From NCBI GenBank assembly GCA_029263455.1, contig JAJCXM010000008.1, positions 248,001-312,000 of the forward strand: a stretch of 64,000 nucleotides of DNA, written 5' to 3'. The notes under the pieces were generated by a model, which was not told where the DNA came from, did no database searches, and saw only the letters and a list, made by a program, of their open reading frames with translations. The position numbers and the translations under genes were made by a program. Source of the DNA: Holophagae bacterium. Its GTDB lineage: Bacteria > Acidobacteriota > Holophagae > Acanthopleuribacterales > Acanthopleuribacteraceae. Below are positions 1 through 64,000 of this stretch, piece by piece. The number at the start of each line of letters is the position of its first letter. Positions within the stretch are counted from its first letter, which is position 1.

Positions 1-300
1 ATCGTCAACAAGATGCAGGGGCGAAGCAATGAAACCGAAGTTTTTATAGTGGCCTTGCGTGTCTAGCGCGGGCGTCAACGGTGTGATGCATTGTTCCAGC
101 GATATACGTTTGCGAAAGAAGTGATATAAGTCATATGCGACAGGCGATTCTATGACGCTGCGTACCGAAGAGGTACCCGTATCTAGATCAACCAATATCG
201 TCCGTCCAAAGCGCGACAACGATAGGGCGAGGTTAATGGCGAATGTCGTTTTGCCGACACCGCCTTTTCCTGAAGATATCGGAATGATCCGCTTCTGCAT
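1..300 (-). CDS. ParA/MinD-like P-loop ATPase (partial, C-terminus outside window)
   Basis: The first 100 residues are visible, reading leftwards from ATG at 300 and running off the window edge without a stop. The protein opens MQKRIIPISSGKGGVGKTTF, which contains the deviant Walker A motif KGGVGKTT of the ParA/MinD family, followed by VDLDTGTSS (Walker A' region). Members bind ATP as sandwich dimers and position plasmids, chromosomes, flagella or chemoreceptors. Which of these applies cannot be told from the N-terminus. It is transcribed divergently from the PP2C-like gene starting at 491, with a 190-base gap. The family call is firm; the role is unknown. Confidence 0.88.
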   Translation of the reverse strand, partial: MQKRIIPISSGKGGVGKTTFAINLALSLSRFGRTILVDLDTGTSSVRSVIESPVAYDLYHFFRKRISLEQCITPLTPALDTQGHYKNFGFIASPLHLVDD

Positions 301-490
301 TCGTCGGTCGCCTCAAACCTCTCAGAGATAGGGCTTTGCATGACTGTTAAGGCCCAAATCTTAACATGATGTTATCTGTGAACGTGAAGTTTGAAGCCAG
401 ATTTTGCTTGAAATGACGCATGTGCTGGCGTGTCAAACATTCAATGCATAGAATATGAGAGCCGCTTAGCGGTAGAATTAGGCGTGAGCT

Positions 491-1609
491 ATGAATATTC
501 TACGAAGCCTTAAAACCATGGTAACGCGTATGGGCTCTGAGAAGAGTGCTGCTGGCGTCCCAGAAACCCAGGTCTTTCACTCCATTGCCGGTGATGGCCT
601 CGTCATTGATGGTGAAGGATGTTTGTCGTTAAAGGCGATGACCTATCAATTCCAATTTGGTGATGGACTAGCTGTTGGCGCTGCAGCGACTGATTTGGGC
701 ATGGGCAAATCGCCTAGTGAAGACGCGGTGGTCGTCGTTCCTAATGCGTCATTTGCAGCCGTCATTGATGGCGTTGGTGGCTATTGGGGCGGTTATCAGG
801 CGGCCCGTTTTTTTGGCGAAGGGTTTCGACGTTTTCCTGCCGATTTTGACAAAGCCATTAATCATGCTCAATCACGGCTAAAAGATATGCGCTTCGAAGA
901 TAGCCTAAAGCTGTATGGAAGTAGTGCCTGTTTCATTTCGGCTCGGGTTTATGAGCAGGGACAGTCGCAGATGTTAGAGGTTGGGCAATGTGGCGATTGC
1001 CGTATCATTCTGTTTAGAAAGAACGGCGATGTGATTGAGTCAGAGGATGAATCTTACGTAAATGACTTGGTGCAGAAAGAGCTTATTTCACCTGACCAGG
1101 CCACGTATCACGAAATGCGTAATCGCATCACTAATTCCCTGCGCTTGGCGTTCAAGAATGAGGTCACTATCAACCCTGGTTTTCGGGTGAATGGTGAACC
1201 GAATAAACTGACGCTTCCGTTTGAAGTCTACTCCGGCGATCGACTGTGTTTACTATCTGACGGTGTAGGCGACAATCTAACGCCCTTAGAGATTCGCAAA
1301 GCGATCGCAGATAAGACACCAGCCGAGGCCGTTGCAGAAATTTCAGACATTACTTCGAAACGGATGGCTGACGGTTCCTCTATCGTTGAAAACTTGATTC
1401 GAAACTATTTGCGTGCTCACGAGAAACTGGAAAGCGAATCCAGCTTAACGAAAGCCATGACCAAGATTCGCGATAACTCTAGTCAATACCACTGGCTTTT
1501 TAACGCAATCTTCCAACGCGCGCGCCATGCATTTGGGCGTTTTCCAGATGGCTACGTCAGCAAACCTAGTCGAGACAATCGCGCTTTAGTCATCATTGAT
1601 TTTCTTTAG
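491..1609 (+). CDS. PP2C-family (PPM) protein serine/threonine phosphatase
   Basis: A 372-residue soluble protein with the PPM phosphatase motifs in order. These are SEDA near residue 77, DGVGG near residue 93 (metal-binding Asp-Gly), LLSDGVGD near residue 255, and a terminal RDNRALVII motif whose Asp normally completes the two-metal centre. Such enzymes remove phosphate from Ser/Thr. About 75 extra residues separate the SDG motif from the last Asp motif, more than in minimal PP2Cs, and about 60 residues precede the domain. No membrane segment is visible. Two Ser/Thr kinases lie elsewhere in this window and are possible antagonistic partners, but that is inference. Confidence 0.85.
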   Translation: MNILRSLKTMVTRMGSEKSAAGVPETQVFHSIAGDGLVIDGEGCLSLKAMTYQFQFGDGLAVGAAATDLGMGKSPSEDAVVVVPNASFAAVIDGVGGYWGGYQAARFFGEGFRRFPADFDKAINHAQSRLKDMRFEDSLKLYGSSACFISARVYEQGQSQMLEVGQCGDCRIILFRKNGDVIESEDESYVNDLVQKELISPDQATYHEMRNRITNSLRLAFKNEVTINPGFRVNGEPNKLTLPFEVYSGDRLCLLSDGVGDNLTPLEIRKAIADKTPAEAVAEISDITSKRMADGSSIVENLIRNYLRAHEKLESESSLTKAMTKIRDNSSQYHWLFNAIFQRARHAFGRFPDGYVSKPSRDNRALVIIDFL

Positions 1610-1621
1610 ATCAGGCGATCA

Positions 1622-2560
1622 CTAGTTTTTTCGATGAGTTGTAGATTGTCTGGGATCTGAATGTTCCCAATCAGCAAGGACAGCTCGCAAAGCCGCAATG
1701 AATGCCAAGGGTTGATCTAAGATGAGGTGGTGATGGGCTTGCGGGATTTCGATGAGTGGCGCCGAACGGTTGAGGTTCTCGTACATGAATCGCCCTGTTT
1801 CTGGCGGTACGACGGTGGAGAATTCGCCACGCATCATAGCGATTCGACAGGTGACACGAGGTAGGAATTCGGCCAAGGGTTCACGCGTATAGTTAACGAA
1901 AATATTGGGGTCGAATTTCCAAGTCCAGCCATTTTCGACCTGTTTGAGTGAGGTTTTCGCGATGTGGTCGATAATGTATGAGTTTTCGCATGGCTGATTA
2001 GGCACCAACCGAAAACGTTTCAAGGCTTCCTCGAGTGTTGGATAAACCTTAGCACTGCGAAAACTACGGCCATATTGGCCTTCACGCGATTCTGGATCTT
2101 GTTTTCTGACTGGTGAATCAACAATGATTGCGCCTTTGAGTAGCTCGCCATGTGTGGCTGCCGCGGCTAGACTTACCAATCCGCCCATGCTGTGTCCTAC
2201 GAAAATGGGAGCGCTCTTGAACCCGGCGTTTTGGCTGACAGCTAAAGCATCCGTAGCAAAGGTTGATATCGCATAGTGTGGCCGGTGGTCAGACTCGCCG
2301 TGACCAGAAAGATCTAACGCTACAACGTAGTATTGCTGCATCAACAGGGGAGCTAGAAATGTCCACCAGTGCGCATGCGCGCCGCCACCGTGGACTAGCA
2401 ATAGACCGGGTAGATTTGGGTTTCCCCAGGTTCGGTAATGAAGGCGAATGCCTTGGTGATCTAACTGGTGAGATTCGAAGGGCGTCGCGATTGCGGTTTG
2501 AAACCAGGCTGGGCAAGATTGCGTCAAGTCTGAGCACCTCCTAAATGAGCAAGCATTCAT
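1622..2560 (-). CDS. alpha/beta hydrolase
   Basis: A 312-residue alpha/beta-hydrolase-fold protein. LLVHGGGAHAHWW supplies the oxyanion-hole HG motif, LDLSGHGESD follows, and GHSMGG near residue 142 is the nucleophile elbow with the catalytic Ser. A late HHH near residue 277 (QAHHHLILDQP) fits the catalytic His. There is no signal peptide, so it is probably cytoplasmic. The substrate cannot be deduced; the family includes esterases, haloalkane dehalogenases and C-C hydrolases. The first ~30 residues before the fold are poorly typical, so the true start could lie further in. It converges on the PP2C-like gene with a 12-base gap. Confidence 0.85.
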   Translation of the reverse strand: MNACSFRRCSDLTQSCPAWFQTAIATPFESHQLDHQGIRLHYRTWGNPNLPGLLLVHGGGAHAHWWTFLAPLLMQQYYVVALDLSGHGESDHRPHYAISTFATDALAVSQNAGFKSAPIFVGHSMGGLVSLAAAATHGELLKGAIIVDSPVRKQDPESREGQYGRSFRSAKVYPTLEEALKRFRLVPNQPCENSYIIDHIAKTSLKQVENGWTWKFDPNIFVNYTREPLAEFLPRVTCRIAMMRGEFSTVVPPETGRFMYENLNRSAPLIEIPQAHHHLILDQPLAFIAALRAVLADWEHSDPRQSTTHRKN

Positions 2561-2640
2561 TTAAACATAAGCGCTAGTCGTGAGCGTAACTTTCCTGTCC
2601 TAAGAACCCCATTTGTAACGCTGGTGTATGCTTGATTGCC

Positions 2641-3222
2641 ATGAACTATTTGGCCCATGCTTTTTTGGCTTCGTTTGACGACGAACTCATGGTCGGTGGC
2701 CTACTGGCCGACTTTGTTACCGGGTTGCAAGCAAGGAGCCTGAAGCCCAATGTTCAATTGGGTGTGAAACTGCATCATCATTTAGATCGCTTTACCGATT
2801 GTCATTCCGTTACCAAAATAGTTACGTCATGGTTTCGACCGCAATTTGCTCGCTATGCTGTGGTTCTTAGCGATGTCGCTTATGACTATGCGCTTGCGAA
2901 TCAATTCTCGGCATGGACATCCACGCCTTTGAGCGATTTTGCGCGCCAAGTATATGCAAGTCTCGAAGCATCCCAGCCGCTGCCTGAGAGAATGGCGCGC
3001 GTTTTCCCTTATATGAAGAATCAGGATTGGCTCAGCAGTTATGCAGACATCCGAGGCATCGAAAGCGCCCTAAACCGCATGCAACGTCGGGTGTCGAAAC
3101 CTGTACGTCTTGTGAATGCGGCACCGATCATGTTGCAGCGCAGCGCTGAGCTGACCGATCTGTTCGAAACCTTTTTCACCGATGTACAAGCCGAAACACG
3201 TCGCTTCTTGCAAATTGATTGA
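2641..3222 (+). CDS. acyl carrier protein phosphodiesterase (AcpH-like)
   Basis: A 193-residue protein starting MNYLAHAFLA, the typical N-terminus of the AcpH family; an in-frame start three codons upstream is less likely. GLLADFVTG and the GVKLHHHLDRFTDCH stretch match the conserved helices and metal-binding His/Asp residues. AcpH removes the 4'-phosphopantetheine group from holo-ACP and has an HD-like fold. Length agrees with the E. coli enzyme (about 193 aa). No fatty-acid genes are adjacent; the neighbour downstream is a fatty acid hydroxylase-type protein 31 bases away, so the two may share a transcript. Confidence 0.82.
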   Translation: MNYLAHAFLASFDDELMVGGLLADFVTGLQARSLKPNVQLGVKLHHHLDRFTDCHSVTKIVTSWFRPQFARYAVVLSDVAYDYALANQFSAWTSTPLSDFARQVYASLEASQPLPERMARVFPYMKNQDWLSSYADIRGIESALNRMQRRVSKPVRLVNAAPIMLQRSAELTDLFETFFTDVQAETRRFLQID

Positions 3223-3253
3223 TGCGAATGCTGCTAGCGTCTAATCTAATTCT

Positions 3254-4129
3254 ATGAATGAATATGTGGTTCTCTTCAAAGATGCCTTCTTGGGCTATGC
3301 TCGTTATTTAGGTCACGAAATCAGCCACCCTCATATCAAGAATTATGTCTATTGGCTTATTGCCATATCTGTCGTTGTTTATATGCTTGAGGTCTTCCGA
3401 CCCTGGCGAAAAGAGCAGTCGCGTATTCGGCGTGATTTTTGGCTTGACGCCTTCTACATGTTCTTCAATTTCTTCTTGTTTTCTTTAATTGGCTATCACG
3501 CACTCAGTCAGGTAGTGGGACACGCCTTTCAGCAGCTTTACGAACAGCTTGGATTTGATCCGGTCGTCATTTTGGATGTCTCGGCATGGTCACCCGCCGC
3601 ACAATTGATCGTCTTATTCATATTACGCGATTTCATACATTGGAATGTGCATCGCTTACTACATCGTGTGCCTCTATTTTGGCAGTTTCATAAAGTCCAT
3701 CACTCGGTCCGTGAAATGGGATTCGCCGCTCATTTACGCTACCATTGGATGGAGACAATCTTATACCGAACGTTGGAATTCATCCCTCTGGCTTTGATAG
3801 GGTTTGGTCTTCGAGAATTCATCCTGGTGCACTTATTTGCGCTTACTATTGGCCACTTGAATCATGCCAATTTTGTGTTGCCAATGGGTCCCTTCAAGTA
3901 TCTATTCAACTCAGCACAGATGCATATTTGGCATCATGCTAAGGAATTACCGCCGGATAAGCCCTATGGAATTAACTACGGCATTAGCTTGTCCTGTTGG
4001 GACTATATGTTTGGATCTGCCGTCATTCCCCATGTTGGCCGTGATATCGAACTGGGCTTTGCAGAAGTTGAAACATTCCCCAAACCTATTTGGCGCCAAT
4101 GGTTGTGGCCGTGGTGGAAAAAAGACTGA
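3254..4129 (+). CDS. sterol desaturase / fatty acid hydroxylase family membrane protein
   Basis: A 291-residue integral membrane protein with the diiron His motifs of the fatty acid hydroxylase superfamily. These are HWNVHRLLH near residue 129, HKVHH near 146, an isolated HLNH near 195, and HIWHH near 223. About four hydrophobic segments flank the motifs. Members hydroxylate or desaturate lipids with O2 at a non-heme diiron centre; the bacterial substrate here is unknown. Its stop codon lies a single base from the stop of the convergent ctaB gene. Confidence 0.87.
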   Translation: MNEYVVLFKDAFLGYARYLGHEISHPHIKNYVYWLIAISVVVYMLEVFRPWRKEQSRIRRDFWLDAFYMFFNFFLFSLIGYHALSQVVGHAFQQLYEQLGFDPVVILDVSAWSPAAQLIVLFILRDFIHWNVHRLLHRVPLFWQFHKVHHSVREMGFAAHLRYHWMETILYRTLEFIPLALIGFGLREFILVHLFALTIGHLNHANFVLPMGPFKYLFNSAQMHIWHHAKELPPDKPYGINYGISLSCWDYMFGSAVIPHVGRDIELGFAEVETFPKPIWRQWLWPWWKKD

Positions 4130-4130
4130 G

Positions 4131-5000
4131 TTAGGGCGAGTAAGTCAACCAGGTGTCCACAAACATGGCGATCATCAATAGGGGAAGGTAGGCGGACAAA
4201 GACACGAAAAACCGCCGAGCATGACGATCGTTTTCGTGCAGAAGATAGGCAATCGCGCCCACCAATAACCAAATACCTAGTACGGCGGCCGCAATCGAAT
4301 ATGTCCAACCAGTCAAACGAAACAAGGTTGGCATTAACGATGTCGGCACAAGAATCACGACATGGACCAACATCTGCCTGGCGGCCGCAAAATTGGAGGC
4401 AATAACGGGCAACTGCCGCATGCCCGCGCGCGCATAATCTTCTCTGTAACGAATGGCAATGATCAGCGCGTGTGGAATCTGCCACAGGAATAGGATGGTG
4501 AAGAGCAACCAAGCCCCAAGTTCCATGCGTCCTTGGCTGCCGATCCATCCCATGATCGGTAACAACGCGCCGGGTATGGCGCCCACAAAACTAGACAAGC
4601 TCGTCGTGTACTTCAACGGCGTGTAGAGGTAGAGATATGAGAACCCGCACAACATAGTGGCAACGCTGCAGCTGGGATTGACCAACAACCACAAAGCTCC
4701 GTACCCCGACAGCATTAAGAGCCAACCGAAAATTAAGGCTTGTTTGGACGTGATTCGTCCCGATGGGATAGGTCGAAATTTTGTTCGCTCCATCAAGGCG
4801 TCACGTTTTCGCTCCAGGTGTTGGTTCAACGCCAGTGATCCGGCTGCAGCTACAGCGGTACCCAACGCCAAATAGGCAAAACTCAACCAATGAATTGACC
4901 GAGTTTCGGCGATCAAGAATCCCAGACAGGTCGTAAATACGATCACAACCAGTGCTCGAGGTTTGGTTAGCTCAAAGTAAGCCTTCAATTTGATCATCAT
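4131..5000 (-). CDS. ctaB: protoheme IX farnesyltransferase (heme O synthase)
   Basis: A 289-residue UbiA-superfamily membrane prenyltransferase. The first substrate-binding region reads ALNQHLERKRDALMERT, where the usual first Asp pair is reduced (ERKRDA instead of ERDxDA), followed by KFRPIPSGR. YTPLKYTTSLSSFVGAIPGA and FLWQIPHALIIAIRYREDYA are the specific heme O synthase signatures. It farnesylates heme b to heme o for terminal oxidases. No oxidase or ctaA gene is adjacent, so it stands apart from the respiratory cluster. A minus-strand terminator-like hairpin sits about 180 bases upstream of its start (5183-5199). Confidence 0.92.
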   Translation of the reverse strand: MMIKLKAYFELTKPRALVVIVFTTCLGFLIAETRSIHWLSFAYLALGTAVAAAGSLALNQHLERKRDALMERTKFRPIPSGRITSKQALIFGWLLMLSGYGALWLLVNPSCSVATMLCGFSYLYLYTPLKYTTSLSSFVGAIPGALLPIMGWIGSQGRMELGAWLLFTILFLWQIPHALIIAIRYREDYARAGMRQLPVIASNFAAARQMLVHVVILVPTSLMPTLFRLTGWTYSIAAAVLGIWLLVGAIAYLLHENDRHARRFFVSLSAYLPLLMIAMFVDTWLTYSP

Positions 5001-5337
5001 GAATGTGTGCCCATTGGCTGCGGTATTCTAGCTTAAAGAGAGCCTGTCTGGGCGTGCGAGTTCAGTGTTTTCCTTTGACGAGCTAGCTGGCTAGGTGCGT
5101 TTCTTTTGATTCTAGCTAGAAGAACGGACTGATTTAAGAGCGAAAAAAGCTAAGCAAGAATCGACGATGCCCGACAAAAAAAGGGGCGCATTGCGCCCCC
5201 TTCAATAAACAAGACGTCATATCGACATCTGTTTGCCACGATTTTATTGTAACTTAAATGTGAAGAATTGAAACAATATGTCAATCACATTGTAGGACCA
5301 GGTGAGAAGTTGGAATTTAGCGCTCTTGAGTTATGCT
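5001..5337. other. divergent intergenic region ctaB / PfkB kinase
   Basis: A 337-base gap between two divergent genes. It must hold both promoters, though I see no clear -35/-10 pair. The one distinct element is the minus-oriented hairpin plus U-tract at 5175-5199. No convincing small ORF was found. Confidence 0.6.
5175..5199 (-). terminator. rho-independent terminator, minus orientation, upstream of ctaB
   Basis: Read on the minus strand, a 7-bp GC stem (GGGGCGC / GCGCCCC, three-base loop) is followed directly by a run of seven or eight U residues. This is the classic intrinsic terminator shape. It does not follow any annotated minus-strand gene, so it either attenuates ctaB or ends a short unannotated RNA. 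Confidence 0.75.
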
Positions 5338-6279
5338 ATGACAATGATTTATACCCTGACCCTCAATCCTTGTTTGGACCGACATCTAGAAGTTGAAGAC
5401 CTTAAGGTAGACGATGCCAACCGCGTGGCTGAAGAGACGCGCTATCCGGCAGGTAAAGGGATCGACGTGTCAGTGGTGATCGCCGAGCTTGGCGGTAAGT
5501 CAACGGCGCTAGGATTTGTGGGTGGATTTGCTGGATTAGAGCTTGAGGGCATGCTCGTTAATCGCGGTGTGCACTGTGAGTTCACCCGAATTTCGGGCGA
5601 AACCCGCACCAATGTACATATCTATAACCGACTAAACAAACACCAAACCTCGTTAAATGCTGCGGGACCCATCATTAAGGATGCAGAACTAGGCGCTCTG
5701 TGTTTCGCGGTTCGTAATCTTGATCCGAAAGCTCGATTCATGGCATTGAGTGGGAGTGTTCCCCGTGGCGTTACGCCTGCAATCTATCAGCAAGTGATTA
5801 CTTGGGCGCGGGAGAATGGGACACAAGTAGCATTAGATTCTGATCGCGACCCATTCAAATTGGGAATCGCCGCTCAGCCATACCTGATCAAACCTAACCT
5901 GCACGAGCTATCTCGGTATTTTGATGAGGACGTGCGCTTGTTGGATGAATCGGCGCTGTACGAACGGTGCGCGCGCTTCTTGGACTTAGGCGTTCAAGTC
6001 GTTGTGCTTTCGATGGGAAAACAAGGACTGCTTGTTCGGTCAAAAGAACATGGTTTTCGCGTTAGAGTGCCAGAGGTCAACGTTCGCTCTACCATCGGCT
6101 CGGGTGATTCCGTGATCGCGGGTATTCTGTATCGTTTGGACAAGCAATCGGACTTGGTCGAAGCCGCCCGTTGGGGCGCTGCATGTGGAACAGCCACGGC
6201 CATGACGCCAGGCACGGCTTTGTGCCGTAAAGAGGACGTCAGCGAACTCTTGAACCAGATAACGGTAGACAGGCTTTGA
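5338..6279 (+). CDS. PfkB-family hexose kinase (1-phosphofructokinase-like)
   Basis: A 313-residue ribokinase-fold sugar kinase. The start MTMIYTLTLNPCLDR at 5338 is preferred because MIYTLTLNP is the usual N-terminus of FruK/LacC/PfkB-type hexose kinases, and the upstream ORF extension is unlike the family. YPAGKGIDVSVVIAELGG matches PfkB signature 1 (normally GGKGxNVA), and STIGSGDSVIAGIL is signature 2 with the catalytic Asp in GSGD. These kinases phosphorylate fructose-1-P, tagatose-6-P or fructose-6-P; the sequence does not decide which. It precedes the two-component pair by 53 bases and may be cotranscribed with it. Confidence 0.87.
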   Translation: MTMIYTLTLNPCLDRHLEVEDLKVDDANRVAEETRYPAGKGIDVSVVIAELGGKSTALGFVGGFAGLELEGMLVNRGVHCEFTRISGETRTNVHIYNRLNKHQTSLNAAGPIIKDAELGALCFAVRNLDPKARFMALSGSVPRGVTPAIYQQVITWARENGTQVALDSDRDPFKLGIAAQPYLIKPNLHELSRYFDEDVRLLDESALYERCARFLDLGVQVVVLSMGKQGLLVRSKEHGFRVRVPEVNVRSTIGSGDSVIAGILYRLDKQSDLVEAARWGAACGTATAMTPGTALCRKEDVSELLNQITVDRL

Positions 6280-6332
6280 TAGCATTTAGGTCCATCCATC
6301 AGTGAGGCTTAGGCACATAACAGTGAGTGAAG

Positions 6333-6992
6333 ATGCGAATCCTATTGGTTGAAGATGATCGAATGATTGGTGAGAGTTTGCAAAAAGGTCTCGCTCACAA
6401 CGGCTATGCGATCGATTGGGTCAGGGACGCAGAGTCGGCTGAATTAGGGCTGTCGGCGCATAGCTACGACTTAATGTTGCTCGATATTGGGCTACCCGGG
6501 AAAAATGGGATTGTGCTCCTGAAAGAGCTGAGACAGAAAAAGTTCACCCTGCCGGTGTTAATGCTTACGGCACGCGATAGTGTGACCGATAAGGTTGTTG
6601 GTTTGGATGCCGGTGCTGATGATTACCTAGTAAAACCGTTTGATTTGGGCGAGCTAGAGGCCCGCATACGAGCGCTCATTAGGCGACACAATGGCCGAAG
6701 TGAACCATTGATGGTGGCGGGCAACATTTCGCTCAACCCATCTACACGAGAAATTTCTGTGGGTGATTGCAAGGCCTTACTCTCAACACGCGAATATGTG
6801 CTCATGGAGGCACTTATGGCTCGCCCTGGCGCTGTTCTTTCCACTAGTCAACTAGAAGACAGGCTATATGGCTGGCGTGACGAGGTGGAAAGCAACACGA
6901 TTGCTGTCCATGTTTATCAGTTACGCAAAAAACTCGGTAAGAGATGCATCATGAATGTCCGCGGTACCGGCTATAAGATCGGAGAAGCATGA
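6333..6992 (+). CDS. OmpR/PhoB-family response regulator (QseB-like)
   Basis: A 219-residue regulator. The receiver domain starts MRILLVEDD (acidic pocket), has the phosphoacceptor Asp in DLMLLDIGLPG near residue 51, and the conserved Lys in DDYLVKPFD. A C-terminal winged helix follows (LSTREYVLMEALMARPGAVLS, then NTIAVHVYQLRKKLG). ATG at 6333 is chosen over an in-frame GTG at 6327 because family members begin MRILLVEDD. Its stop overlaps the kinase start (ATGA), so the pair is translationally coupled. Confidence 0.93.
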   Translation: MRILLVEDDRMIGESLQKGLAHNGYAIDWVRDAESAELGLSAHSYDLMLLDIGLPGKNGIVLLKELRQKKFTLPVLMLTARDSVTDKVVGLDAGADDYLVKPFDLGELEARIRALIRRHNGRSEPLMVAGNISLNPSTREISVGDCKALLSTREYVLMEALMARPGAVLSTSQLEDRLYGWRDEVESNTIAVHVYQLRKKLGKRCIMNVRGTGYKIGEA

Positions 6993-8317
6993 AACATTCT
7001 ATACGTCGTCATTTGCTTACTTACCTGGCCTTGGCTTTGACGGTAAGTTCTGTGTTGATTGGTACCTTAACCTACAAGGTTGTGAGTGACGAAATCGAGG
7101 AATGGTTTGATGAGAACATGCGACAAGTGGCTCAGGCTTTGTCGGCTAAATGGGACCAGAACGCCATTTCCCAGACCTTGGTAGATGATCACAGAACCAT
7201 AACTCAGGAAGAAGTGTTTTTGATCCAAATTTGGGGAAAAGGCCAGTTGCCGATATACACGTCTCATCCTTCTTTAAGTGTCTCTCGTCACTTGGCTTCC
7301 GGTTTCGGGCAAACAAACCTGCAAGGGTCTACATGGCGCTACTACAGCCAAACAACCGATGGCGTCACAGTTCAGGTATCGCATCCATTATCCGAGCGTG
7401 AAGTAGCCAAGTGGGAGGTCGCCTCCAGGTTCCTTATTCCGCTGTTGTTACAGTTTCCTTTGCTTGGATTATTTATATGGATCACAGTCAGAAAAGGTTT
7501 AAAGCCGCTTGATGTGGTTTCAGCCGACATCGAAAAGCGGGGCTCAGACGCGATGCATCCATTGCCGTTTGAAGACATCCCTTCGGAAATCAGGCCACTG
7601 GTCAATGCCCTAAATGATCTTTTACAGCGGCTAGATGAAGCGCTACAGGCTCAACGCCGCTTTACCGCAGATGCAGCCCATGAGCTTCGCACACCTTTGA
7701 CGGCTGTTCAGTTACAACTTGATGTACTGAAGCGATGCCGATCTGAAGAGGAAACCGCGGATGCCATGGATAAGCTGAGCCGCGGGGTAAAGAGAAGCGT
7801 AGAGTTGGTGCGCCAATTATTGACGCTGGCCCGCCAGGATCCTGGATCAAACAAACAGGTAGATATCCAGGTTGATCTTGTGTCATTGGTCGAGGATCAA
7901 TTGAATCAATGTCGCGAAAGGGCGACCCAAAAAGGCATTGTAATGAGCTTCATGCATGCCAAATCACACGTTTCAATCATGGGAAACCCAAAGCCCCTAG
8001 GGATTATGCTAGAGAACCTTTTGGATAATTGTTTGCGCTACACGCCCGAACAGGGGCGTGTCGAAGTTAATCTATCAGAGCAAAAGGGCACGGTTGTTAT
8101 ACAGATTAGAGATAATGGACCAGGTATCCCTGAAAACGAAATGGCGCACGTCTTTGAGCGTTTCTATCGGGTCAATGGGACTGACGAACCGGGCAACGGC
8201 TTGGGCTTGGCGATTGTTAAGCAGGTTGCGGAACAACATGGAGCGACGATTATCTTAAGTGATGGTTTGGATGGACGAGGTTTAGCCGTAACCGTGACTT
8301 TTGAGGCCGTCAACTGA
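6989..8317 (+). CDS. sensor histidine kinase (QseC-like)
   Basis: A 442-residue membrane kinase. TM1 lies at about residues 10-30, a periplasmic sensor of about 115 residues follows, and TM2 is near 148-170. Next come a short HAMP-like linker, the H-box FTADAAHELRTPLTAVQ (His near residue 233), the N-box LLDNCLRY, DNGPGIP and NGLGLAIV of the ATPase domain. The short acidic periplasmic start EIEEWFDENM resembles QseC/PmrB-type kinases. It phosphorylates the regulator encoded immediately upstream. The signal is unknown. It converges on the Ser/Thr kinase gene ending at 8385. Confidence 0.93.
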   Translation: MKHSIRRHLLTYLALALTVSSVLIGTLTYKVVSDEIEEWFDENMRQVAQALSAKWDQNAISQTLVDDHRTITQEEVFLIQIWGKGQLPIYTSHPSLSVSRHLASGFGQTNLQGSTWRYYSQTTDGVTVQVSHPLSEREVAKWEVASRFLIPLLLQFPLLGLFIWITVRKGLKPLDVVSADIEKRGSDAMHPLPFEDIPSEIRPLVNALNDLLQRLDEALQAQRRFTADAAHELRTPLTAVQLQLDVLKRCRSEEETADAMDKLSRGVKRSVELVRQLLTLARQDPGSNKQVDIQVDLVSLVEDQLNQCRERATQKGIVMSFMHAKSHVSIMGNPKPLGIMLENLLDNCLRYTPEQGRVEVNLSEQKGTVVIQIRDNGPGIPENEMAHVFERFYRVNGTDEPGNGLGLAIVKQVAEQHGATIILSDGLDGRGLAVTVTFEAVN

Positions 8318-8384
8318 AATGACCGGTGGCTATGATTCAAAACCATATGCTGTTTGACGTCCTGTCGGACGCGATGGTTGTATT

Positions 8385-11300
8385 CTAAAGGTTCGCCGAT
8401 TTGAGTAAGGCTTGCACACGAAGGGCGTGTGTATTGGCCTGTGAATCTGGGCCACAACAATCCCGTAACTGACCAAAATATTTGCTAAACAGCATAGTCG
8501 CATCGACTTCGTTGCCCGACTCTGCCTTCAGTTCAGCCAAGACGATGGCGGCGTAAGCGATTCTCCAACTGGAGGGTGGATAAATCTTTTGAGCATGCTC
8601 AAACGCTTCTACGGCATATTCGAGTGCGTTTTCAAGATGACCGGCGGCTACTAGAACTTGGGCTGCTTCAAGTAAGGCGCGAACGTGGTATCGATCGCGC
8701 GATGTTAATGACCGCAGGCTGTGAATGGCTTGATTGACTGACACCACCGCCTCTTCGAGTTGATTAGCACGTAGGTGACTCTTGGCGATTTGAATACGTG
8801 AGTGAGCCAAATCACAGTGTTGTTGATCGAGGATAGTCTGGCGCAATTTCAATGCGGTTCGAGCGTGCGTGTCCGCCTGTTCCATCTTTCCCATGCCCAT
8901 CAGTGTGTTTGCCAGGTCGAAGTGGGCCTGTGCTTGGCTGGTGGCGGAATCCGCTTTTTCAGCGATTCGAATAGCCCGTCGTTGGTAGGTTTGGGCTTGC
9001 TCGAAAAGACCCTTATCAAAGGCAATTAAACCAAGATTGTTGGAAAGGGTGCCTGCATACGGATGATGCTCACCCAGAGTTTGATGTACGATCGTTAAAC
9101 TACGTTGTAATAAAGGTTCTGATTCGTTTAATTCACCCCGCATCCAATATAACGATCCCAAGTTATTGCAGACCATGGCTACCAACGGGTGGTTGGCACC
9201 GTGTAATGTTTCGAACTCATTTAAGGCTTGATCATATAGGGTTAAGGGGGTGTTGAAATCGCCACAGCGAACCATGACGGCAGCAAGGTTATTGCGCGAC
9301 ATGGCCACGTCTTGGTGACCCGGCCCAAAGTGCAAAAGCAATGCATTTAGGTTCTCACGATGAAAAGCGATGGCACCTTGAAAATCGCCCGTACGTTCCA
9401 GTAATATGCCCAAATTGTTTCGTAATGACAAAGTATCAGGATGTTGACTGCCAAGAATTAAGCTCGTGGTTTCGATGGCGTCGTGATACGCAGTGGTTGC
9501 TTCCTCGAAGCGGTCAAGTTTATCGAGTACCTGTGCCAGACCACCGGTAGCCCTAGCAACCAAAGGATGATTAGCACCATAAAGTTGGAAAAATCCTTCC
9601 AAGGCCCGTCTTGCATGAGGCTCGGCTTCGCGATAATTTCCGGCGGCCCAAAGCACGTCCACATAGTTTGAAAGCGCTTCGATGTGGTTCGCATGGTCTT
9701 CTCCGTAGATTTCGGCGCTTTGCTCAACGGCTTTTTCCACCAATTGCAGGCTTTCCTTCAGCTCTCCAGCCTGTGAAAGCGCGTGCGCAAGAGCTTGTGT
9801 GATAGAAGTGTTTACCAGGCCGCTTTGATCGACTGTTTCGTATGCATGACGTAGTTCCCTGATCGCGTCGCCACTCTTGCCTTGTCTGTCGAGGGCTGTT
9901 CCCAAGAGTTTACGGGCCAACGCTTCCGTAAGTGGGTCAGAAGCCAATTGAATCGTCGTCTGAGCGTGTTGAATAGCTTTATCGTGTTCGCCCTGATAAA
10001 CAAAGATACGACCCAGTTCAAGTCTTGCCCGCATGCTTAGATCAGAGGCATCATTGGCGTCCAATAAGACGATGGCTTTTTCGAGTACGGCTTGACCATC
10101 GTGGTAAAGACCGAGATTGCGGTAAGCGGTTCCAATGGAAATCAGTAATTCCGCGCTAGCGAGTGGGTTTTCATGTAATTGTGGCAGGATATCATTGACC
10201 GCTTCATCTACGATATTCTGGTACGAGCCAATGTTGTAACCGGGCGTTACTGGCGTCATCATTTCAAAAGAGCGCACCAAGAGATTTGAGACAGCGGAGG
10301 CTCGATCTCGCTCCAACTCCAACTGCTTCCGTTTGGCAACGCTCACCATCAGCGAAGTCACCCAAACAAGGGCGACCAGAACGAATGCAGATAACGACCA
10401 TTTGTGTCGTTGCATGCCTTTTAGGCAGCGATAGGTGAAATTACCAGATCGCGCTTTAACTGGTAAGCCATCTAGATAACGTCGAAGATCATCTGCCAGC
10501 CCAGAAGCGGAAGAGTAACGGTGGCGCGCATCAAAACGCAGACATTTGGCGGTGATTGCGTCTAAGTCACCCGTCAATTGACGCTTTAGAGAGTTTGCTG
10601 AAGTTGATCGCTGATGGGCGATTGCAGCAAGTTGACTCATGGGAATAGCCGCAAGTTTTTTGCTTGGCTCAAGCACTGGATGGTTTTTGAGTCGAAGAAC
10701 GGTTTCTGCTGGCACTTCGCCTTGGTGATGGTCCACATGGCTTCGCGTCAAGAGATCATAAAGTATCAGCCCTAATGAATAAACATCGGTGGCTGCAGAT
10801 GTTCTTAAACCGGCCAATTGCTCGGGACTGGCCCATTTTCGAGTGAGTTGTCTCGCGCCCGTGGTTGTGACCTGTTCATCAGATTCCATTAGTTTTGCGA
10901 TGCCGAAATCCAACACTTTGGTGACACCCTCAGGTGTAACCATGATATTGGACGGTTTCAAGTCTCGGTGTGCGATGAGTTGTTCGTGGGCGTGCTGAAC
11001 ACCGTCGCATACGTCGGCCATGAGCTGGATGCGCTGACGAATGGACAATTTAGCGGCATCACAATGTTCGGTTATCGGCTTGCCTTCAATGAGGTCCATA
11101 ACCAGATAGGGTGTTCCGTCCTGGGTCTGTCCCGCATCAAGTAAGCGACAAACGCTAGGATGATCAAGGTCGTGGAGGATTGTGCGTTCCTGTTCAAATC
11201 GCTTGAGTGAATGAGGCGCGTACAAAGCACCTCGTAACAACTTGACTGCGACGCGCTTTCCGTCTTGATTTGAGATGCCCATGAAAACGAGGCCAGAACC

Positions 11301-11591
11301 GCCGCTTCCAATCAATCGTAGCAGCCTAAACTCGCCCAGATCGCGGCCAATCCAGCGTTCAACTTCCATGCTTTCGCCCGTCAGAAATCGATCATCGTTT
11401 GCATCTTGGTTGAGTAAGAACTGCACCAGACGAGCGAGGCTAGGTGATGTTTTTGTCAAGCTCTCAAGTCGCTCGCTTCGTTGATCCGCACTAAGTTCAA
11501 TGAGCTCCACAAAATGGGTTCTTGCTTGTAGAAAAACTTCACGGTTATGGACTAGCTGCCGAAGATCGTCTTGGCTGGGGCGTTCGCTCAT
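8385..11591 (-). CDS. membrane serine/threonine protein kinase with C-terminal TPR array
   Basis: A 1068-residue PknB-type kinase. After ~85 residues the kinase domain runs to about 345. It has the glycine loop IGSGGSGLVF, VAVKLL with the ATP Lys, HRDLKPSNIM as catalytic loop and DFGIAKL as metal loop. One TM helix follows near 394-418. The rest is a long series of tetratricopeptide repeats of the TPR_10/12 type (motifs such as HPLVA.., NNLG.L), placed on the far side of the membrane if the kinase is cytoplasmic. ATG at 11591 is chosen because it overlaps the upstream sigma stop as ATGA; the ORF itself continues 17 codons further up. The arrangement predicts phosphorylation of the cotranscribed ECF sigma. 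Confidence 0.93.
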   Translation of the reverse strand: MSERPSQDDLRQLVHNREVFLQARTHFVELIELSADQRSERLESLTKTSPSLARLVQFLLNQDANDDRFLTGESMEVERWIGRDLGEFRLLRLIGSGGSGLVFMGISNQDGKRVAVKLLRGALYAPHSLKRFEQERTILHDLDHPSVCRLLDAGQTQDGTPYLVMDLIEGKPITEHCDAAKLSIRQRIQLMADVCDGVQHAHEQLIAHRDLKPSNIMVTPEGVTKVLDFGIAKLMESDEQVTTTGARQLTRKWASPEQLAGLRTSAATDVYSLGLILYDLLTRSHVDHHQGEVPAETVLRLKNHPVLEPSKKLAAIPMSQLAAIAHQRSTSANSLKRQLTGDLDAITAKCLRFDARHRYSSASGLADDLRRYLDGLPVKARSGNFTYRCLKGMQRHKWSLSAFVLVALVWVTSLMVSVAKRKQLELERDRASAVSNLLVRSFEMMTPVTPGYNIGSYQNIVDEAVNDILPQLHENPLASAELLISIGTAYRNLGLYHDGQAVLEKAIVLLDANDASDLSMRARLELGRIFVYQGEHDKAIQHAQTTIQLASDPLTEALARKLLGTALDRQGKSGDAIRELRHAYETVDQSGLVNTSITQALAHALSQAGELKESLQLVEKAVEQSAEIYGEDHANHIEALSNYVDVLWAAGNYREAEPHARRALEGFFQLYGANHPLVARATGGLAQVLDKLDRFEEATTAYHDAIETTSLILGSQHPDTLSLRNNLGILLERTGDFQGAIAFHRENLNALLLHFGPGHQDVAMSRNNLAAVMVRCGDFNTPLTLYDQALNEFETLHGANHPLVAMVCNNLGSLYWMRGELNESEPLLQRSLTIVHQTLGEHHPYAGTLSNNLGLIAFDKGLFEQAQTYQRRAIRIAEKADSATSQAQAHFDLANTLMGMGKMEQADTHARTALKLRQTILDQQHCDLAHSRIQIAKSHLRANQLEEAVVSVNQAIHSLRSLTSRDRYHVRALLEAAQVLVAAGHLENALEYAVEAFEHAQKIYPPSSWRIAYAAIVLAELKAESGNEVDATMLFSKYFGQLRDCCGPDSQANTHALRVQALLKSANL

Positions 11592-12148
11592 GGCTTGCTC
11601 AACATGAAACTGCTTTGCAGCCAGGCTCTGGCCCATCGCCATCGTCGAACGACGGTCGCACTCCCCAATCCCATCGCTTCTGCGGTTTCTTCGACCGTGA
11701 AACCTGCGAAATAACGTAATGAAACGATTAGTGCGGCTTCAGAGTCCAACAATTCTAATTTTGTAAGCCCGTCATTCAGCAAGATCAGGTCGTTCGCTTC
11801 GATCTCGGACATCTCAAGGCGTTGAGGTTTAATCGTGCGTTTATGGGCGCCTTTCAACCGAGCCCTGTCGATAAGTACGCGTCGCATGATGCCCGTAGCT
11901 AATGCCAGAAAGTGGCGTCGATCATTGACGTCGGGAATGGCTCCGCCGCTCATCCGCAGATACGCTTCGTGAACGATTTCAGTGGCTTGCATCGTACACG
12001 CGTATTCGCCGATTCGTTCGTGAATGGCGATTCTCTTTAAGTCACCGTACAGGAATTCAAAGACACGCCCCTCAGCATCACGGTCACCTTGTCGCCAAGC
12101 ACGTAGCAAATCAGTGACTGCTTCTTCTTTTTGCGGGGCGCTGATCAT
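11588..12148 (-). CDS. ECF-type RNA polymerase sigma factor (TIGR02999-like), kinase-linked
   Basis: A 186-residue ECF sigma factor. Region 2 contains CTMQATEIVHEAYLRM and RRHFLALATGIMRRVLIDRAR. Region 4 contains ALIVSLRYFAGFTVEETAEA followed by the recognition helix MGLGSATVVRRWRWARAWL. Where most ECF sigmas have acidic DAED in region 2.2, this one has QATE with Thr56, and no anti-sigma gene is adjacent. The four-base overlap with the Ser/Thr kinase gene suggests control by phosphorylation. ATG at 12148 (MISAPQ) is preferred over the ATG seven codons upstream because the domain starts close to it. It is divergent from the secreted repeat protein at 12350. Confidence 0.9.
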   Translation of the reverse strand: MISAPQKEEAVTDLLRAWRQGDRDAEGRVFEFLYGDLKRIAIHERIGEYACTMQATEIVHEAYLRMSGGAIPDVNDRRHFLALATGIMRRVLIDRARLKGAHKRTIKPQRLEMSEIEANDLILLNDGLTKLELLDSEAALIVSLRYFAGFTVEETAEAMGLGSATVVRRWRWARAWLQSSFMLSKP

Positions 12149-12349
12149 GTTTCTTGCCCTTTTGCGCATTAAGGATCACGTGGGAAATCTCGTTGCCGTC
12201 TCTGGCTTTCAGTGACTGCTACGAACCTATGGCTTTGCGCTCACGTTGTCAAGGTCCTGAGCTCGACTGGAAACGTGCTTTCAGTATTGGGCGCTGTTTT
12301 ATTGTCGACGCCCTCAGGGTGTTGGAAACAAATAGATTAAGGAGATCAA

Positions 12350-13288
12350 ATGATTCGATTAATGACATGGATGGCCATTTTCGTGGTTGGGAGTTTTGGC
12401 ATGACTCAAAACTTACTTGCGTTGTTTAGTGTGGCTGGTGATCGGCAGGTGGGCTCCATTGACCCAACAAACGGCAGTATTGCTCTTTTTGCGTCACCCA
12501 TCAACGGGGCCTCGTTATCAAGCAGTGGTGGTAGCGCTTATGATGCGACTGGCAACCTACTCTACTTTGTGGGCAGTCCCATGGCGGGCACATCAATTTA
12601 CACTGTCAGCATGCCCGGCGGTACGGCGACTTCACAGCTCTTGAGTCCATCCCAAAGTGTGCTCGGATTAGAATATGACGCTGGTGAAGGTGTGAGCTAC
12701 GGCTTCTTTTCCGTGAGCGGTGATAGACAAATCGGAACCGTCAATCCTGTTAACGGCACCACTGTTTTGTTGGGAAGTCCAATTAATGGCGCAAGCTTGT
12801 CGAGCTCAGCTAATTCGACTCTGAATGAAACGGGCAACAGACTCTACTTTGTGGGCACGCCAAGTATGGGTGTCCCGAGTATCTACAGCGTGAATACGGC
12901 TACGGGTGCGGCAACAGCGCAAGCGCTTAGCCCTAATACCCCTGTTTCGATGTTGGCTTTTAACCAATCCGCGGGAACCCTTTACGCCCTATTCAGTATC
13001 AGTGGTGGTCGACAGCTAGGTACGATTAATCCGGGGACCGGGGCTGTAACCTTGATCGGGTCTCCACTGAATGGAGGCGCATCCATTTCGACAGGCAGCG
13101 ACTCGGTTGCCATTAACGAAGCTTCGGATGATCTCTATTTTGTTGGCGATTCGGTGAATATCTATACGGTTGATTTAGCGACAGGTGTGGGTAGTTCACA
13201 AGCAATGCCAGCTGGAACGACGGTGGTCTCGTTGGAATACGATCCGAACGCATTACCAGTAGAACTGATCATGTATATGGTGGATTAG
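12350..13288 (+). CDS. secreted protein with three ~95-residue propeller-like repeats, unknown function
   Basis: A 312-residue protein with an N-terminal hydrophobic stretch (MTWMAIFVVGSFGM) that looks like a signal peptide. It then has three tandem repeats, each beginning LFSVAGDRQVGSIDP-like (FFSVSGDRQIGTVNP, LFSISGGRQLGTINP) and containing LYFVG and IY.V. blocks. The pattern resembles beta-propeller blades of the DUF4394/YVTN kind, but no named domain is certain. A good ribosome site (AAGGAG, five bases before ATG) supports the start. It faces away from the sigma/kinase operon and could be a target of that sigma, which is inference only. Confidence 0.75.
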   Translation: MIRLMTWMAIFVVGSFGMTQNLLALFSVAGDRQVGSIDPTNGSIALFASPINGASLSSSGGSAYDATGNLLYFVGSPMAGTSIYTVSMPGGTATSQLLSPSQSVLGLEYDAGEGVSYGFFSVSGDRQIGTVNPVNGTTVLLGSPINGASLSSSANSTLNETGNRLYFVGTPSMGVPSIYSVNTATGAATAQALSPNTPVSMLAFNQSAGTLYALFSISGGRQLGTINPGTGAVTLIGSPLNGGASISTGSDSVAINEASDDLYFVGDSVNIYTVDLATGVGSSQAMPAGTTVVSLEYDPNALPVELIMYMVD

Positions 13289-13292
13289 CATC

Positions 13293-13344
13293 TAGCACCA
13301 AGCATCAAGCAACAAGCATCAAGCATCAAGCACCAAGCTTCAAG
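13293..13344 (+). repeat. degenerate heptamer tandem repeat AAGCANC (copy 1)
   Basis: Seven near-identical 7-base units (TAGCACC, AAGCATC, AAGCAAC, AAGCATC, AAGCATC, AAGCACC, AAGCTTC) start five bases after the stop of the repeat-protein gene. They are followed by ATCGTGAGTCCCGACACC, which recurs almost unchanged after the heptamers at 35796. The 7-base period makes it non-coding in any one frame. Confidence 0.85.
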
Positions 13345-13433
13345 ATCGTGAGTCCCGACACCAGTTGTCCCAACCCCAAAATGTTACCGACATCCTGCCG
13401 GCCGAAGGGCCTCGATGCGGATGTTGAACGAAA

Positions 13434-13453
13434 CCCCGACCGCGCGGTCGGGG
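13434..13453. other. 20-base perfect palindrome between convergent genes
   Basis: CCCCGACCGCGCGGTCGGGG is a perfect inverted repeat lying between the stops of two convergent genes (12350 + and 13508 -). It would form a 10-bp GC stem on either strand (8 bp with a minimal loop). No U-tract follows, so it is not a standard terminator; a bidirectional transcription block or protein site is possible. Confidence 0.7.
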
Positions 13454-13507
13454 CTAAATTCTGTCGCCTCTGTAAGGCTCAAAACATCGGCGCACACGTT
13501 AATCGCT

Positions 13508-14578
13508 TCATGTTTCGTTGTCGTCGACATGATGTAGGTAGACGTCCCTCTTGGGGTATGGGATCTCAATTTGGCTGGCTTGAAAGTCCTTGTATATTGC
13601 AGATAACAAGACGTCTACCATGGAGCCGCGCATTTCTGGCTTGGCAACCCAAACGAGTAGATTGAAATCAAGTCCGGAGTCCCCTAGCCGACGAAAACGA
13701 ACTCGAGGGAATGGGTCTTTTTCGACCTCTTCTGTGGATTCGGCGATGCGCATCAAATGTGTACGTACTTTATCGATATCAGAACCATAGGCAACCGACA
13801 CTTCGATACGTACACGGAACTTTTCATACGGGCCGCCACTTTCATTGATGATTTTGCTGTTGCTAATGACCGCATTGGGCACAATGATTTCTACGTCTTC
13901 GCGGGTTAGCAGGCGTGTACTACGTAAACCGATGTGGGTTACGCGGCCGCGTTCCTGACCGTCCAAGACAATGTAGTCGCCAATCTGATAGGGGGCATCG
14001 GCCATGATGAAGACACCAGAGAATAAATTTGCGAGCGTGTCTTTAGCCGCAAAACCGACCGCGATGCCGATGATGCCGGCCGACGCGAGCCAGCCAGAAA
14101 TGTCAGCATTCCATGCCTTAAAAATAAAATACGTGGTTGCACCCACGACAAGCATTTTCAATAACATCAACATGATGGGCTGAATACGGGGTTTGAAGAA
14201 ACTATAAGGATCCTGGCTTGTACCCATCTGGACGATGACCATGTTGCCGATACGTAACGTCGTCAAAGCCCAAATCGCAATCAGCAACGTTTTGATAAAG
14301 CGTCCTGAAATTAAGGCAAGATTATCCGGCAATGAACTCTGATTGGCCGCGTAGATTGCGCCTATGAGGATGACCGTGATACCCACCGGACCGCGAATGC
14401 CAGCGACGATGCGATCGTCTAAATCGTTTTTTGTGTGTCGCACCAATCTCAGTAGAGTTTTTGATGTTAAGAGCCTGATTAATAACGAGGCTGCGACAAA
14501 GATGGCGAACCATATCAGCGCTCTTAAATCTGGGTGAATAGACTGAAGGTCAAAGGACCCGTTCATATGACCTCGCAA
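13508..14578 (-). CDS. small-conductance mechanosensitive channel (MscS family)
   Basis: A 356-residue membrane protein with about four N-terminal hydrophobic helices. These are followed by the MscS pore and beta-domain signature: GWLASAGIIGIAVGFAAKDT, LANLFSGVFIMADAPYQIGD, then VTHIGLRSTRLLTREDVEII and VPNAVISNSKI. MscS channels open on membrane tension to release osmolytes during hypo-osmotic shock. Length is slightly above E. coli MscS (286 aa) because of an extra N-terminal helix pair. It lies 52 bases downstream of the propeller kinases on the same strand and might be read from their transcript. Confidence 0.92.
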   Translation of the reverse strand: MRGHMNGSFDLQSIHPDLRALIWFAIFVAASLLIRLLTSKTLLRLVRHTKNDLDDRIVAGIRGPVGITVILIGAIYAANQSSLPDNLALISGRFIKTLLIAIWALTTLRIGNMVIVQMGTSQDPYSFFKPRIQPIMLMLLKMLVVGATTYFIFKAWNADISGWLASAGIIGIAVGFAAKDTLANLFSGVFIMADAPYQIGDYIVLDGQERGRVTHIGLRSTRLLTREDVEIIVPNAVISNSKIINESGGPYEKFRVRIEVSVAYGSDIDKVRTHLMRIAESTEEVEKDPFPRVRFRRLGDSGLDFNLLVWVAKPEMRGSMVDVLLSAIYKDFQASQIEIPYPKRDVYLHHVDDNET

Positions 14579-14630
14579 TGTGACATAGGGTTTTGCGGTA
14601 TTGTAACCGACCCGTGACCGTACGTTGGCT

Positions 14631-17600
14631 TCAATCTATGCGGGGTTCACCGCGACGTCTGGATTTGGCAAGATCGCCCGCGATACGAGGTAAGGTTACT
14701 TTGACGCTACAACCACCACGGGGACGCGCGCCTATTTGTATGGAGCCGTCCAACTCATTGACGATGTTGGCCACGTTGTGGAGTCCGAACCCTGCGTGGC
14801 CAGGCTTTCGGCTAAATCCGTAACGAAAAACGTCTTGAATGTCAGATTCTGGGATTCCAGGTCCGCGATCGGCTATTTTGAGTACAAATTCATGCTCTTG
14901 CGGAATCACAATCAATTTAAGTTCGCGAGCTTCAGCCTCGACGCCTTCCATGGCCTCAATCGCATTCTTTAGCAGTTCCGAAAGCAGTTGGTTCAGTTTT
15001 ATCTTTGACATGGTGCAATTTTCTTCAGCTGGGCATTGTATTTTTATTCGGATTTGATGGCTGTCAAGTTCGTTACGTAACAAGCTCACCGTGTCTTCGA
15101 TCACATTCAAGAGGTTGATCGGCTCCAGATGTAAGGGAACCATGCCGTAATGATGTTGAATACGAATCGTCTCTTGCAGGTCGCGCAGCCTCTCCAGCAG
15201 ATCCTTGATTTCATGGCCAATGAGTTCTTGGTTCAAGCTGAAATCGGTTCGAATGGAATCCAACTCTTCAAGGACCCAATCGTCGCTATTATTGCCCGGT
15301 CGGTTGATCCAGTTCCCCAAGCGGATCAGGTAGGACTCCAGGCGTAATAAGGGTGCATCATCAATCCTCTCATTGATTTTGAGCGCATGAATCGAGAATG
15401 CTTGCAGTTGTCGATTGACCTGTTTGAGAACACCATTGGCGATGTGCAGGATGCCTGCACGATGAGCGGCGTCGACAACTTTCCGGTTGGTTACCTCCAG
15501 CTCGTCGGTCTTGTCCTGCACTAATAAGGCCATCAACTGGTTACGGCGCCTTAGTTTTCTAACGCGCAGGGCATGGATGGCTGGAATGGACATAATCACA
15601 ATGAGCGCCATGAGTCCACGGAACCATTTGGTTTCGAAGAAGGGTGGGCGAATGCGAACCGGTACAGAAAGTTGTTTCTCTGACCAAATGCCATCGTTAT
15701 TGGTCGCACGGACGTGAAATACGTAGTTTTTATACGGTAAATGGCTGTAGGTAGCGAAACCTTCGTCTCGATGGTGCCACTGCTTGTCATAACCTTCCAA
15801 TTGGTATTGATAACGCAGATTCTTAGGGTGGCGATAATCGAGTGCCGCAAACTCCATCGTGAATTGATTGGTTAAGTGATCAAGATCGAAGGATATATCG
15901 TCTGTCATTCCCAACAAGCGCTCGTTTCCCAAGACTGTAAAAGACGTGAGCACGAGTGGTGGTGACCAGCTGCGTTTGATAACTTGATTGGGCAGAAAGC
16001 CATTTAGTCCGTTGATGCCGCCAAACAAAAATTCACCGTTGTTGCGGATGAACGCCGCGTTGTCATAAAAATCGTTGCCTTGTAGGCCGTCAAAATAGTC
16101 GTAAGACTCGATCACTATGTGACCGTCGTTGAGGTCTAATCGCTCCAAGCCAGCATTGGTAGAAAGCCAGAAAACTTGACCCTCTTCATGTTGGATGCTG
16201 TAGATCGTGTCGCCAACTAATCCCTGCTCGATCCCAATGGTGTAAAGAGGTTCATCTACACGATATCGTGCTAGCCCGTGAACAGTTCCAATCCATATGC
16301 CTTCAACTGGATCTTCAGCAAGGCATATGACCTTGTTTGGAGATAATTCTGTGGCCACCTTGATGGGCTCAGGTGTCAGCCGGTACACGCCTTGCTCTGT
16401 TCCAACCCATAACTTGGAATCCTGCGTCATCAGCATGCAATTGGTTAAGCGAGCTACGTCTCCTAATCCCTTTTCGACTGGAAATGCAACCTGACGAATG
16501 GATTGTAAGGAGGGGCTTACGAGATCGACACCAGCGCGGGTGCCCAGCAGCATGTCACCACTTGAGGTCGCTAAGATGGAATGGATGTAATCGCTTGAAA
16601 TGGAAATTTGATCTGCGTGAAACCGATAATGACGTACAGATTGCTTGTCAAAGTTAACGATATTGAGTCCGCCACTATAAGTGCCCACCCAGATATCACC
16701 AGAACTTGAACTTGCAATACTCAATATTTGGTTTTCGCTTAATGCTGGTTGACTGCCTTCGTGGAGGTGAACGTGTTTTCCATCATGTGAGAAACGATGT
16801 AGACCGGTTTGCGTGCCGACATATAGATTGCGCTGAAGATCTTCGTGAATGGCTTGGACACCTCGTATCTCGCCTGAATTTGGTGTGCCGTAAATCACAA
16901 ATTTGGGTGGATTAAGATCTAGTTTATTGATGCCATGGGTGAAGGTACCTATCCAAAGCAAGTTTGAGCGATCCGTGAATAACGAGGTAATGTCCGTATC
17001 GGATGGGCCATTGTTAGGTGAAGGTGTCCGCGGGAAATGCTTCACGGCATAGGTTTTACTGTCTAATTTCAGCAGGCCGCCCCGAAAAGTCCCTACCCAT
17101 ATCGAAGGTCCCGAATGGGTGATCGCATTTATCCAATCATCAGACATGTTTTCGTAACCCGTTAAGAAACGCCGGAAACCATCGCTTTCTAGCAAATTGA
17201 GCCCTTGAGTCGTGCCAACCCACAGTTGACCCTGAGCATCGGCATGGAGCGCGCGTACCTGGTTGTGACTTAGTGAACGTTCGTTGTCGGCATCATGCCT
17301 GTAAACGACAAACGAGTCGCTTTCAGGGATATACCGGTTTAACCCGTCAAGCGTCGCAATCCATAATTGGCCTTTACCGTCGATCGTGATGTCTCTAATC
17401 GTATTATTGCTAATGCTAGATGGGTCGAGGGGATCGTTGAGGTATCGTTCGAACTCAGTGTGCGTTTGGTTCAAGCGGTTCAGGCCCTCTCGTGTTCCGA
17501 CCCAAATCGAGCCACTCACATCCTCGGCCGTGCAGTAGACATACGAAAAACTAAGGGACTTCGGATTTGACGGATCGTGAAAAAAGCGTCTATTGGTTCC

Positions 17601-17921
17601 AGTCATAGGGTCAATACGGTTGAGACCATTAGCCGAGCTTGCCCATAGGTAGCCGGCCGAATCCACGTATAAGGATCTCACCTGATTGTCAGAAAGCGAC
17701 TCGGGATCATCCGCTAATCGTTGAATGACTTTGAAACCCAATCCATCGTATCGGTTGACGCCTCGATTAGTGGCAATCCAAATCACGCCCATCGCGTCTT
17801 GGGCGATGGACCAAATAGTGCTCTGTGATAAACCTTGTTCTGGACCGATGCGGTCAAACCGAGTGACGGCGGTTTGAGCCAAAACGTTCAGGGACATCAA
17901 GCAACACAAGAACTTATACAT
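14631..17921 (-). CDS. two-component-regulator-propeller sensor kinase, apparently lacking the phosphoacceptor His
   Basis: A 1096-residue protein: signal peptide (MYKFLCCLMSLNVLAQ), about 13-14 periplasmic propeller blades (repeated VGT..GLNR.. and L.ADAQGQLWVGT motifs) to ~residue 640, a Y_Y_Y-type beta domain (RYQYQLEGYDKQWHHRDEG) near 650-755, a TM near 765-787, then a kinase core. The ATPase lobe is intact (LLSELLKNAIEAM, DRGPGIP, GHAGFGLHNV). Aligned with the neighbouring kinase, the His of GLLHNLGN is replaced by Lys833 (GVLKQVNR). ATG at 17921 is chosen because the signal peptide starts there. It overlaps the upstream kinase gene by 8 bases. No response regulator is adjacent. Confidence 0.88.
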   Translation of the reverse strand: MYKFLCCLMSLNVLAQTAVTRFDRIGPEQGLSQSTIWSIAQDAMGVIWIATNRGVNRYDGLGFKVIQRLADDPESLSDNQVRSLYVDSAGYLWASSANGLNRIDPMTGTNRRFFHDPSNPKSLSFSYVYCTAEDVSGSIWVGTREGLNRLNQTHTEFERYLNDPLDPSSISNNTIRDITIDGKGQLWIATLDGLNRYIPESDSFVVYRHDADNERSLSHNQVRALHADAQGQLWVGTTQGLNLLESDGFRRFLTGYENMSDDWINAITHSGPSIWVGTFRGGLLKLDSKTYAVKHFPRTPSPNNGPSDTDITSLFTDRSNLLWIGTFTHGINKLDLNPPKFVIYGTPNSGEIRGVQAIHEDLQRNLYVGTQTGLHRFSHDGKHVHLHEGSQPALSENQILSIASSSSGDIWVGTYSGGLNIVNFDKQSVRHYRFHADQISISSDYIHSILATSSGDMLLGTRAGVDLVSPSLQSIRQVAFPVEKGLGDVARLTNCMLMTQDSKLWVGTEQGVYRLTPEPIKVATELSPNKVICLAEDPVEGIWIGTVHGLARYRVDEPLYTIGIEQGLVGDTIYSIQHEEGQVFWLSTNAGLERLDLNDGHIVIESYDYFDGLQGNDFYDNAAFIRNNGEFLFGGINGLNGFLPNQVIKRSWSPPLVLTSFTVLGNERLLGMTDDISFDLDHLTNQFTMEFAALDYRHPKNLRYQYQLEGYDKQWHHRDEGFATYSHLPYKNYVFHVRATNNDGIWSEKQLSVPVRIRPPFFETKWFRGLMALIVIMSIPAIHALRVRKLRRRNQLMALLVQDKTDELEVTNRKVVDAAHRAGILHIANGVLKQVNRQLQAFSIHALKINERIDDAPLLRLESYLIRLGNWINRPGNNSDDWVLEELDSIRTDFSLNQELIGHEIKDLLERLRDLQETIRIQHHYGMVPLHLEPINLLNVIEDTVSLLRNELDSHQIRIKIQCPAEENCTMSKIKLNQLLSELLKNAIEAMEGVEAEARELKLIVIPQEHEFVLKIADRGPGIPESDIQDVFRYGFSRKPGHAGFGLHNVANIVNELDGSIQIGARPRGGCSVKVTLPRIAGDLAKSRRRGEPRID

Positions 17922-20900
17922 CGTTGCTCGATTCTTGTTCGAATACTGGCGCTCTAATTTCAAAAATAGAGCCTTTGCCAACGCCGTCGCTATGAACGTC
18001 TATAGAGCCGCCCATCTCGGTCATCGAGATGCGGCACGAATAGAGCCCAAACCCGTGACCAGAAGATTTTGTGGAGAACCCATAGCTGTAAATTTCTTCG
18101 AGCAGATGGGGCGATATACCGCAGCCATTATCGTAGATGGCGATGACAACTTCGTTGTTCTCCTGTTCGATGACAATCCGAATGCAACCGCCCCCCTGCG
18201 GGTGTTGGATATGAATTGCATCAGCCGCGTTCTTGATTAAGTTCGCAAGAATGTGGATCATTTTGTAAGGGTTCAAACGGCAGGTTGTGACCGGCGAGAA
18301 TTCACGGATGACGTCCAAACCACGTTTGTTGAAGCTGTACTCAAACATCTGTAACGTATCCTCAACCAGTTTACCTATTTCAACAGCCTCCACGTATTCG
18401 TATTCTTGAGCATAATCTTGCTCGGTCTGAATGGCTTTCAGCATAAGGGCTACGCGCTCTTCAATATCCTTGCCCTCCACTCGTAAGCGATCATTTTCTA
18501 GTCGGATAATTTTGGCTGATTCCGATAAGAAGACCGGCAATCTGGAACCTTTTGTGTCTTTTGTGAGGAAATCGTGCAAATTTGTGCGGTTCTTTTCAGC
18601 TAATTCACTGACGCGAGTGATCATGGTTGATTTGGAAGTTTGAATAATGCGCACCATTTCTTCGGCAGAAATAATGACGCTGGTCATGATGTTTCCCAAG
18701 TTGTGCAAAAGGCCCGTTACCATTTCTCCGATGCCTGCCTTTTGGGCCTCTTCGATGAGCTGCTGATGGCTTTCTGTTAAGGATTCGCTGCGCTCGGCGA
18801 TAGCCATACTTAGACGACGATGTTGGCTACTTTCGGCACGTACATGCCATGCATGCAGTGACAAGATAGAGGCAATCAAGAAGAGCAGCGCAACAACGGC
18901 GACCCAGGCTGCTTGCCACCAAGGCGGTAACACCCGAATCCGAAGTTCAGCAGGCACTTCGCCCCAAAGACCGTCGTTATTGGTTGCGCGTACCCTCAAG
19001 GTATAGAGCCCGCCCTGTAAGTTAGTAAAGACAGCGTGTCTATGTTTACCGACACGCTGCCAGGCTTCATCCATCGATCCTACCAGCTGATACTCGTAGA
19101 GGTTCTTGCCCGGCGCCGTGTGCTCGAGTGCCGAGAACTCAAACGATATGTATGTTTCTCGATGTGAAATAACAAGTTCACCTAGATCGTTTAGACGTTG
19201 ACCAATGGGTTGTAAGTTCTCAAAAATACGAAAAGAGGTAAACCTCACTTTTGGACGGTTCGGATTAAGATTCAATAGGTTCGGGTCGAATTTTGAATAT
19301 CCGTTTGTGCCTCCAAAATAGACGAATTGTTCGTCCTGAGTGACGGAACTTTGTAAGAATTCGTTGCTCTGTAGACCGTCTCGATAGTCGTAGTGCAGGT
19401 TTTGACCGTCTTTTCTCAATCTGGTTAATCCGCGATTTGAGCTCACCCAGATATCACCACCTGCACCCTTTGCTAGACCGTGAACAGTGGAGTCCCGTAG
19501 CCGGGAACCTTCAAAGAGATGTTCAAAAGGAGGTACCTTCTTGCGTAATATGTTCAAACCAAAACTAGTCCCTACCCAGAGATGCCCGTCGTCGTCCTCC
19601 AGGATAGCGGTTACTTCATTGTGCGAAATGGATGCTGAATTCGCGTTGGGCCGGAAGATTTGCACTGATTCATTGTTGGGGTCATAACGGTAAAGACCGC
19701 CATTGGTACCAACCCAAAATATGCCCGCCGAATCTATACGAAAAGCGAGGATACGTCGTTCAGAAACGCTTTGCTGTGGCGTGAAGATAGGAACTTCTGT
19801 GGCAATGCCGGTAAGTTCATCAAACAGGTGGAGGCCCGCTCGCGAACCAACGTAGATTTGGCCTTGCGCGTCTTTAACGAGCACTTTTACGATATCATGT
19901 GGTAGTCCGCCCACCTTGTCTGGCTCTTTTTGATAGTGGCGAATCTGACGGCTTCCCTCACTGTAAATATTGAGGCCTGAAGCATAGGTTCCAATCCAGA
20001 TTTGACCCTTGTCGTCTTCTAGTAAAGACAGTATCTGATTCCCGCTCAAACGCTCGGAAAGTGTTGCCTTGTCATGGAAATGAGTTATCGTGCCTGAATG
20101 CGTTTGGTGGATGACGCCGTTTTGCGTGCCTAACCAAAGTCCGTCTCGCGAATCGCGTAACAGGGCTGTCGTTGAATCAGCATTGACGCCAGCGACAGGA
20201 TGCATAAAGTAACTCTTGAATTTCCGCGGTTTCAGGTCCAGTTTTGCAAGGCCGGCTTTGTAAGTGCCGATCCATAGCAAATCGGATTGCCCAAGTTTTA
20301 GACTTAACAAATTGTTAGACGGCAATCCCCCGTGAATGATGTCTTGCCGATAGCCGTGAATTTCACCGCTTCGTCGGTTTAAGCATCGGATACCATCTTC
20401 GCGTGTCGCAACCCAAAGGTTTCCCTTCCGGTCTCGCGCTAAAGCGTTGACCCAATAAGGGGAAGCTAATAGGTCATCTTCCGACATCGGTATGCGCGTA
20501 AATCGCTGTTGGCCTTTCTCAAAACGATATAGACCTGTTGAACTGCCAACGTAGATACCCAAATTGTCGCCGTGTAATGATTTGATTTCGCCTGGTCCAA
20601 GCGAATCCGAGTTGTTTACGTCGTGTTTGAACAAATCGAGCTGGTCATTTCTTGCGTCCCAGCGGTGAACGCCCGAGTCTGTTCCAATCCACACGTGACC
20701 TGATGGCGCAACGAAAATAGCCCGAACTTGGTCATCTAGTAAGGAATTGGGAGGCTTGTCCGTTTGCATGACGGTCTGGACATGGCCCTGCTGATCTACT
20801 TTGGCGACGCCAGAGCGCGTACCAACCCATACCTGCCCCTCGTCGTCGGCTTCCAGACAAGTGATGTAATTTCCTGGCAGTGAGTCGTCGTTGCCCGCTT

Positions 20901-21312
20901 GGTAGCGAAAATTGGTGCATGTCTCAGTTTCAGTATTGAATTTGCTCAAACCATTGGATGTGCCAACCCATAGAGTCCGAGGCGCTCGAAACAGGAGCGC
21001 TCTTACCACGTTGCCGGCTATTGAAGTAGGGCCCCCGTCGGCACGAAAGACTTTGAATTGATAGCCGTCAAATCGATTCAAACCGTGAGATGTGGCCACC
21101 CAGACAAACCCAGATTGGTCCTGTTCAATCGCCCAAATCGTACCTTCCGAAAGTCCCGACTCTATTTGAATTGCTTCGATTGGGGCGCGTTCAATCTGAG
21201 CCAACGTGTAGGAACCCGCAAACACGAGCAGGGTTAGTAGTGCAATTGAACGATATGTGCGATGCAAACGTAATTCCATCCGGTTCACACTAAATGTGGG
21301 GAATCCGGGCAT
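17914..21312 (-). CDS. two-component-regulator-propeller sensor histidine kinase
   Basis: A 1132-residue sensor. It has a signal segment (RSIALLTLLVFAGSYTLAQ), two seven-bladed regulator propellers with WVGT..GLNRFD-type blades, a Y_Y_Y beta domain near 690-780, a TM near 797-820 and a coiled coil. The kinase core has GLLHNLGNIMTSV (His870), the N-box ILANLIKNAADAI, DNGCGIS and GHGFGLYSC. The LHN.GN phosphoacceptor type occurs in orphan kinases of several phyla. The start at 21312 has a ribosome site (AAAGG) about 7 bases upstream; the ORF extends about 60 further codons of unlikely coding sequence. It heads an operon with the His-less kinase; its receiver partner is not encoded nearby. Confidence 0.9.
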   Translation of the reverse strand: MPGFPTFSVNRMELRLHRTYRSIALLTLLVFAGSYTLAQIERAPIEAIQIESGLSEGTIWAIEQDQSGFVWVATSHGLNRFDGYQFKVFRADGGPTSIAGNVVRALLFRAPRTLWVGTSNGLSKFNTETETCTNFRYQAGNDDSLPGNYITCLEADDEGQVWVGTRSGVAKVDQQGHVQTVMQTDKPPNSLLDDQVRAIFVAPSGHVWIGTDSGVHRWDARNDQLDLFKHDVNNSDSLGPGEIKSLHGDNLGIYVGSSTGLYRFEKGQQRFTRIPMSEDDLLASPYWVNALARDRKGNLWVATREDGIRCLNRRSGEIHGYRQDIIHGGLPSNNLLSLKLGQSDLLWIGTYKAGLAKLDLKPRKFKSYFMHPVAGVNADSTTALLRDSRDGLWLGTQNGVIHQTHSGTITHFHDKATLSERLSGNQILSLLEDDKGQIWIGTYASGLNIYSEGSRQIRHYQKEPDKVGGLPHDIVKVLVKDAQGQIYVGSRAGLHLFDELTGIATEVPIFTPQQSVSERRILAFRIDSAGIFWVGTNGGLYRYDPNNESVQIFRPNANSASISHNEVTAILEDDDGHLWVGTSFGLNILRKKVPPFEHLFEGSRLRDSTVHGLAKGAGGDIWVSSNRGLTRLRKDGQNLHYDYRDGLQSNEFLQSSVTQDEQFVYFGGTNGYSKFDPNLLNLNPNRPKVRFTSFRIFENLQPIGQRLNDLGELVISHRETYISFEFSALEHTAPGKNLYEYQLVGSMDEAWQRVGKHRHAVFTNLQGGLYTLRVRATNNDGLWGEVPAELRIRVLPPWWQAAWVAVVALLFLIASILSLHAWHVRAESSQHRRLSMAIAERSESLTESHQQLIEEAQKAGIGEMVTGLLHNLGNIMTSVIISAEEMVRIIQTSKSTMITRVSELAEKNRTNLHDFLTKDTKGSRLPVFLSESAKIIRLENDRLRVEGKDIEERVALMLKAIQTEQDYAQEYEYVEAVEIGKLVEDTLQMFEYSFNKRGLDVIREFSPVTTCRLNPYKMIHILANLIKNAADAIHIQHPQGGGCIRIVIEQENNEVVIAIYDNGCGISPHLLEEIYSYGFSTKSSGHGFGLYSCRISMTEMGGSIDVHSDGVGKGSIFEIRAPVFEQESSNDV

Positions 21313-21544
21313 GACGGACCTTTCTAGATTTGTGTAGCAGGAGATATTAGGCAACGGGATGTTGTTGTCAATTATATCGACCAATTTCGCACAGCAGGTT
21401 AAACAAACTTGCCCGTCTGACCTTTCTTGTGTGAGGTTTTTTCTCACATGTTGCCAAAAATTCTCGCATTGATTTTCAGCCACGAACAATTAAATAGTTT
21501 AAAACTAGTTGTTTAGGTAGACCGTTCATTTGGCTTGAAAATTG

Positions 21545-21558
21545 GACTATAGATAGTC
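21545..21558. promoter_or_regulatory. inverted repeat GACTAT-AG-ATAGTC, possible operator
   Basis: A perfect 6-bp dyad with a two-base centre lies about 30 bases before the small-protein start at 21587, in the divergent region shared with the propeller kinases. It has the size of a dimeric regulator site. No regulator gene is adjacent, so function is speculative. Confidence 0.35.
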
Positions 21559-21586
21559 AACGCGTCAATGACGCAAAGGAGGAAGG

Positions 21587-21853
21587 ATGCTTATGATTTT
21601 GTTGTGGCTCAGCTTTAGTCGAGTCTCTGAGATCACTAGTACTGATTCAATCAGCACTGTGCATCCAGTCCAAGTAGCCACCAACCAGCGTATGGCTCAA
21701 CCGTTCAAATTGGTACGTGTATCTCCACCTGCAAGTACGCATCAGGCTGAGCCTGCCAGGGAGACACGATTGTCTGATGAGTCGATGCTGATACTTAAGA
21801 TGGGTTTAATTGCTTTGACATTGATTGCCAGAGTTCCTATGACAGGCGACTAG
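21587..21853 (+). CDS. small protein with two hydrophobic segments, unknown
   Basis: An 88-residue ORF supported by a near-perfect ribosome site (AAGGAGG shortly before ATG) and by an intrinsic terminator 38 bases after the stop, so it looks like a self-contained transcription unit. It has a hydrophobic N-terminus (MLMILLWLSF, signal or anchor), a polar middle rich in Thr, Pro and Gln, and a C-terminal hydrophobic helix (ILKMGLIALTLIARV). No family is recognised. It is divergent from the two propeller kinases and could be functionally tied to them, but nothing in its sequence proves this. Confidence 0.6.
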   Translation: MLMILLWLSFSRVSEITSTDSISTVHPVQVATNQRMAQPFKLVRVSPPASTHQAEPARETRLSDESMLILKMGLIALTLIARVPMTGD

Positions 21854-21890
21854 CGCTGAGCCTGTTTAGGAAAAGTAGGGGGAGAGGAAC

Positions 21891-21915
21891 AGGGGAGCTT
21901 AGGCTCCCCTTTTTC
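21891..21915 (+). terminator. rho-independent terminator after the small membrane protein
   Basis: An 8-bp stem AGGGGAGC / GCTCCCCT with a four-base loop is followed by TTTTT. It is oriented to end the 21587 transcript and lies 15 bases from the convergent sppA stop. Confidence 0.88.
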
Positions 21916-21925
21916 CGTTTGTTGG

Positions 21926-23686
21926 CTAGCGAATAACTAACTCAAAAGGCATTTTTGCTTGCACGCCTTGCTGTGATTGTAGTGATTGAAGATCATGCCA
22001 AAGGCGTGTCAGATCGGCGGTTACAGATTGATCCAATTGCGTCTGGTCCATCCCCGCCATGCTCATCAATTCGTCGGCAAAACTCTTGCTCTTTTGATAG
22101 TCAACAATTGAGTATTTGCCGGTAAGATTGGCGCGTTTTGCCGCATCTGCGACGGCTTCATCTAAGCCGCCTAGTTGGTCAACCAGTCCAAGATTTAACG
22201 CTTGCACGCCGGACCATACACGTCCTTCAGCTATTTCAGCAACGTGGGCGCGTTCCAACTTACGGCCTTCCATTACTTTGCTTAAGAAGATCTCGTAAAT
22301 TTCGTCAACAAACGTTTGAAAAACCGCAAGTTCTGCTTCGGTCTTGGGACGATAGCTACTGTTCGAGTCTGCCATCGTTGATGTCTTGGCGACGTCCACG
22401 ACAACGCCGTGCTCGTTCATGATCTTCTGAAAGTTTGGAAACATTCCAAAAACGCCAATTGAGCCTGTCACCGTATTGGGTTGTGCAAATATTTGATCTG
22501 CATAGGTAGAGATCCAATAACCGCCAGATGCAGCAACCGTTCCCATGCTGACCACAAAAGGTTTAGATTCTTTGATTAAGCGCGTTTCGCGTTGGATGAC
22601 GTCGGAAGCTAGCGCGCTGCCGCCCGGGCTGTTGACACGCAAAACGACGGCTTTAACATTTTCGTCTTCACGAGCCTTTCGCAATAATTGTGCGACATGG
22701 TCGCCGCCCACTTCTTTTTCACTACCGCCGTCGACAATCGTGCCTTCCGCATAAATGATCGCGATGCGGTCGTCTTTTTGTTTTGTGTCTTTTATAGCAG
22801 TGTAATAGGAGGTGACATCGATCTGTCTTTCTATCTTCTCACCGTCCTTGGTTCCCGTTAATTCCCGCAACCGAGCAATGACATCATCGTAGAAAACGGC
22901 TTCATCGATGAGTGAATGCGACATGGCAACTTTTGCAGTAAGGAAACCTTGGGTATCAGACAAATTTCGCAGTAGATCGGAGTCGCAACCTCGAGCGTTT
23001 GCGATTCCATTAACGGTCTCGTCAAAAAAATCATTTAACAAGAGTTCAAGCTGTTCGCGGTTTGGCTGGCTCATGCCTTCAAGCAAGAAAGGTTCGACGG
23101 CTGACTTGTACTTGCCTACTTTGGTCACCTGAACATCGACGCCATATTTGTCGAAGGCTTTTTTGAAGAACATGATCTGTGCGGCGAATCCGTTGAACTC
23201 GATATAGCCCATGGGGTTTAGGTAGAATTCATCGGCAATCGACATCATGTAAAGGCCTGCTTCGTCTAAGGCGGTCTCGTATGCAATAACCGGTTTGCCA
23301 GACTCTTTAAATTGTTCAATGGCTTGTCGTACTTCTTTAAGTGCCGCCCAACCCGAGTAATAACCCGCTCGCGCAGTAGCGCCGTGAATATAGAGGGCTG
23401 TAATCCGAGAGTCACTGCTGGCATGGTTAATGGCTTGTGTCACACTTCGCAGGGTATTGGTCTTTTCGATACCATTGCCCATTGCACTCTGGACGGCATC
23501 TCCGATGCCCTGATTAAGCGGTTTGTCGGAAATGGGAATGCCCAGATTTAAGGTCAGGATAGAGTCTTTTTTGACTTCAGGGCGATCGTCGCCTCCAACT
23601 ATCCCGGCAATAACTAAGACAACTAATAAGCTGACAAATATCAGCCCACTACAAACTGCAAAAAACGTTTTCATAAACTGTTTCAT
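21926..23686 (-). CDS. sppA: signal peptide peptidase SppA (67K type)
   Basis: A 586-residue membrane-anchored Ser-Lys protease with one N-terminal TM (FAVCSGLIFVSLLVVLVIAG) and tandem ClpP-like domains, the long E. coli type. The general-base Lys lies in VTKVGKYKSAVEPF in the first domain. The nucleophile Ser lies in VNSPGGSALASDV in the second, followed by AASGGYWIS and TGSIGVFG. SppA digests cleaved signal peptides in the inner membrane. ATG at 23686 is preferred over an in-frame TTG two codons upstream because of its better distance from GAGGGAG. It is monocistronic and convergent with the small-protein gene. Confidence 0.94.
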   Translation of the reverse strand: MKQFMKTFFAVCSGLIFVSLLVVLVIAGIVGGDDRPEVKKDSILTLNLGIPISDKPLNQGIGDAVQSAMGNGIEKTNTLRSVTQAINHASSDSRITALYIHGATARAGYYSGWAALKEVRQAIEQFKESGKPVIAYETALDEAGLYMMSIADEFYLNPMGYIEFNGFAAQIMFFKKAFDKYGVDVQVTKVGKYKSAVEPFLLEGMSQPNREQLELLLNDFFDETVNGIANARGCDSDLLRNLSDTQGFLTAKVAMSHSLIDEAVFYDDVIARLRELTGTKDGEKIERQIDVTSYYTAIKDTKQKDDRIAIIYAEGTIVDGGSEKEVGGDHVAQLLRKAREDENVKAVVLRVNSPGGSALASDVIQRETRLIKESKPFVVSMGTVAASGGYWISTYADQIFAQPNTVTGSIGVFGMFPNFQKIMNEHGVVVDVAKTSTMADSNSSYRPKTEAELAVFQTFVDEIYEIFLSKVMEGRKLERAHVAEIAEGRVWSGVQALNLGLVDQLGGLDEAVADAAKRANLTGKYSIVDYQKSKSFADELMSMAGMDQTQLDQSVTADLTRLWHDLQSLQSQQGVQAKMPFELVIR

Positions 23687-23823
23687 AGACAAAGCTCCCT
23701 CTAAAATGTTTCTTCTCTAGTTGTTGATCATACGCGTCTACAGAGTTACTAGTTTAGTCGTATGACTGAGCTTATTGTGAGCTTTACGTTCATCTTAGCG
23801 CTGCAACTCGCTATGCTTGCATC

Positions 23824-24708
23824 ATGGTTGGTCACAAAGTGAAACAACAAAAAGTGGTCATGGTAACTGGCGCCAGTACCGGGCTCGGCTTGGCGATCGT
23901 ATCTAGATTACTTGATATGGGTTATTTAGTTGTGGTGACCGCGAGATCGTCATCACTTGCTCGTTTCGATGAGTTACCTTTTGGGAAATCCAAGCAATGC
24001 CTGGTTATTGGCCTCGATGTCACGGATGAAAATCAACGCCAGCAAGCAGTCAAACAAGTATTAGATAAATGGGGCCGCATCGATGTGTTAATCAATAACG
24101 CTGGGGTCTGTTATCGGGGTGTTGTCGAACATCTCACTGAAGACGACGAACACAGGCAATTTGAAGTCAATTACCAAGCACCCATGGCCATGACTCGTCT
24201 GGTTTTGCCCACCATGAGGGCAAGGCGCTGTGGTCACATCATTAATATTTCATCCACTGCCGGAATGGTTGCCATGCCTACCATGAGCACTTACAGTGCA
24301 TCGAAGTTTGCCTTGGAAGGTGCCTCTGAGTCGCTGTGGTACGAAATGCGTCCTTGGCAGGTGAATGTCACTTTGATCCAACCGGGATTTGTGCATTCGC
24401 CATCGTTTCGTCATGCGATTGTCGTTGATAAAGCAAACGATTCCATCAAGAACGAATCAGACCCCTATCACCGCTATTATGTGAATATGTTGCGACTCAT
24501 TGAACGGCTGATGTTTAAGTCGCCTACCACACCTGACGATATCGCCTTGCGGGTGTTGCGCGAGATTCGCAAACCCGGGCGTTTGCGGGTTTATGTAACA
24601 TGGGATGCTCGGGTTTTTAATGTCCTGAGGCGTATTCTGCCGCAGCGCTTATATCACTGGGTTCTGTACCGAGGCTTGCCAAAGATTAAAGAGTGGGTGC
24701 AGCCATGA
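23824..24708 (+). CDS. short-chain dehydrogenase/reductase (SDR)
   Basis: A 294-residue classical SDR: VTGASTGLGLAI as the nucleotide-binding TGxxxGxG motif near residue 15, LINNAGVCYRG (NNAG), INISSTAGM with the catalytic Ser, and YSASKFALEG with the catalytic Tyr-x3-Lys. The substrate is unknown. The C-terminal extension with basic residues is common in membrane-associated SDRs. Its stop overlaps the DoxX-like start (ATGA), so the two are translationally coupled. Confidence 0.9.
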   Translation: MVGHKVKQQKVVMVTGASTGLGLAIVSRLLDMGYLVVVTARSSSLARFDELPFGKSKQCLVIGLDVTDENQRQQAVKQVLDKWGRIDVLINNAGVCYRGVVEHLTEDDEHRQFEVNYQAPMAMTRLVLPTMRARRCGHIINISSTAGMVAMPTMSTYSASKFALEGASESLWYEMRPWQVNVTLIQPGFVHSPSFRHAIVVDKANDSIKNESDPYHRYYVNMLRLIERLMFKSPTTPDDIALRVLREIRKPGRLRVYVTWDARVFNVLRRILPQRLYHWVLYRGLPKIKEWVQP

Positions 24709-25139
24709 AGTATGACCAATCGGAATTCGTGTTTAGGGTTTTGTTTAGCCTCATTTTTATTGGCCTTGGTCTCGAACATATGTTCTCCGATGCCACCATC
24801 CGCTCGATGATGCCCTCCTGGATTGTCTTTCCGAGGTTTTGGTCGTTTATGTCGGGATGCGTACTTTTGGCCGGTGGCTTGTCGATAATGGTGGGTTGGC
24901 GCGTGAGACTAGGCGCCGTAGCACTCGGTATATTTCTCGTTTTGGTGACGGCCGTCATCCATGCGCCCAATCTCTTTGTTAAACCCGTCGGGCTAAGTCC
25001 AGACTGGGTGTGGCTTTGGGATGTTTACCAACGTAGCAATTTTGTAAAGAATCTGTGCCTTCTAGGCGGCTGTTTCTATTTCTATAACCATCAACCCGGC
25101 CGATATAGCATCGATCACCGCAAAAACCTATCGTTGTAA
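24705..25139 (+). CDS. DoxX-like small membrane protein
   Basis: A 144-residue protein with four predicted helices, including LFSLIFIGLGLEHMF near the start and MVGWRVRLGAVALGIFLVLV in the middle. The pattern and length fit the DoxX/DoxD-like superfamily, whose members are small redox- or quinone-associated membrane proteins. ATG at 24705 overlaps the SDR stop by four bases and is preferred over an in-frame ATG four codons upstream. It probably works with the SDR. Confidence 0.78.
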   Translation: MKYDQSEFVFRVLFSLIFIGLGLEHMFSDATIRSMMPSWIVFPRFWSFMSGCVLLAGGLSIMVGWRVRLGAVALGIFLVLVTAVIHAPNLFVKPVGLSPDWVWLWDVYQRSNFVKNLCLLGGCFYFYNHQPGRYSIDHRKNLSL

Positions 25140-25197
25140 CCTGCTGTCTGTATAATGTAAAAATCTTTAGTATTGGTTATTGAATAAGGAGGGAACA

Positions 25198-25710
25198 ATG
25201 CGTTTTGCCCTTTGTTTGGTCGTGTTTACGCTTTTTGCGCAAGACAATGTACAAAAAATTGAGCGACCTAGTGAGGCTGTACTTCGATCCTGGTCCGATT
25301 GGGTCGATGTCAACGGAACCCACGAGATGGGACGAATCGAATATGTTTTTGACTACGATCGCGGAATTCCATTGGAGCGCCAGTATTCCGAAAGTGGTCT
25401 CTTAGTTCGAGAATCGATCCACGAACGTCACGAAATCAGGGCCTCATCGCTTGAGATTACACTGGCTAAAGATTTGGTCAGAAGCGATTCAGAGCTGGCT
25501 CGTTTTCTTGATGAAGAAGGCCGTGTTTTGGACGGTGGCTTCATCCTCAATGAAAAAGACCCCGCGCCCTGCGGACCTGGGTCCAGGTGTATCCATGTGG
25601 TGGCTTTTGATGATGATGAGACACATCCGGTTTTTCAGGCGGTAGTTGATTTGGTGTCCATGCGGGTGATCTATCGAAATTACACGCGAAATGGGAAGGT
25701 GCAGCCATGA
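25198..25710 (+). CDS. secreted hypothetical protein
   Basis: A 170-residue protein with a short signal peptide (MRFALCLVVFTLFAQ). The mature part is rich in charged residues, with two Cys near the C-terminus (CGPGSRC) that could form a disulfide. The start has an excellent ribosome site (AAGGAGG). No family is recognised. Its last codons overlap the next secreted gene (ATGA), so the two products are made together. Confidence 0.72.
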   Translation: MRFALCLVVFTLFAQDNVQKIERPSEAVLRSWSDWVDVNGTHEMGRIEYVFDYDRGIPLERQYSESGLLVRESIHERHEIRASSLEITLAKDLVRSDSELARFLDEEGRVLDGGFILNEKDPAPCGPGSRCIHVVAFDDDETHPVFQAVVDLVSMRVIYRNYTRNGKVQP

Positions 25711-26870
25711 AATACCTCGTTGTGATGCTCTTGGGGTTTATGTCTCTGGCTGCCTTGTCACAAGTAACTTGCCCCCCCGGCGCCTACCACGTTTCTTTTC
25801 CTAGTGTCGATCCCGTCTGGGAATTCTGTGTGTTGAGGCCGTCGGCTTCCAGTGGACCTGATGGCTCTGGTCTAGAAATAAGAGATGCATTTTACAAAGG
25901 GCTACGCGTTTTTAAACGTGCACATGCGCCGATATTAAACGTGCAATATGATGCGGGTGGATGTGGCTGCTACCGCGATTGGTCCGACCAGGAACGATCT
26001 TTTGCGATGGATGGAACACCTTCACCCCCAGGCTTTTACAAGACATCATTTGCTGCCGAAACGGTGTGTGATCATGCACAAGATCGCAGTAATCCGCCCG
26101 GTGACTGTCCCTGGGGAGGACCTCACCCATGTAACACGGGCGTTGCCGTCGAAGAGTATCCCGATCACATCAGGTTAACCTCTCAGTTCCAGGCTGGTTG
26201 GTATCGTTACACCATGCGCTGGGAGTTTTACGTGGATGGCACCATCCTGCCTACGTTTGGCTTTGGTATCTATAACAACTCCTGTTCTAGTGCCAGCCAC
26301 AGACATCACAATTATTGGCGCCTTGATTTTGATATCGACGATGCTGGCAATGATTTTGTTCAAGAAGTCGAGGCTGGTTCACCCACCGTGCTGCCTTCTG
26401 AAACAACCCGTGCCTGGCAAGGTAACACGACATCGTGGGAAGTGATGGATGCGACATCAGGACGAGGTTATCGCGTCACACCTGGCGTTCAAGATTTGCT
26501 TCTGCCCGTTGATGGCTTTTCGAAACTTGATTTCATGGCATCCGCTTACAAGGCTAGCGAGATCTCAGATAGTGGGGGCGGTTGTGCCATCAATGAAGGA
26601 TCATTAGCCAACGGTGAATCCATTGCCAATACAGATGTTGTCCTATGGTATCGCGCTGGCGTTCACGATGTCGTAGGTGAAGATATCTACTACTGCAAGA
26701 CTGGCGGTCCGATCCTCGAACCGATTGGTGATTGGGAACCTTGCGGTCCCAATCCAAATAACTTCGTCGAATATTGGCAACTGGATAATCTAGACTACGA
26801 CGCCAACATGAACGGGGTCGTTGATGTGGCAGACCTAGCCGCTCTCGTCGATCAAGGGTGCTTCGACTAA
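25707..26870 (+). CDS. secreted protein with dockerin-like C-terminal motif, unknown function
   Basis: A 387-residue exported protein (signal peptide MKYLVVMLLGFMSLAALSQ) with many Cys (GGCGCYRDW, ETVCDHA, DCPWGGPHPCN), suggesting disulfides outside the cell. A His-rich stretch SHRHHNYWRLDFDIDD and WYRAGVHDVVGED faintly recall the catalytic domain of copper amine oxidases, but I see no cofactor Tyr motif and do not assign that function. The last ~25 residues (DYDANMNGVVDVADLAALVD) match a single calcium-binding dockerin type I half-repeat. It is cotranscribed with the preceding secreted protein and followed by a strong terminator. Confidence 0.72.
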   Translation: MKYLVVMLLGFMSLAALSQVTCPPGAYHVSFPSVDPVWEFCVLRPSASSGPDGSGLEIRDAFYKGLRVFKRAHAPILNVQYDAGGCGCYRDWSDQERSFAMDGTPSPPGFYKTSFAAETVCDHAQDRSNPPGDCPWGGPHPCNTGVAVEEYPDHIRLTSQFQAGWYRYTMRWEFYVDGTILPTFGFGIYNNSCSSASHRHHNYWRLDFDIDDAGNDFVQEVEAGSPTVLPSETTRAWQGNTTSWEVMDATSGRGYRVTPGVQDLLLPVDGFSKLDFMASAYKASEISDSGGGCAINEGSLANGESIANTDVVLWYRAGVHDVVGEDIYYCKTGGPILEPIGDWEPCGPNPNNFVEYWQLDNLDYDANMNGVVDVADLAALVDQGCFD

Positions 26871-26889
26871 GCTTTGATTCCCCAAGAAT

Positions 26890-26917
26890 GGAGGTCCTTG
26901 ATCAAGGACCTCCTTTT
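26890..26917 (+). terminator. rho-independent terminator
   Basis: A perfect 24-base palindrome built on GGAGGTCCTTGA is followed by TTTT, 20 bases after the stop of the dockerin-like gene. It also separates that gene from the convergent btuB. Confidence 0.87.
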
Positions 26918-26925
26918 GCTCGGGC

Positions 26926-28827
26926 TTAAAATTGAAGGGTGAAGCCGCCAAAGAAGCGCCGACCTTGGTTCTTGTAGCCGACGACTCGTACTTGATCGTC
27001 ATCTAGAACGTTATCGGCGCGTATGTGGGTTGACCATCGTGGGTTGAAACGGAAACGTACACCTAAATCCACCAGATCAATGACGGCCAATTGCACGCGG
27101 ATCTGTTCAAAAGTGGTCGAGTCAAAGGTAATGTCGTCCCGTTCTCCCTCATGGCGCCAACGTGCAAAGTAGTGCAAGCGATCCAGGATTTGTCCATTAA
27201 GGCTCAAGCCAAATTGGCGTTCTGGACGACGCAGCAACTTCTCGTCAAGACCGTTGTGAGCATCCAAATCCTCGACAAAGGCCTTGATTTTGAGGTGCCT
27301 GCCTTGATATTCCAGGCTAGCTTCCAATCCTGAGATTTGCGCCCGGTCTTCGTTGATGTAATAGCTGGCAAAAGTATTGGCATCAAAGAAAAACGTAATC
27401 AATTGTTTGTAACGCGCTTGGTGGTAACGCACATCGGCCGTCAATTTTTGTGCTTCCCAATGCTGCTGTACGCCTAACTCCCACGACGTGCTCTTCTCCG
27501 CCTCCAACTCCTGATTCCCGTATTGTGAATACAGGTTGTAAAGGGAAGGGGCGCGAAATCCGGTCCCCAGGTGAGCTGAAACTCGAGTGCCGATGACGGG
27601 CAAAACAGCTGAAGCGCCTGCTTGATAGGTTAATGCCTCGCCGAACTGATCGTGGTCGGCCCAACGCACGCCTGCCAAATATGAGCCCTGCTTTGACTCA
27701 CCGCCCAACTGGGCAAAGCTAGCGAAGGTTTCGGCTTCGCCATCAAGGGCGGAGGTGAAGGGCGTCTCACCAAAATAGAATAGATCATTGCCGGTCGCTG
27801 CTTCTCTCTCCCACTCAAGCCCTGCCAATAGGCGGTGGGTATCATCAATCTGGATCACGTTACGCCAGCCTATTTCGCTATTGGTACCGGAATACTCGTT
27901 GTGGGATTCCAGTGTAGGCTCAAAACTATCTGGGTTTCGTGTTCGCCGGCGAGTTTCTCCTAAATTCGCTTGAACGTGTGAGTTTATGCGATCAGACCAC
28001 TGGTATTCGACAAATCCAGCCGCGCTCAATTCCCGTATGGCGCCGCGAAAATCGGGATCGTCACCGAAACTACCGCCAAAACTGTCCAAGTCCATGCGGC
28101 CTTCCAACCAGTTAAGATCGAGTCCCAATTTTACGCGGTCGCGACTGTGGCCAACGCCAACCTGAATGTGGGAACGGTCGTAGCCATCGTCTTCTAATGG
28201 ATCTGAGAAATTGTCGTTTGCCGCTGAAACGCCGTCCGTTTGCCACTGATCGACCGAAAATGACAAGCTGTTTTGCTCGCTGGCGGCCATCCAATCGGTA
28301 CTAGCGCGCCAAGCGCCCTCGTCACTTGCTTCAAGGGCAAAATGACCCTGGGCTTGTTCATGGCCATGGCGACTGATGATGTGGATCACGCCCGATACAG
28401 CGTCAGATCCGTAAAGCACCGATTGTGGACCGTAGAGCACCTCTATGCGTTCGATTCCGGCGGTCGATTGATGGGCAAAATCATAGGCCCGTGATACGCC
28501 AGATGCGTCGTTTCGTTTGGCGCCGTCTACCAGCACCAACACATGTTCAGATGGCGCGCCGCGCAAGAAAACACGCGACAGCGAACCGTCTCCGCCATTA
28601 CTCACGATAGTGATACCAGCTTGATACTCAAGCACCTCTTGCACGGTTTTCCATTGATGACGTTCAATTTCGTCTGCTGTGATGACCTTGATTTGACTGA
28701 CGGCCGATTCATGAGAACGGTCAGCCTTACTTGAAATCACAGTTATCTGTTCTTTGATAAGGATGTCGCCCTGCCCAAACACGGGCATGGCGGTAACTAG
28801 CCATATGGCCATAACGCTTAACTTCAT
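26926..28827 (-). CDS. btuB: TonB-dependent outer membrane receptor, vitamin B12 (BtuB-like)
   Basis: A 633-residue receptor: signal peptide (MKLSVMAIWLVTAMPVFGQ), then a TonB-box-like ILIKEQITVISSKAD. The plug domain has VQEVLEYQAGI, VFLRGAPSEHVLVLVDGAKRND, IERIEVLYGPQSVLYGSDAV and GVIHIISR. A 22-strand barrel ends in a terminal aromatic (FGGFTLQF). Length is close to E. coli BtuB. The substrate call rests mainly on the cobalamin riboswitch directly upstream. ATG at 28827 has GAGGGAG about 7 bases before it; the ORF continues 10 codons further up without support. The inner-membrane B12 transporter is not in the window. Confidence 0.92.
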   Translation of the reverse strand: MKLSVMAIWLVTAMPVFGQGDILIKEQITVISSKADRSHESAVSQIKVITADEIERHQWKTVQEVLEYQAGITIVSNGGDGSLSRVFLRGAPSEHVLVLVDGAKRNDASGVSRAYDFAHQSTAGIERIEVLYGPQSVLYGSDAVSGVIHIISRHGHEQAQGHFALEASDEGAWRASTDWMAASEQNSLSFSVDQWQTDGVSAANDNFSDPLEDDGYDRSHIQVGVGHSRDRVKLGLDLNWLEGRMDLDSFGGSFGDDPDFRGAIRELSAAGFVEYQWSDRINSHVQANLGETRRRTRNPDSFEPTLESHNEYSGTNSEIGWRNVIQIDDTHRLLAGLEWEREAATGNDLFYFGETPFTSALDGEAETFASFAQLGGESKQGSYLAGVRWADHDQFGEALTYQAGASAVLPVIGTRVSAHLGTGFRAPSLYNLYSQYGNQELEAEKSTSWELGVQQHWEAQKLTADVRYHQARYKQLITFFFDANTFASYYINEDRAQISGLEASLEYQGRHLKIKAFVEDLDAHNGLDEKLLRRPERQFGLSLNGQILDRLHYFARWRHEGERDDITFDSTTFEQIRVQLAVIDLVDLGVRFRFNPRWSTHIRADNVLDDDQVRVVGYKNQGRRFFGGFTLQF

Positions 28828-28865
28828 TTGTCTTCTCCCTCGAAAAGTTGTTGCCAATTTATCGA

Positions 28866-29140
28866 ACTCGCGTCTCCTGGCTCACAGTTCATCCTCAGCC
28901 CCGGCCTTCCCATCGTCTTGACAGTGGCTTGGTTGGGGCTTTGTCCCTGCATACAGTCGCGGGGCGGCACGTGCGTCTCACACGTTTCCACTCGTTCCAT
29001 ACGCCGGTTACCCGGTCTGGCTGCGTCGGTTGTTTTACCCGAACTTTCAACGCATTTCAGGGTGCTCTGACTTTCGTATTACACGATGACAGTGGCGGGT
29101 ACCGCGCCGGAATTCCACCGGACTTCCCCCTGACTTGTAA
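28866..29140 (-). ncRNA. cobalamin (adenosylcobalamin) riboswitch
   Basis: On the minus strand the leader shows the conserved cobalamin riboswitch blocks in order. These are GGGGGAAGTCCGGTGGAATTC with CCGGCGCGGTACCCGCCACTG (29130 down to about 29083), a variable arm with CCCGCGACTG, a second GCCACTG, GATGGGAAGGCCGGGGC, and finally GAGCCAGGAGACGCG (B12 box region, 28869-28883). It ends about 40 bases before the btuB start, so it probably acts by hiding the ribosome site when B12 is bound. No separate terminator stem with a U-tract was seen. Confidence 0.93.
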
Positions 29141-29285
29141 TTGTGAGTATGGATCTTCAAGTCAAGCTAAGTCAAGTCACACACTCACAACCTGTCGCTG
29201 TATTTGTAAAAAAATAGATTCATGGAGATTTGACCTCTTTTGAACTATAGTGGCTTTGTTTAACATTAGATTGAGGGGGACGAGT

Positions 29286-29807
29286 ATGAATGACGTGACT
29301 ATGCCAGATGCAGAGCATGATGAAACAGGCGCGCTTCAAGATGAAGCGGGCGCGCAACAAGTCGAAATCGAGTTGGCTGTGGAGCAGCTTCGTCGCGGCG
29401 GAAATTGGTTCTACTGGCTAGCGGGCCTTTCGATGGTCAATTCCTTGGTCGCCGTGTTTGGCGGCGAATGGCGTTTGCTTTTTGGACTGGGAATCACGCA
29501 GTTTGTTGATGGCTTTGGCTTGGCCTTCATCGCCGAGGAACCCGGCTCAACTACCATCATTCGGTCCGTTGTATTTGTGATCAACCTATCTATCGCCTGT
29601 GCGGTTGCCTCGTTCGGATTGTTAGCCAATAAAGCCAGATCATGGGTTTTTATGCTTGGCATGGTGATCTATGTGGTGGACGCCCTATTGCTCGTATTGA
29701 TTGCGGATTGGTTGTCGGTGGCGTTTCATGTCTGGGTCTTGTTTGCCCTTTTTGGCGGCCTAAAAGCCAGCCTACTCATTAACAAGATGAGGGCAAACGT
29801 AAGCTGA
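29286..29807 (+). CDS. multi-pass membrane protein, unknown
   Basis: A 173-residue protein with a ~40-residue acidic cytoplasmic-like N-terminus and five or so hydrophobic helices (WFYWLAGLSMVNSLVAVFGG, LLFGLGITQFVDGFGLAFI, VVFVINLSIACAVASFGLLA, FMLGMVIYVVDALLLVLI, FHVWVLFALFGGL). ATG at 29286 follows GAGGGGGA. No family is recognised with certainty. It is adjacent to, but divergent from, the riboswitch-btuB unit. Confidence 0.7.
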   Translation: MNDVTMPDAEHDETGALQDEAGAQQVEIELAVEQLRRGGNWFYWLAGLSMVNSLVAVFGGEWRLLFGLGITQFVDGFGLAFIAEEPGSTTIIRSVVFVINLSIACAVASFGLLANKARSWVFMLGMVIYVVDALLLVLIADWLSVAFHVWVLFALFGGLKASLLINKMRANVS

Positions 29808-29940
29808 ATAGTCGACTAAATGTTATTGATTCTCGGTTGAGGGTTGCTGAGTAAAGGCTAATAGTTAATGGACGGCTAACTCTTTATTGTTGGTGACGCT
29901 TTGGTTATGATTTGGCTACGCCCTTTTTGCGAGGTTCGAC

Positions 29941-31302
29941 GTGATTCTATTTTTTTGCTTGATCACGCACGTTTCGGTTTCTGCGCCAAACGTGACTGGT
30001 TTTTGTCCAAACGACAGTCACGAGTTAATGGACGCGCTGCAATTCACTGTGAATTCAGATGATTTCGCCAATGCCAGCCCAGAGAATCCTATGTTTTTAC
30101 GGCTGAAATTGCCTTCAGGTGTAGTTTTGGGTAATTCAGTTGGCAGTGTTGATCCGTCTTTTCCTAACGCCGTCCATTTGGCCTTAAGATTAAGGGCCAG
30201 TTCGCAACGCGAGCTTGATTTAGCTGAAGACGCCATTTCCATCGTGCGTTGGCGACGGGGTGAAAGAGCCATTTGGTTTAAAGTCATCGTGCCTTCTAGT
30301 CTATGGTTAAGAGACGGCGATACGCACCTGCCACCTCAAGCGGATGATCCGGTCTCATTTACCATTGGCGTCGACGCACCGTCATCCGCTTCAGGGAATA
30401 GTCACTTGATTGAACAACATTTAAGCAATGCGCGTTTTAATCGTTACGCCGATAACTTTCCCGCAGATACTAGGCTCTTTTTGGACTTTAGCCACAGTGA
30501 ATTCGCTGACATAGAAAGTGATGAAACTCTGGGATTATTGATGTTAGAAGCGCCCGAAATCTTATCCAATGTGATAGGCGTCAATTCCGAGGCGGACGAA
30601 AACGAGATTAGCTTTGATTTGGTCGATCAGCATACAAATGAAGTGATATATAACGTCGCCCATCAACGTGGCTGTTTGCGTCAGGTTTTTCCTTGGGTCA
30701 GTAATAACCAGCAGTATCAGAGTCAGCTATGGTTGAGTAATGGTTGGGATCGCGATGGCATGGTTCGCTTGCAAGCAACGAGCGGCAATGGTTCAAGTGC
30801 GCAAGTGGAGATCGAACTAGCTGCTAAACAAATGATTTCGCTCGATTTAGATCAACTCTTTGATTTGACGCCTAGTTTCAGTTTACTGGTGTACGCTTCG
30901 AGTGATCTGATCCAAAGCCAATTGCATGTGACTCTACAATCCTATGGTCTGGCGGCCGTTGACGGTATTCGTGTGCCACCTCTTTCTTTTGACGGTGGCG
31001 CTTTTGGTTTGACGTTTAATGTCTTGCCAAATCAGGACGCGGTTTCAGCCATAACGCTGGTTAATATTAGTGATGAGATTGCCCAACTAACCGTCCGCGC
31101 TTTCAGTCGTGATGGATCGTTACTTCATCAATCAAACCTCGAATTGGAGCCGCGGATTCCTTACGCCAGGCTAACTGACACCTTTGCACCTAATCAGGAT
31201 GTACGTATCGAAGTTGGCAGTTTTGATGAAATTGTGGGCGCCTCGTTTCTGTTTAATGCCAAGGGCTACCCATCCATCGTGCCAGCCATTCAATCGGATT
31301 AG
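29941..31302 (+). CDS. secreted protein with C-terminal PWxSNN-type module
   Basis: A 453-residue exported protein starting at GTG with a hydrophobic leader (VILFFCLITHVSVSA). The N-terminal ~240 residues are a beta-rich region of unknown kind. From about residue 246 it carries a ~205-residue module beginning QVFPWVSNNQQYQSQLWLSN and ending VGASFLFNAKGYPSIVPAI. The same module occurs twice at the end of the 1562-residue BNR protein (46288). Function is unknown; a surface or adhesion module is a reasonable guess. The GTG start follows GAGG by about 8 bases. Confidence 0.72.
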   Translation: MILFFCLITHVSVSAPNVTGFCPNDSHELMDALQFTVNSDDFANASPENPMFLRLKLPSGVVLGNSVGSVDPSFPNAVHLALRLRASSQRELDLAEDAISIVRWRRGERAIWFKVIVPSSLWLRDGDTHLPPQADDPVSFTIGVDAPSSASGNSHLIEQHLSNARFNRYADNFPADTRLFLDFSHSEFADIESDETLGLLMLEAPEILSNVIGVNSEADENEISFDLVDQHTNEVIYNVAHQRGCLRQVFPWVSNNQQYQSQLWLSNGWDRDGMVRLQATSGNGSSAQVEIELAAKQMISLDLDQLFDLTPSFSLLVYASSDLIQSQLHVTLQSYGLAAVDGIRVPPLSFDGGAFGLTFNVLPNQDAVSAITLVNISDEIAQLTVRAFSRDGSLLHQSNLELEPRIPYARLTDTFAPNQDVRIEVGSFDEIVGASFLFNAKGYPSIVPAIQSD

Positions 31303-31345
31303 AAAGGCATGGGTAGTTGCGGGACTGTATCGCAGGTGGTGACTA

Positions 31346-31852
31346 TCACTTACTGCGTAAGAACCAGGACGCAATGATCGTCATCAATGCGCCTATCAAG
31401 AAAACAGTAATGGACATTAACAAGGCTTGGAAGATGGGACTGAACATGAATTCGCTCATCGAATTTAGTTGGGCTAACTGGGCTTCAATCGCCTCCTGCG
31501 AGGCGCCGCTGTCGCGCACCATTTGCTTGTAATGAGCGTAATACTCGTGCACGAACTCGGTATCGATAAAGCGGTAAAGAATATAGGTGAACAGCCCAAA
31601 GATAGCTGAACTGATGCCCGTGATCTGTGTACCCACCCAAACGCCTTGCTTAAAACTCAACTGACCAAGCTGTTCTCGTTGTGCCCGGATGCCCACAAAG
31701 ACCAAGCTCATACACAAGACCATGGTGGTGTAACCGATAACTTCAGATGTTTTGTAGTTTTCTGGAATGGTTGGCACCAAGACCATGCCTATAGCAATGA
31801 CGGTGACCATTGTCGTGCCGGCTATCAGACCATATTTGTAAATCGTTTTCAT
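31346..31852 (-). CDS. DUF4199 family membrane protein
   Basis: A 168-residue protein with four membrane helices (LIAGTTMVTVIAIGMVLV, VIGYTTMVLCMSLVFVGI, FKQGVWVGTQITGISSAIFG, FSPIFQALLMSITVFLIGAL) and a polar loop with Gln/Ala-rich helix QEAIEAQLAQLN. The spacing, with IRAQREQ after TM2 and FKQG before TM3, is typical of DUF4199. Its biochemical function is unknown. It is divergent from a membrane-anchored LuxR-type regulator, a pairing that suggests a common regulatory unit. Confidence 0.83.
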   Translation of the reverse strand: MKTIYKYGLIAGTTMVTVIAIGMVLVPTIPENYKTSEVIGYTTMVLCMSLVFVGIRAQREQLGQLSFKQGVWVGTQITGISSAIFGLFTYILYRFIDTEFVHEYYAHYKQMVRDSGASQEAIEAQLAQLNSMSEFMFSPIFQALLMSITVFLIGALMTIIASWFLRSK

Positions 31853-31981
31853 TGCGTGCTCCTCTGTTGTTCGATGGATGGCCTAACCATAATTCGGTTT
31901 AGGTCATTTAAGCCATCACCTGAACGGGTGATTTTGAGCGAACTCATGCGAATGGGTGAGTTCAAATGCCAACGAAGAGAC

Positions 31982-32008
31982 GCTTGCTGCCTGCTGCTTG
32001 CAGCTTGA
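31982..32008 (-). repeat. degenerate heptamer repeat (copy 2, reverse orientation)
   Basis: On the minus strand four units (AAGCTGC, AAGCAGC, AGGCAGC, AAGCG) of the same heptamer family as at 13293 and 35796 lie in the gap between the DUF4199 and LuxR genes. Confidence 0.7.
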
Positions 32009-32050
32009 CTAAACTCGCCACCACAACCTAAGTTCGCGTATGCTATCCGC

Positions 32051-32455
32051 ATGCGTCGTTGGATTCCCCTGACCGTAGGATTGGCATTGGCTGCTCTGTT
32101 GGCGGCTATGAAACTGCTGGAATTCGCCTTTTTTTCCTATCGCTTAAACCTAGAGACCTATCTAGGCTTGGTCGCCTTGGTATTTATGAGTCTAGGCATA
32201 GGCATCACCGCGTGGATTAAACGCCGTCCTGGCAAACGCCAGGCCCATTTTGAGGACGACGGTATTTTGAGCCGGCGGGAACGCGAAATTCTGGAGCGGA
32301 TAGCTATGGGGTTCACCAATTCCGAGATCGCAGAATCGTTATGTGTCTCGGTTAATACGATTAAGACCCACACGCGAAACATTTACGCCAAGCTCGGCGT
32401 CTCCAATCGGGCAGAGGCCGTTTTTCGTGCCAAACAAAAAGAAGAACTTGGTTAA
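32051..32455 (+). CDS. membrane-anchored LuxR-type transcriptional regulator
   Basis: A 134-residue protein with two N-terminal membrane helices (IPLTVGLALAALLAAMKLLEF and YLGLVALVFMSLGIGITAWI). These are joined by a basic linker to a GerE/LuxR helix-turn-helix (LSRREREILERIAMGFTNSE, IAESLCVSVNTIKTHTRNIY, AKLGVSNRAEAV). There is no receiver domain, so the signal must come through the membrane part or a partner. The divergent DUF4199 membrane protein is the obvious candidate partner and target. Confidence 0.88.
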   Translation: MRRWIPLTVGLALAALLAAMKLLEFAFFSYRLNLETYLGLVALVFMSLGIGITAWIKRRPGKRQAHFEDDGILSRREREILERIAMGFTNSEIAESLCVSVNTIKTHTRNIYAKLGVSNRAEAVFRAKQKEELG

Positions 32456-32809
32456 GCGCCTCGAAGAAAGCTCTCCGGCACATATGTCTTCGCCAAGAAA
32501 AGCCAGGAAACAATTTTTTGAATCTTGTGGATCCATGAAAACGGATGAAAAGAGTTGTAGATGTCAACAATCGTAAACATGAGAACGGCTGTTTGCTAAA
32601 GAATCGTGGCACCGTAACAGATAAGGGTCTGTTTCAGGATTTTTACATATGTGATCTTTGATTTGGATCAGTCTTTGCTGTGTTACCAAAACGTGAATCT
32701 TTTGTTGTAAAAGTTCATGACGACGATGTCATAACGCGAATATCTGTTTGCCACACAAACGTCTCGCGCATCGTCGAAGATCCAAGCACTTAGAATAATA
32801 GGAGACACG
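32456..32809. other. intergenic leader of the Oar-like receptor
   Basis: 354 bases without a convincing gene; short overlapping frames on both strands lack ribosome sites and family resemblance. It must contain the promoter of the large TonB receptor, whose ATG at 32810 has AGGAGA shortly before it. No riboswitch or strong hairpin was recognised. Confidence 0.6.
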
Positions 32810-35713
32810 ATGAGCATAGACCTGCACAAACGCGGGATTTCATGGATCTCGCTCATTTTGCTGAGCTTATCAGCATTTTCGTTTGACGATACTTCTGGCC
32901 ATTTGGCCGGTAGTGTCACTGACAATAATGACTCGGCACTGCCCGGCGCGGTGGTGTCCTTAGAGAATGTAACCACTGGGCTGAATCGCAGCGCGGTCAC
33001 TGAAGAGAGTGGCGAGTTTAGATTCCCTAGTTTGCCAGTTGGTAATTATGACATTACGGTTACCATGCCCGGTTTTCAGACTGCAAAACAGTCTGGTATT
33101 GCCGTGGGTATTGGTGACAAGACGACCTTGAAGATTCAACTGCAAGCGGGCGCTGTTTCAGAAACCTTAACGGTGACCAATAGTCGCGTTTTGGTGGACA
33201 AATCAAGTACAACCTCGGGTTTGAACGTCAATTTGGACGACTTGATTTCGCGCATCCCCGTAGCCCGTGACCAGACATCTGTCGCTTTATTAGCGCCAGG
33301 ATCGCTTGAGGGCGATGACGCCTTTAACGAAGCTGAGGAGCAAGGCTTGACACTGGCATCCATTGGTGGCACGTCGGTGGCTGAGAACTCTTATTTGGTT
33401 AATGGCCTAAACACAACCAACTTCAGAAACGGACTTGGTGGAAGTCAGGTACCATTTGAGTTCCTGCAAGAAATGCAAGTCAAAACAGGCGGTTATCAAG
33501 CTGAGTTTGGACGCTCAACCGGTGGCGTTATTAACTCAGTAACCAAGAGTGGCGCCAATCAATTCCATTATGGCGTTAGCCTGTTCTGGGAACCAAATAG
33601 TTTGTCTTCCGACGAGAAAGATACCTTTGAACGGCTCAATTCTGGTGAGTCAAGCGATATCTTGGACGCCAACTTCTACGCAAGTGGGCCCATCGTCAAA
33701 GACAAAGCTTTTTTCTATGTTCTCTATAATCCACGTGATCGCGAAACAAGTGATGTTCGCTTAACGCGCGACAGTGGTTTTACATCCGAAGATTCGTTTT
33801 GGGGCGGCAAGTTAGATTGGTATCTAACCGAGAACCACCAACTTGAATTAACGGCTTTTACAGATGAACAAGAATCAATTGAAGCTGTCTACGACTATGA
33901 CGCCGTATCTGGACGTGGTAACGCCAGTGGCAGTGGCACCCATTTCCGCGGTGGCTCCAACTTCATTCTCAAATATACAGGCATCATTTCGCCTAACTTC
34001 ATCGTTTCAGCTCAAGCTGGTACCAACGATTTTGATCGTACCGATAGCTCGACCGCTGATATTCATCCTTATGTGATCGACAGCCGACAAGGTTCCTTTA
34101 GCCCAGCCGGTATATTCGTGAACGAGCAGCCCGCCGTTTCTATTGATGAACGTCAAGCTGCGCGTATCGACTTTGATTACTTCCTCGGGAATCACAGTTT
34201 CCGAGCTGGTTTTGACGTCGAACAGAACACGTCGAAAGAGCAAAGCACTTATTCTGGTGGTTTCTACTACCGCTATTTCATAGCGGATGGTAGCGAAACT
34301 TTTGATAACGGTGCACCGAATGCTGGTGATCTGCTAGTTCGTGAACGAATCTTTAGTGGCGGTGGCGAATTTGAAACAGATACCACAGCTATTTACGTTC
34401 AAGACAGCTGGGCCGTGAACGATCACCTGACCCTGAACCTCGGCTTACGCAACGAATCTTTCAACAACAAAAACGCGGTTGGCGAAAGCTTCATCAAAGT
34501 CGATAACCAATTGGCTCCTCGATTGGGTTTCACTTGGGACCCTCATGGTGATGGCGACTCCAAAGTTTACGGCAGCTACGGCCGCTACTACCTGCCCATC
34601 GCATCCAACACCAATATCCGTATGTCGGGTGCAGAATTCTTTACCGAAGAGTGGTATGTCGCTCAAGGTATCAACGAAGACAGCGATTGGAGCCCCATCG
34701 GTGGTGGCGAATCCTTAGAATTGACTGTATTTGGTGACGGCGAAGTCCCCGATGCGCGCGAGATTCGTGATACCTCCATCGAACCTATGTTCCAAGACGA
34801 AATTGTCTTGGGTTACCAAACCACTTTGGCGGATAACTGGTCTGTCGGTGCAAGATTCGTTAACCGTACACTCGGCCGTACCATTGAAGACATCGCGGTT
34901 GACGCAGCATTGAACCGTTACGCTGCAGCCAACTACGCTGACGCTGGTTTTGAAGCACACGGTTTTGACTACTATGTCTTAACCAACCCTGGCACTGACC
35001 TGAACTTCTTTGTAGATATGGACGGTGATGGCGTATTAGATGAAGTCACGCTAGCTGCTGATGATCTGGGTTACCCAGAAGCTCAGCGTGAGTACTACGC
35101 GGCCGAGCTGACCTTTGAAAGACGTTGGGTCGACAACTGGATGGTCCAAGGTTCTTACACCTGGTCACACAGCTACGGTAACTACGAAGGTTGGGTACGT
35201 AGTGATAACGGTCAAGATGATGCCGGTATCACCACGCTATTCGATCAGCCTGGTCTGTTAGACAATGGCTACGGTAACTTGCCTAACGATCGGCGCCACA
35301 ACTTTAAAGTTTTTGGCGCTTATGAAATGGCCAACCGTCTGCAATTGGGTGCCACGCTGCGCTATCGTTCAGGTCGTCCAGTCAACGCATTCGGCGTTCA
35401 TCCCACCGATGAATTCGCCGGCGACTACGGTGTTGAATCCTTCTTTGCGGGCGGCGTAGCTGCACCACGGGGATCGTTTGGTACCACCGACAGCGTTTCA
35501 ACCTTTGATCTGTCTGCACAGTATCCGCTGCGTTTAGGACGCGCTGATTTTGTGCTTCGTTTCGATGCCTTTAACGCATTTGACATGGATGCGGTCACCG
35601 AAGTTGAAGAAGGCTACGACCTGGAATCAGGCTCTCGTAACCCCAACTACGGTCTTCCAACCCACTACCAACAACCTCGACGCGTGCGTATCAGTGCCTC
35701 CTATCGCTTCTGA
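32810..35713 (+). CDS. Oar-like TonB-dependent receptor with carboxypeptidase-regulatory domain
   Basis: A 967-residue outer membrane protein: signal peptide (ISWISLILLSLSAFS), an N-terminal CarboxypepD_reg-like Ig fold (GHLAGSVTDNNDSALPGAVV, PSLPVGNYDITVTMPGFQ), then plug and a very large barrel ending RVRISASYRF with terminal Phe. EMQVKTGGYQAEFGRSTGGV and INSVTKSGANQFHYG are hallmark motifs of the Oar/Cna-B TonB receptors common in Acidobacteria. The substrate is unknown, usually oligosaccharides or peptides. Codons become strikingly uniform (AAC, GGT, CGT) in the second half, a sign of high expression. Two strong hairpins follow the stop. Confidence 0.92.
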   Translation: MSIDLHKRGISWISLILLSLSAFSFDDTSGHLAGSVTDNNDSALPGAVVSLENVTTGLNRSAVTEESGEFRFPSLPVGNYDITVTMPGFQTAKQSGIAVGIGDKTTLKIQLQAGAVSETLTVTNSRVLVDKSSTTSGLNVNLDDLISRIPVARDQTSVALLAPGSLEGDDAFNEAEEQGLTLASIGGTSVAENSYLVNGLNTTNFRNGLGGSQVPFEFLQEMQVKTGGYQAEFGRSTGGVINSVTKSGANQFHYGVSLFWEPNSLSSDEKDTFERLNSGESSDILDANFYASGPIVKDKAFFYVLYNPRDRETSDVRLTRDSGFTSEDSFWGGKLDWYLTENHQLELTAFTDEQESIEAVYDYDAVSGRGNASGSGTHFRGGSNFILKYTGIISPNFIVSAQAGTNDFDRTDSSTADIHPYVIDSRQGSFSPAGIFVNEQPAVSIDERQAARIDFDYFLGNHSFRAGFDVEQNTSKEQSTYSGGFYYRYFIADGSETFDNGAPNAGDLLVRERIFSGGGEFETDTTAIYVQDSWAVNDHLTLNLGLRNESFNNKNAVGESFIKVDNQLAPRLGFTWDPHGDGDSKVYGSYGRYYLPIASNTNIRMSGAEFFTEEWYVAQGINEDSDWSPIGGGESLELTVFGDGEVPDAREIRDTSIEPMFQDEIVLGYQTTLADNWSVGARFVNRTLGRTIEDIAVDAALNRYAAANYADAGFEAHGFDYYVLTNPGTDLNFFVDMDGDGVLDEVTLAADDLGYPEAQREYYAAELTFERRWVDNWMVQGSYTWSHSYGNYEGWVRSDNGQDDAGITTLFDQPGLLDNGYGNLPNDRRHNFKVFGAYEMANRLQLGATLRYRSGRPVNAFGVHPTDEFAGDYGVESFFAGGVAAPRGSFGTTDSVSTFDLSAQYPLRLGRADFVLRFDAFNAFDMDAVTEVEEGYDLESGSRNPNYGLPTHYQQPRRVRISASYRF

Positions 35714-35725
35714 GTGCGCGTAACC

Positions 35726-35750
35726 GAGCGTGGGCAAATTGCCCACGCTC
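35726..35750 (+). other. strong hairpin after the Oar-like receptor gene
   Basis: A 12-bp perfect stem (GAGCGTGGGCAA / TTGCCCACGCTC, one-base centre) lies 12 bases after the stop. No U-tract follows it, so it may protect the mRNA 3' end, with the second hairpin doing the termination. Confidence 0.75.
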
Positions 35751-35757
35751 ATTACCT

Positions 35758-35784
35758 AAAGAGGCGGGCTTGCCCGCCTCTTTT
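35758..35784 (+). terminator. rho-independent terminator of the Oar-like receptor
   Basis: A 12-bp stem AAAGAGGCGGGC / GCCCGCCTCTTT with a TT loop and a closing run of four U residues, eight bases after the first hairpin. The A and U flanks make it functional in either direction. Confidence 0.88.
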
Positions 35785-35795
35785 ACGTTGGTATC

Positions 35796-35840
35796 AAGCA
35801 GCAAGCAGCAAGTTACAAGCGACAAGCAGTAAGCTGCAAG
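35796..35840 (+). repeat. degenerate heptamer tandem repeat (copy 3)
   Basis: Six units (AAGCAGC, AAGCAGC, AAGTTAC, AAGCGAC, AAGCAGT, AAGCTGC) are followed by AATGTGAGTCCGACATCC, the same tail as after copy 1 at 13345. It lies just downstream of the receptor terminator. Confidence 0.83.
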
Positions 35841-36647
35841 AATGTGAGTCCGACATCCGGGTGGGAGGTTTGCTGTTAGCCTTCAATCAAGGCGCAGAAT
35901 ATAAGCCATTTATTTTCAAATAGTTATTTGAAATTTGTTTATTTGTTTTAGCCATCGCAGCAAGTAGTTGGTACTTATGCGACAGGGTCATCCGTGTCGG
36001 AGATTCTGAGGTATTGCTCTCACTTCCCTGCCTAATGCTTGAGGTACGTCAACAACCGGGACCGTTTCATCTCAGACGCAGCTCACGTCTCCCCCCGTGT
36101 CAAAGCGCGACATGATACTACTCGGACCGACAGGTTGGGGTTGGGCCACAAAATATATCTCCAGCCTCTGAGGGCGGCAAATCCGGCCCCCGATTGCGCA
36201 TCGAGATCTCAGCTGCAAGCAAGTGTGAATGCGACTCGAGGCTGTTTCATGACCACTTTGAACATCATAAAGGCAAGCCTTGTGTTGTCAGATAAATACA
36301 GTAAATCACGGTGTCCGTTTGGACCGTCACAACAAGGAATTAATACTAAAGAGACTGTCTTGATATGACACAAGACTGAGTGCAGCTTGAAGGGTTGGAA
36401 GCCTAGGGTTATCCATTGGGACGTGCCTCGCCTTTTTTAACGATTAGACAGCGATCTCGGTTGGCTTAGAAGCTTGGGCAAATGTGCCGCTCGATAAAAG
36501 TGGACGCAGGGGCCCTTGGTTCCCAGTTAACTTGATCTACATCACATTACCTGCCGTTACGTGGCGGGTATGGCTGCCTTTTTTCGGGATTGTTTGTTGA
36601 GGTCGAGCCCCTAAGGGGAAACCCAAATTTCAAGCTGGAGTTAATTC
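35841..36647. other. long intergenic region before the DJ-1/PfpI gene
   Basis: About 800 bases with no gene I can support. It holds an AT-rich 9-bp inverted repeat TTTCAAATA / TATTTGAAA at 35914-35933 and a possible decayed heptamer element AGCTGCAAGCAAG at 36212. Short frames (for example 36039-36368) lack ribosome sites and resemble nothing known. The promoter of the 36648 gene should lie near its right end. Confidence 0.55.
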
Positions 36648-38093
36648 ATGAAAAACCTTTACTTAGTCCTAAGTGCCATCATGGGCGTCATGCCTTTAGT
36701 GGCGCAGGACAATCCCCCGCCGGTGTTAATGGTGGTCGCCAACCAAGATTTCTATTATCCCGATTACATTGAACCACTCGTGAGCTTGCAAGCCCAAGGA
36801 CTGGACGTGATAGTGGCAGCCCCGACGCGGGATCGCGCTATTCCCCATGGTGGTTCACCTAGCATTCAACCCGATTTTTCACTTGCCGAGGTGGACGCTT
36901 CTTCCTATTCGGCGATTGTTTTGGTAGGTGGCTACGGCGCCGCGTCTTATCAATATGCCTTTGAGGGCACCTATGACAACAGCCTTTATGGGGGTGATGT
37001 CTTAACCAAACTGCGCGTCAATCAACTGATCAACGACTTTTTGGCCCAGGACAAGAAGGTGGCGGCCATTTGTCACGGGGTTTCCGTATTGGCGTGGGCT
37101 CGGGTGGATGGCGTGTCTCCGCTTGCAGGACGTACCGTGTCTGCCTATGCTGGGACGTCACCTAGCTTCAGCCTACAAGGCAACACCTTTACGAACCCTC
37201 TGACGCGTTGGCACATCGAGGCCAATGCCTCCACGATGGTCGCTGATGGGTCCATCGGTGACCCCAGTCGCGTTGAAGATGATGTGTATGTCGACGGCAA
37301 CCTCGTTACTGCGCAGGACTATCGAGCGGGCGCATTCATGGGCGAGGTCCTCGCGCATGAGATTCGCAACTGGTGGAGCCAGCAGCCAGAACCAACTCAG
37401 CCCGTCCTTATGGTCGTCGCCAACCAGGACTTCTACTATCAAGAGTACGGTGATACTCGGTATGCTCTGGAGTTGGCTGGTTATTCCGTCGAAGTAGCCG
37501 CCGAACATGTGATCTTGAGTCATCCTCATCGCGGCACGGGCGAGCCGGCAAACTTTGAAGGACTTATGCCGGATTTGAGCATAGCGGATGCCGTGCCAGC
37601 AAGCTATTCAGCCATTGTTTTCGTCGGTGGTTGGGGATCGAGCCAATACCAATATGACTATCCTGGCACTTACCTAAATCCAACTTATGTGGGTAACAGT
37701 GCTTCGAAAGCTGTGGTGAACGACTTGATCAACGATTTTGTGGATCAAGACAAGTGGGTCGCCGCCATTTGTCATGGTGTCTCTGTCTTGGCGTGGGCGC
37801 GTGTAGACGGAGCCAGCCCTCTGGATGGGAAAGAGGTCTGCACGTATCAAGGAGGCTCGCCGGCATCCACCATTGACGGCATCACCTATGCCAACCATAC
37901 GATTCCTACTTCCTGGCACATGTCGCAAAACGGTTCGCAGACTCTCGCTCCGAACTCGGTGGGCGCCACTTGGACTGCTGTGGACGATGTTTGGGTTGAT
38001 AGCTCCTTCGGGATCAAAGTTATTACGGCTCAGAATTGGGATTCAGCCACCATGTTCGGTCAGACATTGGCTCTCATGTTGTCGGACGAATAA
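36648..38093 (+). CDS. secreted tandem DJ-1/PfpI-domain protein
   Basis: A 481-residue protein with a signal peptide (MKNLYLVLSAIMGVMPLVAQ) and two DJ-1/PfpI (class I glutamine amidotransferase-like) domains at about 25-240 and 255-480. Each begins PVLMVVANQDFYY, contains YSAIV.VGG.G.. and has the nucleophile elbow AAICHGVSVLAWARVDG with the conserved Cys. The copies are clearly a recent internal duplication. Members act as glyoxalases, chaperones, proteases or deglycases, but exported double versions are unusual. It lies 65 bases before the second ECF sigma/kinase pair and may share its transcript. Confidence 0.86.
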   Translation: MKNLYLVLSAIMGVMPLVAQDNPPPVLMVVANQDFYYPDYIEPLVSLQAQGLDVIVAAPTRDRAIPHGGSPSIQPDFSLAEVDASSYSAIVLVGGYGAASYQYAFEGTYDNSLYGGDVLTKLRVNQLINDFLAQDKKVAAICHGVSVLAWARVDGVSPLAGRTVSAYAGTSPSFSLQGNTFTNPLTRWHIEANASTMVADGSIGDPSRVEDDVYVDGNLVTAQDYRAGAFMGEVLAHEIRNWWSQQPEPTQPVLMVVANQDFYYQEYGDTRYALELAGYSVEVAAEHVILSHPHRGTGEPANFEGLMPDLSIADAVPASYSAIVFVGGWGSSQYQYDYPGTYLNPTYVGNSASKAVVNDLINDFVDQDKWVAAICHGVSVLAWARVDGASPLDGKEVCTYQGGSPASTIDGITYANHTIPTSWHMSQNGSQTLAPNSVGATWTAVDDVWVDSSFGIKVITAQNWDSATMFGQTLALMLSDE

Positions 38094-38158
38094 AACTGGA
38101 TGCGTCCGCTATGGGAAATCATCGTGCTAACATTTCCGGAACCTGTCTTGAGGATCCT

Positions 38159-38686
38159 GTGAACCCAGAACCGGACGCTTCTTCCCACCCACTTACCGAC
38201 CTAACTGACGGCATCTATCAAGAGCTGCGCCGTAAGGCGCGTCGACTCTTGAAGCACTCGTCATTCAACACACTGGATGTCACAGGTTTGGTCCATGAAA
38301 CCTATTTGAACTTGGCCAACAAACCAGGGTTGGACATCCAGGACAGGCAGCAGTTTATGGCGGTTTGCGTCTCGGCGATGCGCGATGTTCTGGTGGAACA
38401 TGCCCGCAAGCGATGCGCCTACAAGCGAGGATCCGGTCAACGATCAGCTACGTTAGAACCCCATATGGCCACCCAAGCCAATCAACCTGAACACATCTTG
38501 GCAGTTAACGATGCCTTAAAGGTGCTCGACAGTTTTAATCCGCGCCTCACCCAAATTGTGGAGTGCCGCTTCTTTGCGGGGCTGAGCGAAGAGGAAACGG
38601 CCACCTATCTTGAGCTATCCCTACGCACAGTCCAGCGCGACTGGCAGCGCGCAAAAGCTTGGCTGAGGCGGGAGATGGAGAAGTGA
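38159..38686 (+). CDS. ECF-type RNA polymerase sigma factor (TIGR02999-like), kinase-linked
   Basis: A 175-residue ECF sigma with region 2 (FNTLDVTGLVHETYLNLANK, DRQQFMAVCVSAMRDVLVEH) and region 4 (TQIVECRFFAGLSEEETATY, LELSLRTVQRDWQRAKAWL). As in the first pair, region 2.2 has Thr (Thr42, VTGLVHE) instead of an acidic DAED motif. GTG at 38159 is chosen for the GAGGA four bases upstream; ATG at 38111 in the same frame is the alternative. The stop overlaps the kinase start as GTGA, implying coupled translation and phosphorylation control. Confidence 0.87.
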   Translation: MNPEPDASSHPLTDLTDGIYQELRRKARRLLKHSSFNTLDVTGLVHETYLNLANKPGLDIQDRQQFMAVCVSAMRDVLVEHARKRCAYKRGSGQRSATLEPHMATQANQPEHILAVNDALKVLDSFNPRLTQIVECRFFAGLSEEETATYLELSLRTVQRDWQRAKAWLRREMEK

Positions 38687-40980
38687 CCAGCGAGCAAGAA
38701 ATAACGCCAGAACGCCGAGCGCTCATTGACCAAGTATTCAACGAAGCACTCGACCAAGATTCGATCGAGATGGATGTCTGGTTGCGTCAGAGATGTGGAC
38801 AAGACCTAGATTTGATTCGCGAAGTGCAAGCATTGATGCGCTACTGCCACGCCGGTGAAGACTTTCTGGGGATCACGACCTCTCTTGAGCCTGCAGAGTC
38901 TTTGGCATTGGCGGCCCAAGACTCCGTAGTTGGTAACTACCGACTGCTGAGACCGGTAGGTCGAGGTGGGATGGCAAGCGTGTTTCTATCAGAACGCGTC
39001 GATGGCCAATTCAGCCAAAATGTCGCCGTGAAAATCGCGCATGCCGCCTTTTCGTTTGAAGACAGCCGACGTCGTTTCGAACGAGAAAAACGCATCTTGG
39101 CGGGTTTGGAGCACCCTCATATTGCCCGCATTCTCGATGGCGGAACGCACACCAATGGTTGTCCCTTTATCGTGATGGAATTTGTTGAAGGACTTAACAT
39201 CGTAGATTACTGCCAGTCCCGCAATTTGAGCTACCCACAACGTATTATGTTGTTCTTGGATGTGTGTGACGCGTTGCAATTCGCGCATCAGAACTTGGTG
39301 ATTCATCGCGATCTGAAACCGTCGAACATCATGGTTGACCAACACGGGAACGTGAAGCTACTGGACTTCGGGATTGCCAAACTTTTGGATTCCAACCGCG
39401 TCGACGATGGCAGCCTCACGCTCAAACACGTGCTAACGCCGCGCTATGCAAGTCCCGAACAGGTACGCGGAGGCACCATAACCACGGCGTCGGATGTCTA
39501 TCAACTTGGCCTATTGTTGTTTGAATTAATCTGTCGTCGGCCAGCTCAAGACTTTGTTTCGGGTGACTTCGTGGCCATGGAACGCGTCATCTGCATCGAG
39601 CAGCCTCCATCTCCTAGGTCGATTGCCGGGAAAACGATTCCCATTGATCTGGAACACATTGTTTTGATGTGTTTGCGTAAAGAGCCTGACCGACGTTACC
39701 AGTCACCGCGTGGCCTCGCCGAGGATTTGATGCGCTTCCAGTCCAAACAACCAGTTCTGGCATGTGGCGATGCCATGAGCTACCGCATTTCGAAGTTCTT
39801 TGACCGCTATCGTTTCAGTGTTATGGGCGTATGCCTTTTGATGTTCATGTTGGCGGGATACCTCTACACACTGGCCAATAACAATCGGCGAGTGGCTACC
39901 GAGCGCAACAGGGCACACCTACAGGCAAAAAAGGCTACCGATATTAAAGACTATTTGAACCGGCTCTTGTGGGATTTTACCAACTCGGCCCAATCAACGG
40001 ACGAACGCCAAAAAGTCCTAGACCTCTTGCAGCGTAACGAAACTTTGATGGAACAAGATTTTGGCGTTGACCCGGCCATGCGCGCCGAGATGTATAAGAT
40101 ATTTGGAGATATCTACCGTGCACAAGGGTGGTATCCGCAGGCGATAGCTTCATTTCAACGTGCTGTTCCATTGTTTTCTAAATGTGCAGATGCTAGTGAC
40201 CCCGCCGCTTTGGAGAATATGCGACTGCTTGCGAGAACCTTACATTTTGTCGGCCACTACCATGCTGCCGAGCCGCTATTAGTGCAGGTGCTCGAACAGC
40301 GAATAATGACATTGGGGTTCGGCCACGCGCAAGTGGCCGAAAGCTTGAATAACTTAGGCAGTTTGCTCCATGCCATGGGCCGATTTGACGAGGCAGAGGA
40401 CTTGTTGTTGCAGGCTTTGCAGATGCGACGAGAATTTTCAGGGCCTTCGGATTTGCGCGTTGGCAACATTCTTCTCAATTTGGGTGATCTGTACACAAGC
40501 AGGGGAGAGTTAGATCGTGCAGAGTCTGCTTACCAGGCGAGTACGGACGTTGTTTCGAGCCACTTTGAAGTCGAAGTTTGGCAATTGACGCTTAGTACAG
40601 ACGCTTTGGCATACGTCTATTTGCAACGCGGCGAGATGGCCAAGGCACAGCCCATTATTGAGCGTAATATGAGAATTCGCATGGAAGTCTTCGGGGATTG
40701 GCACCCGTTAATCGCGGAAAGCTTAAAGAATCGAGCCCTGTTGTATCGTTTGCAGGGATTCACCGACTTGGCATTCGAAGATGATGAGTGCGCCATCATC
40801 ATGTATTCGAGCCTTCTTTCTGAGTTCCATCCCTTTCTGGCAAGAACCTACATGGAACTCGGCGCTTTGTTAAGCGAGATGGGACTCAAAGATGAGGCCG
40901 AGGCTGCGTTCCATGAAGGGCAGATACGGCTCCAATGTAATGACCTTGCCGACCACACCTTTGGCTTTCGACCTCGATGA
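38683..40980 (+). CDS. membrane serine/threonine protein kinase with C-terminal TPRs
   Basis: A 765-residue paralogue of the 8385 kinase. The kinase domain is at about 86-350 (VGRGGMASVF, VAVKIAHA, HRDLKPSNIM, DFGIAKLL, ASPEQVRGG), with one TM near 379-402 (FSVMGVCLLMFMLAGYLYTL). About 360 residues of TPRs follow (YPQAIASFQRAVPLF, AESLNNLGSLLHAMGRFDEA, NILLNLGDLYTSRGELDRA). GTG at 38683 is chosen because it overlaps the sigma stop and has GGAG just upstream; the ORF's nominal TTG start eight codons earlier is unlikely. The predicted target is the cotranscribed sigma. Confidence 0.92.
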   Translation: MTSEQEITPERRALIDQVFNEALDQDSIEMDVWLRQRCGQDLDLIREVQALMRYCHAGEDFLGITTSLEPAESLALAAQDSVVGNYRLLRPVGRGGMASVFLSERVDGQFSQNVAVKIAHAAFSFEDSRRRFEREKRILAGLEHPHIARILDGGTHTNGCPFIVMEFVEGLNIVDYCQSRNLSYPQRIMLFLDVCDALQFAHQNLVIHRDLKPSNIMVDQHGNVKLLDFGIAKLLDSNRVDDGSLTLKHVLTPRYASPEQVRGGTITTASDVYQLGLLLFELICRRPAQDFVSGDFVAMERVICIEQPPSPRSIAGKTIPIDLEHIVLMCLRKEPDRRYQSPRGLAEDLMRFQSKQPVLACGDAMSYRISKFFDRYRFSVMGVCLLMFMLAGYLYTLANNNRRVATERNRAHLQAKKATDIKDYLNRLLWDFTNSAQSTDERQKVLDLLQRNETLMEQDFGVDPAMRAEMYKIFGDIYRAQGWYPQAIASFQRAVPLFSKCADASDPAALENMRLLARTLHFVGHYHAAEPLLVQVLEQRIMTLGFGHAQVAESLNNLGSLLHAMGRFDEAEDLLLQALQMRREFSGPSDLRVGNILLNLGDLYTSRGELDRAESAYQASTDVVSSHFEVEVWQLTLSTDALAYVYLQRGEMAKAQPIIERNMRIRMEVFGDWHPLIAESLKNRALLYRLQGFTDLAFEDDECAIIMYSSLLSEFHPFLARTYMELGALLSEMGLKDEAEAAFHEGQIRLQCNDLADHTFGFRPR

Positions 40981-41411
40981 CATCATTGAAAGTTTATGGT
41001 CAGCTATTGCGAACCTCGCTGCGCTTGATTCGCAGACCGGGATCCTTCGACTCTGCCATTTCTTCGTCGAAAGCGGTGCCTCGGTCGCTTAAGCCCCTGT
41101 CGATACTCGCGTGCCTCCAAAGGGTAGGATTCGTTACGGTTAAGTAATTTATTATGAGGTTGGTACGCCTGTTTAATCTAAGCGCAATTTAGGGCGCGGA
41201 TGTGCCGCCCGATGGGGCTTGGGATCTTAATTTATCTTGGCACTCTTGTTTGAATAGTTCCCAAAACTGTTTAACGTCCCTTGTGTTTGGAAACACGAAT
41301 CGCACACTCGACATAAGACCTCTAGCTGATATGATATTGAGATTCAATCTCATTAACGAAGCGCTGTCAAGGGTTTTCGCTTGGGGGAGCCAACGCTTTC
41401 GCGCTAGGCTC
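40981..41411. other. intergenic region before the third propeller kinase
   Basis: 431 bases with no supported gene. A perfect dyad TGAGATT-C-AATCTCA lies at 41338-41352, about 60 bases before the kinase start. A minus-strand frame at 41189-41413 contains a short plausible peptide, but nothing supports it beyond a weak ribosome site. Confidence 0.55.
41338..41352. promoter_or_regulatory. inverted repeat TGAGATT-C-AATCTCA, possible operator
   Basis: A 7-bp perfect dyad with a one-base centre upstream of the propeller kinase / NarL-type regulator operon. It could be bound by the operon's own regulator; no second copy was found in the window. Confidence 0.35.
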
Positions 41412-44400
41412 ATGGCTATGCGATTTCTACGCCTACTGACTTGCCTTTGCCTGGCTTTCTGGAACTTCGCACAAGATGTTCCACTACGTGTTCAGCGGCT
41501 GAGTCTCGAAGATGGACTATCACAGAGCTCCGTATTTTGCGCCATCGAAGACCATCTCGGCTTCCTGTGGTTTGGGACCGCCAACGGCTTGAACCGCTAC
41601 GACGGTTACGGCTTTAAGACCTTCACCCATGAACCGCGTGACGCCCATTCATTATCCAACGACTGGATTTTTACCGTTTGTGAAGACAATGAAGGCAATA
41701 TTTGGGTGGGTCATCGAAATGGAGTCGATCGCATGGAGCGCGGTAGCGAAGCATTCAGCCATTATTTGCAGGTGTCCATTACCAAGTTACTTTGCGATAG
41801 TCGTGGCGGTATCTGGGCTGGCGGTAACGAAGGCCTTTGGTATATGCCAAAAGACGCTAAATCCTTCCAGCCGATTGCCCAATATGCTCAAGATGACTTG
41901 TTTATCATGCACCCACGAATCACTGCATTAACAGAAACCGACGGCTTAATTTGGGTGGGTACGGTAGGTGGACTGGTGCGCTTTGATTTAGATCGCCGCC
42001 ATACACAGATATTTGTGCGTGTGCCATATCCATTGGTGATGGAGTACGGACATTCACTACAGGAATTCTGCGAAATCGCTGACATGAAGAAGCTCATCCA
42101 CTTAGATGGAGCCGGAGCGATAAACAAACCGTTTGTATTGGACAAGCCCCAGAGAATAGCTGTACTAGGTGTGGGTGAAGGTCTAGGTGAATGGTTTGAT
42201 TGGGGCAGGCTTGTCCGAGAGGACGGATCTGTCGCCTGGCAAATGGACCTAAAGCAAAGTCGCTACGCTGGAGGACACGGTAAGAATCGTGTGCAACTCG
42301 ACTTGCTCGACCTGCCTGCTGGAGCCTATCAACTCGTTTGGAGTCAAGATGATAGTCACCATGTTGGTTCCTATAACCGGGCTCCGCCAGACGCGCAATG
42401 GTTACCCCAATGGGGCCTTTCACTTTGGGCGATGGACGCTTCCAAAGGCTCGGATTTGGTAGCGGCTCTGGCATTGACTCAAGTGCCGGAACAAATTCCT
42501 GCCAACTATATTTCGTGCCTTTATCCCGATCCCCTTTCTGACCGGCTATGGGTTGGGACGCAGGGTAATGGTGCTTTCTCCATTTCTCGCGACGGTTCCA
42601 AAATCGATAGTTTGTATGGGCCTAGCAGTGGCTTTCGCACACGTTATTCCGTTCCTGTGATGCAACGATTGCAAGAGCTTAAGCAGCAACGAAGGCCCCT
42701 CGTTGAAATGCCACTAAGCGAGCCTTCACAGCAGCTTCGCGACAATTTTGAATTGTCGGAAACCACGCAGGTCTTGATTGTGGCCCATGGAGAAGGCATC
42801 ACTCAACTCGGCGATACGGCTCGCATTACACAAGGAAAGCGTTCCGTTTGGAGCATGCAAGCACATCAAACGCGTCATGCTGGCGGCGCGCTTAAGAATC
42901 GTCTGCAAATGACGGCTGTGGAGCTGCCAGCGGGTCAATATCAGGCGTTTGTCGAATCCGATGAGAATCATGACCCAAGCGCTTGGAACGCCGAACCTGC
43001 GAACATCTTCTATGGTTTGCGCCTATTCGTCTTGTCGGGGCACGAGCTGGAAGAGTGGCAACGTCTCACGCAAACTATTTCATCGGAACCTGAGCTTGCC
43101 AGCCCCGTGGTTAGGTCTTTTGCGCGTGATTCGAGCGGCCGTTTATGGATAGGAACGTCGCTAGGTGTGTCAGTCATAGACGGGAAACGTGTGAGCCACC
43201 ACATGCACAATCCCAGTGACCCCAAGAGCCTAAACTCAGATGACGTACAGGCAATGGTTTGTGATCGTGCTGGCAATATGTGGATTGGAACGGTGCTTGG
43301 TGGCATCAACAAGTTGACGCAACTCAAGAGTACCTTTCATACCGTAACGCCCACGCAAGCAGACATGCCGACGCCCTTGGTTTATTCGTTCGCAGACCGA
43401 CCCGACGGCAGCATTTGGATCGGGTCGAACCGAGGATTATCGCTTTACGACCCCAAGCAATTTGCGTTTATTCCACTTGATTGGCCGTGTGAAAAAGGAC
43501 CCTGTATTGAACAGCGCGTTGCGGCCCTATTAGAACCCTTCGACGATTATCTTTTGGTCGGTAGTCAAAATGGGTTTTTTCAACTTGATGTCTCTGAACA
43601 AGGATCCCGAAGACAAATCACCAACGTTCTGCCCATTAAACTTTCGCAACGCGAATCTGGCTACGTCGTCAGCTGTCTGCTGGCAACGGAGAATCATATT
43701 TATGCGGGCACGCTGGGGCTTGGTCTACATCGACGAACGCGAGACGATGACACTTGGCATCGGATACTGCCAGAGGTCAATTTTGTTTCTGCCATTGCGG
43801 TAGGTAATTCTAATGACCTCTGGATTGGTACCTCAAGACATGGCGTTGTTCACGTTAAAGGCTCCGGCCAGATACAGACAATCACCACGGCTGAAGGACT
43901 CAGTGGCGACATTATCAGCTGCCTAGCCAGTGACGAGTTAGGCGTCTGGGTTGGCACCTATGGTGCCGGACTGAATTTCATTGATCATGAGAGCCATCAA
44001 ATCAAGGTGATCACGGCGCAAGACGGTCTGGCAAACAATGTGGTTTATGGGTTAATCGTCGATTCCGGCTACCTATGGATGAGTACCAATCGAGGATTGT
44101 CGCGCTTGCATAAAGATCAACAACAGTGGGTCCATTACCAAGTGACAGACGGACTGCAAAGTAACGAATTCAATACGGGCGCTTACCATCGACTACGCAG
44201 CGGCTCATTGATTTTTGGCGGCATATCGGGTTTCACGTTTTTTGATCCAGCCAAGATTAAACGCAATGATGTACCGCCGCGTACGGTGCTAACTGCTTTG
44301 TCAGTGGGCGGTAAGCCGTGGTCAAATTTGCAGCCATTGGAAAACGTCAGCGAGATCAAGATTCCGTATAAGGACAATTTTCTGGGTATCGAATTTGCCG

Positions 44401-45380
44401 CCATGGATTTCACCAACACTGCGCTGAACCAATTCAAGTTCCGCATGTCAGGGCCAAGCTCGGATTGGCAGGAAACAGGTACACGCCGTTTTGCCAGCTT
44501 CTCGCACTTAGCGCCAGGAGATTATCGGTTAGATGTCACGTCTTGCAATAGTGATGGTGTTTGGGATGTGCATGGCCGTCACTTGACCATAAAAATCCTA
44601 CCGCCTTTCTGGGCAACCTGGTGGTTTCGTCTGGCCGTCGTTCTTACCCTTTTGGCCTTCATCTTATTGTGGCTGCGCCATCGTTTTTCGCGCCTTAAAC
44701 AAGAACAATTGATGCGTGACGAGTTTTCCCGCGACTTGATTACCTCACGAGAGCGGGAGCGACGTAGGTTGGCGATCGAGTTGCACGATGGCTTGGGTCA
44801 AAGCCTGACGGCCATTCGTACGGAACTAATCGGTTTCTTGGCCAAGCGACCTGACGCTCAAGCCGAACTGGGTGATCTTCCTGAATACGTGCTGCAGTCA
44901 ATAGACGAGACACGAACCATTTCGCATCAATTGCATCCGCACATCCTTGATCGTCTAGGCTTTGAGCAAGCTGTGCAGGCGGTGGTCAAAACATCGCAAC
45001 ATGCGTCGCGAACTGAGATAGCGTGTGACTTGTCGAATTGGGCCCCGCAACCCAAGGAGCTGGAGATTCACCTCTATCGTATTGTGCAGGAATCTCTTAA
45101 TAACATCATCCGACATGCTGGGGCCAAGAACGCAAAGGTAAAGTCGTTTCGTAGCGACTCCGACCTTGTTCTTGAAGTAACGGATGATGGCTGTGGTTTT
45201 GACCCTGCGGCTGTGGAGCGAGGATTGGGTCTAACGGGTATGGCGGAGCGCACGCGACTCTTAGGCGGGCAATTCACACTTGAAAGTTCGATTGACAACG
45301 GGACCCGTATTCGAATCAAGATAAAGAATGAGGTTGGCGACATACCACGCCATAGATCGGAACTTAGCGATGAATCATAG
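41412..45380 (+). CDS. two-component-regulator-propeller histidine kinase (HisKA_3 type) with two inserted modules
   Basis: A 1322-residue sensor. It has a signal segment (MRFLRLLTCLCLAFWNFAQ), regulator-propeller blades (SLEDGLSQSSVFCAIEDHLG, LWFGTANGLNRYDGY), a Y_Y_Y-type beta domain near 960-1060 and a TM near 1071-1090. The NarX/DesK-type kinase core follows: RERERRRLAIELHDGLGQSL with His1125, VQESLNNIIRHAGA, DDGCGFDP and GLGLTGMAERTRLLGG. Unusually, two related ~120-residue modules (near 226-355 and 419-545; shared AGG..KNR.Q and LPAG.YQ motifs) interrupt the blades. The start at 41412 is set by the signal peptide. It overlaps its response regulator gene by 11 bases. Confidence 0.9.
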   Translation: MAMRFLRLLTCLCLAFWNFAQDVPLRVQRLSLEDGLSQSSVFCAIEDHLGFLWFGTANGLNRYDGYGFKTFTHEPRDAHSLSNDWIFTVCEDNEGNIWVGHRNGVDRMERGSEAFSHYLQVSITKLLCDSRGGIWAGGNEGLWYMPKDAKSFQPIAQYAQDDLFIMHPRITALTETDGLIWVGTVGGLVRFDLDRRHTQIFVRVPYPLVMEYGHSLQEFCEIADMKKLIHLDGAGAINKPFVLDKPQRIAVLGVGEGLGEWFDWGRLVREDGSVAWQMDLKQSRYAGGHGKNRVQLDLLDLPAGAYQLVWSQDDSHHVGSYNRAPPDAQWLPQWGLSLWAMDASKGSDLVAALALTQVPEQIPANYISCLYPDPLSDRLWVGTQGNGAFSISRDGSKIDSLYGPSSGFRTRYSVPVMQRLQELKQQRRPLVEMPLSEPSQQLRDNFELSETTQVLIVAHGEGITQLGDTARITQGKRSVWSMQAHQTRHAGGALKNRLQMTAVELPAGQYQAFVESDENHDPSAWNAEPANIFYGLRLFVLSGHELEEWQRLTQTISSEPELASPVVRSFARDSSGRLWIGTSLGVSVIDGKRVSHHMHNPSDPKSLNSDDVQAMVCDRAGNMWIGTVLGGINKLTQLKSTFHTVTPTQADMPTPLVYSFADRPDGSIWIGSNRGLSLYDPKQFAFIPLDWPCEKGPCIEQRVAALLEPFDDYLLVGSQNGFFQLDVSEQGSRRQITNVLPIKLSQRESGYVVSCLLATENHIYAGTLGLGLHRRTRDDDTWHRILPEVNFVSAIAVGNSNDLWIGTSRHGVVHVKGSGQIQTITTAEGLSGDIISCLASDELGVWVGTYGAGLNFIDHESHQIKVITAQDGLANNVVYGLIVDSGYLWMSTNRGLSRLHKDQQQWVHYQVTDGLQSNEFNTGAYHRLRSGSLIFGGISGFTFFDPAKIKRNDVPPRTVLTALSVGGKPWSNLQPLENVSEIKIPYKDNFLGIEFAAMDFTNTALNQFKFRMSGPSSDWQETGTRRFASFSHLAPGDYRLDVTSCNSDGVWDVHGRHLTIKILPPFWATWWFRLAVVLTLLAFILLWLRHRFSRLKQEQLMRDEFSRDLITSRERERRRLAIELHDGLGQSLTAIRTELIGFLAKRPDAQAELGDLPEYVLQSIDETRTISHQLHPHILDRLGFEQAVQAVVKTSQHASRTEIACDLSNWAPQPKELEIHLYRIVQESLNNIIRHAGAKNAKVKSFRSDSDLVLEVTDDGCGFDPAAVERGLGLTGMAERTRLLGGQFTLESSIDNGTRIRIKIKNEVGDIPRHRSELSDES

Positions 45381-46023
45381 CGAGCCTAATCAGACGATTC
45401 GTATTGTCATTGCTGACGATCACCCTATTGTTCGCAAAGGTTTCGTGAATGTGATTGAGTCGAGCCCGGGCTTATTGATTGTCGGCGAGGCTGCCGACGG
45501 TACGGAAGCGGTCCAACTCGTGCACGAAAAAGATCCTGATATTTTGGTGATGGACGTGTCCATGCCTTATCTCAATGGCATCGAGGCGCTGGATTACCTT
45601 AAAGATGATCGCGTACGAGTGATTATTCTCACCATGTATGAGGACGAAGCGTTCTTTCGTGAAGCGATGAATGCTGGGGTATGGGGCTATTTATTGAAGG
45701 ATTGTGCGGTTGAAGATCTGGTGAAATGTATCCGCTCGGTGGCTGCCGGTAAACGCTACGTGAGCCCGGTGTTAACGGATCTCTTAGTTGGGCAGAAAGA
45801 CACAAAAAACGTACAGCTGGGAATCGATTTGACCGCCGGGGAATGGCGTGTCTTACGCCTAATTGCGGAGAACATGACAAGCCGAGAAATAGCGGACGAT
45901 TTGTGCTTGAGTCTTCGTACCGTCCAGAATCACCGCGCAAATATTTGCCGAAAACTAAACATCAGAGGCTACAACAAGCTGCTTGAATTTGCGCTTCAAC
46001 ACAAACGCGAATTGATGGATTAA
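45370..46023 (+). CDS. NarL/FixJ-family response regulator
   Basis: A 217-residue regulator with receiver IRIVIADDHPIVRKGF, phosphoacceptor Asp in DILVMDVSMPY near residue 64, and Lys in YLLKDC. The LuxR helix-turn-helix is LTAGEWRVLRLIAENMTSRE with IADDLCLSLRTVQNHRAN. It is the direct partner of the HisKA_3 kinase whose gene it overlaps. ATG at 45370 is chosen because MNHSEPNQTIRIVIADD places the receiver correctly. The giant secreted-protein gene 264 bases downstream is a plausible target. Confidence 0.93.
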   Translation: MNHSEPNQTIRIVIADDHPIVRKGFVNVIESSPGLLIVGEAADGTEAVQLVHEKDPDILVMDVSMPYLNGIEALDYLKDDRVRVIILTMYEDEAFFREAMNAGVWGYLLKDCAVEDLVKCIRSVAAGKRYVSPVLTDLLVGQKDTKNVQLGIDLTAGEWRVLRLIAENMTSREIADDLCLSLRTVQNHRANICRKLNIRGYNKLLEFALQHKRELMD

Positions 46024-46114
46024 GTAAAAACTTTACTACGCCATTGCGCCACACCCTGTTCAGCCGATAGATTGCTTAAGTGAACTTGGTCTTAATTGAA
46101 TGGCATTCGACGCT

Positions 46115-46130
46115 TGAGTATAAATACTCA
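46115..46130. promoter_or_regulatory. inverted repeat TGAGTAT-AA-ATACTCA, possible operator/promoter
   Basis: A 7-bp perfect dyad with a two-base centre lies in the gap between the NarL-type regulator and the giant BNR gene. It overlaps a TATAAAT string that could be a -10 element. It may be a site for the adjacent NarL-type regulator. Confidence 0.35.
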
Positions 46131-46246
46131 GCGCAATGAGTAGGCCGTGTCATAGCAATCGTGGCTCGGTCCCTCTAAATTAAGCTCATGTGAACGCCAA
46201 CACATCGTGTCTCTGATTCACAAGATTAGGGCACGAGCTATCCTTT

Positions 46247-46276
46247 GGGGCGGGTCCTGCTCGCCCCACCTTTTTT
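46247..46276 (+). terminator. terminator-like hairpin in the leader of the BNR gene
   Basis: A stem GGGGCG / CGCCCC (nine-base loop) is followed by ACC and six U residues, and the run ends just before the ribosome site GAGGTGA of the GTG start at 46288. It either ends read-through from the signalling operon or attenuates the giant gene. Confidence 0.65.
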
Positions 46277-46287
46277 GAGGTGATTGC

Positions 46288-49200
46288 GTGGGAAAACGAA
46301 TTTCAGTATTTGTCGTAGCTAGCCTTTCTGCGCTGATTCTCCTTTGGCCTGACAGCGTTCCACGATCGTTGCCCTATGACGCGTCACCTGCGGCGCTATT
46401 AAGTGAATTGGCGCTTGCATTTCAAGCCGCTGAACCAGGAACAGTGGCAGCGTTTGAAATTGAGCAGTCAATGCGTAAGGTACGTGCAAAGAGTACCCAA
46501 CCAAGGCAAGACTTTCCTGACGAATTGCAACGCGCTTTTGCGGAGATCAAGCAAACGGCCGACGGCTCAAGCTACCCGCGCAACTACCTTGTTCGTGAAT
46601 TTGACCGGGCCTTGAAACGAAAAACCTCTCCCTCGAAGTCATTGGATTGGAAGTGGAGAGGTCCGGGCAACGTGAGCGGACGTGTGCGTTGTGTCGTCGT
46701 TGATGCCGCTGACCCAAGCCAAAACACCTGGTTTGCAGCCAGTATTGGTGGCGGGATCTGGAAGAGCGCAGATGCCGGTAGCAGTTGGCAACTGAAGTCA
46801 CCTGAACTCACGGCCTTATCCACCACATGGCTAGCCCAAGCGGCCTCGAATACAGATGTCTTTTATGCAGCAACGGGTATGGGCTACGGTCGCGTCGTTG
46901 ATCTTGCTGGGGCTGGGCTATGGAAGAGTATTGATCACGGCGAATCGTGGCAGCAGTTGGCAAGCACGGCCAACGGAGAATTACTGGAGGCCATTAACCG
47001 AGTCGTTGTTGACCCTCAAGATGAGAATACTTTGTTGGTTTGTAGCAATGACGGCTTTAGCCATTTAGGCACGAAAGGTGGCGAACGTAAGTCGGCGATT
47101 TTCAGATCAACAGATGGCGGACAGTCTTGGACAAAAGTATTTGATGCCGATGCCTTTTTTGGCACCACCACCGATAACCGCGTGCAACAACTCATTCACC
47201 ATCCCGACTCTTTTTCGAATATCTATGCGTCTGTTAACGAAGTGGGAGTGATTCGGTCTACAGACGGCGGTCTCAATTGGGTAGTCTCAGCCAACAACTT
47301 CGCATTGCCTTCAGATGTGGGCAACCCTTCTGGTAACGGATTTGGATTGGCGGGTATTTCTGTTCGAACGGAGCTCGCCATAGCACCTACCGATGCCAAT
47401 CGACTGTACGCGGCGGTTGAGAGACCGAGAGGGATAGCTGATCTATATATGTCCGTCAATGGCGGAACCAGTTGGACGCTGCTGCCCGATACCGGAACGG
47501 ATCCCAACTGGTTCAATGCCTTTAGTGCTTCGGGCGCCGTTAGTTACACGGCAGGCTGGTTTGACAATACAATCGCTGTTCACCCCTATGATGAAAACAT
47601 AGTTTTTGTAGGCGGCGTGAACCTATTTCGCATCAATATTAACGCTGGCGCGAATACCAGACAGGCGACACAGATTTCTAATTGGATCCAGGGTCTGAAC
47701 TTACCCCTCGTTCACGCCGACCATCATGCGCTTGTGTGCGTTCCCCGTGATCCAGCAACCCAATCATTTTGGATTCTGGATGGCAACGATGGAGGCATTG
47801 GCTATTCAACAGACGGCGGCCAGTCGTGGCTGCAGTTGACGGGTATGCAGACGACCCAGTTTTATGGCGTCGATAAAAAGCCCGGTGAAGATGTGTATAT
47901 AGGCGGAACACAGGACAATGGCACTTGGCTTTCGCAAGACCAACCTGGAGCCGCATCCACCTGGCGCCATGTCATAGGTGGCGATGGTTTTGAAGTCGCT
48001 TGGAATGACAATAACAAGGACTGGCTGCTCGGTGGTTCGCAAGCAGGTGGATTCGCGCGCTCAACCGATGGAGGAATCACTTGGAATGCGTTTAGTATTC
48101 CGCAATTGGGCGCTCAGCCATTTATCACAAAAATCGCGTCACGCAGTCCAGATCCCGATTTAGTTTTTGCTGTTGGACAATTTGGCATTGCCCGGTCTGA
48201 TAATTTCGGCCGTGACTGGACAATGACACCGCTTAGTAATTGGGTGGGGTATCGTCCCTTTACCAATGTAGAAATCTCTTCCAGGAGACCGCAGATCGTT
48301 TGGGCGACATCACGTCGTTCAGTTGATCCGCCGAGTGGGCTGCGTGGTGGAGTTCATGTTTCATCAGATTCTGGTCTTACGTACCAACATGTGACCAATC
48401 TGCCATCTTATCTTGATGAATCCTCTGGACTTGCCACGCATCCGCTGGAAGCGAATACCGCCTATTTACTCTTTTCAGCACCGGGCCAGGCAAAAGTATG
48501 GATGACCACGGATTTGGGCCAAAATTGGCAAGACCTATCGGGTTTTCATGGCAATAGTGGCGAGAGCCTTAACGGATTTCCAGATGTGGCCGTTTTCTCG
48601 TTCTTAGTGATGCCGCACAATCCTAATGAATATTGGGCTGGTACTGAGATTGGGCTATTTGTGTCCGACGATGCGGGGTCAACATGGCGTTTTGCGGATA
48701 ACGGCTTACCAAGTGTCGCCATATTTGAAATGTCCATTGTTGATGACCAGATTCTCCTGGCAACCCAGGGCTTAGGTATATGGACACTAGAGGTTCCTGA
48801 GCTTCTTGAAGTGGAGAAGCCGGATCCCATTTTGAATCCCCGGGTCTCGCGATTCGCCATGCATCCCAGTGGTCAATTGCTATTAGAAATTGAGCTGCGC
48901 TCTGCTTATGAAAGGACACAGGTCTTTTTGAATGGCGCAGTTGCGATCGATTTACCGGCAAATGAAGCGGATACGCTGCGGCAATTTTGGATTCCAGCAG
49001 ATTCTGACAACATGGTTACTTTGTCATTGGCATCGCATAAACAGGGTCTACTTTTGAAGACGGCCGTGCATACGGCAAACGTCTTTGCGGCTATTCCAGC
49101 GATGGAATTTGATTCGGATTTTAATAACGACCTGGAAATGAACAACTTTGTGACAACCGCCTTTTCAAGGCAAGTCCCTTTGGGTTTTGGCGACGGCGCT

Positions 49201-50976
49201 GCCCATACACCGCACCCATATGCCGCAGGCCAAGACAATATTCTGTGGCTAAAAACACCGATTGTCGTCCAGGATGGCGAAACGCTCATAAGTTACGACG
49301 ACATCGCTTTGGTTGAGCCGGGCTCCGGGAGTGGTGTCTTCGGTGATCCGCAATTTTGGGATTATGTGATTGTTGAAGGCAGTAACAATGGCACCGATTG
49401 GCTAGCATTGGCACCCGGTTACGATTCGCGGTTCGATGCCAATTGGTTGGCTACCTACAATCAGGGAAGCCCCGTTAACGAGACATTGTTTGTGCCCCAT
49501 GAGATCAATGTCAACGACACCTTTATGCCGGGCGATCAAATTTTTGTCCGCTTCCGCTTGGTATCAGATCCCGCAGTCACAGGTTGGGGTTGGTGTATTG
49601 ACAATGTTCGAGTGACGGGCAGTGGTGCGCTGTCGGCTCCGGAGCGTCAACTTATTTATCCATGGATATCTAATAACGATCAATTCGAGAGTTTACTCAT
49701 CGCCAACAATCTTGGTGATCGTGAAGCCTTAGTAGACATGACTGCTAGGCGCCAGGATGGTGCATCGCAATCTGTTCAAAGGGTGATCAAGGCGGGCGGC
49801 TTCTTGCGCGAACAGGCGTCCACTTTGTTTTCGGAGCTTGGCAGCGGTTCTGGATATACGGTCGTATTGGAGACCAACAATTTGGCCGTGCGAGGGAATT
49901 GGGTCACCAACAATCTTTTTGCGGCCTCGGGTCGATCGCCCTCACAGGGCGTGGCCATTGCAACAGATGGATCAAATGCAAGCGATCTGGCCCAGGTAGG
50001 TCATTCTATTATGTTTGGTTACTTACCAAAGAATGACGGCTGGACTTCAGCTCCCGTAATCGTAAACGTCGGCGATCAGGACGCGAACATTACGATGGAC
50101 TTTTATGATAGCGCTGGACAGTTGGTGTTGAGCGATGATCAGACGCTAAGCGGCGTTGCCCCGTTTAGGCCGTTTGCGGCGGTGGTCAATCAGCTAGTGA
50201 ATGAGAGCGGAAATCTGATGATGATTGCTCGTGCAGACGTGCCATTAACGGGCGTTTCATTCACGTTTAATCAAGGTGCAGAGCCCGCAATCGGTAATGC
50301 GCTTGATGTGACCAGCGGTGACAGCAAACTATTATTCCCATGGATCTCGAAGAATACTCAATTCGAAAGCATTCTCTTTGTTAATAACCCCAATTCACAG
50401 CCAGCTAATATCACGTTGACTGCGCGACGCGGAAATGGTGATGCGACCGTTGTTAGCCGAACGGTTCCAGCCAATGGTTTTTTGGAAGAATTTGCTGGTA
50501 CGCTCTTTGCTGAATTGGGTGACGGTTCTGGCTATGCCGTGGAAGTGGACTCCGACAATGTGGTGACAGGTGGTTGGGTAACTTATAATCTGTGGGCCGC
50601 GTCAGGTCGGTCTCCGTCACAAGGCGTCGCGGTAAATATCGGCTCGAATCCGCATAGTTCAACCCAGTTGCTATTTCCCTTTTTGGCGACCACCGGCGGA
50701 CTAACATCAGCGCCAGTCATTGTTAATACTGGAGTGCAATCAGCTGCCGTGCAGCTTTCCTTTTATGATCGACAAGGTAAATTGATATTGAAAGATGTGA
50801 CGAGTCTCGCCTCTCTGCAGCCCTTCCAGCCCTTTGCTTCCGTGGCAAACGCCATTCTGGGTGTACAGTCTGGTGACGTCTATGCCATCGCGGATTCGCT
50901 TCAGCCTCTAGCGGGTGTTGCCTTTGTATTTAATGAATTTGCTGAGCCAGCCATTGGTAATGCGGTCGTACCTTAA
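46288..50976 (+). CDS. giant secreted BNR/sortilin-like repeat protein with duplicated C-terminal module
   Basis: A 1562-residue exported protein with signal peptide (ISVFVVASLSALILLWP). From ~130 to ~850 it has many BNR/Asp-box repeats of the VPS10/sortilin propeller type (STDGGQSWTKV, STDGGLNWVV, STDGGQSWLQL, STDGGITWNAF, SDDAGSTWRFA). At ~940-1110 there is a beta-sandwich region (WLALAPGYDSRFDANW, GWGWCIDNVRV) like those in secreted peptidases. Two copies of the PWISNN module follow, at ~1120-1345 and ~1347-1562. The GTG start has GAGGTGA upstream. It is probably a surface or secreted binding protein or hydrolase; no catalytic motif is certain. Confidence 0.85.
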   Translation: MGKRISVFVVASLSALILLWPDSVPRSLPYDASPAALLSELALAFQAAEPGTVAAFEIEQSMRKVRAKSTQPRQDFPDELQRAFAEIKQTADGSSYPRNYLVREFDRALKRKTSPSKSLDWKWRGPGNVSGRVRCVVVDAADPSQNTWFAASIGGGIWKSADAGSSWQLKSPELTALSTTWLAQAASNTDVFYAATGMGYGRVVDLAGAGLWKSIDHGESWQQLASTANGELLEAINRVVVDPQDENTLLVCSNDGFSHLGTKGGERKSAIFRSTDGGQSWTKVFDADAFFGTTTDNRVQQLIHHPDSFSNIYASVNEVGVIRSTDGGLNWVVSANNFALPSDVGNPSGNGFGLAGISVRTELAIAPTDANRLYAAVERPRGIADLYMSVNGGTSWTLLPDTGTDPNWFNAFSASGAVSYTAGWFDNTIAVHPYDENIVFVGGVNLFRININAGANTRQATQISNWIQGLNLPLVHADHHALVCVPRDPATQSFWILDGNDGGIGYSTDGGQSWLQLTGMQTTQFYGVDKKPGEDVYIGGTQDNGTWLSQDQPGAASTWRHVIGGDGFEVAWNDNNKDWLLGGSQAGGFARSTDGGITWNAFSIPQLGAQPFITKIASRSPDPDLVFAVGQFGIARSDNFGRDWTMTPLSNWVGYRPFTNVEISSRRPQIVWATSRRSVDPPSGLRGGVHVSSDSGLTYQHVTNLPSYLDESSGLATHPLEANTAYLLFSAPGQAKVWMTTDLGQNWQDLSGFHGNSGESLNGFPDVAVFSFLVMPHNPNEYWAGTEIGLFVSDDAGSTWRFADNGLPSVAIFEMSIVDDQILLATQGLGIWTLEVPELLEVEKPDPILNPRVSRFAMHPSGQLLLEIELRSAYERTQVFLNGAVAIDLPANEADTLRQFWIPADSDNMVTLSLASHKQGLLLKTAVHTANVFAAIPAMEFDSDFNNDLEMNNFVTTAFSRQVPLGFGDGAAHTPHPYAAGQDNILWLKTPIVVQDGETLISYDDIALVEPGSGSGVFGDPQFWDYVIVEGSNNGTDWLALAPGYDSRFDANWLATYNQGSPVNETLFVPHEINVNDTFMPGDQIFVRFRLVSDPAVTGWGWCIDNVRVTGSGALSAPERQLIYPWISNNDQFESLLIANNLGDREALVDMTARRQDGASQSVQRVIKAGGFLREQASTLFSELGSGSGYTVVLETNNLAVRGNWVTNNLFAASGRSPSQGVAIATDGSNASDLAQVGHSIMFGYLPKNDGWTSAPVIVNVGDQDANITMDFYDSAGQLVLSDDQTLSGVAPFRPFAAVVNQLVNESGNLMMIARADVPLTGVSFTFNQGAEPAIGNALDVTSGDSKLLFPWISKNTQFESILFVNNPNSQPANITLTARRGNGDATVVSRTVPANGFLEEFAGTLFAELGDGSGYAVEVDSDNVVTGGWVTYNLWAASGRSPSQGVAVNIGSNPHSSTQLLFPFLATTGGLTSAPVIVNTGVQSAAVQLSFYDRQGKLILKDVTSLASLQPFQPFASVANAILGVQSGDVYAIADSLQPLAGVAFVFNEFAEPAIGNAVVP

Positions 50977-51366
50977 GTGCGCTGTTTAGTTTTGTGGGTA
51001 TTGTGCGGGCCAGGTTTGGCAGGCTCGGGGTTAATAGATCAAACCACCTCTCGACTGGGTATTGATGAAATACAAGCTCAAGTTGGTATCGGTGTGATCG
51101 TGAGTTGGACCCAAAACCGAGTGTCGAATAATGACTTTTTAGTGTTGGCAAGAGCATTGCCAAATTGGGATCGATATTTGGGCGAATTGCAGTCTCGTGA
51201 AATGCGGAGTTTAAGTGGAATTCATGACTTGGCATTTTGTTTTGAGCATCTGGGACTGGACCCAGATTGGATCCAAGAATACATCAATGCAATTACACTT
51301 TTCTTGCAGGCTCGCGGCGAGATGAGCGCGATCTTAGTCTTGCAGCGGGCCATAAAGAAAGGGTAA
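50977..51366 (+). CDS. DUF2780 (VcgC/VcgE-like) protein
   Basis: A 129-residue protein whose GTG start follows the BNR gene stop with no gap. A weak N-terminal hydrophobic stretch (CLVLWVLCGPGLAGSG) precedes the domain. The pattern LGIDEIQAQVGIGVIV, ALPNWDRYLGE, LGLDPDWIQEYINAITLF, then LVLQRAI matches DUF2780, small periplasmic or lipoprotein-like proteins of unknown role. The immediate adjacency implies cotranslation with the giant protein. Confidence 0.72.
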   Translation: MRCLVLWVLCGPGLAGSGLIDQTTSRLGIDEIQAQVGIGVIVSWTQNRVSNNDFLVLARALPNWDRYLGELQSREMRSLSGIHDLAFCFEHLGLDPDWIQEYINAITLFLQARGEMSAILVLQRAIKKG

Positions 51367-51466
51367 CCGGTTCGGAAGTCAAACAAGCCAAACAATGTGC
51401 ACAAATAGCTAAAGATTTGGTGAAGACATCCGAATAGTTAATTAAGAACCAAAAACCGGAGAACCC

Positions 51467-51868
51467 ATGACAAGCAGTAAGTTGGATGTTTCATTCCAAT
51501 TAGCCTACTCATATGAAGAGGACTATCTGAATGTTCACGTTGGCGGTGTGAGCTCTGTTGAAGTCGTTGTTGGTTACGTTGAGGCTGTCTATCAGGAGTG
51601 CCATGATAGAGGCGTTAAGAAAGTGCTAATTCGGGAAGAATTAAAGGGATCGTTAAGCATGGGGATGATTTTTGATGCGATTAGTGAAGTGTCCCGAAGT
51701 TTACATTCACCTTTAAAAAAAATAGCTTGGGTTGATATGTTGATGAGAGATGCCAAGAAACTCGACTTTGCTCAAACGATGGCTAGGTCAAGGGGCATAC
51801 CGATTAACTTCTTTACGTCGGTTTCGGACGCGAAGACGTGGCTATCGTCCGCTCAGAACCCCTATTAA
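51467..51868 (+). CDS. SpoIIAA/STAS-like small protein
   Basis: A 133-residue soluble protein. LNVHVGGVSSVEVVVGYVEA, VKKVLIREELKGSLS, KIAWVDM and INFFTSVSDAKTWL match the SpoIIAA-like fold seen in many bacterial proteins with a STAS-type sandwich, often involved in membrane or stress signalling. No phosphorylatable anti-sigma-antagonist Ser motif can be claimed. It is the last gene of the co-directional signalling run, 100 bases after the DUF2780 gene. Confidence 0.65.
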   Translation: MTSSKLDVSFQLAYSYEEDYLNVHVGGVSSVEVVVGYVEAVYQECHDRGVKKVLIREELKGSLSMGMIFDAISEVSRSLHSPLKKIAWVDMLMRDAKKLDFAQTMARSRGIPINFFTSVSDAKTWLSSAQNPY

Positions 51869-51994
51869 ATTAGATAGGTTAGCAGCTGGTCGCAGCGCTT
51901 CCGCCTTCGTGAAAGATGAATTTATCAACGATCGCTTTTCTTCTCAGTTAACGAATTAGTCGTGATCTTGAGAAATGTGCGATGATGGATCGTA

Positions 51995-52201
51995 GTGAGG
52001 GAAAATTTGGCTCATACTTTTGAACTTTGTACAAATTGCTACAGTACGATTGATGTCCATATCCAGGACGACACGAAATGGGACCGTTGCCCGCTGTGTG
52101 ATGGCATCCGCTGTGGATCGTGCTTAGAAGACCCTTGCTTAGGCTGTACGGCAACCAAAATTAAAGTCGTGCCTAAGGTCAAGAAACACATATCCAGCTA
52201 A
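51995..52201 (+). CDS. small zinc-ribbon-like protein
   Basis: A 68-residue GTG-start ORF with four CxxC knuckles (CTNC, CPLC, CGSC, CLGC) and a basic tail (KIKVVPKVKKH). The paired knuckles fit a zinc-binding ribbon or B-box-like structure. No family is recognised, and the ribosome site is poor, so the start is uncertain. Cys-rich spacing by chance is unlikely, which is the main support. Confidence 0.5.
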   Translation: MRENLAHTFELCTNCYSTIDVHIQDDTKWDRCPLCDGIRCGSCLEDPCLGCTATKIKVVPKVKKHISS

Positions 52202-52532
52202 CTTGGCCCATTCAAGAACAGATCAACACGACAAAGCCAACAGCGACATTGGGGTTAAAAGCTAGGGCCGAAGAAAGGTTCACCTTCTCCGACCCTGATT
52301 TGTTAGGCCACCCTAACTTGTTAGGCCACCCTAACTTGGTAGGCCACCCTAACTTGTTAGGCCAATGGTGGATTTGTGGGTGCTGGCCTTGGCTGATGAG
52401 TAATCATTTGGTTGGCGAACTAGACTGATCCTTGCATGGCGTTGTGTTGAAACGTAGATCTTGTTCGCCTTGCCTATAACTGAGTGGGAATTAGATTCGA
52501 CAGGCGACTACGCCACTGGCGATAATAGGGCC
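52202..52532. other. intergenic region with hairpin tandem repeats
   Basis: 331 bases between the zinc-ribbon ORF and the patatin gene. It contains the 18-base tandem repeats at 52300-52364; no gene or clear promoter was recognised. Confidence 0.6.
52300..52364. repeat. 18-base tandem repeat, 3.6 copies, each self-complementary
   Basis: The unit TTGTTAGGCCACCCTAAC repeats at 52300, 52318, 52336 (one mismatch) and partially at 52354. Each unit holds the inverted repeat GTTAGG-CCAC-CCTAAC, so each forms its own 6-bp hairpin and units can also pair with one another. There is no spacer sequence, so it is not a CRISPR. It lies 170-230 bases before the patatin autotransporter start. Confidence 0.88.
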
Positions 52533-55160
52533 ATGTTTTTCAACTTGATTGCCGCATCGCTTTTGTGGATTTCGCCGCCTGACGAAGTGATTCAGCTCAA
52601 TAAGATCGAGCCAGACTATCTCTTCCAGCTAGGTCCGCGTTGGGATCTGCCTCATAGGCCGAAAATCGCGTTGGCGCTAAGTGGCGGAGGTGCAAAGGGA
52701 TTTGTGCATGTTGGTGTCTTGCAAGTGATGGAAGAATTGGGTCTGCGAGTGGATGAACTTGCAGGGACGAGTATCGGCGCATTAGTTGGTGGCCTCTATG
52801 CCATCGGCCTGGACCCGCAAACGATAGAGCAACATCTCAAAGATACAGATATCACACGGCTTTTCTATAACCACAGAGCACGCGACTACACGTTGAGTCT
52901 TCCCGAGCAGTTAACAGATGCCGAGGGTATGTGGCGAGTTCGCTTTAGGAGCGGCAAAGTGGTTCCAAACACGGGATTATTGCGCGCAGACCGGTTAAAG
53001 GATGCGTTAGAAGGTTGGTTTGCTCGTGCCAACTACTTTTGTCAGGGCGACAATAGTAAGCTGCCTATTTCATTTACCCCTGTTGCCGTCGATTTGCAAT
53101 CTGCCAAAGCCGTCTATTTACGTCATCACAATTTGGCGACTTCCATTTTGGGTTCGATGGCGGTGCCGACCGGGTTTGATCCGGTGGAACTGGACGGCAT
53201 GTTATTGGTTGACGGCGGGATTTTGGAGAACATTCCGACGGCTGCATTGCAGGACCGCGACTATGATCTCTTGATAGCCGTCGATATCTCCGAAACATTA
53301 GGGTCGGCCAAATCGGGTTATTCACTGTTGTCACTCATGAACCGCTTGCAGTTAGTCTATTTCGAAGCACAAAAAAACGATTTACTCGAGTTAGCGGACC
53401 ATGTCGTAAGCCCTGACGTGGCAGGCCTTTCCTTCACCGATTTTGAACAAGACGCCAACGATTTGATTGCGCGTGGCCGCATCGCCTTTGAGAAGAGCTG
53501 GCCTGCCATAGAACTTGACCTGGACAAAATCGTGAAATACCGGGATCGGTTATTCGTGATTACGGACTTCAAAATCACGGGCGATTCGGATCCCGCTCGG
53601 CTTGCCTATGCAAAGAGCCAATTCAATGTTGCCGATCAAAAGGCATTATTAACTGAATTGGAATCTGGTTTGTTACGCGTGCTCGAGACAGGTTGGTACC
53701 AAGACGCTATTATTAGGCGACGTGGCAGTGAGCTCTTGCTGGAGTTGATCCCCTATGGCATCGTCAACAATACCGTGTTTGAACAGGCCCACCTATTGTT
53801 TGCAGGTGAAGTTGATGCGATTCAACAACGGTTCTTAGGTCACCCCTTTAATGCGATGGAATTTGAACGTATTCTACAGGAACGCATGCCCGACTATTTG
53901 TCTGCTGGAAACGTGTTTACTGATCTAAGGGGGAGCGGTTTTGACGCGCACAATGGCGTTTTGACTGTACGTTTCAACGCGCCCGTCGTTCGCGCGATTG
54001 CCATTCACGGTGATGATTTGGCCACCAGCAAACTTCTCAAACACGAATTGGTTTCTCGCTTCATTGGTAAAACTATTACGGTCAGTCAACTGCAACAATT
54101 TCTCGACCGCTTACAACGTGTGTATGCACTTAGGCATATGGACTTTTTCCCCACGGTCGATGAGCAGCGCCAAGTTCATTTAGAAGTAACCTTTAGTAGC
54201 CAAAGAGAACATTTGATGGATTTGAGTTATGCCTTTGAAACCAATATCGACCACGATGTTTCTGTTGCCTACGAAACGCAAATCAAGCCACCTTCGGCGC
54301 TGTACCTGCGGGCAAAGGCACACTTTAATCGCCTGATCAGTGAATTCGAGTTTCAGGCCCATAGTGAAAGGCGTGCAGGTGGTCAGTTTGGCTTGATGCT
54401 ACGTGGTAAATATCAGGATTTGGATCTACGTGATTTAGACAGTGAGCCATTCCCTAACCCAGTGAATCGGACGCACGGAGGAAGCGCAGCAATTGGTATT
54501 TTTAAGCGCTTTGCCCACACCGGTATGGCAGAGGTATCCTATTCGTTTCGGCGCTTAGAAACAGAGTTGAAAACAGCAACCCAACCCATACTCAAAGACG
54601 ATATCCATGGCTTGAACCTTGAGCTGAGTTGGGATGATTTGGACAATTTCGTGATTCCTACCCGCGGCCAGCTTTTCCGTCTACGCCAGGAAGTCACACG
54701 CGATCACCAAAAACACCTTCGTGTCCTGCTGGAGTATAGAAAATTCCAACCTATCACCGCCAAACAAATCCTTGAGTTCAGGCTGATTGCTGGCGGAAAT
54801 GACGATGAAGTGCGCCCCGAATATCGTTTTCTCGCTGGTGGACCTGATTTTTTCAGCGGCACACAGTCCATGGAGTTCGTAGTGAATAACTTTGCGACTC
54901 TGCGATTCGCCCACCACGTTCGCTTAACGTCCGTATTGGGCTATGATATTTACTTGGACACCATCGCCGATTACGGTCTTTATGCGGATCAAGTTGACGC
55001 TCTTTTTGACGAGGGTGATGCCTATGGTGGATCACTGGCGCTGCGTACCTTTGGTAATTTTAGGAACCTCGCGTTTAGTTATGGCTGGAATTCGATCGAG
55101 GGCAATCACCTTTCAATTCTGTTTGGGCCCAAACCCTTTTCTTTATGGCGCCGCGATTAA
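52533..55160 (+). CDS. patatin-like phospholipase autotransporter (PlpD-like, type Vd)
   Basis: An 875-residue protein: signal-like N-terminus (MFFNLIAASLLWIS), then a patatin lipase domain (~45-350). This has oxyanion loop LSGGGAKGFVHVG, nucleophile Ser in GTSIGALVGG and Asp in DGGILENIP. A linker with POTRA-like segments (~350-560) follows, then a C-terminal BamA-type surface-antigen barrel (HLEVTFSSQR, IPTRGQLFRLRQEV, FLAGGPDFFSGTQSMEF). This order is that of PlpD/FplA type Vd autotransporters, which display a phospholipase A at the cell surface. ATG at 52533 is chosen because the signal-like segment starts there. Confidence 0.9.
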   Translation: MFFNLIAASLLWISPPDEVIQLNKIEPDYLFQLGPRWDLPHRPKIALALSGGGAKGFVHVGVLQVMEELGLRVDELAGTSIGALVGGLYAIGLDPQTIEQHLKDTDITRLFYNHRARDYTLSLPEQLTDAEGMWRVRFRSGKVVPNTGLLRADRLKDALEGWFARANYFCQGDNSKLPISFTPVAVDLQSAKAVYLRHHNLATSILGSMAVPTGFDPVELDGMLLVDGGILENIPTAALQDRDYDLLIAVDISETLGSAKSGYSLLSLMNRLQLVYFEAQKNDLLELADHVVSPDVAGLSFTDFEQDANDLIARGRIAFEKSWPAIELDLDKIVKYRDRLFVITDFKITGDSDPARLAYAKSQFNVADQKALLTELESGLLRVLETGWYQDAIIRRRGSELLLELIPYGIVNNTVFEQAHLLFAGEVDAIQQRFLGHPFNAMEFERILQERMPDYLSAGNVFTDLRGSGFDAHNGVLTVRFNAPVVRAIAIHGDDLATSKLLKHELVSRFIGKTITVSQLQQFLDRLQRVYALRHMDFFPTVDEQRQVHLEVTFSSQREHLMDLSYAFETNIDHDVSVAYETQIKPPSALYLRAKAHFNRLISEFEFQAHSERRAGGQFGLMLRGKYQDLDLRDLDSEPFPNPVNRTHGGSAAIGIFKRFAHTGMAEVSYSFRRLETELKTATQPILKDDIHGLNLELSWDDLDNFVIPTRGQLFRLRQEVTRDHQKHLRVLLEYRKFQPITAKQILEFRLIAGGNDDEVRPEYRFLAGGPDFFSGTQSMEFVVNNFATLRFAHHVRLTSVLGYDIYLDTIADYGLYADQVDALFDEGDAYGGSLALRTFGNFRNLAFSYGWNSIEGNHLSILFGPKPFSLWRRD

Positions 55161-55211
55161 GATAGACATGTTTTTTACGTCAACGTTCCAACAATGTACT
55201 GGAGGATTGAG

Positions 55212-56222
55212 ATGACAGATGTCATAGGCTACGCAGCCATGGAAGCGGGTGCAGAGCTGCAACCCGTTAACTATCAATTTGGTGCATTAGGGGCTGACGA
55301 AGTTCACATCCGCGTGGAAACCTGTGGTATTTGTCATTCTGACCTCTCGATGCTTGATAACCAGTGGGGACTGAGTCAATACCCGCTAGTTGCGGGCCAT
55401 GAGGTCGTTGGCAGAATTGATGCCTTAGGTTCCCAGGTAAGCCATTTGAAGATTGGACAGCGGGTAGGGTTGGGTTGGTATGCGGGCAGTTGCTCTACCT
55501 GCCGCCAATGTGTAGCAGGCGATCATCACCTCTGTGACAGCAGTGAACAAACCATCGTCAAACGTGCTGGCGGTTTTGCCAATTATGTTCGCTGTAAATC
55601 TGTGTGGGCGATTCCGTTACCCGAATCACTGGACCCAGCCACATCCGGCCCTCTCTTTTGTGGCGGGATAACCGTCTTTAATCCTTTGTACATTAGCGGT
55701 GTTAAGGCCACAGATCGAGTTGGTGTCATTGGGATCGGTGGCTTAGGTCACTTAGCGGTTCAATTCCTTAACAAATGGGGTTGTCATGTCACGGCCTTTA
55801 CAACAAGCCCAGACAAAAAGAATGAGATTATCCATTTGGGCGCTCACCAAGTGGTGGAGACCACCGATGTCGACGCCATCAAGTCGTTGACGAGATCATT
55901 CGATTTTCTGCTCGTAACGGTTAACGTGACCCTGAATTGGGCACAGCTGTTGGACACGCTCGCCCCCAATGGTCGCCTCCATGTCGTCGGTGCTGTGTTG
56001 GAACCCATGGCTATTCCTGCGTTTTCTCTCATCGGCGGCCAGAAATCGTTGGCTGGTTCACCGCTTGGGAGTCCAGCGACGACGGCACTGATGTTGGACT
56101 TCTGTCAACGCCATGACATTGCACCTTTGATTGAAAGTTACCCCATGTCTGATGTCAATCGGGCGCTTGATCGTTTGCGCTCCGGAAAAGCTCGTTATCG
56201 TGTCGTGTTGACCGCTGACTAA
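55212..56222 (+). CDS. zinc-dependent alcohol dehydrogenase (CAD/YahK-like, NADP type)
   Basis: A 336-residue medium-chain dehydrogenase. Catalytic zinc ligands are in CGICHSDLSML and GHEVVG. The structural zinc Cys quartet is CSTCRQCVAGDHHLC. The Rossmann motif GIGGLGHLAVQF follows. The order and short length match the cinnamyl-alcohol/aldehyde reductase branch (YahK, AdhC-like), which reduces aldehydes with NADPH. ATG at 55212 follows GGAGG by about 7 bases. A nine-base gap to the YchJ gene indicates one operon. Confidence 0.92.
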   Translation: MTDVIGYAAMEAGAELQPVNYQFGALGADEVHIRVETCGICHSDLSMLDNQWGLSQYPLVAGHEVVGRIDALGSQVSHLKIGQRVGLGWYAGSCSTCRQCVAGDHHLCDSSEQTIVKRAGGFANYVRCKSVWAIPLPESLDPATSGPLFCGGITVFNPLYISGVKATDRVGVIGIGGLGHLAVQFLNKWGCHVTAFTTSPDKKNEIIHLGAHQVVETTDVDAIKSLTRSFDFLLVTVNVTLNWAQLLDTLAPNGRLHVVGAVLEPMAIPAFSLIGGQKSLAGSPLGSPATTALMLDFCQRHDIAPLIESYPMSDVNRALDRLRSGKARYRVVLTAD

Positions 56223-56231
56223 GGAGGGGTC

Positions 56232-56705
56232 ATGAAAAACGCACCGTGTAACTGTGGATCTGGATTGCTTGGTCCGAGTTGTTGTGACCCGTTCTTGGCT
56301 GGAGCCCGCGCTCCAAATTCACCGTTAGCGTTAATGCGGTCCCGCTACTGTGCGTTTTCAAAAGGCCTAAATCGTTATTTGCTCGACACGACCCTACCGA
56401 AATTACGCGCAGAAATAGACGAAATGGAATTGCAACGGTCGATCGAAGATTCAGTTTGGTTCGGACTTGAAATTCACGATTATCAACAAAATGGCGACCA
56501 AGGCGAAGTGACGTTCAGTGCGCGCTATGCACAAAAGAACTGTCTCTATGACCACCACGAATGTTCGACCTTCCACCTACACGAAGGGCGTTGGTATTAC
56601 GTTTCGGGAAAAGCCCACTTCAGGCAACAAAAACTACGCGGCGCACACCCTTGCCCTTGCGGTTCGGGCTGCAAATACAAGTCCTGCTGCGCCTCCAAGC
56701 GTTAA
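56232..56705 (+). CDS. YchJ / UPF0225 family protein with two SEC-C motifs
   Basis: A 157-residue protein with an N-terminal SEC-C-type zinc motif (CNCGSGLLGPSCC) and a C-terminal one (CPCGSGCKYKSCC). They enclose the YchJ core (ALMRSRYCAFSKG.. YLLDT, then FSARYAQKN). Length equals E. coli YchJ (152 aa). Function is unknown; the SEC-C motif binds zinc and in SecA contacts SecB and ribosomes. It is cotranscribed with the alcohol dehydrogenase and convergent with the gene at 56712. Confidence 0.92.
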   Translation: MKNAPCNCGSGLLGPSCCDPFLAGARAPNSPLALMRSRYCAFSKGLNRYLLDTTLPKLRAEIDEMELQRSIEDSVWFGLEIHDYQQNGDQGEVTFSARYAQKNCLYDHHECSTFHLHEGRWYYVSGKAHFRQQKLRGAHPCPCGSGCKYKSCCASKR

Positions 56706-56711
56706 ACAAGC

Positions 56712-58310
56712 CTATTCGCTCGCCCTTTCTTGATCCATGACGGCAGGAATAAGTAGATTCACGATCAGGTGGTCTGCGTGCCATTGTTTGTCGGTGTTGT
56801 AGTTACCCATAGTGGTAACGATTACGGCATCTAGCGCCGGAACCAGGTAGATTCTCTGACCGCCATTTCCGCCTGCAGAAACGATATCAACAGTCTGATC
56901 TCTAATCTCTTCCTGGTGGATGTACCAGCCATAACTATAATTTTTATGGAATAAATTGCCTTCAGCCGCTGGCACTTTGACTTTTTCTATCCAACTCTGC
57001 GGCACGATTTGCTGACCCTGATAGGCGCCATTTTTCAAAACTAGTCTTCCAAGTTTAGCCATGTCACGCGGCGTTAAGGCGATGCCTCCGGCTGCATAGG
57101 CATTGTTCTTGGGGTCACGGAACCATTGAAAATCGTGGATCGATAGTGGAGAAAAGAGCCGTTTTTGAGCAAACTGATGCAACGGGATTTGAGTGGCTCG
57201 CTGAATGATGGCACCGACCAGCAAATAGTTAGCAGAGGCATAGACAAGTTGGCTGCCCGGTTCAAAAGAATAAGGCAATTGCAAACCGTAATCGATCCAA
57301 TCCGATTGACGTTGTTGGTACGTATTTTCGTTGCCTGGCGAGGGTCGATCGTCGAATGCGTCCAATCCCGAACTCATGCCCAAAAGGTGTTTAAAGAGAA
57401 TGCCGTCCTTTCTGGCATCCCACGTTGGCTTTTCGCGGTATTCAGGGAAAAAGTCATATAGCTTGCTGTTCAATGTTAATCGACTCTTGTCCATGGCAAT
57501 GCCCGCAATAAGGGCACTGATACTCTTGCCCGCTGAGCGTGTGTCGTGGGGCCGATACCTGGTGTAACCCTCAAAGTAGCCTTCAAAGAGGATTTTCGGC
57601 CCTTGCGCCACCACGACGCCATGTAAGTTCTCGTATTGTTGGTCAGCTAAGGCTGCTTTGAGCTGGCCTTGAATAAGCGCGTGCACTTCAGGTGCTCCCT
57701 GCTGCCAGCCATCTTGTAAATCTTCGACCTCATGTGCGCGGTCGTTAAGCGCGTCTCTGGACCGCCAAAACCCGTGTTTGGGATTAGCTTTCTGTAGTTG
57801 TTTGAACTCGGTGATGGGGTCTGCCAATGCTTCGAATTCAAGTTGCATAACAAAGGCAACATCATAGGCTTCGGAATCCTTAAATTGGGTAATTCCCCGC
57901 TGGGCATATTGCAAAGCTTTATCGCGATTACCAGATGCTTTGATTGCCGTTGCTAAACGCCTCCAAATAGATCGATCACCGCTCTTATCGAAGGCAATCT
58001 GATAGTGATTGACCGCCAAATCGTATTCACCGGTCAACAGATAGGCTTCAGCCAAGCTATCTTGTGGGTTGGCTTTGTCGGGGAACACGGCGGTGGCCAG
58101 CTTGAAGACCACGATCGCGTTGCGCCCAGAGCCTTGGTTAAGGAGTGCGTAACCCAAATCGTTTAACTCGTTTTCGTCGTTCGCATCAGGGCCATCCGCC
58201 CTTAATGTACGGTACGCCGTTAACAATTGGTCATCTTGGCCTTTGGCTAACTCGGCAGTAATCTGATCTGTCAATGACGTTTGTAGCAGCAAAAGGAAAA
58301 GGCAAATCAT
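56712..58310 (-). CDS. exported TPR + class C beta-lactamase-like serine hydrolase
   Basis: A 532-residue protein with an N-terminal signal segment (MICLFLLLLQ) and three or so TPRs in the first ~180 residues (ALLNQGSGRNAIVVFKLAT, DSLAEAYLLTGEYDLAVNHY). A serine beta-lactamase/esterase domain follows from ~210: SAGKSISALIA supplies the SxxK motif, YASANYLLVG the YxN motif, and a late SAGGNGGQ the KTG-equivalent region. Such proteins are usually esterases or D-peptidases, not resistance enzymes. No partner genes are adjacent. Confidence 0.87.
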   Translation of the reverse strand: MICLFLLLLQTSLTDQITAELAKGQDDQLLTAYRTLRADGPDANDENELNDLGYALLNQGSGRNAIVVFKLATAVFPDKANPQDSLAEAYLLTGEYDLAVNHYQIAFDKSGDRSIWRRLATAIKASGNRDKALQYAQRGITQFKDSEAYDVAFVMQLEFEALADPITEFKQLQKANPKHGFWRSRDALNDRAHEVEDLQDGWQQGAPEVHALIQGQLKAALADQQYENLHGVVVAQGPKILFEGYFEGYTRYRPHDTRSAGKSISALIAGIAMDKSRLTLNSKLYDFFPEYREKPTWDARKDGILFKHLLGMSSGLDAFDDRPSPGNENTYQQRQSDWIDYGLQLPYSFEPGSQLVYASANYLLVGAIIQRATQIPLHQFAQKRLFSPLSIHDFQWFRDPKNNAYAAGGIALTPRDMAKLGRLVLKNGAYQGQQIVPQSWIEKVKVPAAEGNLFHKNYSYGWYIHQEEIRDQTVDIVSAGGNGGQRIYLVPALDAVIVTTMGNYNTDKQWHADHLIVNLLIPAVMDQERASE

Positions 58311-58538
58311 GCGAAGGCTCCTTGTGTCCTGTTAATGGTTCAGTCTAGGGTGAAACTGCTTGGCTGTCTCTTTAAGATTCCACAACATTCTGTCGATTCT
58401 CTTTGTTTGATTGAACCAACAGCTTGCCTAGCATGATTTGGTCCAATCGATAGGGATGCAAATCTTACAAATGATTGTGGCCATAACAAGTGGCAGGTTA
58501 TTCTGTTGCTAATCTTAGAGTCTGAGGCGGGATGGAAC

Positions 58539-58871
58539 GTGGAAGCTGAAGAACGGGCCAAGGTCAAACAACACATTATCAATGAAATGGATCATTTACG
58601 TGCGGAAGTGGACCGTTTACGAGAACATACCAGTCCCATTGAGCCGGACAATGCCATTGGCCGCTTAACACGCATGGAAGCCATTAACTCACGCAGTATC
58701 CACGAGAAAAACATGGGCAGGGCGCTGGCGAGATTGAAACGCCTAGCTGCCACCCTCGTACGCGTCGACGACGAGGATTACGGTTACTGCAGAACCTGTG
58801 ATGAAGAAATAGCGCCTAAACGTATCTGGCTAGTGCCAGAGGGAACCCATTGTATGAAGTGTCTTTCCTAA
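58539..58871 (+). CDS. TraR/DksA-family zinc-finger protein
   Basis: A 110-residue protein: an N-terminal helical coiled coil (AEERAKVKQHIINEMDHLRA, EVDRLREHT) and a C-terminal C4 zinc finger (CRTCDEEI, then THCMKC). The order and size resemble short DksA/TraR proteins that enter the RNA polymerase secondary channel. The usual DxxDxA tip is not evident, so regulatory activity is uncertain. GTG at 58539 is preferred to an upstream TTG because of the GAGGCGGGA preceding it. Confidence 0.82.
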   Translation: MEAEERAKVKQHIINEMDHLRAEVDRLREHTSPIEPDNAIGRLTRMEAINSRSIHEKNMGRALARLKRLAATLVRVDDEDYGYCRTCDEEIAPKRIWLVPEGTHCMKCLS

Positions 58872-58935
58872 TTGGTCGGCGATTTGAGGTCGACGTCATC
58901 GACGCTCCGTTCGTTTCGATCGAAGGCCAAAGGCT

Positions 58936-58971
58936 CAGAGGTCGCCCGATAGCAAGTTCGAACGACCTCTG
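58936..58971. terminator. hairpin between convergent dksA-like and BI-1 genes
   Basis: A 9-bp perfect stem CAGAGGTCG / CGACCTCTG with an 18-base loop lies between the two convergent stops. It lacks a good U-tract, so it is only a candidate bidirectional terminator. Confidence 0.45.
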
Positions 58972-58981
58972 TTAGGTTTAG

Positions 58982-59683
58982 TTAGCGACGCGACATGAAG
59001 ATTCGTAATACGTACCAAAACATCAGCGCGACAGATGCAAACAATTGTAAGGCAGCACCCACATAGGCATCTTCAGGGTAGTGCTTTAACACCTTTGAGG
59101 TGTCGTACAAGATGGCAGCTCCGGCCAAGCCGACCATGGCAACCGAGAATATGGTTCCTAAGTTGAAGCCAAAGATGACACCTGCGCCAATCAATAACAA
59201 AGCGACGATGAAGCCCCATTTTAGGAAAACACCTAAGAACGAAAAGTCTTTGCCAGACATAAAGGCCACGGCAGTTAAAGCGGCAAAACCCAGGACAGTT
59301 ACTTGCGCCGCACTATTAATCATTTCCGCACCACCTTTGATCATGGCGATGAAGAGCAGGGGCACAAATATGATGGACTGGGCGACGACAAACAATGCTA
59401 ATCCCAGATACTGTTTACCTAGGCTGCGTGCACTCTGAGCGAAATGAGTGGCCAGCCAGCTGACAACCATGAATCCACCAAGAACTAGCAACCAATTGGT
59501 CGATAGCATGGCTCGCGCCATGGTTTCAGCCATACCTGACTGAAAATAAAAGACTTCTAAGATTGTGAAGGCAATAGACGCACCTAGCAGATGCAGATAG
59601 GTGCGTTTGATAAATGTCACCCGTGTTTGATCGCTGGCGTAGGCGACGGCCTGCCTATTGCCAATGGATTGGCTTGCGTACAT
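58982..59683 (-). CDS. Bax inhibitor-1 / YccA family membrane protein
   Basis: A 233-residue protein with seven hydrophobic helices and the family signature near its C-terminus (GLAGAAILYDTSKVLKHYPE, DAYVGAALQLFASVALMFWY, VLRIF). The conserved Asp in ILYDTS is present. Bacterial members include YccA, a modulator of the FtsH protease, and BsYetJ, a pH-sensitive calcium leak channel. It is monocistronic and divergent from the VWA operon. Confidence 0.92.
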   Translation of the reverse strand: MYASQSIGNRQAVAYASDQTRVTFIKRTYLHLLGASIAFTILEVFYFQSGMAETMARAMLSTNWLLVLGGFMVVSWLATHFAQSARSLGKQYLGLALFVVAQSIIFVPLLFIAMIKGGAEMINSAAQVTVLGFAALTAVAFMSGKDFSFLGVFLKWGFIVALLLIGAGVIFGFNLGTIFSVAMVGLAGAAILYDTSKVLKHYPEDAYVGAALQLFASVALMFWYVLRIFMSRR

Positions 59684-59929
59684 GGTTCCCCCTAGTCATA
59701 TCTGTAGCAACTATCAAATCAAGTTGCTTCGTCTATATCATACGATATTTTTAGGCTCAGGTATGATGATCGAACGTGGACACGCGTTTGCTTGAAAGAG
59801 TGTTATGACAAATTTTTTACAATCATTTTAGTAACGGATGACCCATTGATTTCGCGGAACCGTTAGATTGTGGTTAGATCGATTGAATTCCGGAAGTCAG
59901 CGATTGGAAAAATTAACCAGGAGCTGAAA

Positions 59930-61282
59930 ATGATTGCTAAGAAAGTCCTACCACTAATTTGTTTGTCTTTGTTTGGGTTTGGCCTGTTTGCACAAACCCA
60001 TCACGTGAATTGTCGCATGGAGTTGGATCGTGACGTGTTGCTTGCGGGTGACAATCATACGGCCATCCTGCGGCTGAGCCTTGAGACGCAGCAGCCCAAA
60101 ATAAGTATTGATCGCCCGCCCGTAAATTTGGCCATTGCGTTGGACCGTTCAGGATCCATGCAGGGAGACAAGCTCGAGAAAGCCAAAGAAGCTGCCATAG
60201 CGGCATTTCAGCGCCTATCCAGCCAAGACCGATTCGCCTTGGTTATTTATGATGACCGTGTTGAGACACTGATACCCATGCAGCCCGTTAGCCAGATCCA
60301 ACATGCGGAGCAAATGATTCGCGGCATCACTGCCGGAAGTTCCACCGCGTTGTTTGGTGGCGTCAGTCAAGCTGCGGCTGAGGTGCGCAAGAGCTTGGGA
60401 AATGCTTTTATCCATCGCATTATCTTATTAAGTGATGGTCTTGCAAACGTGGGTCCTTCCAGTCCCGAAGATTTGGGTAGACTTGGAACAGCGCTAGCCA
60501 AAGAGCGAATCACAGTCTCCACCGTGGGCGTGGGCAACGACTACAATGAAGACTTGATGACCCGCCTCTCACAAGGAAGCGATGGCAATACCTACTACGT
60601 AGAATCAAGCGCTGATTTACCACGCATATTCAAAGCAGAATTAGGCGATATCTTTACCATCGTCGCCCGTGACGTTCGCGTTAAGGTAAGTTTTCCGCCT
60701 GGTATTAGGCCCATTGAGTTGATCGGGCGTGAAGGCAAATTGGGCGCACAAGACGTTGAAGTCGTCTTCAATGAATTGTATGGCAGCCAAGAAAAATACG
60801 CGTTGGTGCGTATTGCTATCGACCGCGCTTACCCTAACCAAGATGTGAATGTGGCACAGGCCGGCGTTCACTACTTAGATGCGGTAACCCAAGAAAAACG
60901 TGCGCTTCAACAGTCATTAATCGCCAAGGTTTCCGCCGACGAGCAAGTGGTGGCAGCATCGTCCAATCACGCGGTTCAACGCGGTTATTATCTTAACCAA
61001 AATGCGGTAGCCCAAGATCGAGCCATTTCGTTGGCCGACCAGGGGAATGTCGACGACGCAGTTAAAGAATTGCAAGTGGCAAGTCAAGAGCTCCAACAAA
61101 TAGGCGCGCAAAACAAAGATGTTGTCTTGTTAGAGAAAGCGAAGCAGATGGACGAGTTAGCCAATGAGGTCAAATCGAAAGGAATGACCAAGAAGAACCG
61201 TAAAGTCTTGCGTACTGATAACTACCAAACGATCAAACAACAAAAACAGATCGATCTGAAACAAGACGACGATCAGGACTAA
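59930..61282 (+). CDS. secreted von Willebrand factor A domain protein
   Basis: A 450-residue exported protein with signal peptide (KVLPLICLSLFGFGLFAQ). The VWA domain at ~65-240 has a complete MIDAS motif: ALDRSGSMQGDK (DxSxS), AGSSTALFGGV (Thr) and ILLSDGLANVG (Asp). The C-terminal part is a YfbK-like beta domain with an alpha-helical, Gln/Lys-rich tail. ATG at 59930 follows AGGAG by about 6 bases. It is 14 bases before the sensor kinase gene, so this binding protein probably belongs to the same envelope-stress unit. Confidence 0.9.
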   Translation: MIAKKVLPLICLSLFGFGLFAQTHHVNCRMELDRDVLLAGDNHTAILRLSLETQQPKISIDRPPVNLAIALDRSGSMQGDKLEKAKEAAIAAFQRLSSQDRFALVIYDDRVETLIPMQPVSQIQHAEQMIRGITAGSSTALFGGVSQAAAEVRKSLGNAFIHRIILLSDGLANVGPSSPEDLGRLGTALAKERITVSTVGVGNDYNEDLMTRLSQGSDGNTYYVESSADLPRIFKAELGDIFTIVARDVRVKVSFPPGIRPIELIGREGKLGAQDVEVVFNELYGSQEKYALVRIAIDRAYPNQDVNVAQAGVHYLDAVTQEKRALQQSLIAKVSADEQVVAASSNHAVQRGYYLNQNAVAQDRAISLADQGNVDDAVKELQVASQELQQIGAQNKDVVLLEKAKQMDELANEVKSKGMTKKNRKVLRTDNYQTIKQQKQIDLKQDDDQD

Positions 61283-61296
61283 GGATTATCTCTAAC

Positions 61297-62829
61297 ATGC
61301 GCGATGTAAGAATAGGATTTTGGATCTTATTAGCCGCGACCTTCGTTATTGGGGTCGCGGCAATCATCGCCATGCGTGATTTGCGCCTGACGAGTCAGCG
61401 AAAATTGGTCGATAGTTTGAATCTTCATGCTCAAGTCATGATTAACGATATCAACGGACAGGTAAATACGCTAAAGGCTGAGGCCTTGAAACAGATAGAT
61501 GGTGATTGGTTTGAAGTTGAAAATAAGGCCAGCAATCACCCTCTGGTACGCAATGTGTTTCATTGGCAAGAAGGGCGTGGACTGATCTACCCAATCCAGC
61601 CGATGAGTTCCGAGCAACACCGTTTCTTGACGCGCTTCGACCGCTTGTTTTCGTCCTCGGACTTGGTGGGTCGACTCAATCAAAGTGAGACAGTAACGCC
61701 CGATAGCAGCCATTGGTTGACTTGGTTTTGGGAAGATAAACTCTACGTTTTGGGCTGCCAAGTGAAAGACGGTAAGGTGATTGGCGTAGAGCTTGAACTA
61801 GCTATGGTGATGGCGCGTTTGCTTCCTCAACTTGAAGCGCCCACCAAATACGCCATTTTTCGTATTCTCGATGACAAAGGCCAGGTGGTGGGTATTTGGG
61901 GTTCAACTCAGGCGTCTACGTCGTCCGCGGTTGTGCAGCTACCATTAACCTCAACTTTGCCTCATTGGACCCTGGAAGTCCTGGATCCTCTTGGCTTGAC
62001 GTCCTGGTCGATTTGGGCTCAATTGGCTACTGGATTTTGGGTGTTCTTGACGCTCACTGCCATTGTCGCCAGTGGCTGGCATCTTAGTGTGAGAGCCCGC
62101 GTGGCCTTGGTTGAAGCCAGTCAACGTTCCAACTTTGTGTCCAACGTGTCACATGAACTCAAGACGCCATTGACGTCTATACGTATGTACGCCGAGCTAT
62201 TGAGTGAGAACCGCGTGAAAGATGAAGCTCAACAGAAGAAGTATCTGGGAGTCATTGTTGACGAAGCACACAGATTAACCCGTTTGGTCAACAACGTGCT
62301 CACCTTTTCGCGACTGGATAAGGGTAAGCAGCCGGTGAACAAAACGTCCGTAAGCCTGTCCGACTTGATAGCGCGCATCCAATTGCATGCCCAGCCTCTC
62401 CTTGAGGATCAGGCCTGCGAGTTACAGGTCGTTATGGATGTGATTTTAGAAGACGATGAGATTGAAAGTGATGCTGACGCCTTGGAGCAAGTGCTTTGGA
62501 ACTTGATCGATAACGCGATCAAGTATGGCCGACCAGAACGTCCAAAACCTCACCTCGTCAAGTTATATGTCAACCTTCAGCCAACCATGCTAGAGATGCG
62601 AGTTGAAGACCAGGGCCCTGGCTTGTCTGCCGAGATAGCCAAGCACGTATTTGATGCATTCTACCGGGCCGACAACCAACTTGCTTCACCCTTTGCTGGC
62701 ACGGGCATCGGCTTGGCTATTGCGCGAGGTTTAATGCGCGAGTTAGGCGGCGAACTTTCTTACAAAGAACTCGACATCGGTGGGTGTTTTGTCTTAAGCC
62801 TGCCGCTTGGAACTAGGGTAGCCAAATGA
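61297..62829 (+). CDS. sensor histidine kinase (PhoR/ResE-like)
   Basis: A 510-residue kinase: TM1 near 7-27, a ~220-residue periplasmic sensor, TM2 near 240-260 and no clear HAMP. It then has the H-box FVSNVSHELKTPLTSIRMYA (His near residue 286), N-box LWNLIDNAIKYG, DQGPGLS and GTGIGLAIARG. It probably transmits a signal sensed at the envelope, possibly with the VWA protein encoded 14 bases upstream. The stop overlaps the regulator start (ATGA). Confidence 0.94.
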   Translation: MRDVRIGFWILLAATFVIGVAAIIAMRDLRLTSQRKLVDSLNLHAQVMINDINGQVNTLKAEALKQIDGDWFEVENKASNHPLVRNVFHWQEGRGLIYPIQPMSSEQHRFLTRFDRLFSSSDLVGRLNQSETVTPDSSHWLTWFWEDKLYVLGCQVKDGKVIGVELELAMVMARLLPQLEAPTKYAIFRILDDKGQVVGIWGSTQASTSSAVVQLPLTSTLPHWTLEVLDPLGLTSWSIWAQLATGFWVFLTLTAIVASGWHLSVRARVALVEASQRSNFVSNVSHELKTPLTSIRMYAELLSENRVKDEAQQKKYLGVIVDEAHRLTRLVNNVLTFSRLDKGKQPVNKTSVSLSDLIARIQLHAQPLLEDQACELQVVMDVILEDDEIESDADALEQVLWNLIDNAIKYGRPERPKPHLVKLYVNLQPTMLEMRVEDQGPGLSAEIAKHVFDAFYRADNQLASPFAGTGIGLAIARGLMRELGGELSYKELDIGGCFVLSLPLGTRVAK

Positions 62830-63518
62830 TAGCTAAGATCTTAATTGCAGAAGACGATCGACGAATTCGTGAAGGTCTCGTAGCCACCTTGGAATCCGAA
62901 AAATACGAAGTGCTAGCGTGTCAAGATGGTGCTGAGGCCTTGAGTCGCTGGAAACAAGATCAATTTGATCTTTTGGTACTCGATGTCATGATGCCAGAAC
63001 TCAGTGGCTACGATGTGTGCCGTGAAATACGTAAAACAGATCAGACAACGCCGATCCTCATGTTAACGGCAAAGAGTGAAGAAATTGACAAAGTTGTGGG
63101 CCTCAAGTTGGGTGCAGACGATTACCTGACTAAACCCTTTGGGTTACATGAGTTACTGGCCAGGGTCGAAGCATTATTACGCCGCTGTCGGGCTCAAATG
63201 AATGTTGAGATGGGGTTGCTGTCATTTCGTTTTGGCGTATTGGATGTGGATCCAAAAGCACTCAAAGCGATGCGCCACGGCACGAGTCTAGCCATTAGCG
63301 AACGTGAATTGAAGCTTATGCAGTGTTTTAGACAACATGCAGGCCAAGTCCTCACACGTATCCAACTTTTGGATCAATGTTGGGGGCTTACCTATATGGG
63401 AACGACACGTACCTTAGATCAACACATCGCGCAACTGCGTAAGAAGGTCGAGCCTGCGCCCAATGCTCCTGTTCATGTGGTCACGGTGCATGGCGTCGGC
63501 TATCGCTACGAAGAGTGA
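62826..63518 (+). CDS. OmpR/PhoB-family response regulator
   Basis: A 230-residue regulator: AKILIAEDDRRIREGL acidic pocket, Asp in DLLVLDVMMPELSG near residue 54, DDYLTKPFG Lys, and a winged helix (LAISERELKLMQCFRQHAGQ, TRTLDQHIAQLRKKV, HGVGYRYE). It is the partner of the kinase encoded just upstream, by overlap and family. No binding site could be identified. Confidence 0.94.
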   Translation: MIAKILIAEDDRRIREGLVATLESEKYEVLACQDGAEALSRWKQDQFDLLVLDVMMPELSGYDVCREIRKTDQTTPILMLTAKSEEIDKVVGLKLGADDYLTKPFGLHELLARVEALLRRCRAQMNVEMGLLSFRFGVLDVDPKALKAMRHGTSLAISERELKLMQCFRQHAGQVLTRIQLLDQCWGLTYMGTTRTLDQHIAQLRKKVEPAPNAPVHVVTVHGVGYRYEE

Positions 63519-63641
63519 TTCAGGCTCCCTTAAGAATGGCTAGATATTAAACGCACGCATAGTCGCATGGCCTGGTTTTTTCTACTTGATAGTTCAGTGA
63601 GCAAAAAAAGATAAGAGATTTTGAATGCCGTTTGCACTTTA

Positions 63642-63679
63642 ACGATATGAGGCGAATAGGTCGCCACTAACCATATCGT
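63642..63679 (+). promoter_or_regulatory. nested hairpin in the leader of the last gene
   Basis: An outer stem ACGATATG / CATATCGT (8 bp) encloses an inner GGCGA / TCGCC stem, ending 11 bases before the ATG at 63691. It could modulate ribosome access or be a protein site. Confidence 0.45.
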
Positions 63680-63690
63680 GGAGTGTCTGA

Positions 63691-64000
63691 ATGAAACTTA
63701 AAGCGTGCAGGAATGTGTTCCTAGTCATATGTCTCTTGATTGGATTTTTGCAGCCAGTCAGGTCCTGTGAGGGACCAGTGGAAACGTTTGCAGAATATAT
63801 CGGTGTGGTTGCGATCAGCAATTTGATCGCCTTTGGGTTTTCTGACGCCAGCCAGCCTCAGTTAGGTGTGGCTTGTACGGGTATGGGCGTTGAAGTGACG
63901 GTGGATCCAACCCAGCCATTGATGATGAGTTTCTTTAGTACAGGACTGCAAACAGGCTACTTCGAACCGGGCGACTTCAACGAATGCCCAAACATGAGTT
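63691..64000 (+). CDS. secreted hypothetical protein (partial, C-terminus outside window)
   Basis: 103 codons are visible from ATG at 63691 to the window end without a stop. The N-terminus is a typical signal peptide (KACRNVFLVICLLIGFLQPV, then RSC), and the mature part has spaced Cys residues (SCEGP, ACTGMG, ECPN). No family is recognised. It lies 172 bases after the OmpR regulator, behind a nested leader hairpin, and could be a target of that system. Confidence 0.6.
   Translation, partial: MKLKACRNVFLVICLLIGFLQPVRSCEGPVETFAEYIGVVAISNLIAFGFSDASQPQLGVACTGMGVEVTVDPTQPLMMSFFSTGLQTGYFEPGDFNECPNMS

Follow-up and report, generated by a model that had tools for sequence, protein, structure and literature searches.

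Why would a membrane sensor kinase keep a complete ATP-binding site and lack the histidine that should carry the phosphate, directly beside a paralogue in which that histidine is present? The question is raised by two overlapping genes, here called a and b, in the window (the whole 64,000-nucleotide stretch of Holophagae DNA analyzed; Table 1). In order, the product of a comprises a signal-peptide-like N-terminus, a Reg_prop β-propeller, a Y_Y_Y domain, one TM segment, a coiled coil, a degenerate DHp and HATPase_c; the start, TM segment and coiled coil are putative, as read from the sequence. Pfam matches to Reg_prop (134 bits), Y_Y_Y (55.6 bits) and HATPase_c (65.3 bits) all exceed the cut-off. 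The same three domains are above cut-off in b, which likewise has a periplasmic-type propeller and a membrane segment and whose HATPase_c is intact (75.7 bits), and the two proteins are paralogues over their full length (29% identity, 1103 columns, BLASTP E 2e-144). The 8-base overlap makes translational coupling of a to b likely. The most likely answer, judging from the comparisons below, is that a serves as an ATP-binding subunit without an acceptor, joined with b in a heteromer in which only the histidine of b would be phosphorylated. Annotation pipelines would probably label both proteins active sensor kinases.

Table 1. Positions of the features discussed; coordinates refer to the window unless a locus is given.
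Feature	Coordinates	Strand	Remarks
Gene a	14631..17921	minus	1096 aa; ATG at 17921, stop at 14631
Gene b	17914..21489	minus	propeller kinase paralogous to a; HNLGN; 1191 aa if counted from TTG, but the real start could be further downstream
a/b overlap ATGTATAA	17914..17921	minus	8 bases; start codon of a within the end of b
Lys833 codon (AAA) of a	15423..15425	minus	phosphoacceptor position by alignment and model; opposite His929 of b
KQVNR of a	15411..15425	minus	replaces family motif HNxGN (multiple alignment)
His826 codon (ILHIA) of a	15444..15446	minus	out of register with the acceptor column
His929 codon of b	18703..18705	minus	predicted acceptor, computed from the a/b alignment
First DHp helix of a, predicted	15357..15524	minus	model residues 2-57; AlphaFold2 block-mean pLDDT about 61-79
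Second DHp helix of a, predicted	15141..15284	minus	model residues 82-129; AlphaFold2
CA (HATPase_c) domain of a	14685..15002	minus	Pfam PF02518, E 8.1e-18
N-box Asn986 of a	14964..14966	minus	invariant in 21 proteins
G1 box DRGPG of a	14856..14870	minus	21-protein alignment
G2 box GFGL of a	14781..14792	minus	21-protein alignment
343-aa His-less protein	L212:8161-9192		source genome (G000), contig C22; orthologue in L140/L213

The acceptor position of a

Because Pfam HisKA matches neither a nor b, the acceptor position was located from their alignment and from other anchors. The DHp motif aligns without a gap between b AGIGEMVTGLLHNLGN and a AGILHIANGVLKQVNR, and it is the entire HNxGN motif, beyond the histidine alone, that is gone from a. 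The acceptor column is also ungapped in an alignment of 21 proteins, 14 of which carry His there. The family profile puts the His of HNxGN on the HE motif of ZraS and FixL; this match is weak by itself (3 and 11 bits), but it is collinear with a strong CA match.

An AlphaFold2 model of the DHp-CA part of a (mean pLDDT 77.6) has Lys833 as its residue 35. Structural alignment of ten HK853 chains with this model gave a start offset of 225, constant or nearly so (model to HK853: 27 to 252, 30 to 255, 23 to 248, 20 to 245 and 19 to 244, with the row for 2c2a one residue off); for other kinases, such as DivL and CpxA, the start is shifted by one to two residues. At offset 225, Lys833 falls on His260 of HK853, which is the known phosphoacceptor and for which an H260A mutant entry is among the chains, assuming no gap from the first aligned residue to residue 35, along one helix.

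By these alignments and the predicted structure, Lys833 is the residue that occupies the phosphoacceptor position of a, and the DHp of a lacks the acceptor His of an autophosphorylating histidine kinase. The sequence-only reading had assigned Lys833 to this position and had set aside the His of ILHIA as out of register. Both assignments agree with the pairwise and 21-protein alignments and with the model, which places Lys833, not the ILHIA His, on His260; the numbering of that His as 828, however, has to be corrected to 826. His826 is replaced by Q in the paralogue on contig C39 and by E in the orthologues of three genomes from other genera. Register and lack of conservation thus rule it out as an acceptor.

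Conserved pairing, joint descent and selection

Five a-type proteins are found, two in the source genome (G000) and one each in three genomes of other genera of the family (G003, G005 and G006), and the residues at their acceptor sites are K, N, R, R and R. Each of the five accompanies a b-type HN(I/L)GN kinase on the same strand. The second such pair of the source genome, on contig C39, reads HNLGN then NQVTC; the pairs of the other three genomes combine a b-type HNIGN with an a-type RQIK. The b and a genes overlap in the source genome and have about two genes between them in G003, G005 and G006; in G005, these encode a Ser/Thr kinase with TPR repeats (L070:6812-9544) and an outer-membrane-like protein. 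A Ser/Thr kinase with TPR repeats is also encoded near the a/b pair in the window, at 8385-11642. Within the genus there is a separate pair, here h/g (loci L032 and L073), with HNIGN then GQV(Q/R)D and thus Gly at the site: GQVQD on contig C8 of the source genome, as its third pair, and GQVRD in G001, of the same genus.

Since the relatives carry N, R, R, R or G, a one-off mutation or a sequencing error in a is ruled out. To judge from these sequences, the loss of the histidine is old and maintained and does not come down to a single mutation; the single His-to-Lys exchange of the earlier reading becomes the loss of a whole motif, with K, N, R or G at its head. Moreover, since four related genomes have conserved this pairing of two genes, a is probably a dedicated partner subunit of b, and a broken gene is less likely.

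How unusual is such a loss? A census of this DHp type in the genomes of the family, which takes in every strong match in G000 and G001 and is partial in G003-G006, has 9 of 132 rows (a few of them duplicates) without His at the acceptor column: five a-type proteins, two g-type proteins and two orthologues of a 343-aa membrane-anchored protein. His is present there in about 120 of the 130 related kinases examined. HNxGN-type kinases are greatly expanded in G003-G006, with 84-139 matches per genome at E ≤ 1e-15. In the source genome, tandem pairs of this kinase type number three, and each joins a His-plus to a His-less member; the chance of this is about 2% if 4 of 22 labels are assigned at random, a figure of supporting value only because two of the three pairs are related. 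A search of 297 genomes across the phylum with an a-type profile returned nothing at E ≤ 1e-60 outside the genus; it says little on other families, as only two family genomes with matches were sampled. A contig scan with full-length a matched only Bacteroidales propellers.

The trees of a and b mirror each other, ((window, C39),(G003,(G005,G006))), and this shared branching order indicates that the pair was inherited, and once duplicated, as a unit. The nine His-less proteins form three clades. A tree that unites a and g is weakly rejected (AU p 0.042), and one that unites all nine is borderline and not clearly rejected (p 0.060); on the clades and these values we set aside a single origin for all of them. 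A sister relationship of a and b is allowed (p 0.417), and a could thus have arisen from b by tandem duplication.

The two halves of the kinase core have diverged differently. For G005/G003, the DHp difference is 0.51 in a vs 0.28 in b; further comparisons give 0.53 vs 0.28, the paralogues in the source genome 0.57 vs 0.44, and g vs h 0.43 vs 0.19, and the bootstrap intervals of the His-less vs partner difference exclude zero in these wider comparisons. The corresponding CA differences are equal or nearly so, 0.34 vs 0.33, 0.32 vs 0.30, 0.52 vs 0.46 and, for g vs h, 0.38 vs 0.38. With DHp differing more in the His-less proteins and CA equally, the phosphate-carrying part is relaxed and the ATP-binding part is not. 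In the closest pair, G005/G006, the DHp of a is not faster (0.17 vs 0.13). For these two genomes, dN/dS of a is 0.11 overall and 0.06 in CA, values that are rough because dS is high, near saturation. They show lasting purifying selection on a.

Proposed use of the retained ATP site

What, then, is the ATP site of a protein without an acceptor for? The boxes N, G1 and G2, which had been described as intact, are present in a, and the N, the D-x-G-x-G, the G and K before the lid and the GxGL are invariant over the 21 proteins (columns N188, D220, G222, G224, G237, K241, G246, G248 and L249); the N, G1 and G2 residues are kept in all seven paired His-less proteins. Retention of this domain favors a use of its ATP, either in trans-phosphorylation or in setting a conformation. 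The pseudokinase partnering its neighbor, as proposed from the sequence, accordingly survives as an acceptor-less partner, supported by pairing, joint duplication, repeated loss and the ATP site, but the term "pseudokinase" may not fit a protein whose catalytic ATPase half looks intact.

We propose the following. The a and b proteins would be co-expressed from their overlapping genes and assemble into a heteromer, most likely as a DHp heterodimer, with a separate periplasmic signal read by each propeller. Both CA domains would bind ATP, with the phosphate carried only by His929 of b and handed to a response regulator that is presumably encoded elsewhere. No response regulator adjoins the a/b pair; the nearest seen in the window (6327-6992) adjoins its own HisKA kinase (6989-8317). 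The CA of a would most likely phosphorylate the histidine of b in trans, which would be why ATP binding is kept. Output would then depend on whether b is paired with itself or with a, and an a:a dimer would give none.

That a phosphorylates b in trans is the use of its ATP that we prefer, at a little short of even confidence, from the sequence comparisons. The loss of the acceptor motif, the conservation of the pair and the retained ATP site are shown, and they support it. Against it, the DHps of a and b have diverged, with about 20% identity over DHp and CA; the DHp of a is no faster than that of b in G005/G006; and two genes or so separate b and a in three of the genomes. Furthermore, if kinases of this type autophosphorylate in cis, the CA of a could not serve b. 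It is tempting, if more speculative, to see here a conserved class of two-propeller kinases that are obligately asymmetric, the acceptor coming from one subunit and an ATPase and a second input from the other, with at least two separate losses of the acceptor in one family. The usual view of histidine kinases is that of symmetric homodimers. A pair of transmembrane kinases that is naturally asymmetric and conserved, has lost the acceptor in more than one lineage and has kept the ATPase allows a direct test, in nature, of cis vs trans phosphorylation and of acceptor-less subunits as a means of signal integration in bacteria.

The strongest alternative, which we consider rather unlikely, is an allosteric one, in the manner of DivL or NifL: a would bind b or another regulator and tune it through a conformation set by the nucleotide occupancy of its CA, with no phosphotransfer by a. 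DivL, with Tyr at the acceptor, acts without kinase activity to modulate CckA (PMC4211667; PMC9491836) and is a structural neighbor of the a model (Z 20.6), and the GHKL domain of NifL senses ADP/ATP without kinase activity (PMC11509896). Sub-threshold matches to NifL occur in the CA of 4 of 5 His-less proteins tested (55-84 bits, cut-off 242); for a, the NifL model TIGR02938 scores 68.5 bits, below the NCBIfam cut-off of 242.45. However, the CA of a fits the active kinases AtoS, ZraS and PnpS, among many, about equally; NifL similarity fails as a sign of His loss, the His-plus kinase L077 matching NifL as well and the G005 a-type protein not. Further, the CA of DivL is reported dispensable, whereas that of a is as constrained as its active partner's.

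Less probable still is that a acts as an antagonist, as RetS does, sequestering b in non-productive heterodimers and lowering its output when its own propeller is engaged. Overlapping genes and paralogous DHps would allow such heterodimers, and RetS/GacS, as summarized in PMC9491836, is a case of one sensor kinase controlling another by hetero-oligomerization; an antagonist, however, would have no need of a full ATP site constrained as tightly as that of b. It is very improbable that another residue of a (the Lys, Arg or Asn at the site, His826, or a QH where the second DHp helix ends) accepts the phosphate. All five a-type proteins share this QH pair (alignment position H125), but it also occurs in His-plus kinases, e.g., L079, and lies at the predicted far end of its helix; the residue at the site varies among K, N and R, His826 is not conserved, and in the G-type pair the site offers no side chain that could be modified. 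Finally, we give almost no credence to a as a decaying pseudogene, for which the lost motif and the faster DHp divergence in the wider comparisons might speak, since the conservation data contradict it: the 1096-aa frame and those of all relatives are intact, dN/dS is low, the ATP site is whole and the pairing is conserved across genera.

Known systems and other relatives

Among the known systems closest to the acceptor-less partner that we favor is DivL of Caulobacter crescentus, in which the acceptor His is replaced by Tyr, or by Ala in one relative, the other kinase boxes are kept, and the protein is conserved across species (PMC4211667). Like a, DivL is a full, conserved and functional DHp-CA kinase without the acceptor; it differs in its PAS sensors, conserved Tyr and reportedly dispensable CA, whereas a has a propeller (and no match to Pfam PAS), K, N, R or G at the site in its group, a constrained CA and an adjoining paralogous His-plus kinase. 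In CheA3/CheA4 of Rhodobacter sphaeroides, an acceptor-less kinase phosphorylates its partner's His (PMC3591291), as proposed for a. These are, however, chemotaxis CheA proteins of a cytoplasmic cluster with whole domains missing, and CheA3 has no catalytic domain of its own, whereas b keeps one.

ChrS/HrrS of Corynebacterium is a further case of one sensor kinase acting on another, with heterodimers reported (PMC9491836); the ChrS pseudokinase variant, a mutant evolved in the laboratory, has kept its His and has a broken CA, opposite to the situation in a. RetS, which acts on GacS, is a hybrid kinase. NifL is kinase-like and signals by conformation with nucleotide bound in its GHKL domain (PMC11509896); unlike a, it senses through a flavin PAS domain, targets the transcription factor NifA and has no paired kinase. 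Other Reg_prop/Y_Y_Y sensor kinases share the order of a (propeller, Y_Y_Y, TM segment, kinase core), from which a differs by its HNxGN-type DHp and absent acceptor. On this comparison, none of DivL, CheA3/CheA4, ChrS/HrrS, RetS/GacS and NifL combines a propeller sensor, a tandem paralogous partner, variable acceptor replacement and a retained ATPase. A literature search that excluded most subscription journals found nothing on such a pair, on this kinase family or on propeller kinases without an acceptor.

The 343-aa protein of the census is kinase-like and has no propeller; it has Lys at the acceptor and has lost the G1 box, it is conserved in two genomes, and no paired kinase lies beside it in the 17-kb stretch read. 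With acceptor and G1 both lost, it has the look that would be expected of a pure pseudokinase. Close to the second His-plus/His-less pair, L032:3066-6455 encodes a propeller/Y_Y_Y protein whose cytoplasmic output, as read from its residues, is like a eukaryotic-type Ser/Thr kinase. Four other propeller/Y_Y_Y sensors of the source genome (L004, L005, L021 and L025) appear, by eye, to end in one PP2C/SpoIIE-like phosphatase and three GGDEF domains.
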